Below the pieces are notes generated by a model. The model searched no databases and was not told the origin of the DNA. It saw only the letters and a program-made list of their open reading frames with translations. Below are positions 1 through 64,000 of a stretch of 64,000 nt of DNA, piece after piece (the stretch's first letter is position 1; every line of letters starts with the position of its first letter). The position numbers and the translations under genes were made by a program. This DNA is from Isoetes taiwanensis (taxonomy: Eukaryota > Streptophyta > Lycopodiopsida > Isoetales > Isoetaceae): the NCBI GenBank assembly GCA_021234155.1, contig JAJEKV010000051.1:8328105-8392104 (forward strand). The letters run 5' to 3'.

Positions 1-1250
1 GGACGGCAATGGAGAATTTCCATCGGGGCGGACCCCAAGTTGTTTGACAAGCGGTTCATGAAGAGGATCTGAGGGCCTCACGGACGGACAAAAGCGCTTG
101 ACACGCAAAGGCGAGAATCTTGGATGGAACAATCACGCTAAGGAAGACTAGGAGTTCTAAAATCACGGGGCGCAAAGGATTATGCCACGGTCCTAAAAGC
201 GGCAGGCGTCGCGTTAGAAAGAAGGCATCCGCGGAGTTACGCAGCGTTGCATCTAATGAATACCATGACTTTGATTTTTACAAGGAAAAGGCTGCCCTTG
301 ATGAGGAAGACATGAAGGAATTGAACCGTCTATGTCAACCCTACATCAACACCAAAGGCTGAGCGTAACGTCAAAACCCTTCCTTTCCACAGAGCGTGCT
401 ATGGCAATTACGAAGAGGAAGCTTGGATTGGGGTGGTCCCATTTAAAGGCCGACGATAGCTCCCCATTTACGGTAACTTTGGGACACAAGGGATTTGGTG
501 GTGCAGGCGGCTTTGGACCCGGTGGCACTATTTGTCATCAATATGATCGAAGACCCCACCCTTTTTTATGACAAAGTGACATAGAAGCGATTAATGCAAG
601 GCGTGTCTGCGGACATGACCGACACGGATACTTTCGGTTTCCTTGTCTTTTGCATCTTGGGGCAATCGGACAAGCTGCTGTCTCCCAATGGGCGGTGATA
701 TTAACTTCATCAACAAGATCATGTACTCCATATCTGAACTTGATCATGAGTGTAGACTTGGCTTGCCGAAGGCACCAAGCTTTGCCAACATAGTTTTGGT
801 TTTGATTTCAAGATCGGTACTGTAGACTGGATAAGTGGTGGTCTAGCGAGCATCATTATCTCGACGGGTTCATGATCTCTCAAGAAGCGGATGGAACCAC
901 GGAAGGGGCAGATTTATGGAGGATGTTCCATCGATGGACAAGGTCGACAAAGATGGTGCGACGATGTCCTATACATAGAATTCCTATCCGGCCAAGAGTT
1001 ATCAAGTACTTCATAACCAGCCTGGTGGGGAAGATCAAATTGTATCTTGAGTGGTACATGAATGGCTGTTTCTCTCGGGGGGGCTATCTTTGTTTGGAAT
1101 GAAACCTATATCCGTGGTTGGAAATAAGGACATGGTTGAAACCATTCGGTCATACACGGATCTGCTTCATGAGCATTTCAAGGGGAGGAAGACAAATGGA
1201 AGCGATAAAGGCGGCGAGGGCGAGGGAGACCAAGGCGGCGTGGCGTGAAT
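1..1250 (+). pseudogene. Decayed coding stretch, unidentified
   Basis: Short open stretches in changing frames follow one another here. They include a basic segment at 120-362 rich in Arg/Lys (SGRRRVRKK) followed by an acidic, Leu-rich end, and another at 872-1102. Frame changes and stops suggest one ancient gene, or the upstream exons of the FCP1-like sequence that follows on the same strand. I recognise no family. The reading continuing into a basic, Gly-rich tail near 1,190-1,240 looks like a linker. A chance set of ORFs cannot be excluded. Confidence 0.3.
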
Positions 1251-1326
1251 GTCGAAGGTTTAGACAAGGATCTTTGCCGAACACATTCTTGAGAATCGAG
1301 ATTGAGGTGAGTTTACTTTGCTCTAT

Positions 1327-1425
1327 CGGTGTTTCTCGACTTCGCGAGTCGAAAAACTTCGTTCCTTTCAATACCTTTTCTTTTCATTCTCGACTTCGCG
1401 AGTCGAAAAACTTCGTTCCTTTAAA
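1327..1425. repeat. Tandem pair of CTCGACT-CGCG-AGTCGA palindromes
   Basis: Two copies of TTCTCGACTTCGCGAGTCGA, each followed by AAAAACTTCGTTCCTTT, lie 55 bases apart (cores at about 1332-1356 and 1387-1411). Each core can fold into a hairpin centred on CGCG. The same palindrome returns at 2383, 2505 and 2560. Confidence 0.8.
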
Positions 1426-1599
1426 GCGGATGTCATCATTTCGAGGAGTTCCATGCCAGCGACTCGGATCATTGTCATTGGATACGGGCGGTTCCGCGTC
1501 GCGAGGAGGAGAGTGCACTCCACAAAGACAATCGAGCAAGACCTTTGCTCCCACGGCCCGAAAGGACCGAAAAGATAATGATCCGCATTTGGATCCCGA

Positions 1600-2240
1600 T
1601 GAGCCCGGAAATATGGTGAGCCAAACTCAAGCGGGATCCAACTGGTCCCATAAGCTTGTAATATTTGGCGTCAATGGAGTATTAGCTGCGGTATACCACG
1701 ATAAAAGCGTCCCAGAGATTAACACCTCGCGAGATCAGGCGAGCGGCGGCATAAAATAGTGTATCCAGGGCCTAGAGCTAAGGAAATTATTGAATGGTGC
1801 ATTGAGCGGGGATTGAAGTGGGCATATGGTCTTGTATGGCAAAGAAAAATATTGTCAATGTTCTTGGTGTTCTCGGCATTTCAGTTTTGAAGTTCAAGTT
1901 AGTTTGGGGAAGCGAAAGGGTCGAGCATGTGTGGGACCTCGATCCAGCCATCACAAAGGGAAGCCTATAATGGTGAAAAAGGCTGGGCGGGGTTTATGAG
2001 CAATTCGGGACTATGGCAAACACAACACGCTGATCATAGGCGACTCAGCCTACAAGTGCTATCATAGCGTGCAAAAATACAATCATTGCTAAGCCATATC
2101 GACTGAAGAATATGAGGCGGATAGGTGGTTGTCCTTGGTTGTGTCTGTCTTGGCGGAATCCCTCTTTGCCATTCTTGTCGCCGATGTGATTAGGAACTAT
2201 CCAGAGCCTCCGGGACCCGATCCGAGAGCAAAGCGATCAT
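1600..2240 (+). pseudogene. FCP1/NIF-type HAD phosphatase-like, degenerate
   Basis: The translation carries the landmarks of the FCP1 homology (NLI-interacting factor-like) phosphatase domain, in more than one frame. They are KLVIFGVNGVLAAVYHDK, matching the catalytic DxDGxL-type strand with the second Asp replaced by Asn and the first by Gly, then a PGPRAKEIIEWC-like segment, then LVWGSERVEHVWDLDP, then YGKHNTLIIGDSAYKCYHS, matching the late loop that normally reads NTLLIDDSPYK. The order and spacing fit the family. Loss of both catalytic acidic residues plus several frameshifts and stops mark it as dead. FCP1-type enzymes dephosphorylate proteins such as the RNA polymerase II tail. A second decayed copy lies at 18.9-19.5 kb on the minus strand. 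Confidence 0.65.
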
Positions 2241-2382
2241 GAAAGCTATGGGCGACAAATATTTTGGTGAACAAGAAGAGTGACCTCTGCTTTGAGATAG
2301 TCAAATTGTGTGAATATTGTAAACAAACGTGAAATGTATTGAACATTTTGTAATGAATATACTTGTATATTGAGTTTTCGAT

Positions 2383-2589
2383 GCCTTTCTCGACTCACGA
2401 GTCGAAAAGGCATGCTATCTGTTGATGAGACCATTTGTATGTTTGATTGTGACTGGATGCAGCCACAATCTATTATGATAATGCTTCTACGTTGCGTTTC
2501 CTGGGCCTTTCTCGACTCGCGAGTCGAGAAAGGCACTGGTTGTACTTTCACTTTTATGGGCCTTTCTCGACTTCGATGAGTCGAAAGAC
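2383..2589. repeat. Three more copies of the CTCGACT palindrome
   Basis: Copies lie at 2383-2412, 2505-2534 and 2560-2589. The middle one is a perfect 30-bp palindrome (GCCTTTCTCGACTCG joined to its reverse complement). The others have one or a few mismatches. A weak sixth copy sits at 3336-3360. They fall after the FCP1-like sequence and could act as hairpins in a transcript or be tiny foldback elements. Confidence 0.85.
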
Positions 2590-2689
2590 ACTACTTCCCG
2601 TCATTGGATGCAGTTGTATGGAATGAATGTTCTCCATTGTAATTTGATTTCAACATTCTTTTCTTCGTTTTGACTAATGGCACCGTAAT

Positions 2690-3090
2690 TGTTAATCATA
2701 CTCTCCTTGCTCCAGGTGGTACGAGCCGCGGTCCGACACCGGCCGCGAGATCCCGCTCAGGCATCACAGAGACCGCTCCAGGCGGCACAGATCCCGCTCA
2801 AGGCGGAAGAAATACCGTTCTGGCACAGATCCCGGTCACGCTACACTCTTGCCCGGCCTTTGGGATAAGGTTGCTCGCGAATTCAGAGGTTGCTCGCTAC
2901 ACCACAGGGATAAAGAACATCACGAAGAACAAAGAAAGTCCGGGGAAGCTCAAAGCATCTTGCAAGCATTGCATAACATCCACGGAGGTTGGGGAAGGAG
3001 CATATTCGATGGAAGGCTGCGGGGAGGCGGGAGTGGAGAAGTCGGGTGGGGCGAGGTGGCCGGTAGCTCGAGAGGCACCTCCACGTGAGA
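2690..3090 (+). CDS. Hypothetical ORF with Arg/Ser-rich start
   Basis: In the frame read from about 2715 the translation contains RDRSRRHRSRSRRKK, resembling an RS domain of splicing factors, followed by LLPGLWDKVAREF and a Gly-rich end before a stop at 3088. A different frame also stays open (2670-3233). No start codon is obvious for the RS frame. The bases here are rich in short repeats (CGCTC, GGCGG), so low complexity could produce both. Function unknown. Confidence 0.25.
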
Positions 3091-3249
3091 CATTCCACAC
3101 CCTTCAGGTTGCCCCCAAGGCTTACAGTCGGCGTGAAGAAGCGCCGCTAGTTAATCCCCTAAGGTGGACCACCTACCAAGATGATGTAACTGTAGTGACA
3201 GCAAGACCACCATGGTCTCTGCGTCCGATGTAAAATACATTGTACCTGT

Positions 3250-4195
3250 TCAATTTATTAATAAAAATTCTTTTTCAACTAGATCTTTGGTTTCAAACTT
3301 TAATGAATTTCCTTTGTTTCAGTTGCATTGTTCTTGTTCTCGACTCGCTAACCAGAGAAAACTGCAGCAAAGCTTGAATGCAGAGTTTTATTCAAAAATT
3401 CGAATTAAGGATAGTTTTCGGGTCGGGGTGCTCCTTTTTGTGTAAATTAACAGGGTTCCGGAAAAAAGTGGGAATGGAATGAGTCCCACTTTAATTAAAT
3501 ACGACTTATAACGTACTAAAAAAGAGTACATGAGTAAGTTTTAGAAACACAAATTAATCAATTAACAAGCGGCATTGCTTTTCTATCTTTTGCTTCATAC
3601 CAATCCTTAAAACATGCCTGTCAATCTATGGACTCAAATGGTGCATCCCATAATGACACTAGCATAAGTGCATCAAGTGTCTCTAGGTTCATACAAGCTC
3701 TTGTAGCACTCTAGACTGTGAAACATTCAACATGCAAGCAATCCGCTGATGACAATTCATCTTCCCCAGTCTACTAAAATTTCTACGAGTAGTCGGCTAC
3801 CTACCGGGCCAAATTTCTTGAATGAATGCTATTGGTATTTCATAATAGTAAGTTTTATAACTGATTGAATGGTTCAATGGTTGGTTGGATGATAATTTGT
3901 GATAATCATTTATTGTTAGAACCATTGACCTGGTTCTAATATTTTAAATATATATACAAATACAAATTCACAATGTATACAAATGTGTCTAGTCTTTCCT
4001 ATGACAGACAATTCACAATTTGGTGTCCTTCATTTGCAGGGCAAAAAAATTTCTACCCATTTTGATGGGCAAAATAGCTAAAAACAGGCATGACAGCTGT
4101 CAAATTTACACACTGGCACATATGTTACTGGGTGTAACATCTTGAAATCGACGGTTGAGATTCAATCCTACGGCTAAATGCAGAGGCCAAGGACG
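3250..4195. other. No gene seen
   Basis: AT-rich sequence with frequent stops in all frames. Apart from the weak palindrome copy at 3336-3360 I see no coding or repeat structure. Confidence 0.5.
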
Positions 4196-4199
4196 TTAA

Positions 4200-4557
4200 G
4201 GGACTGAAAATTTCGGAATAGGTAACTTCTACAGATAGAAAGTTTCACGGCGAAACCCCTGGCAAGAGGCGGCAGCTGCGAGCCTAGGCGTGCACCGCAA
4301 AACTTTCTGTCGGTAGAAATGTTTTAACAAAAAAATCGTCCGGCATGCTAAAATTATTTTCTAGCAAATCTCCAGTCACAAAAATCAGCACGCCATCGAT
4401 AGAAATTACAGTTTTTAAAAATGAGACGAAAACGCCGAAATAGGAGGTCGACGTTTTTTTCGTGGTGAAATTTTCTGGCGGTCGCCAGGCGAGCAACGGA
4501 GCGCCGCTCGCGAGCCTGGCAGCCGCCAGAAAATTTCTCCCAAAATTTTTCAGTCCC
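4200..4557. mobile_element. MITE with GGGACTGAAAATTT ends and TTAA flanks
   Basis: The left end GGGACTGAAAATTT (4200-4213) is mirrored by AAATTTTTCAGTCCC (4543-4557). TTAA stands directly outside both ends (4196-4199 and 4558-4561). A 358-bp non-coding element with terminal inverted repeats and a TTAA target site fits a piggyBac-type MITE; a Tourist/Harbinger element (TWA target) is the alternative. Inside the right half is a 20-bp stem, TTTTCTGGCGG...CCGCCAGAAAA (4470-4489 with 4515-4534). Confidence 0.65.
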
Positions 4558-4561
4558 TTAA

Positions 4562-5925
4562 AATTTACTTACGAAAAAACAAAGGGCTTCAAATTTCCCC
4601 CCCCCATCCTTTCTTCCGGCGAGTGAAATGGTAAAATCCAACATAATGGTAAAATGAGATCATAGTCTTGCATGCTCATATATAGCATGGGCATTACATC
4701 CCTTAACTTAGGGAGAAAAGACTGAATTATGAGGCAAACAAAAGGAATAAGTTAAAGTTATCTTAAAGCACTTCAGAATGGAATAAAATAACGTCAACAT
4801 TGATGAAGCAGAATGAAGAAGAAAACCCTCGAGCTGGATTGAAAATGCAAATGAGGAACAAAAATAACTGAGAAACCTCCTTCAAATACTCACGGATCAT
4901 TCGGAGTCTGATGATTATAACTGTCTGTTGAAATCTATTACTAGCATAAAAGTGTTTTCCAAGAGTTCATATTTCATGTTACCTTATTAAAAATATTTGA
5001 CAGATCTATGTCAAGCTCACTTCTAGTGTATCCAAATTTTTAAATCTTCTGCAACTTCTACAATGGATAATCCTGACTTTGTTGCCTCATGGCATGGCTT
5101 TATCTGCCAACTGCAAAATAACAAAATGCAACTTTCAGTAGAAGAACTTCATAAAACTCGAGATTACATTGAGCAAGGTTCAATTCTAAAACCCCAGATA
5201 AAAGGTACATACACCCATGCTCTTTTTCAAACACATATTCTGTAGTTTCTCATGAGCAGATAATAGTTCTTTCAACTGCTTAGCAAATTATGCATTATAC
5301 AGGGCACAAGGTGCACTTTGCAAATTGTTTATTAGATGGTTAAGTGATCACACTTGATGTGCAACTTACATTACTAACCAAAGGCATGAGGGAGTTGAGT
5401 CAATGGGATGACACGCTATGGCTTTCCTGAAAACATGGTCCACAACTATCAGCAAATCAATATTCAAGGTTCAATAACACCATACGTGTTATGGCATCTT
5501 ATATGGAGAGCTGGACTTGTGCATCAGATGATAAACTAAACCAAGCTAGCTCTAGGATACATTTATAAACCTTGAATCACATCTTCAGAAAGCTATCTGC
5601 GAACCGTTGCAGCTATATTTAACGTGTTTCTACAGACATAGAATAAACTGAAATAACTATGAAATGAAGCATACTTGTCATACAGAAGAGAGACAAAACA
5701 TTAAAAAAAGGAGGGGGGGATCCGGGTAGCAGTTTATGAATAAGGAAACCGAACCTCAACCAATTATGTGGGAAAAAAAATATGCAACTAATTATTTCAG
5801 GAAAAGGAGGGGGGGTTTACAGAGATTTCAAATCGGTGAATAAAAATGTAGTGATTCAAACCCAGATTTCAAATTGGTGAATCAAAATGCAGCGATTCAA
5901 AACCTAGATTCCAAAATGGTGACCT
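4562..5925. other. Non-coding, small tandem duplication at the end
   Basis: No convincing gene. At 5825-5925 a unit of about 45 bases containing GATTTCAAATYGGTGAATMAA is repeated two to three times, ending at the break point of the Copia element that follows. Confidence 0.5.
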
Positions 5926-5929
5926 GTCA

Positions 5930-7283
5930 ATTTACAATGCATAAGCTGTCTAACAGCCAAAGTTATCCTATGAGTCAGAAGGTATCCATTTGCTTTGCTG
6001 CTGATAGCTTTTCTGCCTTTAGGAAGTGGACACAATTCCCCTGTATCATTTTCAATAAGAGAGTTAAACTCTTCGTCCATGGCTTTGGTCCATAAGGCAT
6101 GCTCTGGATTTGTGATGGCCTCGTGATGGGTGAGGGGTTCATCTACAGAGGCAGCACTATGGAGTGCAATATAGGCAGCACTGCGAGGCTTCCTGCTGTC
6201 AAGATATTCCTTCATCCTTGAAGTGATTTTGGGAGTCCTTTTGGACCTGCGTGGGGAATGTCCGTCACTGGTTGCATCAGTGGTGAGTGGCACAAGCTCA
6301 TTCTCGGATTCAGGTTCTGATGGTACTTCTACCTCATCAAGTGGAGTGTCAAGCTGCTAGCCATGGGGTGCCTCGCCATCATCTGTTTCTGTTTCAGAGT
6401 CCTCAAAATCCAATGGCACAGAGCCTATGGAAGGAGAGGGATTAGCTTGGACAATGTGGAAGTCATGTTCATGGAAGACCACACCCCTCCTGTGAATCAT
6501 TTTCTTGGTACTGGGTACATACAATTTGTAGGCCTTCATGTTGTCACTGTAACCTACAAACATACACTGAATAGCTTTGGCAGATATCTTACCATTTCTT
6601 CTCTCTGATTTGGATAGATGTGCGTATGCAGTACAACCAAAACCTTGAATTTATCTACTACAGAAGGTTTCTTCCCAGTCCAAGCCTCCTCAGGAACACA
6701 ATTGGGAACTGCTTTGGTAGGAATACGGTTGATGATAAAGACTTCCGTATTTACAGCTTCTGCCCATAATATGGCAATATTCTTTGAGATGAGCATGGAC
6801 CTCGCACTCTCCAGAACAGTGCAGTTCTTGCGTTCAACAACTCCATTTTGTTGATGTTCATGTGCAACAGAGGTATCATGAGAGGTATCATGATGAATGC
6901 CACAATTCACTAAGAAATCTGCAAACGCTTTGCTTATGAATTCTCCACCCTGGTCAGTGCAAATGCTCTTGAATTTCCTTTCAGAAAAGTTTTCAGCCTG
7001 CAACTTCTATTGCTTAAAATGCTCAAATGCTTCTGACTTTTTCTGCATAAAGAACACCCAGTTTTTCCTCGTGAAATAATCTATTACTAAAAGAAAATAC
7101 CTTGAGCCGCCTATAGATTTCACTCGAGAGGGTCCCCATACATCCATATCCAATATCCAGAGCATGCTTTGCCCTGTGGGCCTTTGTTTTCTTATATGCT
7201 TTTCTGGCCAATTTACCTAGTGCACAACCCTCACATATTTCAACTGGTGATGTTACTTTAGGAAGACCATGTACATATTTCAT
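5930..7283 (-). pseudogene. Copia integrase and start of RT region, broken
   Basis: Begins with a zinc-binding remnant EICEGCALGKLARKAY, then in another frame CTDQGGEFISKAFADFL, HQQNGVVERKN (the second Asp and Glu of the DDE core are visible here as D in TDQGGEF and E in VERKN). MFVGYSDNMKAYKLY then marks the integrase C-terminal part. The final piece LWTKAMDEEFNSLIENDT is the conserved lead-in to the Copia reverse transcriptase, after which similarity stops at about 5,950. The first catalytic Asp region is frame-broken. Confidence 0.85.
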
Positions 7284-7286
7284 ACT

Positions 7287-8230
7287 TCACATCTTCTTGA
7301 GGAGCTGATAATTGGCATGGCCTAGGCGTTCATGCCAAATCTGATTGATGTTTGTGCACTCGGCATTGAGAGCAGTGTGATAAGACTGTCCCTTGCTCCA
7401 GCTTATCTTATATAATTTACCTTCACGTTCTCCCTTTGCTGTGATCATGTTATTTTGGTCACGTACAAGGCATTGACCACCTCCAAAGGTAATATACAGG
7501 CCTGCATCATCCATCTTGGAAACATATAATAAGTTTACTTCTAAATCATGGACATATAAGGTTTCTTTGAGGCATAGGTTACCACTAGGTAATTCAAGGT
7601 TTACCTTCCCCTTTCCTTTAACCTGCAACACCCCTTTACCAATTTTGACTCTCCTACTACCATGTGTTTCCACCAGATCACTAAATAGGTTCTTTTTACT
7701 TGTCATGTGATCACTTGCACTTGACTCAAAACCCCAAAGGATATTATGATGCAAGTAGGTTGAGATTCAAGGAAATCCTTTAATGTATAGAGCATGCGTA
7801 CAACACCTTCATACATCCATGTAAACAACCACAAGAGATAAAGGAATACCTTAACTAGAGTACTTGTGGTTTTCCCTTCCTCAACGCCTTCTCTTACTGC
7901 TACAAATGTTCTAGTTGCTGGGATCATTGAATCACTGCTATCAAAGTCTTCTGAATTTGAAGAATCTTCTTTGGAGGCGTTGTGAGCATGTCCATGTGAG
8001 TGCTTCCCTTTCTTTTTCGTTTCTTCCTTCTCAAACTGTTTTTTATGTTTCTTCTTTCTTTTGTCAGGCTCTGTACAGTCTTTGGCATCTGTACAGTCTT
8101 TGGCAGTATGCCCCATCTTGTTACAGTTGTAACATTTCCTTCTGTCACCAGACTCCATCCTTCCAACAAGTGCCTGTCCATTTTGAACTAGGTTGTCTTT
8201 TACAACTCTTATCCGATTCTTTTCTTCCAT
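7287..8230 (-). pseudogene. Copia zinc knuckle, protease, pre-integrase
   Basis: The knuckle RKCYNCNKMGHTAKDC is a full CX2CX4HX4C motif, followed by a Lys-rich spacer. After a break near 7750 the protease part reads ESSASDHMTSKKNLFS. The active-site region is normally D(S/T)GAS, here SSAS, so the catalytic Asp is gone. GAG-pre-integrase follows as IWHERLGHANYQLLKKM. Nucleocapsid binds RNA; the protease would cut the polyprotein. Confidence 0.8.
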
Positions 8231-8853
8231 CAGAATTTGTTTGTTGACAAGCCGACTCTAATTTTACATGTTCAGCTGCACCTATTAGATTTTTGACATT
8301 GTTGAATGATGCTGGAAGTCCAAGCAGTAAAGCTCCTACCAGCAGATCATCCTCAAGACCCTTCTCCATACCTTTGAGTTGTAGGGCAGCGGCTTGGATT
8401 CTTAAAATGAATTCCTCTGCTGATGTGCAGTCTTTAAGCTGTGTGGTAAAAATTACAGAATAGAGATTTGCCTGTTGCGAAAAATGCTTCCTTTTGTAGA
8501 TTGAAATCAACTGTTCCCAAGAAACTTTCGCACTCTCAGCAGCTTCAACCTGGGCTATCATAGTATCATCCAAGTATCTCATCATACGATTTTTGGCTTC
8601 CCAATAATTCTGCATCCATTTAAGCAAGGCCTGTGTGTCTGCTTCCATTGCCTCATAATCATCTTTTGTCAGCCGAAGTAGCACCTTTTACGACCTGAGC
8701 AGCAGTGGGAGGTTTAGATGCCCTTGCAGAGATAACCGGTCTTGGTTCATCTCCAGACACCACATGCCAAAGCTCTTTGGCAGACGACTTCCCACGAACT
8801 TTGATGAACCAGTAGAATTCATTGGAGTGAGACAACTTCTCAATCCTTCCCAT
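8145..8853 (-). pseudogene. Copia gag (UBN2-like), frameshifted
   Basis: The start at 8853 reads MGRIEKLSHSNEFYW, then after a frame change SADKRLRLTKDDYEAMEAD, NYWEAKNRMMRYLDDTMI, SWEQLISIYKRKHFSQQA, LYSVIFTTQLKDC and GLPASFNNVKNLI. This is the usual UBN2 gag pattern of plant Copia elements, with the (F/W)-W-L-x-Y motif region followed by the helical capsid core. At least one frameshift lies near 8670 and another near 8180. Gag forms the particle that packages the element RNA. Confidence 0.8.
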
Positions 8854-8897
8854 CTTCTTAGAGTACTGTCAATACAGTAGAGCATTTGAATCGTGCC

Positions 8898-8909
8898 GCT
8901 CTGATACCA
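8898..8909 (-). other. tRNA-iMet primer binding site
   Basis: The minus strand reads TGGTATCAGAGC, complementary to the 3' end of plant initiator methionine tRNA, about 45 bases before the gag start. Confidence 0.8.
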
Positions 8910-8910
8910 T

Positions 8911-9094
8911 ATTAACACTAAGAAAGTTGACACTGAAAGAGCATGTTTTCCATTCAAAATAGAAGAGCACTTATACATCATGTATCGGTGGTCAGAATAG
9001 AAATTCCCAACTGACCTGCTTGATATCAGGAAATATTATGGCAACTCCATATTTCCTGGGACATGCGAGACTCAACCGTGAACAAACCCTAACA
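8911..9094 (-). repeat. 5' LTR of the minus-strand Copia element
   Basis: The segment upstream of the primer site begins on the minus strand with TGTTAGGGTTTG and contains a TATA-like TGTATAAGTG (near 8970). Its inner end is inferred from the primer site and does not show a clean CA, and no second LTR is available to confirm the limits. Confidence 0.45.
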
Positions 9095-10809
9095 ACAGAT
9101 AATAGAACTTGACAAGGACTTAACATGCAGACTCAACAATAGACCAATAATACTTGTCGATAATTTTACCAATGCCAACAGAATGTAACAAAACTGGTTT
9201 CCGCGTTACAACAAGGAAGAGGGGTCACCCATTTCTATCGGAAGATGAATTTGGTGCTGCCATATGGCAGTCCCCTACACTCCGAATGGAAACATGGGCT
9301 GCGATTCCATTCACCTTGTGCAAATAAGGAATAGTTGGTGAGGTGCAAATCAGGAACAGTTGGTGAAAATCCCGTGAAAATCAGGAGCAATTGGTGAAGC
9401 TTCCATCTTCCTTGTTGTAGGGGAAAGCAAATTGTTCTCCCCTTCTACAGTGAACAGGGGACTCGCTCCCAGCTGCCGCAGGTCGCGAGGCTCCCCTGTC
9501 CACTTCATAAGAGGTCCCGATTTCCTTTCCTTGTACAAAAATGTCTGTTTACCATACATTCTTGTATATAGAATGTTAAAAGATAAAGATTTGCTAGATG
9601 TACATCGTACCAAACTGAATTAACTTTGCTAATTCTAACTTTCTAGTGCCACTTTATGACATTTCCTATGGAACAGAACAATATTATAATTCATGAAAAT
9701 GGAATACCGGTCACATACATATGCCTCATATCTAAAAAGGACATTTTCTTTGAAAAAAGGATGCTTTAATCTTGTTAACTGCTGGTATATTGAAATGGTT
9801 ATTAAATTATGCCAATAACAAAGTATGTGAATGCAAAATACTATAAAATTGCAAGTAATAACGATTGGCTGGAGTACACTTTTTACAGCATATGCTAGCC
9901 CTTTAATTACCATTTGAAACTGAAATGACCAACTCTTAGAACTTCAAGAAATAGATAAGACTTACTAAATTGGATCATGGGCAAAATAAGTCCCATAAAC
10001 TCTTTCAAAAAAATTTGGACTTGTTCACTTGCTTTATTTTCGGATAGTAGTGCCTCTTCATATATTAGATTTATCTTTCCTGTCGCCTTCCATGTCCATA
10101 CTCTTTTTCTGTACAGGTTAAAGGTTAATGCGTTTAAGATACTCTTTGAAAGCTATTAAAGAATATCAAAAATTTATTTTATATGCTACTTAAAAAGGAA
10201 AAACAAAATATTGATAAGGATACTTGTATTTAAAATTTAATACCTAAACACTTTGTGGCTCGTTCAAACATGCACATTCCTAGAAACCCAATATGCCCAT
10301 TACTCTTGCATGTTTTGGTTGCTAAAATCCACATGTTTCTTCATTTCTTCAGCCTAAACGCATCCAATTTCTTGCAATATGCCACAGCTGTAAGCGACTA
10401 TCGCAGTGGCGCAATTCCAAATCCTTTAAACAACCATCGATGCTGCAAGCCAGTGTCTACCGCGTTTATCTCTGCAAGAATAATGCCTTTACTTCTTCAA
10501 AGAAAATGCACCTCACCTTACAGTTCCAAAAAATAGCTTGCTAACATCACTTTTATACTATTTTGGCATATGAATACATGTCAAAACCATTAACGTTATT
10601 GTGTTAGACCATATCATTTCTATAGTTTCAGAACCTTATTAGCATGTTGGTTATGAGATGCTTTGTAAAGTAGTGCGTTTTGCAACTAGTGGCATGGACA
10701 AATTTGATGGCATCAAAAGGTAGACAATCTCCCTTATTATATCTTACAGTTGGGAGTTCAAATCATTTTGCTTTATATATATGGGGGGGTACACCCTGCG
10801 TGTCTCAAT
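9095..10809. other. No gene seen; short tandem repeats
   Basis: At 9324-9400 a 25- to 30-base unit, AATCAGGARCARTTGGTGAA, is repeated about three times. The rest is AT-rich, without coding signal that I trust. Confidence 0.45.
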
Positions 10810-11015
10810 ACAAAGGTTTATTCATGAGAGATTAGGAGTTGTAATAGGAATTAACGAGATGCATACTGGCATGTTTAGGATCGTAGAATGGGCATATTTG
10901 ACGGTTCAAGTTACAAGGGTTTATTCATGAGAGATTGGGGGTTGGAATAGGAATTAATGAGATGCGCACTGATATGCCTAGGATAATAGAATGTGTATAT
11001 CTGACGGCTCAGGTT
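10810..11015. repeat. Tandem duplication, unit about 103 bp
   Basis: Two adjacent units starting ACAAAGGTTTATTCATGAGA and ACAAGGGTTTATTCATGAGA align along their whole length with scattered differences (10810-10912 and 10913-11015). Confidence 0.8.
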
Positions 11016-11204
11016 ATATGAGACGTGTCTCATCTCGTATAACTAATACCTCAAATGTCAAATGTTTCTTCTGAGTGGTGCAAATGGTATATTTATATGA
11101 CTTATGAACATTGGAATGTGATTTTGGATGTGTATTTTGTACCTTTTTTTCTTGATTCATAATCATTTGGAACAGCCTTGTAGCATCCAACAGTCATGGG
11201 CTAC

Positions 11205-11521
11205 TGTTTTTTTTTTTTTTTTGAAGAACGTGTTTTACTTCATATTATACATTCAAAATATTACAAAGTACTTCCAGAAGTAAGAAATGTCCCTGAAGCA
11301 TCAATCACTTTTAGATGATCACTCCATATTGGAATTTTAATACGATCAGGCCAATTGGAGATCTGAAAGCAATTATACAACTTCTTACGAATTTCTTGAA
11401 GCACCACCTGAGAAGAAATATGCTTATCATAAAAGACCTTTCTTCGCCTTCGCGGGTAGAAGCACGCTGTGGTGTTCCAATTCGGCTGTCCCCCCTGTCC
11501 CCCCAAAATGTGGCGTTGCAT
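11205..11521 (-). pseudogene. LINE 3' end with poly(A) tail
   Basis: On the minus strand an 86-residue stretch (RRKVFYDKHISSQVVLQEI and KLYNCFQISNWPDRIKIPIW) looks like the C-terminus after the zf-RVT region of plant L1 ORF2. It ends about 40 bases before an A-tract, seen as a 17-base T run at 11205-11221 on the plus strand. A 5'-truncated LINE insertion is the simplest reading; the protein similarity is by pattern only. Confidence 0.5.
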
Positions 11522-11719
11522 CCACCACTTTTGTGGTATGAAAGTATAATTATGGCACCGCTCAGCTGCCGGTATTTAAGAATAGAGTCCCGCTCAGCTG
11601 TGGGGGAAATTCTAATTTCAAAAACTAAAATTCAAATTCAAATTCCTATTCTTTGGCCCCTTCCTGTTCTTTGCCTGCGTCCTGTTCTTTGGCTCCCTCC
11701 CTGCTGCAAGCTCCAATTC

Positions 11720-12242
11720 ATTGTGGATATGGATGTTGATGAGGTAATCTGTACACAAACCGGCATTTCAGACAGGAGAAAACGAAGAAGAACCAAGGAA
11801 CAAGAAATGTTGAAGAAAAGACGCCAGAGGAAAAGAAGAAGAGAAGAAAAATTGGAGCTTGCAGAATTGGCAGAAGGATCCGGTTCATCAAGAAGTGCAA
11901 GCAGTAAACGCCCGTATTGTCCTTAGTTTGCTAACGTCTTTCCATAAATAGACCAAAAGAATGGAGGATAGCACGAAGAAAGAAATTTTACTTGATTTTT
12001 TGAGGGGTAAAACATTGGAAAAATTCATAGGTGAAGAATTAAAGGATTTGGAAGCCAAGAGCATCGTTATAAGGAGCCTCTGGGACTCCATGCAGACTGT
12101 CAAACTCTCTACCAGCAATGACTGCCTAGCAGCCAAGAATAGCTGCCTTGCAATGTCTGTACCACGCCGTGCAGATTCTGAAACAAGTGACAAAATCAGC
12201 CAGCGAGATCTTGGAAAGGTATTCCTAGGATGGGTCCTATAG
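11720..12242 (+). CDS. Hypothetical basic protein, possibly two exons
   Basis: An ATG at 11730 opens 65 codons with a strong bipartite nuclear-localisation-like run (RRKRRRTKEQEMLKKRRQRK) and stops at 11924. About 35 bases on, a second frame opens at 11961 (MEDSTKKEILLDFLRGKTL, EELKDLEAKSIVIRSLWDSM) and runs to 12242. The two could be joined by an intron, or be separate remnants. I do not recognise the family. The even amino-acid composition of the second part argues for real former coding sequence. Confidence 0.35.
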
Positions 12243-12659
12243 CACAACCAAGTGGCCGAAAACATTGAGTACAAATGGATCCCTCACTAGGGATAGATAA
12301 ATTTGAAAATATGAACTTTAAATGCTCCGAAACTAGACAATCATCGAGAGCATGACGAACTGAAGAAAAAGATGGTTTTATCCGCCACTAGAATGGAGAC
12401 AACTCGAATACAGTGCACTGAGCAAGAAGTCGAAGCATGCAAAGGTTGAAGCTCGACTCTAGCATATATCAATCGCGAAATGCTTTGAAACAAACATGAT
12501 GGCAAGGCATCCCTAAGGAGAAGCTCGACGACTCGCCCTCCGACAACCGAGAGATCTTCACAAAGTAACCTGCAATGAAAATCTTGAAAAAGAGAGTGAC
12601 CCATTAAAAAGTTAGGATGTACCAGCCATGGCTCGTGCCAAAGCACAATAATATATATA

Positions 12660-12930
12660 GAGTAATAAAGCTCGGAGGCTCCAGAGCCACACCGAGAAAG
12701 AAATAACAGCCGACCAATCAAAAACCGTCCGCGGAATGACCATCGCGGGAAAAATGTCTGATTAGTGCTGCCTCGGAGGCTACAGTGCCACGCCGAGAGA
12801 GAATGAAAATGAAACAATAACCTCGAAGGCCACAGTGCCACGCCGAGAAAAAATGAAAAATAAGAACACATGTACTTGCAAAGAACATCGCAAAGAAACA
12901 ATGGAGAATACATCGCAACAAAACAATGGA
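12660..12930. repeat. Three hairpin-forming CTCGG...CCGAG units
   Basis: CTCGGAGGCTACAGTGCCAC followed by GCCGAGA recurs at about 12671-12700, 12772-12800 and 12822-12850. The CTCGG and CCGAG ends can pair. The last two are about 50 bases apart; the first lies 100 bases upstream. A further pair of units, CATCGCAA.GAAACAATGGAG, stands at 12885-12930. A minus-strand ORF of 236 codons across the area is hydrophobic and low-complexity and was not accepted. Confidence 0.65.
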
Positions 12931-13485
12931 GGATGCCAGAGACCGCAAAGCAATCCAAAAAGGTATAGAAGAATAGGCGAAAACTAAGGATGATTAAGAA
13001 ATGAGCAACTGCAACAATGGAACGGAATACTGGGAAACAGAAAAAAGACATGACCTATTGCAGGCGATTCATCAAGGGAGGGAGGGTGAGGGAAACTGGT
13101 AGGATAGAGAAGGAGGAGAAAAACTAGCTCAAGAGAACGCCGATGAATGGAAACGAGAGAAGAGACAGAATAAATAGGAGATGTGAGGAGGGACGTCCCC
13201 ATCCAAGGAATGTCGGTTCTATTGCTATTGCAATAGAACCGTGGCATTAGGTGTTCACCCAAGAAACCTGCAAAAGGCAAAGAAAAGAGGGAAGAGATCG
13301 ATTACAATGGTGGGAAATGGGTTTCTTACAAGAGGGCTAAAAGATTCGATGCAATTTCAGATGAACATATAGAAAAGATTCAAAAATTTTGGATTGAGAA
13401 CACCAGAGTGTCTCCTAACACAAAGGATGTTAGAACTAGAAGATAGAGAAATGTAAGAGAAGAACATGCTGCCCACTATCTGGAG

Positions 13486-13855
13486 CAATGTTGTTCAAAT
13501 ACGCGTATTTTTTTAAAATACATACGTACCCTCCCGTACCGTACGGTACACGTATTTTTTAAAAAATACGTCTGCAGCTTTTTAAAAAAAAACAGACACA
13601 AGTTTTTCAAAATAGACTTACTTTGTACTCAATAGGGATTGAACCTGGATCTCCTACATAACAAATTAGCATGCTAACCAACATTCCAACAATCTATTTG
13701 TAGTTTAGTTTTATTTTTAGTAATATTTAAGGCTTTTCTTTTAATTTAAAAAAAAACGTATTTTAAGCACTTTAAGCACGTATGACAAAAAATACGTATT
13801 TTTTCAAAAAATACGCTTCGGACGTACGGTACGGTATACGTACGGTACAACATTG
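13486..13855. mobile_element. hAT-type MITE with exact 8-bp TSD
   Basis: The element starts CAATGTTGTTC (13486) and ends GTACAACATTG (13855), so the outer nine bases are perfect inverted repeats. Directly outside both ends is ATCTGGAG (13478-13485 and 13856-13863). An 8-bp duplication with CA...TG ends is the hAT signature. The subterminal parts are rich in TACGTATTTTTT and GTACGGTAC palindromes. It encodes nothing. Confidence 0.9.
13635..13680 (-). other. tRNA-like A and B boxes inside the MITE
   Basis: The minus strand carries TGGTTAGCATGC (A-box-like, 13669-13680) and, 24 bases on, GGTTCAATCCC (B-box-like, 13635-13645). This is the layout of a pol III internal promoter. No complete cloverleaf is evident, so it is tRNA-derived sequence rather than a tRNA gene. 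Confidence 0.5.
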
Positions 13856-14275
13856 ATCTGGAGGAATCACAGGTTAGTTTATTTCTGTTAATCATGTTTT
13901 CTTAGTTATGGTGCTTAGTATGGTGGTCCATGTGGTGGTTATTGTGTTGTACAGTGATTGTGGTGTACTGTATGCAGCATGTGAATTGTGTGTAGTTGAC
14001 TCTAGTCTGAAATGCAATATTTAATGTTTGGAATATTATTAGAACATGACAGAATTGAGTACTCCTTTACTGGGTGTGTGTACAGTCTAAAAATATTTGA
14101 GCTATAACTAACTGATCCTGAGATACAAATTTTTGTTGAATAAAGACAATCAGATTCAAGCACAGCTCTGTTGGAAAGTATGATATATTAAAAAAGGATC
14201 TTACAAAATTTGGCTTTACAAAATTTGGCTTTCCATTGAAAGCTCAACAGAAACTAAATTTACATGCATGATTTC

Positions 14276-14820
14276 CTAAGCAACGTGAAATGCCGGTATG
14301 ACCGGCTCGAAACCGGTGCATCCAAAATTATTGTTTTCTCGCACTAAAGCATCTAAGCTTTCTGCGGTCATCCCCTGTAAACTTAACAGATGAGGTTTGC
14401 CGTGCTTCCTCGCATCCCCCGGTGGTAAATACGCGCATTCTCGCCAAGAAAAATCAAACTGCGCAGTCGAGGCCGGACAAGTGACAGAGAACAAATATAC
14501 CAAATTTTGCAAAGAATGTAACATAAGCTCATGAACTCGGTCTAAGAGCTCTCTTCCCTCAATCGACTCCAAGCATAGCCATTGAAGGCCCAAAGATCCA
14601 AATCTGTTGTATGCCTTTAGGTTGGATTCGAAATCAAGAAAAGAAGGTGGATTTAGGCATATCCACCTTCAGAGATTTATCACGAGCCCTGTTTAACATG
14701 TGCCGAATGCCCTCCTCGGTCACCCTACAATAGCCGTAGTGATCTCTGAACATGGATCCTACCATGTTGCCGGAATGAACTTCTTCGATTTGGCGCGAAT
14801 TGGGAATGAAACACCAAAAA
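14276..14820 (-). pseudogene. Unidentified former coding region
   Basis: A 105-codon reading frame (14276-14593) includes LLDRVHELMLHSLQNLVYLF and GDARKHGKPHLLSLQGM. Upstream on the same strand another frame has WCFIPNSRQIEEVHSGNM and FRDHYGYCRVTEEGIRHML. Natural composition over about 500 bases suggests old coding sequence split by a frameshift near 14,640. I do not recognise it. Confidence 0.35.
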
Positions 14821-14940
14821 TCAGACGTAGGAACAGGATTTAGGACCCAGATCCTTTTCTAATGATTAGAAGAGGAATGTAATTATTATCAGGGTGTACG
14901 AGGCTAGGCAGATTTTTATGTCGAATTTAAATAGGATAAA

Positions 14941-15685
14941 AGTGATGTGATGTGATGTGTGGTGTGGTGTGGTGTGGTGTGGTGTGGTGTGGTGTGGGTT
15001 GCGTTATGTCCATGGTGTCATGTGGGTGTGTGCATGTTAATGTATGATCTGGAGAATCTCCCCCCTCACCCCACCACACCCCATCTATCCCACCACCATA
15101 GACTACCACCACATCTTTGCGACCACCACATTACCACCACATGCACACACATCCCACCACATCCCACGCCACACCCCTCCACCACCACCACCACACTCCA
15201 CCACCACCACATCACACCACAATCCACAACACCACCACTACACCCCCCCCCACCACACTCCACCACACACCACCACGACCACCACACCCCACCACCACAC
15301 TCCACCACACCACATCATAGCACCACACACCACTACACACACCACCACCACCACCCCACCACCACCACACACACACACACCCACCACCACCACCCCCCCA
15401 CCACCCCCCCCACCACCACGCCCCACCACCACCCACACACCACTCCACCACCACCCCCACCACCACCACACACCACTCCACCACCCCCCACCACCACAAT
15501 CCACCACCACCACCCCCCACCACCACACTCCACACTCCACCATTTGGTGTATGGTGTGTGGTGAATGGTATGGTGTGTGGTGGGGTGTGGTGTGGTGTGT
15601 GTAATGTACACAAAGACTAAGGTGCTCGCTCCGTGAATATGATGAGTGTGGGGCATGGTATGGTGCATGGTTTGGTGTGGTATAC
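14941..15685. repeat. CCA-rich array, left arm
   Basis: GTGGT units (14944-15000), then ACC/CAC repeats (about 15060-15540), then GTGGT-rich sequence (15545-15685). Long ORFs here are His/Pro/Thr or Val/Trp/Gly strings and are artefacts. Confidence 0.95.
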
Positions 15686-15729
15686 ACATCCCAACAGTTT
15701 AGTGTTCATTTCATGCGTATGCTATTGTT

Positions 15730-17520
15730 CAAGAAGTTTCGGACCAACATCCGTAAATTAAGATTCGCCTTCGAGCTTTTGAGAAGCTAAAATCCTGGTT
15801 TGTTGTGAAATTGAAGGACTTCAATAGTTGTTGTTGCATTCAAAGACGTGAGGATGCAAATGCTAGTGGATGGACTCAATGGGATGAGAACCAAACATCC
15901 AAGAATTGCACTTGCACCTGCGATGTTTGTAGATCACATGAACTTGGTCAATGCAGGGCACACCAAAGATAAAATTGCAAGTACAGAAGCTTGTGGAGAT
16001 CTATATTGTGTCCAAAGAGTGAATTAGATGAGTTTCACAAGAAGGTGCATCCTTGGAAATTGTGAGTCGTGTGGAATCAAGAAGTTTCGACTGGCCCATG
16101 GAAGGAAGTGGCAAGTAGGAAAGTGAAATGGGAGTACATTGACTATGAAAAGACAACGCCTCGAAGTTACGGTAGGAGACCTCACTCATCAAGTACAATG
16201 AGACGTAACCCAAGGAGCTTCGGATAAACCGAAAAGCGTCTAAAAAATCTTTCCAATTGCATAATTTCGGTACCAATGGCGGGCAAAAGCGGTTTAAGGA
16301 GCTTCGGAGAATCTCCCAGCCAGATGCATGTCTCTGCAGAGTGGATTTTGCAGAGAACTATACATTCAAGAAACAAGAGGAGGTGCGGTCGATCTTACTG
16401 GGTCAATAACCAGATTACCATTTGGTTCAAATAACATATCAGTATGACTCAGTGGCAGATGAGATTATCAAGGAAACACATTACTATGTATCAGATGATA
16501 GGGAACACGATATTTTTGTTCGGTGCAACACCGCTTCATGAAGCACCACAAATATCCGGAGCGTAAAGGAAGGGTTCCAAAGAGACATTATGTGTTTTCA
16601 GATGGTGCAGCATCTCAATTCAAGGCTTCTAAACCATTTTACTTTGTGGCTAGGTACACAAACGATACTGATGTCTATATGATGTGGAATTTTTTTGGTT
16701 CTAACCACGGAAAGGTGAACACGATGGCAAAGCTGCCGAGTTGAAGAGATGGTTAAGACAACCGCAATTAAAATACTGGCCCGAAAGAAAAATTGGGTAA
16801 TGCTCATGAAGTGGTAGAAGTTGCCGAAGAGATGTTTACTTGTGGAACATCCGAAAGGGATGAACACATCTAAAACCAAGAAGAGGAAGAATATAAAAAG
16901 GTTCTTTTGGGAAGTCAAGGTGGAGGATATAGATAGAAAGAAAGCATGGGGTGCGAAAAGGATTTTGGACACTAGGCGCATCCATTGTGTACATGCATTC
17001 AATCCCGAATCTCCATTGCGCTTTGCACACGAGGGAACTTTCATGCTTCGCAGCCTAACGCTTGGATGGCATGTGGGACGGTTGTGTGAACAAGCACTAC
17101 GTTGATGATTGGAAACTTCAAGTTATTGTACCATCCTCCAATGTGCATGCCGACATTGAGGACCGTAAATCAGCCGCAGGTCCTTGTTCTCCTCCAATCC
17201 CACGATGTTAGCGAGAGGCACTTAGAGTTGGTGATAATTTTGTTTGTTGTTGCTCGAAAGGGAATGATGAGGGTTCTGAATTTTGGATTACGATGTGCAC
17301 AAAACCAAAATGGATAGTGTAGAAAGACTTCCAACTCAATGGAACATGGTACCTCATGGGATAGTGTCATAGAAGGTATGTATTACAAGAAGGGCGCAAG
17401 ATCAACCGGGCGGCTATGATCTTTGCAAAGAAAACGCATTTAGGCATAGTATTCACAACACGTATCCGTGGCAATCGGACTTCACATGCCACCAACTAAA
17501 CGTCGAAAACAGACTATATA
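15730..17520 (+). pseudogene. Transposase-like protein (FSDGAASQFK type), decayed
   Basis: Pieces in shifting frames line up in a sensible order: FEKLKSWFVVKLKDFNSCCC, CTCTCDVCRS, KWEYIDYEKT, then the long clean stretch at 16523-16744 with HRFMKHHKYPERKG, RHYVFSDGAASQFKASKPF and MMWNFFGSNHGK, then RRIHCVHAFNPESPLRFA, a Cys/Trp-containing segment, and VCCCSKGNDEGSEFWI. The SDG..QFK and HGKG...G blocks recur in large proteins that I associate with mobile elements in fish, cnidarian and plant genomes, but I cannot name the superfamily with confidence. Several frameshifts make it non-functional. Confidence 0.5.
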
Positions 17521-17769
17521 TAGGCCGGATCCTTTAGATGAGGAGAAAATTTTACGAATTTACCCAAGTTCTTTTCGATGATGATGAAATGTAAAACCAT
17601 TCTCAGTAGTTTTCGAAACTCATGTGAAGTTTTGTGCTTCAAATTGTGAAAATGAGTTTGTCTTGATTTCTTTTGAAGATTTGAATTCTTCAAAAACACT
17701 TGATTCCTTTGTTTGTGAGATGAATTGAATATGAATTTTCATTGAAATGAATCGAGGTTACAATAACAA

Positions 17770-18800
17770 TTATGTACATAAGAAAGATATACTGATTTTA
17801 AGTACGAGGTGACTCATGCACCTACATACTTCCCAATACATATGTTCCTCTCGGTTCCAAAACTTTGTTGCTTCTAATCTTAAAACTTCAAGCATGAACA
17901 CTCTAACATCAACTAGATCCCCGGTCTGAAAATGTCCACAACCTGCGCAGTTAACCACACTTTGTCAATAATGAGTTTGGTTTGTTCCTTTGATTTAAGT
18001 TGACTTACTAGATCGGGCAACAATATATTCACTCCTTTTAAGTACCCCTCACAAATTTGTGTGCATAAACAAACATACGGCAGGGCCACATGAATGACCA
18101 TCGGTTTGAAGAGGCGCTTAAAATTTTCACAACATCCGAGGTTGTAAAGCTGAAATTATTGTGTCCAAGCAATTCCGTGAACCTCGCACTCAAAGTTTGT
18201 TGGACATTGTGCCACAACAAAAAAATGCAATGAGCAAGCACTAACCTCTCAATATGTCTCCGCTGCCATGCAAGCCCGAGCTATCAAAGTGATATATCCC
18301 CGGTTTATATCTCCGCGAGAGGCAAATAGTGGCTTACAATCGAAAACAGTCCGTGATGTCCATCACAAGCGGGCAAAAACATGTCTTGGCACTTATCCGC
18401 ATTCACATGTTTCCTTATTGTTTTGTAACTATTTGTGTCCTTGGACAATGTCGAAAGAAAAAGAGGGTCAAAGAAATGAAAGGGATGGCTCATTCCTTGG
18501 AGAATCAAGTAGTATTCCATGTATCTCGCAAACATATGCATATCATCCGGCACAATCTCGATGATCACAAATCGATGAAAGTATCACCTTGAGAAGAGGA
18601 GGATCAATTGATCATTGAACCACCGCGTGACGCTTCCAAAATTTTGATGTCGGTGGAGCTAATCACGGCGGTTTCAGTTCCACTCAAAGACCACTTCCGG
18701 ATGTGTATTTGGCTTTAGATAGTCGTGGACCTGCCAAGCTCTATCATCTCTAGTTCTAAACACACGCATGAGAACATTTGCTCACAATCCATTCAAATAT
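17770..18800 (-). pseudogene. Ulp1-like cysteine protease fragment, decayed
   Basis: Minus-strand pieces read MIIEIVPDDMHMFARYMEYY, HGLFSIVSHYLPLAE, YKPGIYHFDSSGL, then QTDGHSCGPAVCLFMH. The last matches the C48 (Ulp1/SENP) active-site block QxNGxDCGxxVC with Ser for Asp, and the preceding FDSS matches the strand carrying the catalytic Asp. The histidine block is not clear. C48 domains are often carried by large plant DNA transposons. The pieces lie in three frames with stops. Confidence 0.45.
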
Positions 18801-18879
18801 TTTAAATTGAAAAAAGTACAACACATATCATAGAAATTCTTTTACTTATATTGACTTTCAAAGAGTTTTACAAGATTCA

Positions 18880-19550
18880 TTTATGAAAATACTTGTCGAG
18901 CATTTTCATGCAATTCTTGCCGACTCTTGAGAATCCCACATGTTCCACATTTGATGTTCCTTCACATAAGCCGGCACACTTTCTCGCCGAAGTCCCTCCA
19001 CCATGGTTTGAGTTGCTCCAAAAGGAAATTGGAATCCAACCTTTACGGGAGCAAAACTATTTGGACATATCATTGTGTTCTACCGGTTGGCGTAACCCTT
19101 ATATCTGGCCATCTATCAACAATGTGTTTGTCACCGGTATCTCCAAAATTTCGTACACTTTGGACAGATCCTTAAGGAAAATTGGCTTATTAACCACTTT
19201 TAATTTTGTGTTGGTGCGATCATCCGATTCCAAATAAAAAGAAATCAGCCCCTTATATTCCTGCAACAACTTTCTCCAAACAAGTCAACATTACTCTTAG
19301 CCATCTTTGGACCACAATGCAATCTCAAATTTTGAAAAACACCATTCTAAGAACTCCTGAAATCCAGGCACGGAAAGTGCGAACTTTTGATGGTTCAATT
19401 TGGATCTTCCGGTTCTACCGATGCAGGATCCTCTTTTCAAGTCATAAAACTTGCCTAAAACCCCATTAAAATCCGAACAAGGAGAATTTGAGTTAACCTC
19501 TTGGTTTTGTTGGTTGAGGTTGTATTGGACTCGTTGAGCGATCTGCATCT
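18880..19550 (-). pseudogene. FCP1/NIF phosphatase-like, second decayed copy
   Basis: On the minus strand SDFNGVLGKFYDLKRGSC aligns with the DxDGxL start of the FCP1 domain (Asp kept, second Asp is Asn). VPGFQEFLEWCFSKFEIALW fits the next helix and strand, and KPIFLKDLSKVYEI and TNTLLIDGQ match the later DDSPYK region. The order is complete, over about 650 bases, but with frameshifts and stops. The copy at 1.6-2.2 kb has the same architecture and also Asn in the catalytic motif, so both may come from one expanded FCP1-like family. Confidence 0.65.
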
Positions 19551-20099
19551 TGTCCAGGATCCGGGTTTTTCTTTGTCAACTTCATCACCGCATCCGCATT
19601 TGGCTCATATTCAAAGACCAAAACTTTTTTTCGGTGAAGGACCCCGCATGAGAATGAATCTCAAGGGAATTAATTTTTCCCCTAAATCGACGCATTTAGG
19701 AATCTCTTCGTCATGGCTTCCAAATTCGCGTTAGCATTTATCTCTCGCAACATAATTGAAATGAGGAAGACCACGTAAAAAATACAAAATAAATCATGTA
19801 TGTGGCATCGGTGACTTACTTGATAATGATCGCATTCAGACTATCCAAATTTCGTTTTGGAGTCTCCATGCCACAAGAAATGGGATTGACTTAGGAGTAT
19901 CAAATGGGGTGAATTCTAGGTACAACCGGAGGTATCTTGCGATCTCATAACTCGATCGAGGCGTGGATCAATTGTTGGATATCCTTGGTCTCAAATTTCG
20001 CACTTCGCAAACACTAAGTTAGTAGACCTGTGACAACATCGGTAAAACATTAGTTAAGGCACTTGTTTGCGTGAATCTATATTGTTTGCAAACAATATC

Positions 20100-20240
20100 A
20101 AGCCCGGTGAGTTGACAACCATTCAAGAGGGTCACGCACCGGGCTTTTTACTCTCTTTTCGATGTTCCTGTTTATATATATCTAAAGTGCCCCTAAAATG
20201 AGCGGCGATCTCATCCTCCTGGGGCACTTTAGATACAATA
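20100..20240. other. Two adjacent hairpins
   Basis: AGCCCGGTG...CACCGGGCT pairs across 20103-20151, and ATCTAAAGTGCCCC (20180-20193) pairs perfectly with GGGGCACTTTAGAT (20221-20234). They lie between the FCP1-like and coiled-coil fragments; a role as transcript ends is a guess. Confidence 0.5.
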
Positions 20241-20529
20241 AACGTGACAAGCAAAAGAGACTAAGCCAACCAGGGATGGAAGAGACTAAGCCGTGATGAA
20301 AGAGACCCGAGTACAAGCATCGAGACTTCCCAAACCTTGCTTTCACCCCTCTTTGGACTTACTTGTGTCTATTGGTTCTTGTGGTACCACTTTCGAACAC
20401 CAAAAGCCAAAAGCCATGTCTCACTCATATGTGGCCACAACCGGGCTGCAGCAGGTTCTAGAGTGTCTCGCAAAACAAATTCAAAATCAATAGAGTCTTT
20501 AGACGAGGGTTAGAGATGATAATATTTAC

Positions 20530-21067
20530 CTCAAATGGTGTGATAGACATGGAATGTGATATCGGTGGATCGCGATTCGCTATCACAACCGGCAACATTT
20601 TTTACCCTCCCATTTCGCACAACGTCCACAAAATGGACAACCTTCATCATCCTCTTCTTACGCCTCGGGAAGCATTGGAAGTGCAGATCTAAAGGAGTGT
20701 CATGACCACCACTACGCCGGAAAAATCTCAAATCTTTGCATTCGAGGTAGCAGCTCCAGCAGTAAGTCTTCACATGCCTTTAGCTCAATTTCAGTTTCTG
20801 TTAATTCCTTATTTAATTGTTTCAGCCCAGGCAACACTGTACCATTTAGCTCTTCATCCTTTAGTTCGCTTACAACCCAACACCCTCTCGCCGCTTTGGA
20901 TTTGTCATGATTGATTGCCATCCGTGCCAAATCAGCTCTAATTTCGATGCTTTATGCTCCATCAACTCAATCTTTCTTTTGATATCATTTTTCCTATCCT
21001 CGTTTGCTTGCAATCGTTGCTTGCATCTATCAAACCTAGCTGATGTTGCAGCCAACCATTCCTTCAC
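20530..21067 (-). pseudogene. Coiled-coil protein fragment
   Basis: Two overlapping minus-strand frames give charged helical sequence: LVKEWLAATSARFDRCKQRL, RKNDIKRKIELMEHKASKLE, then ELNGTVLPGLKQLNKELTET and ELKACEDLLLELLPRM. Heptad-like Leu spacing points to a coiled coil. A frame change near 20,900 separates the parts. The segment starts right next to the right-hand GGT array. Family unknown. Confidence 0.4.
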
Positions 21068-21122
21068 AAGTCTGCCATAGCACTACGTATATGTCAGCCT
21101 CCTAACATAGTAAGCCACGTCT

Positions 21123-21786
21123 TCGATGGAAAACCACAATCACACACCACACAACACAAGGTAGTCTCTACACACCACATACCACACACCACACACATAC
21201 GCCGCAGATGGGCACACACCACACAACACACCGTGGTGGTGGTGGTGGTGTCCGTGGTGGTGGTGGGGGGGGTGGTGGTGGTGGTGGTGGTGTGTGTGGT
21301 GGTGGTGGGAGGTGGTGGGGGCGTGGTGGAGTGTGGTGATGGGGTGTGGGACATGGTGGAGTGTGGTGATGGGGTGTGGTGGTGGTGGGGTGTGGTGTGG
21401 TGGTGGGGTGTGGTGTGGTTGGTGTGGGAGGTGGTGATGGGGTGTGGTGGGTGGTGGTGGAGTGTGGGGTGTGGTGGTGGGGTGGGTGTGGTGTGGTTGT
21501 GGTGGGAGTGTGGTGGTGGTGGATTGTGGTGTGGGACATGGTGGAGTCCGGTGGTGTGGTGTGGTGGTGGTGGAGTGTGGTGGTGGTGGTGGAGTGTGGT
21601 GGTGGTGGTGGAATGTGGTGGAGTGTGGTGGTGGTGGAGTGTGGTGGTGGAGGTGGTGGTGGTGTGTGGTGTGGGAGTGTGGCGGTGGGAGATGGTAGAG
21701 TGTAGTGGTGGGAGATCGTGGGGGGTGTGGTGTGGGACATGGTGGATGCCAACAACTCATCACCACCACACATACCTCATATATCA
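21123..21786. repeat. GGT-rich array, right arm
   Basis: CCACAC-rich lead (21130-21230), TGG/GTG repeats (21232-21745), then a short CACCACCACAC tract (21757-21785). It mirrors the left arm in order and orientation. Confidence 0.95.
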
Positions 21787-21789
21787 TTC

Positions 21790-22560
21790 GCATCCATTGC
21801 ACGAAATGCCCCACGTGATGGCATCATAGAGACACAACATGACAATACACCAACATGATGCAAAATGGTAGTAGACATACCCGATTCTTGAAGTGGATTT
21901 GATGTTACCTTTTACGTGTTGATAGAAACAATCTAGATCAAGCTTGAGATTTTTTCTCGTTGTAACACAACTAATAATTGAACATACCGAATGGCATGTT
22001 TTGGTCTCGAACATTGCTCTGCTTTTCTTTTTGATTGTGAGTTCAGATTGAATGTGTGGTCTAGAGGAACCTGATTTGGTTATTTCCCTATCATCTTCAT
22101 CATCCCTCGCCACTTTTACTATTTTCCTCCTCGTCGGGTTGGATTTGCCTATGCTTTCTCTTGGGTCTAGAAGAACTGCCTCGGCTTTCTCATCGGGAGT
22201 TTTATAATAATCCGAGAAGCTCTTCCACTAATGTAGCCTCCCCTTTATATGCGGATAATAAGCCCTTGCCCAAGTTCCAGAGCCATTCCACCCCATGTAT
22301 GTGGCTTCCCTGTAATTCTTTTGTAAATTTGCATGAACTCTTTGTATTGTTCATTGCTCGATTCTTCAACTGCACAAAGAAAACATATGCCTTAATTTTT
22401 CGGTTTGAACAAAACATTTGGGGAAAATACACGTGAGCCGATTTATTTGGAACTCTGTCACCCCAAAGCTTCTTTTAGATCTTCGTGGGGCACAATCTCT
22501 TGTTTGAGGAGAGATTTCATCGTGTAACCAAGTGGCGCTCAATCCACTCCATTAGGGTTC
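21790..22560 (-). pseudogene. Unidentified coding remnant beyond right arm
   Basis: Minus-strand frames contain WGDRVPNKSAHVYFPQMFC, RKIKAYVFFVQLKNRAMN, HGVEWLWNLGKGLL and then a charged, Ser-rich piece ARDDEDDREITKSGSSRP. The flow suggests one gene read leftwards, perhaps the 5' part of the coiled-coil fragment on the other side of the array. If so the array would be an insertion or an intron. Function not recognised. Confidence 0.35.
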
Positions 22561-22599
22561 AATCGGCAAGAAGCGGCAAAAAAAACAGAGGAAGAGGTG

Positions 22600-24600
22600 A
22601 TTCTTTTTTAATTAAAAAAGGTGGACAATGACGTGGGATAAAATTTAAAATAACCGACGCTCATTAATTCGCACTCCCGCAATCTCCGCTTCGGTATGCA
22701 CCACCCGATTCTACCACAAAGGTGGTGCCAAAATGTGGCGTCAAAATGCACGTTTTTGATACACCACAGCGTGCTTTTACCCTCGCTTCCATACACTCCA
22801 TATTAGCCAAGACTTTGCCATGTGAAATGCAATCCTTTTAGAAGCAGTCCACTGATTTGGATAAATACCCAAAAGAAAGTGCTGACTATCCAAAGATACT
22901 CCAAAAAGAGAATGCAGCCATAACCTAAGACTACTCAACTCTGCACACAAATATAGAATAGAATAGAATATGATTTTATCGTCCACGGAGACCAACTGGC
23001 CTATGGGACCCAAGTACAAAGAGAGAGAAGCGGCGATTACTACCGTGATTAAAAACCCCACCAAGGGTTTTCGGGAAAAACCTTAGTAGCAATAAGGATG
23101 CCGACATACCGCACGCTTATATACATAATCACAAGTACAAATGAGGTTAATGCCTGGACGGGGGGCATAACCGAGTCCGCGTATCCATTATCTCCTCGGA
23201 GGTACGATCCCAACAAGCCTACGAGGCCGTGCTCGGTAGCTCATGCAAGGCCCGATGGGGCACAACTAACCGAAAGCATACCGAGCCCGGATATGCTCGC
23301 GTACACGGACAGCCACGGAGGGCGGACTTTCATCCTCAATGGCGCCTCGCTGACGGCATTGGACAGGACTCGCCCTCACGCTGGCCCCGAATCCATCTCC
23401 CCGCCTCAATGCGGAGGTGGTGTGCACTGTCGCGAATGGAAGCAATCACCCCGCTTTTTCATGGGTAGATGGGTGCACGTGTAGTGGTGTGGGCCCCTCG
23501 TGAGCATGGGATTAACCTCAATGCGTGGTTCGATAATTTGCCACCTTGACATGTGACGGGGGCCTCTGCATCCCAAAGCTTGGCCATGAAGCAAGCATCC
23601 AAGTACTTTGCTTCAAGGCAGCGCGTTCCTTCAATGTATGCACTGGTCCACATCTGCGTTGCCTCGCACATTCCATAGCGAGAACCACCGGCCTTGCTTG
23701 TCTTTCCAGCGAGGCTTTGAGTCGCCATGGGCCCATCGCCACCGCCAAAGCAAGGTTGGGCAGCCGGGCTTCATCCATAGCCACCACCTTCCGAAGTAAA
23801 TAATGTGACGTTCAGTAAGCACCCTCTGAATGGAAGGAAGCTTGTCTCCTGGAGCAAGATCGATATGGGACCGTGGATTTCACTCCCGGTGCCCGCCAAG
23901 AAGGCCTTCATGCACTGCTCTAGATCGTTCCAAGTGGTGAGGGATATCACCGGCCCCACACTACGCCCCATAGAGGAGGACGGTTCAACCAAGGCCCCGA
24001 ACAAGTGTGCCCGGTGACCCCATGCATACTGACTACGCCTTGATATTTGTTGTTTTGCATTGCATACGTGGGCTTTCCGGCTAGGTGACCCGTAACCTCG
24101 ATGGATGCATCCCAAAGTGTGGTAGTAGAAAACTCAATGCCCAAATACTTATAAGATCGAGCCACCTCCACTACCTGCCCTCGGTAAGTGAATGAGGGAA
24201 GGCGTGGTGCCGGGATGATGGGACCAAGAAGCACCCTTTGTATTGGCCAAGTTAACTCTCATGTCGCTGAATTGGCGTAAAGTGTCCAAAGCATCCGGTG
24301 GCGTTGCATGTCCTCCCGGGGTATATGCGGCAGGTCAACATCATCGGCATATATGAGTTGCCTGGATTATGTGGTGCATCAACCGCGCCTCCCCGTGCTT
24401 TCGGCTAGCCATTCTTCTAGCTGGTCAATGTACAAGCCGAAGAGCGTCGGGGATAGAGGGCAGCCCTGGCGCACCCCAATGCTACTAACAACGGGCTCCC
24501 CCGACAGTGTGAGACGACCGGAGCAAGCCTCGTATAGTCAATATATAGCATTCTGCAAGTCGACGGGGGTCCCTAGCTGTCTCAATCTATCCCACAACTT
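22600..24600 (-). pseudogene. LINE reverse transcriptase and C-terminus
   Basis: Read on the minus strand: SSIGVRQGCPLSPTLFGLYI (RT motif around the QGCPLSP block), then YRGQVVEVARSYKYLGIEFS, VISLTTWNDLEQCMKAFLAG, ETSFLPFRG, and finally ASKRIAFHMAKSWLIWSVWK, which resembles the tail of the LINE at 59.3 kb. The catalytic FADD box region is replaced by a broken sequence near 24,350. Frameshifts are frequent. A repeat with a TATTC tail interrupts it at 22,955-23,097. The related piece at 47.5-48.1 kb shares the YKYL and FLAR blocks. Confidence 0.75.
22955..23097 (-). repeat. Retroposon 3' end with TATTC tail
   Basis: On the minus strand AAGGTTTTTCCCGAAAACCC and TGGTGGGGTTTTTAATCACG lead to TTCTATTCTATTCTAT. 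The same lead and the same TATTC microsatellite occur at 51,053-50,665. A pentamer tail fits a SINE or RTE-type LINE end. Confidence 0.5.
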
Positions 24601-25510
24601 ATCCCGAGGCAGTGCTCCAATGTTTCAATGCACCGCTCACACATTGGGCAAAGTGGGCTTACTCCCGGCTTAAAGCGATGAACCATCTCATTAACTCTCA
24701 AAGAGCGATGAATCACCTGCCAAAGTAGAACATTTACCTTTGGAGGATTATATTTAGACCAAACAAGTTTCCAGATGGATTGCCATTGAGAAGGCAAAGT
24801 CTGTAAGTGCCATTTTCGAGAAGGTGATAAAGTATTTGAGGAGGTAAGCAATCTGTAGCATGAACTTACTAGCTTCTTGCCTTCTTTAATACCTTGAACA
24901 AAGTTCCAGCATCTCTTGTTACCCACCTTCTTAATTAGAGGAAGGGCACTTGCTACATAAGCCCATATACTGATATCTTTATCCAACAACCCATATGTCT
25001 CCTGAAACCATTGCCAAGGAGCAATGTCAATACCAAAATACCACTGTTCAATAGAAATAATACCTGCTCTCCTCCACCTCGCTTGGGAATGCGCATGCAT
25101 AAATTCTACAACTGGGTGTAGTTGGCCATGAGTATACAAAGGCAACCATAGAAAGGGGGAAGATGCCTGGAGACAAGCTTCCCAATCAAATGTAATCACC
25201 TGCTGGACTACCTTCCAGGCCCGAAGCAAGCCTTTCAGTACTGGAGAGGCATGTGAAGAAGCTTTCAATGGATATAACAATGCCCAAGGGAGCTCAATTC
25301 TCACACCTCGCTTATGAAAAACCATACACTTCTTTACTGATTGTTTAAGTAACTTCATACCTGGTGATGCACAATCATCTTTCAACAAACTGAACAATAG
25401 CTTAGAAGCTAAGACCTTACCCTGTAAAGAAAGATCCAACATACCAAGTCCTCCTTGTTGTTTAAACAACATACATTTCTTCCACGCCACCTTCACAGTG
25501 CCTCCTTGAT
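24582..25510 (-). pseudogene. L1-type LINE ORF2 C-terminus with zf-RVT
   Basis: A 304-codon open frame holds KQQGGLGMLDLSLQGKVLAS (post-RT block), WRRAGIISIEQWYF and the zinc-binding zf-RVT domain WSKYNPPKVNVLLWQVIHRS...CPMCERCIETLEHCL. It is 5'-truncated at about 25,510 and is cut at its 3' side near 24,590, where the other LINE's reverse transcriptase begins in the same orientation. The frame is intact, so it is younger than its neighbour. LINE ORF2 copies the element RNA at the target site. Confidence 0.8.
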
Positions 25511-27340
25511 CGGTACATCAGACAAAATCTCTTACAATCTTTTTTATCTCTGCCAGGTGGACGCCTAGAACCCAAAACTAACACTAGCACCGTTATATCG
25601 GGGTTCGCTCGTGATCATTTTTTGTACCAGTTGATGTTCTACAGTTTTTTGTCGGAGGATAATACATCTATCAACACTATTCATTTCAATGAATGCATTG
25701 GCAAGCAGGGCCATGGCGGCATAGCCTGATATTACAAGACATCCTTGGCATCTTCAGTTTCGTTACTACGGCAAATAGGCACAATCGATACATGTGGATA
25801 GGATACAAGAGAGATTCCCTCTTTATAGCTGCATGTTATTTCCACATGCCGACTCAAACTTCTATCATATGCATTTAGATGTGGATAGATTGGATATGTA
25901 TGTCAATCTATATGATGACATTCAACAACCCCTCTCCCAAAGATATAGCAACCTTCTCATATAAATATTACTTTTAGAGCTTTTGCCCCCTTTTTTAATA
26001 GTCCCATTATTTTCAATGGTTTCAATTTATCTAATTAAATTCTTGAATAATTTCGCTTGATAGATAATTCCGTAGGCCTAAATATTTGTCGTTTTTTCTC
26101 CTCCTCTTGCTCCCATACCCGCTCCATTGAGTAGCACCATATACATTCTAAAAGAAATATGCAAAGATCGGCTTTGTTTCTAGGATTTTCATGTTTCCAG
26201 GATTTTTGCTTGTATTCCATGTTAGAATGAGGAGATATTCTTGCGTGACAAGTTGTGTTTTTGGCAAATTGCTCAACCAAAGCCTCAGGCTACTTGTACT
26301 CCATGCTAGAGTGAGGAAAAATTCCTGCCAGACAAGCAACTTCGAAGAATCTCTGTCTATGTTCTTATTATTATGACAATTTTAAAGTAACGAATGGCAT
26401 TTTAACTACAAATGAGAACAAGTTGGCGGGGATTGAGCTAGTAAAATGGCTGGAGAAGAGCCTTTTTTGGTGAAGATATGGATGGGCAGAACATCTTGTA
26501 GTTCTGTGGAAGATTTTTTGCGATATTAGGGGGGCAAAAAATGATTTGCAAGCTGCTAGAAACGTCAGAGATACAAAACTTTGATAATATAAAAGTGGAG
26601 GAAATAAATTGATTTGGCTGGAAAAGTCCCAGCCATGGCTCACAATATACAGATGAACATAACTGAAAGACCATCAAGTTGAGGAAAATATTCCTTGTTC
26701 TTGCCTTGTCACGTGGCAAGATGAGACAGAAATAAACACTAAACGAGATTTAACAGGAGGCAATTTAAAAACGTACTCAAAACTAGTCAAAAGCACGCTA
26801 AATTATTTTGCATAGCAAATTGTAGGATATGATGTGGGTGGTGTTTTATAATATAAAATTGAAGTCGAATTAGGCATTAGATGGTTTATTTTTTGCAAAA
26901 AAATGACAACAATAGTTGACATTCACATGCTTAATCCACGTGCAAACTTTTCAACTTTCCTCCACTACAAGATTGTAGCATTTGTGGACCACAGAAATGA
27001 TCTATATAAATATAACTTCACTTCAAAAACTTGAAAATGTCTTGTATAGAAACTAGTTTTTTCACGCAACTGAGTTATATGTGGCCAGTTATAAAAGTTG
27101 GCCTTGCCATTTTGGCATTATCCAAACTAGGGAAGGGTACAAGGTTGATCTTCAGAACTGATCATCTATGACCATTTAGGTCAAGATGTAGAGAAGGAAG
27201 CAAAAACTGCACTTTATTTGTTGGAAAGCTTTGCAATCTGGATGTTTGTGCATAGCATGTGCACTTTTTATGGTTCTATCCATTAATGAGACCACATTTG
27301 TGATAGATATAACCTTTGAAATATCTACCAACAAAGAAGT
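25511..27340. other. No gene seen; small duplication
   Basis: At 26,205-26,330 a unit containing TATTCCATGTTAGAATGAGG is repeated imperfectly about 90 bases on. No coding region is supported. Confidence 0.45.
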
Positions 27341-27574
27341 GTTACAGAGTTATCCTAACCGTTCTGCAATTAAAATCATTAATCTATGGTAATTAGGAAG
27401 CCCAGAAAGTGAGATGAATCTTATGCACATGATGAAGCATGGATCAGGTAATATGCTCAATGACTCATTATTGGAACTCTTTCTTAGGTTATGTATGAAC
27501 CTTCTGCAAGCTACAGAATAAACTAATAACATCAAACAGCTTTGCACGACCTAAGAGACAGAAGAAAAATTTGC

Positions 27575-27840
27575 ATACATGTGGATTGGGACCAATGTTT
27601 CTGCTCGCAATAGTGTTTTCATCTTTGAAATCATCTAATATTTCCTTCAATCTCCATCTTCCATCATGGTTGGGTGCTGCATCCATTTTCATTCTCCTCA
27701 TCATAACTTTCTGGTTTCTGTGCATGGCCAAAATCTTGATACGCCCTTGCTTGACCTGTTGATTGACATCCTTGTCTTTTAAAACCTGTATAACCATGCT
27801 AATAATCCCTTGCATCTGCATGTTCACTACATTATCCCAA
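27575..27840 (-). CDS. Possible exon of an unidentified gene
   Basis: Between an acceptor-like AGCACAG (about 27,845) and a donor-like CAT|GTATGC (about 27,580) on the minus strand a frame reads LWDNVVNMQMQGIISMVIQV, QVKQGRIKILAMHRNQK and DGRWRLKEILDDFKDENTI. Composition is natural and the splice-like borders are well placed. A second candidate exon on the same strand (28,250-28,480) holds two NFGQKCPVHEAP-like repeats and ends at CTAG|GTATTATTC. I cannot name the gene. Confidence 0.35.
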
Positions 27841-27955
27841 AGACTGTGCTAAGGTCCTCTGTGGACTCAAGCTATGATTTTTTTGAAAGTCGGTGTTTCC
27901 ATTGTCAACCTCAATTTACCAGCTGCCATCATTTGTACCTTCTTTGCATTGGAAT

Positions 27956-28029
27956 TTAGCTAGAAGGGGAACATAATGAACAAATTAACTATTTAGCTAG
28001 AAGGGGAACATAATGAACAAATTAACTAA
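27956..28029. repeat. 37-bp perfect tandem duplication
   Basis: TTAGCTAGAAGGGGAACATA and the following 17 bases occur twice, back to back. Confidence 0.85.
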
Positions 28030-28844
28030 TTTCCTAGTTTTCTTTAATATGTACAGAGTTTGTCTGAGATTGAATGCCAGCATGTATTGAAGTATGCATA
28101 ACATGAATAAATTAAGAAGACGACTTCAGATATTATAATATGATGTTAAAAGTTCTAAATAACATGTGGCCTTCATCATTTGGAACAGAGCCAATGCACC
28201 TCAAAGTTCTAGTTAGACAATGTAATAAATCATACCAAGTGAATAATACCTAGTTTTTCTCAGGCTCAAAGCCAGAATCTTCATCATATTGTATTTCTGT
28301 TGAGTAAATTTTGGAGAAAAGTCATTTTTTTTATTATCAGCATGCATATGCTTAGCCGGGATGGTATTTTCCTTGATACAATGTTGCCCATGTGTACCTT
28401 GCACAGGGAGTTTTTGTCCAAAGTTTGGTGCCTCATGTACTGGGCATTTTTGTCCAAAATTTTGTGCCTCACACATTTGCCTCCTGTGCCATATGTATTT
28501 TCCTAACAGCCACTACTTTTCCAGTCTCCACACTGCTCCTATCATATCTTGCATGTAAATCTACCCAAATTTAGCTAAATGACTCTTGCCGCAAAAGATC
28601 CTCTTCAAGCATACTTATAATCAGAAGTATCTGTATTATTTCTATATCCAAATCCTATTTATAATCCCTGTTATGGTGATTAAAAAACCCAACAAAACAA
28701 CTCAGTACTATTGACCTTGCAGAACATTTGGTTGAACTTCATGTTATAAGTGCCAAATAAATCTTTCAGTTAAACTCGGATCCAACTAGCTGTTCCATTT
28801 TTTACAAGGCCACTAATAAGCTGATTTCCTTTTCCCCTTCTGCA

Positions 28845-29058
28845 TATGTCTATGTCTGCAATTTTTTGTGACAGTAGTCTGCCAATGGTTGCATTATACA
28901 TTATCTTTTATTTTGATCCACCATGCCTATAAATCTACAAAGGAGCATATGTCTAAGCCTACGATGTTTAGAAGAGTAGTCTGCCAATGGCTACATTATA
29001 TATAATATAAGTTTTCTATTTTGATCCACCATGCCTATAAATCTACAAAGCAGCCTAA
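28845..29058. repeat. Tandem duplication, unit about 110 bp
   Basis: AGTAGTCTGCCAATGGYTRC followed by ATTTTGATCCACCATGCCTA and TAAATCTACAAAG occur in two adjacent copies with a few substitutions. Confidence 0.75.
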
Positions 29059-29059
29059 G

Positions 29060-30200
29060 TTGCATATTAGGATTTACCTTTCCTTTTTGAATGAATGACT
29101 TTAGGCTAAATTCCATTCACTAATTCATGTTTGGAAAGCTCTTTATCAGCATACAGAGGAGGGGAATACACATCTTCATATGTATCATTCTATAGGTATG
29201 GAAACAAATCTTATTTGTCGTTGTTCTCACCATGTATCTCAACTTCGCAGTGGGACTCGTTCTCCTAGAGGAAAACTGCCTAAGGGGATAGAAGAAGTAC
29301 CTTGCCCTCAAGAACCACCATGCTTCATCGTCGTTCTAGCAAAGTAAGAGACAATTTAATGCAAGCCGACAATATTCTGAAGGTTTTGCTTACCACTAAG
29401 TTTGAGTTGATGTTCCAAATATATGCTCAATCTTGACAAAACATTCTACATCCAACATTCAATTTACTTATTCTACGAAAAATGTCCACATCTCCAAGAT
29501 ATCTTGCTTGCCTAAATAAATCAATTAAAAACGTTTAAAACTACCTCTATGCTGTGCACATTTTGTCGACCCAAAGATTTCACATTTCTGTACGACCACT
29601 CATAGAGAACATTAGTTTGCCATGGAAAATAATGGATTGCCATGAACAATAAAAAAATTGATCAAATTCACCTTGGATCGTGCATGACAAACTGGCTCGC
29701 AACTACAATATTCCATTTGAACCTCCTGAGTAGTTAAAGCATGTCGTCCTTAGTCCTTCAAAAAAAATAGCAGAGTAAGCTATTTTATGCAATTTTCAGA
29801 CAAAATTTCACGTTATGTGATTCCTGACTCCCACTTACTAATAGAAGGCAAAAGTTAGTGGCTCAAGGACAAAAAAAATAAAAAAGATAAAAAAAAAAAA
29901 AGAAGATGAAACTTTTTAGGTTAAGAAGCGCAAGAGATTCCACCTTGTTCATGTGTAGCCTTGGGAAGTTACGAGCAATTGAGAAAGATTACTAATCGAA
30001 TTGATTTTGTAGAGGAAACACAAATCGAATTGGTTTGTGCATAATTTTCATGAATTTTCCTCACCGTGATCAAATCAAACGATTCTAAGGCTCTCCACAT
30101 TTATAAAAATCTTAGCTCGTTGCAATGTGGATAGCCTCAAATTGCTTCAAAGTCTCAACTCGTGTTTGTGCATACGTGCGAAAATAAAAAAGTACTAAAA
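29060..30200. other. No gene seen
   Basis: AT-rich sequence with homopolymer A runs near 29,870-29,900 and no supported coding or mobile structure. Confidence 0.45.
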
Positions 30201-30204
30201 ATGC

Positions 30205-30440
30205 GAAAAACTACCAAAATGCCCCTATGAGTTTTAAAATTACCAAAATGCCCCTGACTCATATAAGTATACAAACAAATTACCAATTTGCCCCTACACA
30301 TCAAACCTAATTACTAAAATACCCCTACATACCAAAAATTATCAAAATACCATTACATACCAATTTTGATCAATCTACACCAAATATAATACTAAAATGC
30401 CCTACGCATCAAACTTAGTTACCAAAATACCCCTCCACAG
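30205..30440. repeat. ACCAAAATGCCCCT minisatellite
   Basis: The unit TTACCAAAATGCCCCT and variants occur about eight times with spacers of 15-30 bases. The same unit is found at 57,395-57,520, so it is a dispersed repeat. Confidence 0.8.
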
Positions 30441-30759
30441 TCTTATTGCGACACTTACAAGGAGTCAGCATTCCCTCTGGTTTAAGTGCACGTGATGCTA
30501 TCGGAGGGGGGAAAAAATGGACGTGCGCCTATTTTCTTGGATTTTTTGTCTCTTCCTCACATTTTCTGTTACATGCCATTTCTTGCAAAATTTTGTGAGA
30601 GAAAGCAGGTTCGTTGAATTCTGAAGCTAAATTCTGAAAGATTGATAGCTGCCCTTGTAGAGGGGTAGCTTTGGGGTGATTCTCTACGTCATAAGCTACA
30701 TTTTGATTACCATTTTCATATGTCTATGAAGCCCGACTCTGCTCCTAATTCACCCTTCT

Positions 30760-31086
30760 ATGGAGACAAAAGTTTTTGTAATTATCAAAGAGACATCTAG
30801 AATTACTTGTGGATTCCTACGGGGCTCAGCTTCTGATCTCTGGAATTCGCTGGTTATCCATCAACTATTTCTCGAAGAACTTTTCATATCAGAGTATTCT
30901 TTTGTCCCCAGCACAGTTGAGTTCGAAGTTGAAATCACCAATTCTTGGTTGGAAGAATTCATTGGTTCCAGTTCAGTTGCTCCAGCAGGAACTTTCAGAG
31001 TACATTGTGATTGGACTGATTACAGAATTACGGTTGAAATTTACTCTCAGTTAGATACAGCTCAAATTGATGATCATTCCCCTTAA
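30760..31086 (+). CDS. LINE small ORF upstream of ORF1 (copy 1)
   Basis: A 108-codon ORF reading METKVFVIIKETSRITCGFL and ending in a Tyr/Ser segment. It aligns without a break with the 97-codon ORF at 40,682 in LINE copy 2: shared blocks are K-F-x-I-x-K/Q, I(S/T)CGFL.G, LW.SLV.HQ.FL..LF, W..EF.G and F.V.C.WTD..I.V.IYS. The two copies differ at over half the residues yet both stay open, which suggests a conserved product. No known domain recognised. It lies about 160 bases before ORF1 on the same transcript. Confidence 0.7.
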   Translation: METKVFVIIKETSRITCGFLRGSASDLWNSLVIHQLFLEELFISEYSFVPSTVEFEVEITNSWLEEFIGSSSVAPAGTFRVHCDWTDYRITVEIYSQLDTAQIDDHSP

Positions 31087-31245
31087 GATTTTTGGATTTG
31101 ATAGATCTTCAGTCAGCAATTGGTTTCAATGGCATTTGGATTGGCAGTCCGATCACTATTAGTTAAATTTCTTTCTCTCTAATGGTCTCTTTCCCCTGTT
31201 TTCCTTTTTTCTCCCTTTTCGTCATTCAATTTTCTGCATGCCCTT

Positions 31246-32759
31246 TTGTTGTTTCACCCTGAATTTCACGCAATGGTTTCGAGTTTCACAGAAAACCCTA
31301 AAAATTTAGCCTTTCTTCACGCATTTGCCTCCCTTCCCGCTCCAGAAAGAGCCTCTGTTCTCCGGAACCTAAAATCCTTCCAAGAAAATCCTCAGGATAC
31401 CATCCTTTTTGGTAATTTTGCAACTCTGCTTCCTTCAATGGACCCAATTTCTCATCAGGTTCCTTTCTGGGACAATCTCTCTGCTGATCCCGATCACAGA
31501 GGCATTCTTCATCCAATCAATCCAAACACTCAAGTTCCCTTTCCTTATGGAGTTTCGAGAAGGCACCCAGAAATGCGCTCGGATGATGAATTGGATGCTA
31601 GACTTCGAAGGACCAGGCCGCTTCATATTCAAGAAAGGAAGATGAACCTCTACAATGGTATTTCTCTAAATCTTCCTATTGTTCATTCCAAAATTGATGC
31701 TCTTTCACAGTCTGCTGTTATTGTCAAAGTCCAAAAATGTGGAATTAAGCTGGATAAGCTTTGGGCCTTCCTTCTTAACCTAAATAAAGGAATCATAATT
31801 CAGGCTGTTTACTGGCTAAACTTTCCATATATTATGATCGAATGTGGAAATTCTAGATCAGCCAACGTTTTCCTCAATTATGGCCCGCTGACCTATGAAA
31901 CTTCCCAATTGACATTCCTGAAATGGCATCCCAAGCTTGACATTGACCAAATGAACAATCTATGCATTGCCTCTACATCCCTGTTTGGCCTCAATCCTAT
32001 TTACTGGGATGAAGACTGCTTCAAGATCCTCTTCAATTCCATTGGTACTTATATCTCAACAGAGTATTCTCCATCCAGACCCCCAAGAGCTTTTGTCCAA
32101 TTGGATCTGTCCAAAGAAATCCCTCTTTCCATCCCTTTCAAAGATTCCTTTGGAGTAGAATCATCTTTAGCTCTTAGATGGCCTGGACTGCCTTCCCAAT
32201 GCCAAAAATGTCTCCATAAACACTTTTGGTACTCAGACTGCAAATCAAGTTCTAAACCTCAACAAGAAAATAGGTCAAATATGTCTGTTAAAGATAATGT
32301 TAATCAGGCTCGTTCTGTTTTGGGAGATAAAATGGTTGATCAGTCAACCAAGGAAGATCTATCTCAGGGTAATCAGGAAAAGAAAATGGATTCCTTTCAC
32401 AATCTCCCAGAAAATGAGCAATTCAAATGGACCAGGGTAAATGGCAGCTACAAGAGGATTCAGAAACAAAGGATAGTAAGAGAGCAGATGAAGGATAAGG
32501 GCAAAGTGGATGAACTGATTAATTTCACTAATCAGAAGAGGAATAATGGTATAACAATTGGAGAACCTAAGGTTTTGGTCAAAGGGATTATTTCTGGTAA
32601 GCCAAATCAAGCCACAGATGTTTTAAGCATTACCTTAAACAACATCATTAAGGATGCTAAAACTCAGCACAAGGGTCAGTGCTCGTACAGTCTCATTGAC
32701 TACCCTATCAACAACTCAAGCAAGAATGGGTCATTAATTATGAAATCTCAAGGAAAAGC
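31246..32759 (+). pseudogene. LINE copy 1 ORF1, 5' part, interrupted
   Basis: Nucleic-acid-binding ORF1 of a plant L1 element. An N-terminal helical part (FLHAFASLPAPERASVLRNL) is followed by a DUF4283-like RNA-binding fold (VIVKVQKCGIKLDKLWAFLL, YWLNFPYIMIECG, SQLTFLKWHP), then GTYISTEYSPSRPPRAFVQL and the knuckle CQKCLHKHFWYSDC (the copy 2 counterpart is a cleaner CX2CX3HX5C). It then has a Lys/Gln-rich tail. The Copia element cuts it in frame after the codons for SQGK; ORF1 resumes at 38,402. The first plausible start is the ATG at 31,246 or 31,271. Confidence 0.85.
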
Positions 32760-33387
32760 TGTGAAGATATGTCAGGTTATATTATATGCATTGTTTAACA
32801 ATATTGCATGATAAGATTGTGCAGGTCCATGAAGTCATATGCAATATTGATCTATGAGAAGCAGTGGCAGTAGGTCAATAAGGAAGTATGAAGTCAATAC
32901 TTGAAAAAATTAGGTTGGTGGGCTGGTACTACCCGGACGTTGCTACACCCGCCAGAAAACGTCAGATACCCCCAGCCCGCAGGTTTAGGGTTTTGGAAGT
33001 CAAAGTCAACGGATATTTTGGGAAACCTAAATTTATGGACGGCAAGACCTATCTACTCCGTATCTTTAGGCAAGTCGGTAGACTTTCCAGTATAAGGGGA
33101 CGCACAATCTACAGAGGAATGTGTGGACAATCAGGCGGATTAAGATCTAGGAATGCCGGAATATGGCCATACTAGCTTGGTTGATTGATCATAACTTGAT
33201 TTAGATTTTGTGTGAAGTTCATAAGTGCGCAAAGGAATTAGTGACCACAACTTGGCTTCCTTGGTGCTAGATTCTATTGTACTTAAAGACTAAGACATAT
33301 TTTATTGTCTAGAATGGAGAGTTAAACTTTACATGTGTTTGTCTCATCCTTGCTATTGGAATTATCTAAGGGTTCATTAATCTAACA
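32760..33387 (+). repeat. 5' LTR of Copia element
   Basis: 628 bases, TG...CA ends. Differs from the 3' LTR by about five substitutions and a few small indels, for example GGACGGCAAG against GGATTCAAGAAG. Confidence 0.95.
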
Positions 33388-33388
33388 G

Positions 33389-33400
33389 TGGTATCAGAGC
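33389..33400 (+). other. tRNA-iMet primer binding site
   Basis: TGGTATCAGAGC begins two bases after the 5' LTR. Confidence 0.9.
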
Positions 33401-33420
33401 CTTAAAATTCCAGGTGCAGG

Positions 33421-34540
33421 ATGTCAACACGCTTTGGAGCAAATCTCCTTAATTCCATTGAGATATTTAAAGGAGATAGTGGCTTTCAGTTATGGAAGCA
33501 AAGTATAAAGGAGGTATTGGAATTTGAAAATCTATGGTATTTATGTGATGTAAATACACGGTGGTACAAAGAGTGACCGCAATCGGGATTCTAGTGGTGA
33601 TCGTGCGGGGAGGACCTCTTGCTAGTGCTGCTAGCTACATTGCGCGGGGTGGTGCAGTGCGGATCTCCGTGTGCAGGAGGAGCTGCTAGTGCAAGTGTTG
33701 GTGGAGGTACCACCACGAGGACAAGTGCCGATGAGAAAACAAAAAATTATGGAAGCTCAATCAATAATCAGCAGCAAGGTTGGTACTTGTGATTAAGTTA
33801 AAATTAAGAGGCAAATCTCCAGCGAGACATGTGGAAGTATATGATTGAAAATTATGAGATTAAATCATCATCTCAAATAGATGTTTTGGAAAAAAAACTA
33901 AGAAAGTTAAAAGCTCTATGAAAGAGACAATATTACAGAATTTTTAGAGAAATTTGAGTCTATTATTGCTGACCTTGAAGGTCACGGGGGTTGTTCTTAA
34001 TGATGACTACCAATTATTAGCTATTTCTAGAGTCAGTATCTCACAATGCACAACTTGCTACTCTGTTGAGGAATGTTGCCAGTCCAAGGAGCATGCCATT
34101 AAGATGATTCGCATGTAGTTTGAGCAAGGAAAGGATCTTTGATGATGATGAGGCGAAGTCTTTGTATCTTTGGTAAAAAGGTAAGAAATCTTATGATAAA
34201 GGGAAGATAGGTCCATGCTTTAAATGTAACTTTATGGACATTTGAAGATAAATTGTCCCAAGCAAGATAAAGAAATAGTCTATTATAACTGTGAAGGAAA
34301 GGGTCACATGGCAAACAAGTGTCCAAGTCCAAAAAAAAATAAAGGAAAAAGATAAGAAATATTTTGAGGGCAAGAGCGGAGGAGGAAGAAATAGTCCTAG
34401 CTTGAATGTGGTTAAAGAATCTGAGGAGGAAGAACTAGATGAAGATATAGAGGTAAATATCTCAACCAATTGTTTTTCAAAGGAAAAATCTCATAACAAG
34501 AATGTTCTCATTTTAGATTCAGAGTCGAGAAATCGGTAAC
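33421..34540 (+). pseudogene. Copia gag and knuckle, decayed
   Basis: Starts MSTRFGANLLNSIEIFKGDS with FQLWKQSIKEVLE, the usual gag opening. A GC-rich Gly/Arg-like tract (33,560-33,730) unlike the rest follows. The knuckle reads YYNCEGKGHMANKC, with the first Cys of CX2CX4HX4C changed to Tyr. Stops and shifts throughout. Confidence 0.75.
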
Positions 34541-34659
34541 TTCAAGCTCAAGATTGTTGAAAAATTGCAAAGGGGGAGCAAAAGGACATGTCTGATTCGG
34601 GAATGGAGAGTTGAAGCAAATTAAAGATAATGGAATGCTTGAGTTGTTTGATTTGCAAG

Positions 34660-35765
34660 GGAAGAAAGTTATCTTTGGAAAAAGTATTATGTGTGCACTG
34701 GTCTTGTAAGGAATTTAATTTCCATTCTTGGATTAGTAGATCTTGGCTATAAGGTTGTGTTTGAAAGATTGCAATGTAATGTGTTATATGAAAATAAAGT
34801 GAAGTTTATTGGCGTAAGAATTGGGAATCTATTTGGTCTTGATAACATACATTGTGAACCAACTGTTTTTGAATCTTGTAACTATGCCATCAGTTGATAT
34901 ATGGCATGGAAGGCTTGGTCATGCAAACTCCAAAGTCATTGAGTTATTATGTAAGAAAGGATTCATAGAAGCAGATCTGAATCAATCTGGAAAAACTATA
35001 TGTGTAGGATGTGCACTTGGCAAACATAATCGACTAGCCTTTAAAAGATCTAACAAAAGAGCACAAGGTTTGCTGGATTTAGTTCACACTGATTTGTGTG
35101 GACCAATGAATATAACAGGGCTATCTGGAAAGAGATATTTCATGACCTTAATTGACGACTTTAGCAGACATACTCACATATATTGCTTGAAGACAAAACA
35201 TAAGGCAATGGAAGTATTCAAACAATATGTAAATGAAGTTGAGACGTAAACCGCGCGAAAAATCAAGTGTTTGAGGTCCGGACAGGTGGAGAATTTATGT
35301 CGAGAGTTTAAACAATATTGTAAACTTAAGGGAATAAGACGACAACTTACATGTAGATATTCACCTCAACGAGAATGGAGTTGCGTAAAAGAAAGAATAG
35401 AACTCTTCTCAATGCAAAGAGAAGTATCTTTGAAATTCTCGGGGCTTCCAAATTTTCTATGGGAAGAGGCGGTTCAAGCAAATGCCATGATTCAAAATAG
35501 TCCCGCCATCCGTAAGTATACAAGGGGCAATCCACGATATGCTTTGGTCGGGGAAAACAATAGAGTACAATAAGCTAAGAATATATGGGTGCTTAGCATA
35601 CACTCATATTCTGAAGAGCTCGGGGAAGAAATTAGATGACAGAGCCATGATTACATATCTAGTTGGATATGACAAACAATCTAAGGCATTTAGGTTATAT
35701 AATCCAAGCACTAGAAAAATTGTGGTAAGTAGAGATGTAACCTTTGATGAATCTCGAGGTTTATA
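34660..35765 (+). pseudogene. Copia integrase, decayed
   Basis: IWHGRLGHANSKVIELL and CVGCALGKHNRLAF form the HHCC part. LLDLVHTDLCGPM and MTLIDDFSRHTHIY hold the first catalytic Asp. The second block is altered (RSGQVENLCREFKQYC, expected D.G.EF). Then LPNFLWEEAVQANAMIQNS and YLVGYDKQSKAFRLYNPSTR end the domain. Frame changes at about 35,250 and 35,575. Confidence 0.85.
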
Positions 35766-36239
35766 AAGTCTTGATCAAGGAGAATAAAACAGAAGGAGGT
35801 TCTTTGAAAGCATAATTAATGCGAGATAATCTTTGAAAATGATATGACTAATATCAAAATGATTGATAATGATGATGATATATTAGATGATCAGCAAAAT
35901 CGATTGGTGCAGGGGATTGAGGAGAACATTAATGAAGGAGGAGGTGATTACGAAGAAGTGCATTTGCCAAATCCGAGTTCACAAAATGAGCCATCCGAGC
36001 TGTAACTATTGTTGACTTACCTCAAAAGAAGAAAAGAGCTACTTGAAGTAGAGAAGCTGCAACAAGCAAATATAAAAATTGATCCTTTAGTCCATGGTCG
36101 AACAACTTCGAGGTAAGAGTAAAAAGAATTCGAGAATATAGAAGGTGAATTGGATAGTGTATTTGAGATTTTAGCCCACTTAGATCCGAAAATCCCAAAT
36201 ACATATGAAGATGTATTAAACTCAGTGAGAGAAAGGTAA

Positions 36240-37760
36240 ATGGATAAACGCTATGAATGAGGAGATGGATTCATTTCATAATACTAAAACATATGAGCTT
36301 GTTGATAGACCTTGTGGGAAAAATATTGTAGGTAACAAGTGGCTATTGAATAAAAAAGCGGTGTGGATGGGAAGACACCTAGATACAAAGCCGATTGGTT
36401 GCCCAAGGGTTCTCCACGAGAAAAAAAGGTCGGGACTTTGATGAAACCTTCTCTCCATTAGTGAAAATGAATAGCATTAGGATGTTATTGGCAATTGCAA
36501 ATGCTTGTGATTTAGAAGTACATCATATGGATGTAAAGATCGCATTTTTTTTGAATGCAACCTTAGAAGAAGAAATCTTTATGAAGCGGGTTCGAGGATT
36601 TGAACAGGGGAATTGACAAAGTTTGGAAGCTCAATAGAAAAGATATATGGGTTGAAACAAATCTCCTCGTGAATGGTATAAGTGTATGGATGGGTTTCTA
36701 CTACGAGCATGAATTTATTAAATTAGATAATGATGGAAATCAGATAAATTCCAAAGATGGGGAAGAATGGTGTATCATAGCATTGTATGTTGATGATAAT
36801 ATTATGGTAGCAAAAGGGACAACTTGCTTGAATATGTGCAAGGAATTGCTAAGACAAAGATTTGAAATGACTGACTTAGGTGAGTTGAAGAACTTCCTAG
36901 GAGTTGAAATGAGCGAAATAGAAGCGAAGGCATAATAATGCTTACTCAAAAGAAACAAATTCTAGACATGTTGAAGAAATTTAATATGCAAGATTGTAAA
37001 GCTTGCAAAACTCCCCGATATACACTGGTTGTAAATTGTCTGAGAGCATGTGTCCAAAAGATGAAATTGAAAGAGAGGAGATGCAAGCAGTACCATACAG
37101 ATCATTAATTGGATGCTTAGCATATGTGGCCAATTGCACAAGGCCTGATATTGCACATAGTGTTAATATCTTAAGTAGATATAATACTGATCCTGGTAGA
37201 GATCATTGGACTGCTGCAAAAAGAGTCCTAAGATATTTAAAGGGAACTATTGAAGAAGGAATTAAATACACTACAGATAATTTAATTCTTGAAGGTTTTT
37301 GTGATGCAGATTGGGGAGGGAATGTAGATACCAGAAAATCAACTTCAGGATATCTAGTCATGTTAGGAGGTGCACCCGTATCCTGGAAATGCAAAAAACA
37401 ATCTGCCATAGCCATGTCTAGTCAGAGGCGAGAATATCTTCTTTGCCACTTTTATGCTCAAAAGAGATCGTTTGGGAAAGAAGACTGATTATAGAGCTAG
37501 GGTTTGAGCAACCATTGGCTACAAAAGTTTGGTCAGACAGTACAAGTTGTATAGCATTGTCAAAAAATCCAGTTCTACATGAAAGGACTAAACATATAGA
37601 ACTAGAAATGCACTTTATTAGAGATGCTGTCAGAAAGAAATTGGTAAGTATGTTATATTTAAGAACAGAAGAGCAACTAGCAGATATACTTACAAAGTCA
37701 CTGGCAGAACGGAGGTTTAATTATCTGAAAGGCAAAATAATGCATATAAATATAACATGA
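36240..37760 (+). pseudogene. Copia reverse transcriptase and RNase H, decayed
   Basis: NEEMDSFHNTKTYELVDRP leads in. GRDFDETFSPLVKMNSIRML, HHMDVKIAFFLNATLEEEIF and YVDDNIMVAKG (catalytic YVDD near 36,786) give the RT. PYRSLIGCLAYVANCTRPDI, FCDADWGGNVDTRKSTSGYL and HIELEMHFIRDAVRKK give the connection and RNase H, with the DADW Asp kept. About six frameshifts break it. Confidence 0.9.
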
Positions 37761-37767
37761 AGGAGGA
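37759..37767 (+). other. Polypurine tract
   Basis: GAAGGAGGA stands directly before the 3' LTR; it would prime plus-strand DNA synthesis. Confidence 0.8.
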
Positions 37768-38396
37768 TGTGAAGATATGTCAGGTTATATTATATGCATT
37801 GTTTAACAATGTTGCATGATAAGATTGTGCAGGTCCATGAAGTCATATGCAATATTGATCTATGAGAAGCAGTGGCAGTAGGTCAATAAGGAAGTATGAA
37901 GTCAATACTTGAAAAAATTAGGTTGGTGGGCTGGTACTACCCGGACGTTGCTACACCCGCCAGAAAACGTCAGATACCCCCAGCCCGCAGGTTTAGGATT
38001 TTGGAAGTCAAAGTCAACGGATATTTTGGGAAACCTAAATTTATGGATTCAAGAAGACCTATCTACTCCGTATCTTTAGGCAAGTCGGTAGATTTTCCAG
38101 TATAAGGGGACGCACAATCTACAGAGGAATGTGTGGACAATCAGGCGGATTAAGATCTAGGAATGCCGGAATATGGCCATACTAGCTTGGTTGATTGATC
38201 ATAACTTGATTTAGATTTTGTGTGAAGTTCATAGTGCACAAAGGAATTAGTGACCACAACTTGGCTTCCTTGGTGCTAGATTCTATTGTACTTAAAGACT
38301 AAGACATATTTTATTGTCTAGAATGGAGAGTTAAACTTTACATGTGTTTGTCTCATCCTTGCTATTGGAATTATCTAAGGGTTCATTAATCTAACA
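37768..38396 (+). repeat. 3' LTR of Copia element
   Basis: 629 bases, followed by the AAAGC target duplication (38,397-38,401). Confidence 0.95.
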
Positions 38397-38401
38397 AAAG
38401 C

Positions 38402-39305
38402 GAAATTTCAGGTGAATTCCTCTGCAAAGAATTCAAAGGTTACTGCTTCACCAGCAATTATATCTCAGAGTATCTCAGCCCCAAGTGAACCAAGCATACC
38501 TAATGGTCATAAAGAATCTATTTTGACTAAGCCTATAAGTCAAAATACTGAAGTCTTGACTCAAGATTCTTCTCAACATCAGGTCAACCAGCAAATCAAC
38601 TGTCAAAATTCGTTTCAGGTACTATCTGACCTAAATAATAATCTGGATTTTGAGTTAGATAAGAGCAAAGCATGCTCCCCCATTCATAATGTCCTACCTT
38701 CCCCACCAATAACTTCTCTTCTTCATAACATTTCTCATCCCATCCCTATAAATAAGACCTCTCTCCCATCTCTCATTGACCTAGACTCTCCAATGGTGGA
38801 AGATTCTATCAGTCCTCCAAGAATATCCAGCAAGATTGCAGATCAGCTGGCTTCTCTTTAATTTCAAATGTTCCATGAGGAATTTGTCCAGGCTGGTTCT
38901 CAAGTTAAAGAGGCAAGTGAGAAAGATTCTTTGGATGTTGTTCCTGAGACTCCAGAAGACAAAATTGAAGAGCAAAAGGAGCTTCAAGAAAATCCTGTCA
39001 TAAGGCAAGTACCAGATTCTGTTCCATTAAGTACTCTTAATAATAATACTATGTTTCATTTTTATCCTGGTAGTTGCTCTGATTTTAGTGATAGTGAGGA
39101 CTGTGGTTCTGATAAAGAAAATTGGGGAAAAGAAGAATATCTTATGGAAAGTAATACCCAGTTCACTACTTCAGAAAATAAACAGCCATCCAAGAAATCT
39201 GCTAAAAAGAAAGGGAATAATTTGGGAAAGATCTTATCTGCCATGAATAAAAGCCCTGTTCAAAATACTAGGAGTAAGAAGAAAACTAAAAAATTCAGTA
39301 TCTAA
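38402..39305 (+). pseudogene. LINE copy 1 ORF1, 3' part
   Basis: Continues the ORF1 frame after the Copia insertion (KFQVNSSAKNSKVTASP). It is Ser/Pro/Gln-rich to a stop at 38,861, then continues in the next open segment with an acidic patch (FSDSEDCGSDKENW) and a basic end (KKSAKKKGNNLGKI, TRSKKKTKKFSI). Either one stop interrupts a long ORF1 tail or the tail is a separate small ORF. The stop at 39,305 lies 33 bases before ORF2. Confidence 0.7.
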
Positions 39306-39337
39306 CCCTTCTTCTTCATTCCTTTTCTTCTTCTCCC

Positions 39338-40500
39338 ATGAAGATCCTTTCTTGGAATCTTAGAGGCATCAAAGGTCCTCTTAAAAGAAGGCGTGCTATT
39401 GCCCAGATTAGGCTTTATAATGCTGATGTTATTCTCCTTCAAGAGATTAAGCTACCTTACTTTGAATGTAGTAATTTGGGAGACTGGATTTATCCCAATT
39501 CCTCTTCCATTTGGATTGAGTCTAGTAGTGCAAGTGGAGGTCTTGCAATAATTTGGAAGAGAGATCTCAACCATATTTCTCTCCATAATGGTCCTTCTAA
39601 GGCTTGGCAGGCTGTTATTCTTTCCTGCCCCAACTCTACCTTTGGCATTATCAATATTTATGCTCCAACTACTCCCAAGGATAGGGAACCAATCTGGACT
39701 GAGATTAACTGTTGGCTGAGTTCTCAAAATATTGACAACTGGATCATTGCAGGTGACTTTAATAATACTCCTTCTTGGGATCTAAAGTTAGGGAACAAGA
39801 TTAATATGACCAGAGCTGAGAAAGATAATTGGGATTCTCTTATAGCAGATAATGGTTTGATTTATATCCCCTCTTCTTCTGCTACCTATACTTGGTCGAA
39901 TAAGCAAAAAGACAAAGATAGGGTATATTGCACTTTGGACAGATTCTATGTTTCTAATCCCTCCTCAGCCTTTTGGGACAACAGCTATGTCACTAGTGAT
40001 GAAGGCACTTCAATCTCTGATCATCAGCCTCAGTTTCTTCATACTCCTCATATCACTAGAATTCAAAGGCAGGGAAGTACTCCTTATAAGTTTAACTCTT
40101 CTCTCCTTGATAATGAAGATTTCTGTTCTCAATTCACCATGTTCTATGAGGATCTTTCTACCAATATGAATAACTTGGCTCATGAGAATAGGTTTCAGCA
40201 CCAAAGAAGTCATTTCTACTCTAAAATCAAAGCGATTAAAGCTTGGATTAAAAGCTGGTCTAAATCTAGAAATCTCCAATGTAACAGGGAAAAAACTCAT
40301 CTTATGATGATCATGAAAGACATCAGATCCTTACTTCAAGAAGATCCTTCTAATCTAAATCTACATATAGGGGAAGAAATTCTGGAGAGAAAAATCAAAA
40401 GTATTGAAGAAATGGAAGCAAAGGGATCTGCTATCAGGTGTAAAATAAAATACACTAATGACATGGACTCTGGCAGTTCCAAATTCTTCTTTCTTTACTT
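39338..40500 (+). CDS. LINE copy 1 ORF2 endonuclease, truncated
   Basis: AP-like endonuclease domain of L1 ORF2: MKILSWNLRGIKGP, VILLQEIKL (catalytic Glu), GIINIYAPTTPKDRE, WIIAGDFNNTPSWD (catalytic Asp/Asn), CTLDRFYVS and SDEGTSISDHQPQ with the final SDH pair. All expected metal-binding and catalytic residues are visible, so this domain may have been active before truncation. The frame ends at 40,540, with the last codons from the next LINE's 5' end. The reverse transcriptase is missing. It nicks target DNA for target-primed reverse transcription. Confidence 0.9.
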
Positions 40501-40681
40501 GGGAAATGGACACGTCACTTTTCAGCGCCAATTTTCTTGAATTATTTGTCTCATATGATTCAAACATTTTCTTGATCTTGCCTACCCGAGAAATTTCCTT
40601 TTGATCCGAATTTGATCTAATCATCTTGCTGGCCCTGTAGAGGCCCAGCAACCATCCTCTTCATCACCTGATTTCCTTTGT

Positions 40682-40975
40682 ATGGATACCAAATTCTTTA
40701 CAATCTTGAAGCAGGAAGACAGAATTTCGTGTGGTTTCCTCTCTGGAGCTCATTCCACTCTTTGGGAATCGCTAGTTCTCCATCAAAACTTTCTTGATTC
40801 CCTTTTTGTTCCAGAATACACTACTACAACACACACAGAAGAATTAGAGTCTGAGATCATAGAATCTTGGGTACTAGAATTCACAGGTAAAAGAAATATC
40901 TCAGCAACAGCAATCTTTCAGGTTTATTGTGAATGGACAGACAAAAAAATTCAAGTAAAGATTTACTCAGACTGA
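40682..40975 (+). CDS. LINE small ORF upstream of ORF1 (copy 2)
   Basis: 97 codons, MDTKFFTILKQEDRISCGFL to VYCEWTDKKIQVKIYSD. Clear homologue of the ORF at 30,760 with conserved SCGFL, LVLHQNFL, WVLEFTG and CEWTD positions. Both are preceded by a non-conserved leader of about 170-280 bases. Function unknown; possible role in translation or RNP assembly is only a guess. Confidence 0.7.
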   Translation: MDTKFFTILKQEDRISCGFLSGAHSTLWESLVLHQNFLDSLFVPEYTTTTHTEELESEIIESWVLEFTGKRNISATAIFQVYCEWTDKKIQVKIYSD

Positions 40976-41129
40976 TGCAATCAAAGGATGCTCTCAAGGT
41001 ATTTTGGCAGATTTATGGTTATCCTTTCCTTCTTAGTTATTAGATAGATTATTCTCCTGCTCTGTTCTTCTCTACCTTTCCTACTTTCAGCCTCTCGTTT
41101 TTGAATTTTTTCTTTCCTTTCGATCATTA

Positions 41130-42385
41130 ATGGCGGTATTTTCCAAAAAAAAAAATAATACATCCTCCATTGACTCATCTGCCCTAAACCCTTTTTCCCT
41201 CTCTTTCATTCACAACTTCATGCTCCTCCCTTCAGCTGCCAGAGACGATCTTCTTGCCCAGTTAAGTATTCTCCACCGTGATCCTTCAAAATTCATTAAA
41301 TTTGGAGACTTCTCTAACTCTGGTCCTGAGATAACAGAAATGCATCACTACAGTCATTTCGCTCCAAATTGGGATACTCTAGCTCTGGACCAAAGAGGAT
41401 CCCAAACATTGCCAATTCTGGATGCCAATGGTGTGCCAGTCCCCCTGTTTCCAAGGCCGAGAACCCAATTATCTCTGATGAGCAACTGGCTTCTGAATTC
41501 GAGTACCAACAATCTAGGGCACCTACCAATATCCAGCTCTTCAGAGGTATTCAGCTTAACTCACCTGTGGTTGCCTCTAAGATTGAATCTTTGTCTAAAA
41601 TTGCTGTTATAGTCAAAGTAGACTCGACTGGCTTAAAAATTGAAAAACTTTGGGATCATCTTCTCAGAGTTCACAAAGGCATTGTAATTAACTCGATCTA
41701 CTGGCTACAATATCCCTACATTCTGGTTGAATGTGGCTGCACAAGGACCTCAAACTTCTTGCTCAAGCTTGGCTTTTCCACTATTGAAACTTTTCATTTA
41801 TCTTTTCTTAAATGGAATGCCAGATTACCTCTCAATGAATTCAACAAATTTCATGTTGCCTCAGTTACCATGAGTGAGCTCAGCCCTATTTACTGGAATG
41901 AAGATTGTTTTTCCACAATCTTCAACACAATTGGAACCTACTTGACTACTGAGTACTACCCTTACAAACCTCCCAAGTGCTTTGTCCAGCTTGACACCAC
42001 CAAGAACATCCCCTCTGAACTACCCTTCCTGGACTACTTTGGGAATAAATCTATCTTGCAGCTCAGATGGGCAGGTCTACCAAACTTTTGCCAAAATTGT
42101 AACCTGAGACATCCTAATGGCAGTGAATGTCCTTATCAAAATGGTAACAGGGATCCAAATGCACCAAAAAAAGCAGATGGAGTGACTTCCATGCCTATCA
42201 ATCATGGAATTGCAGTCATTTCATACAGTGACAACTCAAGCATCTGTCATAAGGACCTGGAAACTATGGGTTCTTATGACAATTCCAAACCTCAATATGA
42301 GTGGAAAAAAATCAATGGCAGTACAAGAAGGATCCAAAAGCAGAGGGAAGCAAGAAAACAACTACAACAAAATTCTGCTAGCTCC
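41130..42385 (+). pseudogene. LINE copy 2 ORF1, frameshifted and cut
   Basis: Starts MAVFSKKKNN at 41,130, with FSLSFIHNFMLLPSAARDDL matching the N-terminal helices of copy 1. A frameshift near 41,440-41,500 moves it to the frame with VIVKVDSTGLKIEKLWDHLL, YWLQYPYILVECG, HLSFLKWNARLP, GTYLTTEYYPYKPPKCFVQL and the knuckle CQNCNLRHPNGSEC (CX2CX3HX5C). The basic RIQKQREARKQLQQ marks the start of the tail; after about 42,385 the frame runs into unrelated sequence. Confidence 0.85.
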
Positions 42386-42393
42386 TCCAGGTC

Positions 42394-43164
42394 TCATCTC
42401 ACCAACAACAGGTCTGTTTGCCGGAGCTGGTGCAGCAGCTCGTCGAGTCGATACTCCCTTTCCCTGCACTCTGGGAGGTTTTGGATGTCGCTTAGGAGCA
42501 GGTACTCTTCGCCCTCGCCGATGATGGGGGCTAGGCTTGTGATGCCTAGCCCAATGGGTGGCGCGATCCTGAGAGTTTGCCGGCTTCTTTCGAATTCCTG
42601 CAACTCCTGCTCTGCTAGCCGCTGCTCTTCCGTTGGGTCGAGCTCGACGTAGTCTTCTTATTCCTCTGATTCTTCGTCTTCTTCTCTTCCTTCTTGCTCC
42701 TGTTGGTACTGTAAAAGGAGCTGCTCTGCTGCTGCTATGGCTAATGGGTCCACATCCATGGGAGGGATAGAGGTTTCTCCCATGGGATTTTCGGCACGGT
42801 GGGTGAGAAAAATGGCTAAGGCAGCGTTGAAGGAAAAGTACTTGGTCCTATTGACAGTCAGGACCATTGGCTCGGGCATGCGCTGGGCTTTGTTTGTAAG
42901 GTACTTGGCAATGTTTGGAACATCGCCTAAGGCTGCTTGAAGGGATTGCCTGGGAACAAAGTAACCTATGCAAGGTGGGAGCTGCACTAAAGACGGCCCT
43001 ACCCTAGCTTGGAACTCGGACAGGACTCGGCTATATGCTGGGGTTGCGTGCAAGGTTGCTTGGACATCTATTTCTTTCCTAAAGACTCGGAAGATGTCAT
43101 TGACATCAGCCTCGGCAGCATGGGCACTGGCGCTGTACCATTGCCTGAAGTCAGCAGTGGCCAT
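42394..43164 (-). CDS. Companion ORF to the H3-like gene, one stop
   Basis: From ATG 43,164 a 168-codon frame (MATADFRQWYSASAHAAEAD, VNDIFRVFRKEIDVQATL, VQLPPCIGYFVPRQSLQAAL, NAALAIFLTHRAE) ends in an acidic run (EGREEDEESEE) at a TAG (42,658). It then continues in the same frame with EDYVELDPTEEQRLAEQELQ to the break at about 42,394. LDPTEEQRLA matches LDPSEEQDLA in the H3-like protein, and both genes share promoter parts, so they are related units. No known domain recognised. VNDIF also occurs at the start of histone H2B helix 2, but the rest does not follow H2B. Confidence 0.5.
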
Positions 43165-43276
43165 TGATCTAGCGAAGAAGAGACTAGCAAACGGATGCAG
43201 AAGCGCCTCAGGGAGTTGGAAGATCGCCTAAACAGTCAAGAGCAAACTTGTAGGGTGCTAGGTGAGAAATGGGGAC

Positions 43277-43286
43277 CTATTTATAG
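43277..43286 (-). promoter_or_regulatory. TATA box of the companion gene
   Basis: Minus strand CTATAAATAG, 113 bases before the ATG at 43,164. Matches the plant consensus TATAAATA. Confidence 0.7.
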
Positions 43287-43477
43287 AGAAGGGAAAAACC
43301 CTAATTTTTGGGTGACTTGAAAAACTCTTGGGATTGGGCAATTCTAGTCTATATTGAGGTCCAAATGGGAATTGGAAGACTAATTTGAGGGTTTGAGCAT
43401 GACTGGATTACCTAAGGAACCTATTGCAACAAGCTAGAGATCAATTGGATATGCTATGGTGGCAAAAATGTTGGGAG

Positions 43478-43544
43478 GTCTCACACGTTGTGCCTCGTTC
43501 AAAAACTGGAGTTTAGTTTCTTGACCAGGCGCGACGTGTGAGAC
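43478..43544. repeat. 67-bp inverted repeat, copy a
   Basis: Arms GTCTCACACGTTGTGCCT and AGGCGCGACGTGTGAGAC around a loop with AAAAACTGGAGTTTAGTTTC. First of four equal-length copies; lies about 190 bases upstream of the TATA box. Confidence 0.9.
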
Positions 43545-43677
43545 ATCGGCCCCATTTTGATCAAAACATGTCCAATTTAGGTAAACTAAGGGTGTAAAGA
43601 TGACAGACTCATCAAATTAGGCAGAATTGACCCCTTACTTGGTCAATTTGGAGTTGTTTTGGCCAATTTTGGGCAAG

Positions 43678-43744
43678 GTCTCACACGTTGCGCCTCATGT
43701 AAAAACTGGAGTTTAGTTTCTTGACCAGGCGCGACGTGTGAGAC
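43678..43744. repeat. 67-bp inverted repeat, copy b
   Basis: Same length and arms as copy a, 200 bases further upstream of the companion gene. Confidence 0.9.
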
Positions 43745-43868
43745 ATCTATGTCCTATTTTACTAAAACAAAAGCTATTACATGCTAATTCAACCTATTTA
43801 AGCAAGATTACACATAATCTATTCAAAATTCTTTTGTATTAACAAAATTTTCATTATTTACAAAATTT

Positions 43869-45213
43869 CTAATGGGGTTCTCCCTTGATTATAATGGCCA
43901 AGTGCATGTCCTTCCTCATCAGAGTTACTCGCGTGGGCATGCACCTGCGTGTATAGAGTCTTCAAAATCTTTGCACTATCTTACGTTCACTGTTTCTGAA
44001 GTGCGACAACATCTCGTCTGTTACCCTCATGCTGGTGTTGAAGTCCTGCATCACTTCTCTGACTAGACGGGCAAAGGGGGCGCGGGGGATTAAGAAGCCG
44101 TAGCTGCGTTGGAAGTGCTCCCTTAGTGCTTTTCTCTCGGTCTCCTTCCTGCTGGCTTTCTTCTTGGCTGGCTTCTTAGGGGGCTTTGGCTTCTGTTGGC
44201 GGCCTTAAGGTCTGCTGCTTTGTTGGATGTCCACCCTCGATGGTCCTGGCCCTGTTCTCCTGGTAGTAGGAGTTGTAAGCCTCCCACTTCTTCATGTAAG
44301 CCTCGTGTTCCCTCATCTTTCTCTCGTAGATCTTGACGGGGTCCGTGACATAGGATTCTCGGGCAGGCCATGTCTGTTTCTTCCTGTCCCAAGTCGGATA
44401 TTTAGGGGGTTTCTGCACTGGATCCGACTGCTCCAGGTCGGGGTGCTCCTAGTCGGGTATTGGCTGCTCATCACCTGGGGGTTTAGAAGAGCTTCCACCT
44501 TCGGTGTTGGGGTTGAAGTCTTCGTCTTCAGAGTCGTCAGAGGAGGGCGGGGGCTGGTCAGCTAACCGTTCGGTGATGACGACCTTGGGGTTGGGTTTCT
44601 TTGTTCGCGGAACTTCCTTGAGTTTCCTTGGGCCCACCACAAACTTCCCATTCTTCTTCTTCAGTTCTTCTGCCGCTTTCTCCTCCTCCTCCTCCCTCTT
44701 CCTCTTCTTTTCTTCCCTCTTCCTTTCTCGGCGGCGTTCTTTTGCTTCGTGCTTTTTGATCCACGCCGCGAGGTCTTGTTCTTCGCTTGGATCGAGTGTT
44801 GGCTCCCTTTGCTCCTCTCGCTCCTCAGCCTCTTTCTCTCGAACCCAAGCTTCAAGTTGCTCTTCGATGGTTGGCTCGGGAGTCGGCTGCCTCTGCTCCT
44901 CACGTTCCTCGGCTACCCGATCTTGTTCCTGCTTCTTCTTCCTTTCCTCCTCCTCCACTTCTTGGAGAATATTCTGCATGACGTCCGGCTGCTCTTCGCC
45001 TAGGACCTCTGTTCCCGCATCTGAGTGTGCATCCTCCTCGACCTGCTGGGATCCTTCGCTTTGGTGTTCGTCCGAAGCTGCTCCCTCACTTGATGAAGAC
45101 TGGTCATGCCTGAGAAGGCGCTCCTGAAGCATTCTCTGTATCAGGGCAGGATCATGGGCACTGGGGGATTCGCCTGGGCGGGCCTTCCTGGCAGTTTGTT
45201 TTGTTCTTGCCAT
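43869..45213 (-). pseudogene. Histone H3/CENH3-like protein with giant insertion
   Basis: The start at 45,213 reads MARTKQTARKARPGESPSAH; residues 1-10 equal those of histone H3, keeping K4 and K9 but replacing S10 by Ala. About 300 charged residues follow with two repeats (EEREEQRQPTPEPTIEEQLE and EEREEQREPTLDPSEEQDLA), a Glu/Lys/Arg coiled coil and an acidic SSDDSEDEDF. The end (44,130-43,869) is an H3 fold: KALREHFQRSYGFLIPRAPF, then RLVREVMQDF (H3: RLVREIAQDF), FED, and RVTLMRKDMHLA (H3: RVTIMPKDIQLA). LIPxAPF and RVTLMRKD resemble centromeric H3. Lesions: TAG at 44,449-44,451, a frameshift near 44,190, TGA at 43,962-43,964 caused by an indel pair. A normal H3 is about 135 residues; this would be about 445. 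Own TATA box; lies just inside an LTR element. Sequencing errors could explain some lesions. Confidence 0.85.
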
Positions 45214-45314
45214 GTTCGACGGCTCGTCAATCCGATGTCGGGCGCCAAAGATCGCCTTAGGGAGCTGGAGCAGGTTTCTAAGGCGGGAACGTACAAATGA
45301 GGGGGGGTCTACAT

Positions 45315-45324
45315 CTATTTATAG
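45315..45324 (-). promoter_or_regulatory. TATA box of the H3-like gene
   Basis: Minus strand CTATAAATAG, 102 bases before the ATG, identical to the box of the companion gene. Confidence 0.75.
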
Positions 45325-45425
45325 CTTGGGCAATTTTAGGTCAAAATTCAAGTTACTCTATTTAACGTGCCAGGGCACCTATTGACTTAAAACATACACT
45401 TATTTCAGAGTTTTTATAAGCATTG

Positions 45426-45492
45426 GTCTCACACGTTGCGCCTCGTGCAAAAACTAGAGTTTTGTTTTTAGACCAGGCGCGACGTGTGAGAC
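45426..45492. repeat. 67-bp inverted repeat, copy c
   Basis: Arms GTCTCACACGTTGCGCCT and AGGCGCGACGTGTGAGAC; about 100 bases upstream of the TATA box. Confidence 0.9.
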
Positions 45493-45619
45493 AATATACA
45501 TTTTTGATTAATTTACATGATTGAAGCATACTATTCTAACTAAATCTTACCTTAGAGAACTCGATTTACCATGTTACTTTTCTAAAATTCATGAAGTTTT
45601 AAGGTGTTCTTGGCCCAAT

Positions 45620-45686
45620 GTCTCACACGTTGCGCCCTGTTCAAAAACTGAAGTTTAGTTCTTTGACCAGGCGCGACGTGTGAGAC
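45620..45686. repeat. 67-bp inverted repeat, copy d
   Basis: Fourth copy, 194 bases from copy c, matching the 200-base spacing of copies a and b. Confidence 0.9.
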
Positions 45687-45879
45687 CACCTTGCCTGAGA
45701 AGGTTTTGGCTCATTCTTTTTAGTCTTATTATGTTCCAATTCACTTAATTGTTACTAGCTTAGCATAAACTACAAAAATGAGAAAAAAAAAATTCCCATT
45801 TTTCGAGGTTTGAGGATCCTATCAAGTTAGTACTACTGGAGGCATGGTCAGTGCTTTGCTCTTGGTCTCCAAGAACATT

Positions 45880-45891
45880 GCTCTGATACCA
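45880..45891 (-). other. tRNA-iMet primer binding site
   Basis: Minus strand TGGTATCAGAGC, one base after the LTR end. Shows that the DNA to its left is the interior of an LTR retroelement. Confidence 0.85.
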
Positions 45892-45892
45892 C

Positions 45893-47352
45893 TGTGACGT
45901 CCCCTACTCGTATACGATGCCCGCACCGTATACAAACAGGAGTTCATCCCCCATACCAGCTCCATACTGATACAGGGCCCTCCACATATCACTGTGACCG
46001 TCTGGGGTCCCCAGTGGGAAGAATGAAGGGGTCATTTTACCCCGTCTCCCTCGGGGCCTACCTAGCTGCGGAAGCGTAAACATACATGTCAGTAACATAA
46101 ACATCATAGACCCACCTCGAAGGGTGACACATCAACATCTGCATAGACAAAGATCAGCACAATGCAAGGGGAAATCCTACCCAAGGCTCAGACTCCAGGG
46201 AATGACTGCCAAGCTTGGTCTCCAGAGTTCATTGCAGATAGAATCATGACAATGGATTGGGCTGGCATAAGAACATGGCAATGGGTTGTCCACTCCATCC
46301 GCCCCTCCTGTGCACACTTTGCAGAGTAGGTTGAAGAGTATTGAGACCTGACTGTAGCCCGCCGGATGCATAGCCAAAAGGGCTACTCCTGGGTTGCATC
46401 TCCCCAGTTCCGATGGGGCAGGTAGGGATCCTCCATGCTGACTCAAGGCGACTAGAGGGCCACTGCCCTTATTCGACTTAACCCACTGGAAAGTGAACTC
46501 CACTCCACGGGTGTCGAGCCCATGCCTTACCCACACTCAGTGGCAAGCCATTAGACCTAGTCTGCTGTGATCCCCGGTAGGCCTTACACACCAGAGGGAT
46601 CGATCATGAGTCAGAACACGAACCTCCTTCTGAGCCAGTCTGGCCCCTCCACCCACAACCAGGTGTGGTTCTTGTACACAGGGCCGAATTCTAGTAATGC
46701 ACTAAGAGGGACTAGCTAGGAGCATTATCTACTAAGCTTTAAGTCTCTACCCCCCTTCCCAATACAATGAGTCCACAGAAGACATCCGTCCATCATATCA
46801 ACATAAGTAATAAGAACTAATCTAATTCATAGAGTTAGGTTCTTTAGTTAGAGTCAATCTCAGGATCTGCTTGGCTACTAAGGGTGAGTTAATAGGCTAA
46901 ACCTACTGGTTCGAAGGCTGGAATAAGGTTTAGGCTATTCAATCGACCAAATACCTGATCCCTGGTCACTCCTCTCGATCCGAAGATGTCCATGTCTCTG
47001 TTCTGCTTTGGGATGCGGTCGGAAGGATGATCTGACAAGTTGGGGCGCACGGGCAGATCGTGGGAGTTGGAATTGACTCCTCAGGCCCGCGAATCGGAGC
47101 TCGGAAGGTCTGTGGGCGAAAGAGGGAAAGTTAGGGTTTGGTGCCTTATGTAGGCTATCAGTTAGGTTTAGGGTTTCCATGACCCTTGGTCTACCTTTAA
47201 TGATTGCTAAGTGTGCGCACCATTGCAAGTTGCCCCCTAGGGCGCCCTTGCTTGGGTACACGTTGGCGTACACGTCGATTAGGATGGCGTGTACGCGTGA
47301 CGGTGCAGTACGGTATACGTGTTGAAACCATATATCGTACTGGAATGTCACA
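45893..47352 (-). repeat. 5' LTR of the H3-carrying element
   Basis: Minus strand begins TGTGACATTCC and ends GGGACGTCACA, an inverted TGTGAC/GTCACA pair typical of plant Ty3/gypsy LTRs, directly before the primer site. 1,460 bases; no second copy in the window. Confidence 0.75.
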
Positions 47353-47539
47353 CAGGCCGTAAAAACAAAAGACAGATTTCTCCTATTCCTGTTTCGTTAT
47401 CTTTCTTGCTTTTTCTCCCTTCTAAAATAACATAAGCATGCAAATATAATATGTTAGGATGGACCATATGTTTCTACATATAATTGCCACGTGTTCCATC
47501 AAATATCACATGGGCATGACAAATATTTGAATCCAACAC
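47353..47539. other. No gene seen
   Basis: AT-rich spacer between the LTR and a LINE fragment. Confidence 0.4.
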
Positions 47540-48080
47540 TGGGGCTCAACTACTATACCAGATCACCAGGGAACTGATCTATGCTGATGATATGGACCTC
47601 CTATCACACACTCAGGCAGACATGCAACGCCATCTCGATGCGCTGGACACATTTTGCCAGGTGACTGACATGCGCGTCAACTTAGCCAAGACCAAGGTAG
47701 TTCTCGTGTCGTCCAACACGCCAGCCAAGGGCCCCAATGCTCACTTACCATGGCCAAAATGTTGAAGTGGTGTCCGCTTACAAATATTTGAGGGTGGAGT
47801 TCCCGTCGGCCATGAACTAGGACAATTCCATCATGCTGCGAGCCGCAGTAGGTTGGAAGGCACTCTATGCAACGCAGAACAATAGCCACAAGGCAAAGCT
47901 ATATGATTGGGCCCACCAATTGTACCTATTTAAGGTGCTAGTAGAACCTGTGCTTTTGTATGGGGTCGAGATCTAGGGCCCGGTGATTTCCCTCGTCAGT
48001 TGGAATGACATGAAGCAGGTGCAGAAAGCTTTCTTGGCACGGACCCTAGGAGCCCCATTGCCCATTTGTACCGCCTTTGA
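47540..48080 (+). pseudogene. LINE reverse transcriptase fragment
   Basis: Frames on the plus strand give HGQNVEVVSAYKYLRVEFPS, KVLVEPVLLYGVEI and VISLVSWNDMKQVQKAFLAR, which match the equivalent blocks of the minus-strand LINE at 23.9-24.2 kb (YRGQVVEVARSYKYLGIEFS, VISLTTWNDLEQCMKAFLAG). Frameshifted. It stops at about 48,080 without a 3' end. Confidence 0.7.
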
Positions 48081-48199
48081 TTTCTCACTAGATTTAACAT
48101 TTTTCAATAATCCATTACTATGGAGACTTCAGCTCCAGAATCTAAAGTTAAGGTGTTAGCCTTCTCCGTATTCAATTTGCAAGCATTAACATAATCATG

Positions 48200-49190
48200 A
48201 TTGGATTACTTACCTCCTCGTCTGTCAGCGTTCCAACAACTGGTTTTTCGTCCTCTTTGCCGCCAGAGTCTCCACTAATGCTTGCTACCCACGAGGCTCG
48301 ACTTCTTCCTCGTGATCCGCCCTCGGTTCCATCTTCCTCTATTTGGGCATTCTGCCTTTATATGCCCATATTCATCATATCCATAGATGCTCGTTATGCT
48401 CCCCCTACCTCGACCTCTTCTACGGCCTCGCCCTCTCTCACCTGCATATAATGCGACTGGCTGTTCTTCTCCTCGCCGCTGCTCACTTTGAAATACTTGT
48501 ACCTTCTGCCACCTCTTCCTGTTCTAATTCAGTTCTTATGGTTTCTATGGCCTCGTCTAAGGTCTTTGCCGTGCGTCTCATCAATCTCACAATATCCTTA
48601 AATGAATTTTGAAATGCATGCACAACAACATCTACCTTAGCTCGCTCAGAGTATGCTGCTCCAGCTCTTTCAAGATCATAAAACAAAATTCTAAATTTCC
48701 AAAACAGTTCATTTACCTTGTCCCCTTTCTGATACTGCAGTCACGCATTCTCATCTCCAGAACATCTATTTGGGAAGAGGTTACTCTTCATACCTCATAA
48801 TCAAATAGATCCACATCTCTGCTGCAGATAAGTTTTGTATTTCCAGCATTATGTCTCCACTTAGTTTTGCCATAATTATGGCTCTTGCCCTCTCCTCTTT
48901 CTCCTCATCCGGAACCTCTTCCTTTGCCTCTCTGTTTCCTGATTCCGCTTTTACAGATATTTTGAGTGCTACTGGTGTGGCTGTTTCTTGCCCTTCTCCT
49001 TCAGCCCTGAGCTTTCTGGATCAACCAGATCCCAGATGTTATCCACTTTTAGTGCCTGCATTATCTTGGCCTTCCACAATTGGAAGCCAATTTTCCCATC
49101 AAATACTTCTGTACTATTCAGGTAAATAAGGGCCAAACTGCTTGCTATCCCTGGGTTTCCTTCAACCTGGCTCTGATAATAGTGATGGAA
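48200..49190 (-). pseudogene. Copia gag fragment
   Basis: Minus strand: FDGKIGFQLWKAKIMQALKV and NIWDLVDPE open the gag; further on AKVDVVVHAFQNSFKDIVRL and TAKTLDEAIETIRTELEQEE follow, with a Gly/Arg-rich region at the end. Upstream, TTATCAGAGCCAGG (49,165-49,180) looks like a worn Met-tRNA primer site. The FQLWK block resembles the gag of the Copia at 33.4 kb. The LTR presumably occupies 49,185-49,680 (TATA-like ATATATAAGT near 49,667). Confidence 0.6.
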
Positions 49191-49699
49191 TCGGGTAACC
49201 CTTGGCTTCTGTCTGCACCTCTACAGTTTAAGGGCAACTCTGATATGGCTGGCTCTCCCTGCAAGCAATCTCCCAGCGATCCTGACAGCCCAAGCCACTT
49301 CAAGTTCAAGGTGCTATGCTTCTGCACACTACCCTGGTGCACCTGTTCTCTTCCTTTTCTAATGTCCTGTGTCAGTTCAGATCTGATGATCAGATCCGTG
49401 CACCTGTGCCTGCCCATTGTCGCCACATGTACATGCTGATTTCAATAGTTGGTTTGGCAGATCGATCAACCCAAAGTGTGGCAGAAATAATAAGATTCGG
49501 TGTAAATACTTGCCTGTAAATACGATCTAGAATAAAAATGCTGGCTCCAAATCCTTTCTCGCTCAACCTTCCCGGCGGTAGTGGTGCCTTAGATAAGATT
49601 TTAAAGATAAAAACCAAAATGGGCTGCCAAATCATTTTCTTCTAGCCAAAAGAGCACAGTGCCATACTTATATATTGTATGAAGTCTCAGGTATGCAAA

Positions 49700-50110
49700 T
49701 TTTGTAGTGTTTTGGTTTGTATTCCATCAAAGGTATAACATAGATTACATGCTTTCCATGTATTTGCATGCCTATCGTCCTTCTTGGTTGCTTCAATCAT
49801 TTCAGATTGAATGGGCTCTTATTCTTGTCTTGAAAATAATATTATGTTGACGAAAAACTATTTTGTGGCTGTTGTGGACTGTAGGTACTTGATTTTTTTC
49901 CAACCCTTTTTATGTTCAATGTTGGTAGGCACAACTCATTTAAAAAGTTTCAACTTCTCTACTTCTGGGACCTCTAAAAGAATCGATTTCACATCATTTA
50001 TCTACCCAACCTTGTGGTTCTTAAAAGCAACCATATGCAAATTTTCATTGGTGTTGCTTAAGTACCTTCTTTATTGAGTTCTTTGTATTTTAATTGCAAC
50101 CCATCTTATA
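49700..50110. other. No gene seen
   Basis: AT-rich, no supported feature. Confidence 0.4.
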
Positions 50111-50119
50111 ACACGGGGT

Positions 50120-50660
50120 GCAATGCATGCAAACCATAAATATCTCTAAGCCCCGAAGGGGCCGCCGAAAATTTTCCTACACACACATAGCATATTTCGT
50201 ACATATATTTTACACATTCCGTACAACTTTTACACATATTCCGTACAATAGTATCATTAAAAAGGGCATTATATATCTTAGGAAATTGAACCATTGAATT
50301 AAACCCCCCAGACCCCCCCAGTTGTTTTTGCTGACATTCATACATGGCGTCTAGCGGCTGGCGAGGACCCTCAAATATATGTGTACAATACCCTTCACAA
50401 CCTTTGATTTAATTTCGTATTTGAAACTGACACTTAACTAAAACTTGCTAAAAAACAAGTCGCGCCTAACGATGGCCATGATCGCCCAAAATCGACGTCC
50501 AACGGTCTGAATTTACTGATGGATGCCCTGTACGAATATCAGCAAAAACAACTGGGGGGTCTAGCGGGTTTAATTCAATAGTTCTATTTTCTAAAAATGC
50601 CCTTTTAATGGTACTATTGTTAATATGTGTAAAATTTGTATGGAATATATAAAGTATATG
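50120..50660. repeat. Imperfect foldback repeat
   Basis: The left arm (about 50,210-50,345) with TTTTACACATATTC, GGGCAT, GAATTAAACCCCCC and AGTTGTTTTTGCTGA is the reverse complement of the right arm (about 50,525-50,645) with CAGCAAAAACAACTGGGGGG, GGGTTTAATTCAATAG and ATTAATATGTGTAAAA-like sequence. A non-coding foldback or MITE with a 180-base centre. Confidence 0.7.
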
Positions 50661-50664
50661 TACA

Positions 50665-51053
50665 GAATATGAATAGAATAGAATAGAATAGAATAGAATA
50701 TACATTAATGTCCCTCGTGCCCTGAGGCCCCTGGACTTGTGTAGCATGGGCGAGCTCCCAAAAAAGACGCTACTAGCACATCACGCTGTTATGATGTAAC
50801 CTTTTCTGAAGGCTGACTTTTTTCTATTATTACCAGCATCCCGCTTTACTTCGGCTTCGTGGCCGTGCAGTGATGCGTCGTTATCAATCAGCTTTTAGCT
50901 GAACAATTTGTATGGAGTTTATGATCCGCTTTTGTGCGGATCATATTACAAACCCTCTTTCCTGTCTATGACCTGGGCTACATTAGTGACGCCGATTAAT
51001 TAAAAAACCCTGCCCCGAAGGGTTTTCGAGGAAAAACCTTAATAGTAATGGGC
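50665..51053 (-). repeat. Retroposon 3' end with TATTC tail, second copy
   Basis: Minus strand begins TTACTATTAAGGTTTTTCCTC and GGGGCAGGGTTTTTTAATTA and ends in TTCTATTCTATTCTATTC. Shares both ends with 22,955-23,097 but has a longer middle. Confidence 0.5.
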
Positions 51054-51795
51054 TCATTGATGCACAATATTATTATCAGATCCGTTTTCCGTCATTCTGG
51101 ATTTTGGATTTTTCCCACGCCATTATTGTTAGGCTGCAAAAACTCTAAACTAAACTGACTAGTACTGATTAGAGCTCCAATCCGGAGCTATGAATATGTA
51201 GTAATTACTGTCAACATAATATCACGTGTCCAAAGGTCCGTATTTATAAACCATCTTGAAATATTCTAACTACACTATGTTAACACAATCCCCAACTTAT
51301 GTAGTCACTGCCTAATAGTCCAGATTTATATAGCGTCTAAAGAAACTTCCTAATTGCATACATAGCATGCATATACTATGTTGATAGAACTGATGCATTG
51401 TGCAAAGAAACCGTCCAATTTCATAGCTTACAACAGCCAATCTATATTTATACCTAATGATGATAAAAGAATGAAAAGATCAATCATCCAGATTATGCAG
51501 ATAGTGGTATCATCCTTCCCTTGTTTTGTGTGTTACTAGCTATTCAATTCAAATGAAAAAAACCTGATTAGATGAACGTCCTCATCTTCGAGTTTTTTAA
51601 AGGCCTGCAGCATAATTGATTGTGCTATTCCCTGTTCCACTTTGTTGGACATTCTGCAGTTGGCAAAACTTCTTGTAGAGTCCCAAACATGGTTTTTGAT
51701 TATTCTATAGATGTCTTCACATAATCTGCAACACATCCTCAAGCACTTGATGTAAGAGCACTTGTAAGCTATTATTTATTAAAGCCTTTAGGCTC
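51054..51795. other. No gene seen
   Basis: AT-rich, no repeat or coding structure that I can support. Confidence 0.4.
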
Positions 51796-51799
51796 TCCT

Positions 51800-52110
51800 T
51801 CAGTCATTTTGGTGATCCAGGGAACCCGGTTGGAGGGTCGTGCCCTCGCTATCACTCGCCCTCTGGCGGGGGTTAGACCCCTCAGTTCGTAGCGTATCCC
51901 AGTCTCCTTTTTTACTACAAATACCACACTTATATACATATGCATTGTGTCTTTTCATGCTGTCTTTTCATGCTGGTTGTTATTCTATGCGGGAGTTTAT
52001 AGTGGTCCGGATTATCAGTTGGTGGGTCCAGGCCTCGCTATCCTGGTGTACGGCGGAGGCTGAGCCTCTCTGTCCTGTAACTTATTCCGTCCACCTTTTA
52101 CTCAAATGCA
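51800..52110. repeat. Two diverged copies of a GC-rich structured unit
   Basis: GGTGATCCAGG...CCTCGCTATCACTC...GGCGGGGGTTAGACCCCTC (from 51,808) is echoed by GTGGTCCGGAT...CCTCGCTATCCTGG...GGCGGAGGCTGAGCCTCTC (from 52,010). Each copy has a self-pairing GGGGTTAGACCCC or GAGGCTGAGCCTC hairpin. Resembles a retroposon tail; type unknown. Confidence 0.45.
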
Positions 52111-52389
52111 TTTGCCTTGCCTATGCAGCCCCTAGCCTCTGCTGTATTCCCTAATTTGTGTCTGAATATAAACTAGAAATATTTGATCTCTTTTATAAAC
52201 TTGCCAGAAAATCTCAAAGAAATCTCAAAGCCAGAGAAAAGTAGAGAGCAAATTAGAGTGACTAACATGCCAGAAAATGTCTTTACTAAATGCAATGTCT
52301 TGAAATCAAAATATATGCTACCCCAAGCTAACAGAATTGGTCATTGCCTTGATTCAAAATGAAACAGAAAACTTATCTGAAAGCCGTTC

Positions 52390-52760
52390 ATTCGTGTGCA
52401 AAGTTTCAGAGGCCGAAGTTTCAGAGCTGAACCGTCTTTCCCAACAGGCCAATCTCTGAAAAACTTAAACACCATTGGATGGAGTGCTCAAAGAGCTTTC
52501 CAACAAGCCCAAACACACCCAAAACTGCCACCAGATACAGAAGTTATGGCCAAAAGAAAACTGCAGCCAAACCCTAGCGCCGCCAAAAGAGGGCCGGGAC
52601 TGTCAGGTGGATTTCGTCGACTAAAACAGAGGAAACATCATACAAATCATACACCAACGGAAAGCTCGTTCGATAAGCTTTCCAACGAGCCCAAGAACAC
52701 CTGAATCCCGAGTTATGAGCAAAAGAGCAGGGCTGAAACCCTAAGCGCCCTCCATAAGCG
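52390..52760. repeat. LTR-like repeat with internal duplication
   Basis: AGAGCTTTCCAACAAGCCCA...GTTATGGCCAAAAG...AAACCCTAGCGCC is repeated as AAGCTTTCCAACGAGCCCA...GTTATGAGCAAAAG...AAACCCTAAGCGCC about 175 bases on. The GCTTTCCAACGAGCCC block is common in plant LTRs, from memory. No element ends found. Confidence 0.35.
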
Positions 52761-53254
52761 CCATGTCAAATACATCTTTTATATGATATGTGTGTGTACG
52801 AAAAATTTCACCACTGCAATCTCCAATCGATCAATTCATAACACCATGAAAGAGGAGAAGGAAATCAGAAGGAGGTAAAATGATGACAATGACATCCTAT
52901 CCTCTGCATGTAAAATCTGTTAAGCTTCATTTCGCTTCATTGTCCAGTTAAGTTGTAACATCTGGCGTACTTTCTTTCTCTAAACCTCGTCACACACATG
53001 CGTTCCTCTTCTCCACTCCACTTCTCTGCTCTGCTTCGATGATTGCTTGAAGATTTACTTGCATTCCGTACACTTTACCCTAAATTTCTAGAACATTTAC
53101 TTTGCATTCTGGGAAAGTTTGTTGCAACATGATGAAGGCTAACCAATTTTCATGTTTTAAGATTATTTCTTACTTGCAATTCCAGTGTAGAGATCGGGCC
53201 GATGCCTTCACAATGCCTCTGCCTAATGGCGAGTGTTTCCACATTGGACCACAT

Positions 53255-53405
53255 GTAAAAGGTGATTCTTATATATGTAGGTCGAATCCTGCACGAGACT
53301 ATGCAAATATGAAAAATCAAAAGCAAAAAAAAATACCTTACCTGAATCACCGATAAGAGGTGATTCTTATATACGTAGATCAAATCCTACACGAGACTAT
53401 CAAAA
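53255..53405. repeat. Direct repeat, 50 bp
   Basis: GGTGATTCTTATATATGTAG and the following AATCCTGCACGAGACTAT occur twice, 96 bases apart. Confidence 0.75.
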
Positions 53406-53409
53406 TACC

Positions 53410-54640
53410 AAAATCCTACATATTACTTAATCCCCAAGACCCAAAAAATATTTCTAGTGTGGATTAAAAATATTTAATGTCGTATTCAAGCATTTTGCTA
53501 CATGATAAATCATGTAGACTCCGTTGGACAATAAAAATGTCTCTTCTGTTGAGGCTTGTAGAAGAATACAAACAATTTGAAAGCCGGGGAAACAAAGAGA
53601 AAATGTTGGGACACTAATACAATGTTGGTTGATTAGGTCTAACCTCCTAAGTCGACACTTCAAACAACGAGATGGAGGGGGCAATTGACTTAGGGTGCTT
53701 TACCATTGTATGAAAACCTGGAGATTCTTTTGAGGTTAGGGGCTCCAACGTTCCCAAGAGTGCCTTACTTGCTTGATTCAGGTTTAGGACTTGAGTCGCA
53801 AAGTATTCTCCACACAATTTTGAGCCTCAAGTTTTTGACCTTAGTACAGCTTTTTCATGGCTGCAATTCATGAGAAAGCACCCTTAGTGGTAATGTCCAA
53901 GGCTAGGTTCACATATAGCGTCGTCTCCAATGGTGCGCCATATTACCCTATATAAATTGAGTAGGGCCTGTGACTGGTGCTCAAAAAATGGCGAGCCATT
54001 TTGTATGACTTCGTACCTCTCCACGATGCATGTGAATCCAGCCTAAGGGCACATCCCATTAGGTTGTAACAAAACCTTGCCTTTGCCTTGTGGCAAGTAG
54101 GTAGAAGAGACTTCCGAATTGCCCAATTCCCAACTGGGTTTGCCTTCTAGCAATGAAGCTTTTGTCTTCTTGCTATCAAGAATTGTCTTCAAGCTACCAA
54201 GATTTGTCTTCAAGTTATCAAGATCTGCTGGTGCAATAGGTTGCAATGGAAATGGGTGTCATTCCTGCGCCTCTAATTTTCTAATATGAATAACCCATCT
54301 CTTTTCTAATGGGGATGCACCCTAAGGGTACACTTCCATGAGCCCAACCGAACCCAGACCCGGACTCTAAAATTTACTACAAGACAAAAGAAAGCGCACA
54401 AGCGTTCACGCGAACAACCCAGAGCCCCAGAGGAGCCATTTCTAGGCAAGGGATAGGAGGTTGGAAGTTTTGGGACACATATTTCTTTGACGCTCGATGA
54501 AGCGGAAATGGGGGAATTTTGACAATTTTGCAACAAATACGGGCATTTTTATCAATTCCCCGAAATTTAGGAGTATTTTGACAATTTTTCCTAAGCAAGA
54601 ACCTCCTATAAATATGGAAAACACGAAAAACCACTGCATA
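53410..54640. other. Upstream region of spliced gene; weak ORF
   Basis: A minus-strand ORF at 54,043-54,246 (ADLDNLKTNLGSLKTILDSK) arises from short repeats of TTGTCTTCAAGYTAYCAAG and is doubtful. No clear TATA box was found close to 54,600. Otherwise nothing. Confidence 0.4.
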
Positions 54641-54642
54641 AC

Positions 54643-55579
54643 ATGGCCACTACTTTGAAAGAAGTAGTGGCCACTTCTACCGCAGGGGTAGAAGCAAATG
54701 GACCTCTTAGATCCATCATCTCCGGCATCCCTGCCTGCAAGGTCCAGCCATTCCGTTTCTTCGTTGCATGGCAAGGAGTGCTTACCCTTGCATTTTCTGG
54801 CGTACCATCATCTCTATGTCAGGTATGTGTCTCACCTTGTTGTGAATCCCAATCAATTCTTAGTATGTACTTTGTGGCATTGCACAGGTCAAGGAAAATC
54901 TTGTTGCGAAATGCAATGGATTGGTGAAGGAAAATCCGGGATCAAAGTGGCCCAAGACAACTCTAGCATGCTTATATGAAGGAAAATACCTTAGCATGGA
55001 ACAGTTAAAGGAGCTTTATCACATATGCAGGTATTAAAGAGACTTACTGAACTGGGTATTCTTAATTCTAATTGAAAAAATTGCTATGTAATGCAGCGAA
55101 GAAAGTGAGGCATTGTCATCTTCTAAGCACGAGCTTGTTGATAACTTGTCTTTGGTAGTTTATGAAAATTGTTGCCTTGAAAAGATTGTGGTTGAAACCC
55201 GGTTGCAGTTGGCATTTCCTGCTGATTTGTCTGAACCTAGTCAACAGGAGAAGGACAGTGTCCAAAAGGTTATGGATCAATTTAGTGAAAGCACGTTGGA
55301 GGAGTACCACAAGGATGTTTCAAAGGATGGTATGATCATCTTCTTTTCAGTAATACAATGACATTATGATAGGCTATTAGTTGCATTTGTTTTTTCATGA
55401 CAGGAAATCGATCTCTCCATTATCGGAAATCTAAAATAGGGGTTACACTTGTACACTTCCTTTCTGAATACCCTAAATTCCTTGATAAGTTTAAGCGGAG
55501 GGTTGAAGATGCACTTCCTGGAATGTACGACTGGTTCTCAGGAAGTTCGCTTCATATGACTGTCCGAGCTGTCACCTGA
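54643..55579 (+). CDS. Four-exon gene, conserved-looking protein of unknown function
   Basis: Exons 54,643-54,822, 54,888-55,030, 55,097-55,329 and 55,404-55,579 join in phase to 243 codons and a TGA. All three introns are GT-AG (64-74 bases): CAG|GTATGT, CAG|GTATTA, ATG|GTATGA, acceptors CACAG, TGCAG, GACAG. The start, AACATGGCC, is a good plant context. The protein reads MATTLKEVVATSTAGVEANG, VQPFRFFVAWQGVLTLAF, VKENPGSKWPKTTLACLYEG, EQLKELYHIC, a Leu/Glu-rich middle, and ends ALPGMYDWFSGSSLHMTVRA. The end resembles one HxTx motif of 2H phosphoesterases, but a second one is absent, so that is weak. It has no stop or frameshift and is the best host-gene candidate in the window. Introns of about 70 bases are short for a plant. 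Polyadenylation may follow AATAAATAATAGG near 55,727. Confidence 0.75.
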
Positions 55580-55682
55580 GCTCATAAGCAATTGCACAAC
55601 TTAATAATCTAGAATTCAATACACCAGCTGAATCAACACATGTCTCGATGACAGCAGAATAGCTGATAGATAATCTTCACTT

Positions 55683-56580
55683 ACCATGATCTCATTCAAT
55701 AACATGTTTTTTATGTAACCTTGCTTTAATAAATAATAGGCTTTATAAAGAACTTGAGTAACCTTTTCCAGGCTGCCAATACACAGATGTTAAGTTTGAT
55801 GGGCCATTTCACATCTTAAAGGCGAGATAATGCCTTTATTCTTTTTTGTGTTTATTTGCCAATCGATCACATTGTTGGGAAAGTGGAGAATGTGATCAGA
55901 CATGTAGGATAGAATGCCTCGGCAATCCACCCACACCATCAGAGGTTTATTATTTAGATCAATTGGGAATATACCTCTCCTCAGCTCAAAACTGGATAAT
56001 GTCTCAAAGATGACTATAAGATGCATCTGCACATAACATTCTATATTTATCGTGATCTCATTTAATAACATTTCTTTTATGACTATAAGATGCATCTGCA
56101 CATAACATTCTATATTTATCGTGATCTCATTTAATAACATCTCTTTTATGTAACCTTGCTACTAACAAATAACATGAGATTAAATCTTTCCTCTAGGTTT
56201 TCAAGCTGCTGATACTCAGATGTTAGGTTTCTGATGGGCCATTTCAAATCTCGAAATAACGCCTTTATTCTTCTTCGTGTGCATGGAAGGGGAGATAGTT
56301 CCACCTTGCCATTACAGAGCTTTAGTTGTCATTTGAAAGATAGTCTGGAATTTAAACGAATTAACCTGTTATGTCCTATGCTCAACATGTTTATTTGCCA
56401 ATCAGTCACATTATTGGGAAACTTCAAGTAGTGTTGAACATTCAGATAGACTGCCTCAGAACAACCAGCAGAGACTTATTAATCAGATGAATTGGGAATA
56501 TGGCTCAAAACTGGATTAATGTCTCAAAGTGTCATTTTAGATTTTTATGAGTATAAGATGCATCTGCGGCTCTGGACAAA
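55683..56580. repeat. Tandem duplication behind the spliced gene
   Basis: The 55,683-56,040 segment (GATCTCATTCAATAACATG, TTATGTAACCTTGCT, GATGGGCCATTTCA, GTTTATTTGCCAATC, AAAACTGGATAATGTCTCAA) is repeated in the same order at about 56,110-56,580 with divergence and one insertion. Where they meet, a 69-base unit (ATGACTATAAGATGCATCTG) is itself repeated almost perfectly at 56,010-56,147. Confidence 0.75.
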
Positions 56581-57390
56581 GTATCAATTTTCAGAAGCAA
56601 TGTGAGGAAGAATGGCCAAATAAAATGCTTGATTGCATGGCCTGCGGAAGGTGCACTAACCTTGTCGACGTGCCAAGTTATGTAATCTTCTTCTGCTCCC
56701 TAGTGATAGCAATGGACTTGTAAGTGTAGGAATGATGCATTGATCAGCTTAGTAGTTGGCCAGTCTTATAGTAAAACTATAACAGACATTTGGCAAGAAG
56801 TATTTATTTTCCAAAAGGTTTTATAGTTACCGTTACTTACAATAGGTTTTTGACAAAGAAATTCTATTTCTGGAAGATCTGAACAGATCCTTTGTGAAAT
56901 AATAGCCTTCCTGCCCCACTCTATCTGTTTTAATTAGTTTTGTTCATAAAGTGGTTTGAGCTTTTGAGTTCTATGAGACTTTCTACACCTTTTTCTCTTG
57001 GAGCACGAAGGAAATAATTTTTTTCAATCTTTGCTCTATATTATGGAGATAAGACCGTGACAATACCATGATGAAAGACTGCAGGAATGGCGGACTGAAA
57101 AGGGTGCCACTTGATTATATATTCCTTTGTTTTTCCATGTGTACATGTATCTAACTTTGGACATTAAACAGGTGTTCTGAAGGTGATATTGATCTTTACA
57201 TCAGTATGTGTGTCCTGAAGTGTGTATATGAGAATTATGTGTTTGCCTGTTTGAAAAGAGAAGCAAAGTGGTGTGAAAAATGTAAACTTATGAAAGAGTA
57301 AAGGTGAGAAGTATCATAACAAAGAAGAATGGTGATGATAGCTTGGTGGTAGCTTGTTGGGCATGAAGCGGATAATAATAGGGAATAACC
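56581..57390. other. No gene seen
   Basis: AT-rich sequence without a supported feature. Confidence 0.4.
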
Positions 57391-57394
57391 ACCA

Positions 57395-57520
57395 AAATAC
57401 CACTATGAGTTTATGTAATTACCAAAATGCCCCTGCATCAACAAAACATCACCAGTATGCCCTTGACATGTATGCATATAATTAATAATTAATTTTTCAG
57501 AATGCCCTTGCACTAAATAA
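57395..57520. repeat. ACCAAAATGCCCCT repeats, second locus
   Basis: Four units of the minisatellite found at 30.2-30.4 kb. Confidence 0.7.
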
Positions 57521-57669
57521 ATACATACCGAATACCAAATAGGACAAAGTTGTCTCCAACAGCACATTCACAAAAGGGCGCCAAAAAAGCTTTGGTTATG
57601 GATGCGGCTAGAAGCAAATTTGGGGTTTGCTCACAGCTCTGGCTATGTATTTTGGCCAGAAGTACAGGG

Positions 57670-57820
57670 CCGCAGCGAAATTGAGAATCTAAATTGAGAA
57701 GTAAACAGGTTTGCAGGGAAATTGAGAAGTAGAGGAAGCACAGGTTTGCAGCAAAATTGAGAAGTAAAGGTCTAAGTTGAATAGTAAAGGCCTGCAACAT
57801 AATTGAGAAGTAGAGGTAAG
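57670..57820. repeat. AAATTGAGAAGTA repeats
   Basis: The 13-base core AAATTGAGAAGTA recurs about five times with 15-30 base spacers. It explains the minus-strand ORF seen here. Confidence 0.7.
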
Positions 57821-57839
57821 TTTTCCGATTCAAGAATCA

Positions 57840-59160
57840 GTTTTTTTTTCTTGGTTTCAAGAATCAGAAAACCACTCTAGCCGTCGGCCAGCCACTGTAG
57901 CTCCAATTCCGGTTCCTTTAGTATTGCCTTAGAAATTTTAAAGGCATTGCACAGTGACTCAATAACGCTTTGAAGACAATTCCTTAATGCTGTGGCTTTT
58001 GAAATCCCTTTTTTTTTTGGGTAAATCATCACAGGTTCATTCTAACCGTTCCTAGATTTGCCCCAGCAAATTCGTGTTCTTTTCCTTTTTCCTTTTCATC
58101 TTTTTTGTGCAAATTAGAAACCCCATTTTCTATTTTATAGTGCACTAACTAAATGAGATTTTTTGCTTGTCCGGACTGTCTGATCGTAAAAAAGCGAGGC
58201 TCAAATGACTACTGTAAGTGACTTGTCAATGTAATGGGAAGTGTTTTTTTCATGGGTTTAATGGGATTTGTTCTTAACGTTCAATATGAACCATCGATTT
58301 TCAGCATATCCTCGGCATCGCACCAAATCAATGGCTCACATCTTTTTCCCCAAAAAATGCTTCGTCACTTCCTAAGGTTGATTTCCAACATGCAGAAATT
58401 TCATTTCACCATTGATCAAATTCGGCCACATAAAAACCCAATGGTAGCCGCCGCAATGAACTGCCGCTTATGATTCCTGAACAGCATGCTACCGGATTAC
58501 TGTTGCATGGTCTGAAGATGGCCTGCCATGGTCGCAAGATGGCGGCAAAGGAGATAGAAGCCGGAAAGCATGCAGCATCAGATCTGCCAAATGAAAATCA
58601 CCATGAACTGCCGGAATATGAAGACAGAGATAGCTCATCAACAAAACCACCGGAATAAAACTTATAGCTCTACCCTGCATGCAAACAACCAAATTCAAAA
58701 ACGCAAATCAAACAATATATGAGCGGTCGTTCTTTCTTCTTTGCCTGTTTTTCTGAGCAAGACAAATGGTCTGTTGCATGAATCTTGCCACTCTGTTTTT
58801 AGAGTCGAATTTTGTGCCGTCTATCTTGCCCAAGCCAAAAAGGGCCGGATTCGTCTGAGTCCAAAATTCGACACTTCAATCTACCTCGGTCTTTTGAGGC
58901 TAGAAGCCATCAAGATCGGTGCCATAGCCCCACCCATTGGCATTTCCTGAAAACCTTGATCTGCTGCCTCAACGAAAATCCCTCACCTGCTCGCCTGCCG
59001 AAAAAAGAAAGGGGCGTGCACTCTACATTCTAAAAACGTATAAAAAGAAAACAATCACCACTAAATGCAAATAAGCTGCTCAAATCCCTCCAAATATACG
59101 ATTTCTAATACGATACAGGCTAAAATCTTAGCAAGTCGCAGAAAATTTGCCTCTCATAGT
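57840..59160. other. No gene seen
   Basis: Several short ORFs lack composition or motif support. Confidence 0.4.
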
Positions 59161-59266
59161 GCAAGTTGGTGTTGCTGAAAGGGTGCCATGGGACTGTCCA
59201 AAGGCAAGCAATTTGTCAGATCAGTATATCGCCTTCTTTTAGCACCACAACCCCTCCAGTTGCCAG

Positions 59267-59953
59267 ATGGGTGACACCTACATGTTCCACAGCCCACTTT
59301 GTGTCGTACATGGCGATGGCTTTGGGATAGGTTGCTCCACCCTAAAGTCTCTGTACTGTGGTGGCAGGTTATCCACAGGTGCCTGCGGGTTAATGCCTTT
59401 CGACATCGCTATGATCCTCGCATATCTGCAATATGCCCGCCTCGCCTCTGGACGTTGAGACTCTTGAGCATTGTCTCTTTGATTGTCCCGAGGTTCAACT
59501 GCGTGGTCCCGCTACAAGGTCCGTTTAATAGTACATTGACCGCCGATGCATCCTTTTGGCGTCCTATCCCAACGCATGGCCTCGGCTAAACAAAGGGCAT
59601 TTCATCTTGGTTCCGGTTGGCTCCTATGGTCGATATGGGCGTCGCGGACACCACATCTTTCGGGGCATTTATTCATCCGCACACGCGTTATTATTGAGGG
59701 CCCGAAAAAAGATATTGGCGACCCTCTGAGTGTTCTTCCCTTGACTTCGACCGGTGGAACGATCTGGATTCGGATCTTGAATTGATTCTTATCATTAGTC
59801 TCCTATTCTGGAGTAAGTACATTGTGCTCCAGGCTCGTGCTCCTGTGGCATCTCTGTGTGCTTACACAGTTAGATGAGACATGTAAATTTTGTACTTTTT
59901 CTCTGATTAATAAACTTCTTGGCTTTCGTCCTTTAAAAAAAAAAAAAAAAATC
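59267..59953 (+). pseudogene. LINE 3' end: zf-RVT, C-terminus, poly(A)
   Basis: HPKVSVLWWQVIHRCLRVNA and HRYDPRISAICP give the zf-RVT block. KQRAFHLGSGWLLWSIWASR follows, matching ASKRIAFHMAKSWLIWSVWK of the LINE at 22.8 kb. After a stop at 59,785 a 3' UTR of about 150 bases ends with TTAATAAACTTC and a run of 17 A at 59,935-59,951. Frameshifted, 5'-truncated insertion. Confidence 0.8.
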
Positions 59954-59959
59954 TTAGCA

Positions 59960-61210
59960 AAAACCATTGCCACAAGCACCTCCACAAATACCAAACTCAA
60001 ATCGTGGAAGTTTATGGGAAAGAGCCATTTTTTATTGTCACGCCTATCTAATGCAGTGTCCATTTCTGTTCTCCCTTATTTTGTTCCTTAAAAATTCTTA
60101 AAACATGACACGTGTGCACTCATTGATTATAGGGCATTTATTGTGGCCATTAATAAACTCGAATATTTCGTGAGTCGTGACGTTAGACGTCAGGGCATTT
60201 ATGGCGGGCATTAATGAACTAGAATTTTCGTAATGGGTTACAGGGATTCAAGCCCAAATTCGAAATGAATCATAGTAATTGAACCAAAATCTGGCATAAA
60301 CAGGGGATAAGCACTCAAATTCGGCTTGTGACAGAGCGTAGGAGCAAAAAATGACAGAGATTGTGGAGTTTGAATTCAAATTCGGCATGAAACAGGGGGT
60401 GAAACTCTTCTGGACCTGAAATCCGGCAATAAGCAGAGATTTAACGTACAAATTTGGATGAAATCTAGCAATAAAGAGAGGTTTGCATCACACAGAGCTC
60501 GAATTCAGGTAGAATGAAGAACAAGCGCTCTGTTCTGCCCTTGTTTTTAATCAATCCATCTATTTTGATTATTGGATTCATTTGCAAACCCATTTTGGAT
60601 ATCAATCAGATCGCTGTTGGGCTTCAAAAAGGTCGGAGACTATAGCTATGGCGGCAGGCAGCGAAGGTCGAAAGTGTGGGAAGAAGGGGCACTCGTACGA
60701 AATGAGAAAAATGACATAGGAGATGGCGCCACTTCTTTTCCCCCTACATTCTTTTTCCTCCTCAAGGCCCTATGCCACGTCACAAGAGGTCATAAATGCT
60801 GATGTCTATCTTACTTATCACATGGCATTCATTGCAATATACGTGGCTATATCTGAGCCATTCATGCAGCATATTCGGTGGCCTAGATCAATCAAATTTA
60901 ATATACCCCCTCATTACACTGCCACCTCATGGGGCCATTAATTTTTTTTTTACTTTTTAATCGACAATCTAGATCAAATGCCCTAATTTCAAGGGTCCAG
61001 ATTAAAAGCCCCAAATAAGAGGGCTTTTTATCTGGGCCGTCGATCTTGCACATTCGATGGCCCTGGCAGCGACATCTCAATCTCTACCAACAAGGGGGCT
61101 GCTTGGGGTGATTCGAGGTGTCATCTTATTGGCGTTCAGACGCCCCTAGTCTTCTGTTCGTCTAGGCATTAATCTACTAGTGGAATCGAACCCGATTATG
61201 TGATTGTCCC
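59960..61210. other. Short repeats, no gene
   Basis: TAGGGCATTTATTGTGGCCATTAAT is echoed 65 bases on (60,131 and 60,190). AATTCGGCATRAAACAGGG-like units recur at 60,280-60,470. At 60,959-61,045 AATCGACAATCTAGAT pairs imperfectly with ATCTGGGCCGTCGATC. Confidence 0.5.
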
Positions 61211-61299
61211 GTTTTGTTTATACTAGATTCTCAAGTATGGGCATTCCTACTAGGTTCGACCTATAAATGTTTCAAGTTGATAGAAAATCCGAAACAACA

Positions 61300-61558
61300 A
61301 TCAAACATCTCTAGGCTATCTCCAGAAACTATATTAAAGAAACCTGAGCAAAATGGGCGAGCAGAAAGAGTGAATCGCACTTTGATTAATATGACTCGCA
61401 GTAATCGATTTGATAAAGTAGATCTTGATCGTGCTGTAGGATATGTTCTAATTGCAGCCATCTATTTGCACATGCATGTGGAAAAACATGATACGTCCAA
61501 CACTAACAGTGATAAGTTTTGCACCAAGTATCATATGCACAAGATGGCTTTGCACTAA
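61300..61558 (+). pseudogene. Copia integrase scrap
   Basis: KPEQNGRAERVNRTLINMTR matches the integrase block around the catalytic Glu (QNG.AER.NRT...), and AVGYVLIAAIYLHMH follows where other elements read WAEAV..A.Y..NR. Both sides are unrelated. Confidence 0.65.
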
Positions 61559-61559
61559 T

Positions 61560-62780
61560 TCAACAAAAGAAACGTTCGTGGCAGCTGGAGAAAAATAATT
61601 GTGCTAGATTTTGTTACTCTAGACGTATAATAAGTTAGAGAAAAATGTAGATAATGAAATAATTTAGCAACATTTTTCAACAAGGGCTTGCATCTGGGAA
61701 GTCTTGGGCATGGGGTGAGAGGAATTCAAAGGGAAGGGAGATTTGAGTTGTTTGAATAGTAAAGTTGTAATGATCTATAAGACATCAAGGAATCATTGAA
61801 AAAACTAAGAAAAGCTTTAGACCAATAGTCAATGGTGATCTATGTTGCAACACTAGCCTTGCTGGTTCAACGTCTAAGAACTAGATTAATATAACAACAT
61901 ATACATGTTGTTAGAAATCCGTCATATCGAATGCTATCTACGAATCATTTATAGTTCCAATATACTCATGAGAGACAAAGATATCTCTAATCCGAGTGTG
62001 TTTCACAACATCGTATTCAGTGATGACTTTAAGGTGTGAAACTTCGTAAAGTTGCTATATTTTACCATTTTTTAAAATCTGGATTCGATGGTTTACTAGG
62101 ATGCGTACGCTAAAGAACTTCATAAAATCGCCAAAACTTGATAATATTGCATCCCAATTATAGTAAATTCGTCAAATTAATAGACATTTTACAGTAAAAA
62201 CCTCAATTTTATGGTAAAACATCCAATTCTACTAAATTCGTTTCTATAAAAATGTTGGAAAAATAGGAAACAATCGCCACCATTTCTATAGTTTAGAAGC
62301 AGCTAGAGGATGATAAAGTCATCACTGATCGTATTAATAGATGTTCGTTAATAAATATAATGGGTCTAGTTTCACAGGTTTGGCAAGGCAATAACTTTAT
62401 GTTCTCACTTCTTAATCACGCATTATTTTCTTCGAGAACACAAGGTGAGAAAATGCAGGTCTAAATCATGTATGTTTTTTGGACATGTAGACGAGATAGA
62501 TGAAGAGAAATACCGCCGCGATAAATTTCTTGTATGGCTAATTTGGATTCTAGATCGGCTATAGAGAACCTATAAGTTAGCTACTCTTTCCTTTTGAAAA
62601 AGCTCCTACAACTATTATTTGATGTCTCACTATTTGAATCTCAAAGATGTAGTGAGATACCACGGTTTTGGCCGAGGGAAGGCAATTTAAATCCTTAAAG
62701 AAGGCAAATTTCTTCAATATGATTCACATCCCAAACATTTCTTTTTCATTTTTGACATGTAGTACTTTTGCTAGATTTAC
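61560..62780. other. No gene seen
   Basis: AT-rich with stops in all frames; may include the terminal region of the MULE that follows, but no inverted end can be tested. Confidence 0.4.
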
Positions 62781-62799
62781 TATTGAATGCAAATCTCTT

Positions 62800-64000
62800 G
62801 GATGACGATGGGGATTGCATGCATCCTGTATTGAAGGTGGTCCTGCATGCCAGATCAAGACAAATAGGAAAGAGCACAATTGTGGTGGCACACAACACTT
62901 GGGAAATAAAGAAGCAAGCTCAAAATGGTTGGTTGAACAATTGTTAAAGAAGTTTAAAGATCATTCTACCTACAAACCAAAGGGACGCATTGGTGACGTG
63001 CATTGAGAAAAAGGCGTTTCTATCTCTTACAAGGTAGCCTGGAAAGCGAAAAGAAGTGCACATGCTCAAATCCATGGGGAACATCTTGGTGCATATCAGA
63101 AGCTTCGTAGTTTAAAATATACTAGAAGCTAATCTGGTAGTGTGGCATATATTCAGGAAATAGTTGAAGTTAAAGACGACTTCCTTCACTTCTTTGTTAC
63201 TACAATGGAAGCATAAAGAGTTTGCGCAAGAATTTGCGCATTGTAGGCCAGTCGTTGGTCTAAATGGAACTCATTTGAAGGGAAGATATCTCGGTATCAT
63301 TCTCAATGCTACTGACATCGATGCACAAGGTGTTCTGTTTCCAATTGCGTTTGCAGTAGTAATGGCAAAGAATAATGATAGTTGGGTTGGTTTCTTCAAA
63401 GTTTGAAGGATGCCCTTTAGGACACAGATGCGCCAACATTTATTTCAGACAGTTGGTATTTGGAAGTGATACATTGCGTGGATATTGCATGAGCCATTTA
63501 GCAGACAACTTCAGAAAAGCATTCAAAAGCATTCAGTTAGTTAGTATGGATGTTGTGGAAAGCTGCATATGTAACTAATACTCATTATTTTGATGTTGTC
63601 ATTGGAATAATATGAGCTATAAATAGGCGGTTGTTTGGATAATGAACATTGTTGATCCTTCACATTGCGCTACATGTAAGTTTTTAGGAAAAAGATTCGG
63701 AAATTTAACATCCAACATTGCTAAGTCCCTAAATGCACGGTTGCTAGAGACTAGAGATATGCCTATTATAGAGATGTTGGAATTGATATGCCAGAAGGTA
63801 ATTTGATGGTTTTGTGAAAGAGGGATTAATGGAGATGCTACATGGATCTGCTTGGGCTGGTAGCACATAATACATTAATTAGACATGTAGAGCAATCCAT
63901 CAAATGATCTTGATAAGAGGACATGTATCTATGGGAGGTGGCAAGATTTGGGTTCATCTATGCACATGCAGTAGACGCTATCGGTTTAGAAAAGAACGTG
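62800..64000 (+). pseudogene. MULE (Mutator-like) transposase, runs off window
   Basis: In shifting frames: FKDHSTYKPKGRIGDVH, SISYKVAWKAKRSAHAQI (plant MuDR N-terminal domain), RPVVGLNGTHLKGRYLGII with the first catalytic Asp replaced by Asn (normally DGTHLKG), AFAVVMAKNNDSWVGFL, FISD (second Asp), FGNLTSNIAESLNARLLETR, and a SWIM finger remnant CIYGRWQDLG and AHAVDAIG with one Cys changed to Tyr. At least four frameshifts or stops. MULE transposases cut and move Mutator-type elements. Confidence 0.85.

Follow-up and report, generated by a model that had tools for sequence, protein, structure and literature searches.

The histone H3-like gene in the 64-kb stretch of Isoetes taiwanensis DNA analysed here (the window) belongs to a mobile element: by its sequence setting the gene, referred to below as ORF1, is accessory to a Ty3/gypsy chromovirus with many copies in the genome. 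It is close to certain that in the family to which the window copy belongs (family A) ORF1 is an element-borne gene with an H3 fold that has been kept under selection. The reading favoured here, with a probability of roughly 0.6, is that this accessory gene supplies an H3 variant for host nucleosomes, by which the element may insert a protein of its own into plant chromatin.

A damaged H3-like gene in a truncated LTR retrotransposon

A sequence-only reading of the window had described a frame opening with the tip of H3 and followed downstream by an H3-type fold, in a copy damaged by a TAG, a frameshift and a TGA. The frame reading and the matches to histone H3 bear out this observation, damage included. 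MARTKQTARK opens a minus-strand frame at 45213, and the first open stretch (44449-45213), which covers the tip and a portion of the insertion, runs for 254 residues before a TAG ending at 44449. The inserted region, for which relatives have similar sequence, continues in the same frame (44176-44448, minus strand) to a TAA at 44178-44176. The H3 fold (43869-44204, minus strand) lies in a shifted frame that runs from 44204 to 43872, contains a single in-frame TGA and closes with a TAG at 43871-43869. Pieces of the window fold matched the histone family PF00125 at 2.5e-9 (80 residues, 37.9 bits) and 3.9e-11 (111 residues with an X at the stop, 43.7 bits), above the cut-off of 26.4 bits, and the best match in the PDB reached 1.4e-6, histone H3 being named in all matches listed (60 of 167). 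A Pfam search of the 254-residue first open stretch alone gave no family, and the structure predicted for the window fold piece alone was too poor for use (mean pLDDT 49.2).

The carrier of this gene is a truncated LTR retrotransposon on the minus strand (47352-42409). Its 5' LTR of 1460 bp (45893-47352) starts with TGTGACATTCC, ends with ACGTCACA and could be aligned with the related loci L009, L012 (from 47156) and L024. It is followed by the primer-binding site TGGTATCAGAGC (45880-45891), a 12-mer that is identical in 15 of 20 related loci and presumably of the initiator Met tRNA type. Two hairpins (45618-45689, folding z -8.1; 45424-45495, z -9.5) and a TATAAATA box 110 nt before the ATG (45316-45323) precede ORF1. 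Two further hairpins (43676-43747, z -7.9; 43476-43547, z -7.6) and a second TATAAATA box, 121 nt before the next ATG (43278-43285), lie between ORF1 and a second gene, ORF2, the spacing of both boxes being kept in the relatives. The N-terminal 168 residues of ORF2 end at a TAA (42658-43164, minus strand), and homology to the relatives continues to 42409, where collinearity breaks off and LINE sequence comes next; among the five loci compared, this end fell at 42409 for L009, L011, L012 and L024 and at 42425 for L022. Only the 5' LTR of the element is present, and gag-pol of this element family was not found within the 64-kb window. The LTR, the primer-binding site, the collinearity with relatives and the broken homology together identify the window protein as ORF1 of a truncated LTR retrotransposon.

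Family A relatives in the genome

A search of the genome (1,658,258,908 bases in 1110 contigs) with the 254-residue ORF1 query gave at least 159 matches. Twenty family A loci of 9.9 kb were fetched, picked mainly for long open frames, so that the following counts are not rates. The sequence-only reading had asked for copies in the same genome with tip and fold in one frame, and 16 of these 20 loci have them, L013 with its last fold residues shifted; 15 of the 16 were taken into the analysis. Their frames are 407-467 residues long and place 305-365 residues between tip and fold in the 15 copies, which confirms a large insertion and corrects its earlier estimate of about 300 residues. Twelve of the 16 have the exact tip MARTKQTARK and the remaining four deviate from it at a single residue, and S10 of H3 is replaced in the family. 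In canonical H3 some 34 residues link the ARTKQTARKS tail to the fold; the long gap and the replaced S10 therefore point to an H3-like variant rather than to canonical H3.

The ORF1 of L012 matched PF00125 at 1.5e-28 and H3 in the PDB at 4.3e-29, and the matches listed in the latter search (60 of 175) were all named histone H3. A degenerate DNA pattern matching the tip plus a following A or P and an R, built so that ordinary H3 with its S after K9 does not fit, had 190 exact matches genome-wide and none for the reversed control. As in the window, many copies are damaged.

Parts of the element across copies

Family A elements are arranged in the order ORF1, ORF2 and gag, with the pol domains further downstream. 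These domains were pooled over several copies with frames broken in places, and no single copy is claimed to be intact. The gag (PF03732, Retrotrans_gag, 3.3e-18 in L009, above its cut-off) is accompanied by a weak zinc-knuckle match, and a protease was found above the cut-off in L010 (RVP_2, 1.1e-9). In L029, RVT_1 (6.1e-41), RT_RNaseH (5e-34) and Integrase_H2C2 (1.6e-19) all exceeded their cut-offs, and the integrase core rve stayed below its own (6.3e-4). The integrase ends in a chromodomain (PF00385, 1.6e-10 in L029 and 5e-10 in L030) that, in the alignment made for this analysis, is missing two of its three cage aromatics. This cage pattern is given for plant group II chromodomains in PMC3350952, which states that their partner is not known, and on the present reading of its sequence the element chromodomain looks like a member of that group.

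With regard to the ends of the element, L030 has a purine-rich tract upstream of its 3' LTR, and L009/L031 shows a target-site duplication, CTTAA, flanking TGTGACG...ACGTCACA on both sides; the 3' end of this copy also carries partial, rearranged LTR repeats. Such a duplication is clear in one of the three copies having downstream sequence. None was found for L012/L030, in which the start of the 5' LTR is replaced, and in L011/L029 the LTR is shared over 42 nt only. The LTR distances of 0.020 for L009/L031 (1398 sites) and 0.034 for a second pair (1253 sites) make the insertions look fairly recent.

Promoter-like boxes, hairpins and ORF2

Counted from the ORF1 start, the TATAAATA box lies 108-119 nt upstream in each of the 17 loci where this start is recognisable, out of 20 examined; counted from the ORF2 start, the distance is 120-122 nt in 16 of the 17 loci with such a start and 74 nt in the remaining one. 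The 198 kb examined contain 47 such boxes. By sequence the box is TATA-like, and its copies before ORF1 and ORF2 represent putative promoters belonging to these genes themselves. A third box follows ORF2 in 6 of the 20 loci (L010:7962, L011:7797, L020:7515, L022:9029, L013 and L021 (minus strand)), and in L010, L011 and L022 it stands about 100 nt before the gag frame, as if gag-pol also had a putative promoter of its own.

The ORF1 box and the ORF2 box are each preceded by a pair of hairpins, with z values of -7.6 to -9.5 in the window, and four left arms were found in 16 of the 20 family A loci. Among 61 distinct sequences out of 70 of the commonest length (73 in all), one base pair is changed on both sides in 20 sequences and five others in 6-9, and other pairs are broken in up to 17 sequences, so that the inverted repeat is only partly kept. 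The hairpins are possible protein-binding sites or sources of small RNA.

ORF2 (43164-42658 in the window; L011:6324-7748) is a conserved protein encoded next to the H3-like gene in two or more groups of elements. Searches of Pfam and PHROGs with ORF2 found nothing, its PDB matches were at chance level (best 0.39), and the predicted structure of the window piece alone was too poor for use (mean pLDDT 38.5).

A second group of H3-bearing elements

A canonical H3 query scored 150 places in the genome, 15 of which are host H3 genes with 96-98% identity over 136 residues; the other 135 show 71-86% identity, and many of them lie in open frames of 420-567 residues. Twelve of these group B and C loci were fetched, mostly picked for long frames, and ten had one. 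Group B combines a different N-terminal part with a nearly canonical H3 fold, and by hhalign the N-terminal parts of B and C are not detectably related to that of family A (probability below 1%). L040/L045 represent a third form (C), in which the N-terminal part is related to that of B (6.3e-27) and a gag relative lies downstream (1e-26).

The group B locus L044 has an LTR end, a primer-binding site, ORF1 and ORF2 in this order, and its ORF2, with one internal stop, shows a relation to the family A ORF2 (hhalign 1.8e-9, blastp 4.5e-8). From these sequence relations, the pairing of ORF1 with ORF2 seems to predate the separation of the groups. The L044 stretch yielded no gag or pol, and B may thus be non-autonomous, or broken at L044. 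A DNA pattern built on the last part of the B fold had 400 exact matches genome-wide and none for its control; taken with the 190 tail matches, this puts the H3-bearing copies at several hundred at least. The group C fold at L040:348-1829 carries H87 and L90, taken here to be the signature of plant H3.3 and hinting that this fold was captured from an H3.3 gene.

Selection and conserved fold residues

Comparison of codons shows purifying selection on ORF1. In 15 of the 20 family A loci (without L010, L013, L020, L022 and L023, in which the start is lost, the end shifted or the frame broken), the median dN/dS was 0.06 for the fold (76 of 105 pairs usable), 0.05 for the first 11 codons (73 of 105) and 0.20 for the middle (104 of 105), with single-pair maxima of 0.31, 0.42 and 0.32 for fold, tip and middle, respectively. 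In nine of the 12 group B and C loci (without L037, L040 and L043), taken as the family B copies, it was 0.02 for the fold (36 of 36 pairs) and 0.12 for the part before it (35 of 36). Pairs with dS of 0.05 or less or with saturation were excluded, which removed 29 of the 105 family A fold pairs as too close or saturated, and L026 was retained despite an internal scrambled stretch. The family A folds differ by 0.106, 0.070 and 0.379 at codon positions 1, 2 and 3. The copies were picked for open frames and their pairs are not independent; the choice of open frames alone would not yield such ratios at a dS near 0.8.

Identity to H3 residues 44-135 is 48-58% in family A and 84-86% in families B and C. 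At the fold positions checked, presumably those of the H3-H3' interface and the DNA contacts of nucleosome structures, 19 of 20 family A loci and 10 of 12 group B and C loci could be counted. R69, R72, R83, C110, K115, R116, D123 and L126 are unchanged in all 19 family A and all 10 B and C folds, and H113 and I130 are kept in 18 of the 19. R63 is lost in 19 of 19 family A folds (to P) and F84 likewise (to V), and T118 and M120 are lost in 2 of 19 each. The B and C folds equal H3 at 23 of 24 checked positions in 10 of 10. Family A has thus kept the H3-H3' interface and most DNA-contact residues, and its grip on DNA may be weaker in view of the lost R63 and F84 and of the T118 and M120 losses in some copies.

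Proposed role of the H3-like protein

The sequence-only reading had proposed either an H3-like subunit with a large extra arm in chromatin or a mimic that binds readers of the H3 tail, and the former is still the best reading, to which the LTR retrotransposon setting, unnoticed at the time, has to be added. In such a model, ORF1 would give an mRNA of its own and its product would lose the initiator Met, which would leave a free ARTKQTARK end. The fold would then pair with host H4, and the resulting unit would probably be laid into host nucleosomes, where the acidic/basic arm and the tip could change chromatin at or near the element. The most likely gain would be weaker silencing or the marking of sites for the element integrase, both about equally likely. 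Retention of the tetramer interface speaks for genuine pairing with H4 and against mere mimicry of the tail, and since family B lacks the tip, the fold appears to be the shared working part. Against entry into nucleosomes it may be held that an arm of more than 300 residues beside the fold could hinder wrapping. A wider scenario is offered tentatively, and is doubtful as a whole: a chromovirus lineage would have acquired a host H3 gene and remodelled it into a chromatin protein bearing an arm peculiar to the element, which together with the chromodomain integrase and ORF2 would form a three-part system that writes its own nucleosomes, either resisting silencing or marking landing sites.

The rival that survives best, though it is rather unlikely, is a soluble H3 mimic that would stay off nucleosomes and weaken silencing of the element by tying up H4, H3 chaperones or the enzymes and readers of the H3 tip. 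It would account for a tip as constrained as a median dN/dS of 0.05 in a protein whose fold has lost R63 and F84, and for an insertion that sets this tip far from the fold, but the preservation of the H3-H3' interface and of most DNA contacts speaks against it. Furthermore, family B keeps a near-canonical fold and not the tip, and a tip decoy can therefore not be the function shared by the groups. Improbable is also a role as a nucleoprotein of the element particle, in which the fold, with H4 or as dimers of its own, would coat the element cDNA before or during integration. The gene does share its element with gag and pol; however, the element already has a gag of its own, which shows a weak zinc-knuckle match, and an H3 tip and an H4-facing fold would be of no evident use in a particle.

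Relation to centromeric H3

Equally improbable is a CENH3-derived factor that would steer the element to centromeres. The sequence-only reading had noted a centromeric likeness, and the resemblance itself is real: the family A motifs LIPxAPF and RVTLMRKD are of a kind presumably typical of plant CENH3. Descent of the fold from CENH3 is nevertheless not supported, as its loop 1 has the canonical length and a tree with a single CENH3 did not join the two. From L70/V71 to L92-Q93 the H3 stretch is 24 residues long; the same length was measured in 18 of 19 family A folds (one was unmeasurable) and in 10 of 10 B and C folds, against 26 in an Arabidopsis CENH3. In the tree, built without L013, L026 and the loci lacking a usable frame, the element folds were not placed with CENH3, which is represented only by this one long-branched Arabidopsis sequence. 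In addition, group B has canonical H3 motifs where family A has LIPxAPF and RVTLMRKD, and group C nearly so. The best 150 matches to this CENH3 fold began with the host H3 genes and went on with element folds; no host CENH3 gene was identified among them, and one split by introns would escape this search.

Finally, a captured but functionless H3 gene carried along by an active element would fit the many damaged copies, that of the window included, and is very improbable given fold medians of dN/dS of 0.02-0.06 and a promoter spacing that is fixed across divergent copies.

Relation to known systems

The H3-bearing element can be regarded as a crossing of two known kinds, and a wholly new kind is not claimed. 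With plant chromoviruses of the group II chromodomain type it shares the LTRs, a Met-tRNA type primer-binding site, gag, protease, reverse transcriptase, RNase H, integrase and the C-terminal chromodomain, but it carries two additional genes between the 5' LTR and gag, both with a TATA-like box in front, and one of them is an H3. Bracovirus H4, described in two sources as a singlet viral histone that joins host nucleosomes (PMC9145170; PMC5423620), is likewise a single core histone with a changed tail in a mobile genetic entity. Such histones reside in viruses or virus-derived DNA circles, whereas the carrier here is a reverse-transcribing element and the histone has an insertion of more than 300 residues between tip and fold. 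That LTR elements can gain and keep an extra gene is seen from orchid Gypsy elements with an ORF for a 2-ODD RNA demethylase, which is an enzyme acting on RNA, in contrast to the histone found here (PMC9289625). Nudivirus Orf1 is also a long protein with a C-terminal histone fold; the passage available describes an H4-H3-like doublet of 30-40% identity in a DNA virus and does not mention an H3 tip (PMC9145170). CENH3/CENP-A shares the H3-type fold, motifs like LIPxAPF and RVTLMRKD and a non-canonical N-terminal region with the element protein, which differs in its canonical H3 loop-1 length, its canonical H3 tip and its separate place in the tree with one CENH3.

Among the literature matches listed (titles and the starts of abstracts, with few subscription papers and no bioRxiv preprints), there was none on a retrotransposon-borne core histone. 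In their main texts as retrieved, the stem 'retrotranspos' occurs 0 times in a review of viral histones (PMC9145170) and the word 'histone' 0 times in the Isoetes taiwanensis genome paper (PMC8566536). Protein database searches gave no relative, and the fold query shared words with 26 candidates only; plant proteins seem to be few in this database, and the result is thus uninformative on rarity. The viral contigs scanned held no relative.

Retrotransposons are usually viewed as targets of chromatin and not as its makers, and an LTR element with many copies and an H3 of its own under strong selection offers a route to how elements manipulate nucleosomes. It also bears on how far the H3 tail can be rebuilt before the nucleosome fails and on the targets of plant group II chromodomains. 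Counts of H3 genes in this genome, and antibodies against the H3 tip, may catch element proteins and call for caution.

Other features of the window

A LINE, recognised by eye from its ORF1 and endonuclease, occupies 31183-40540 and is split by an insertion at 32760-38396, which has direct repeats of 630 bp, 98.4% alike, at its flanks and a copia-like pol inside. Simple-repeat stretches at 14956-15705 and 21044-21829 leave several frames open on both strands.
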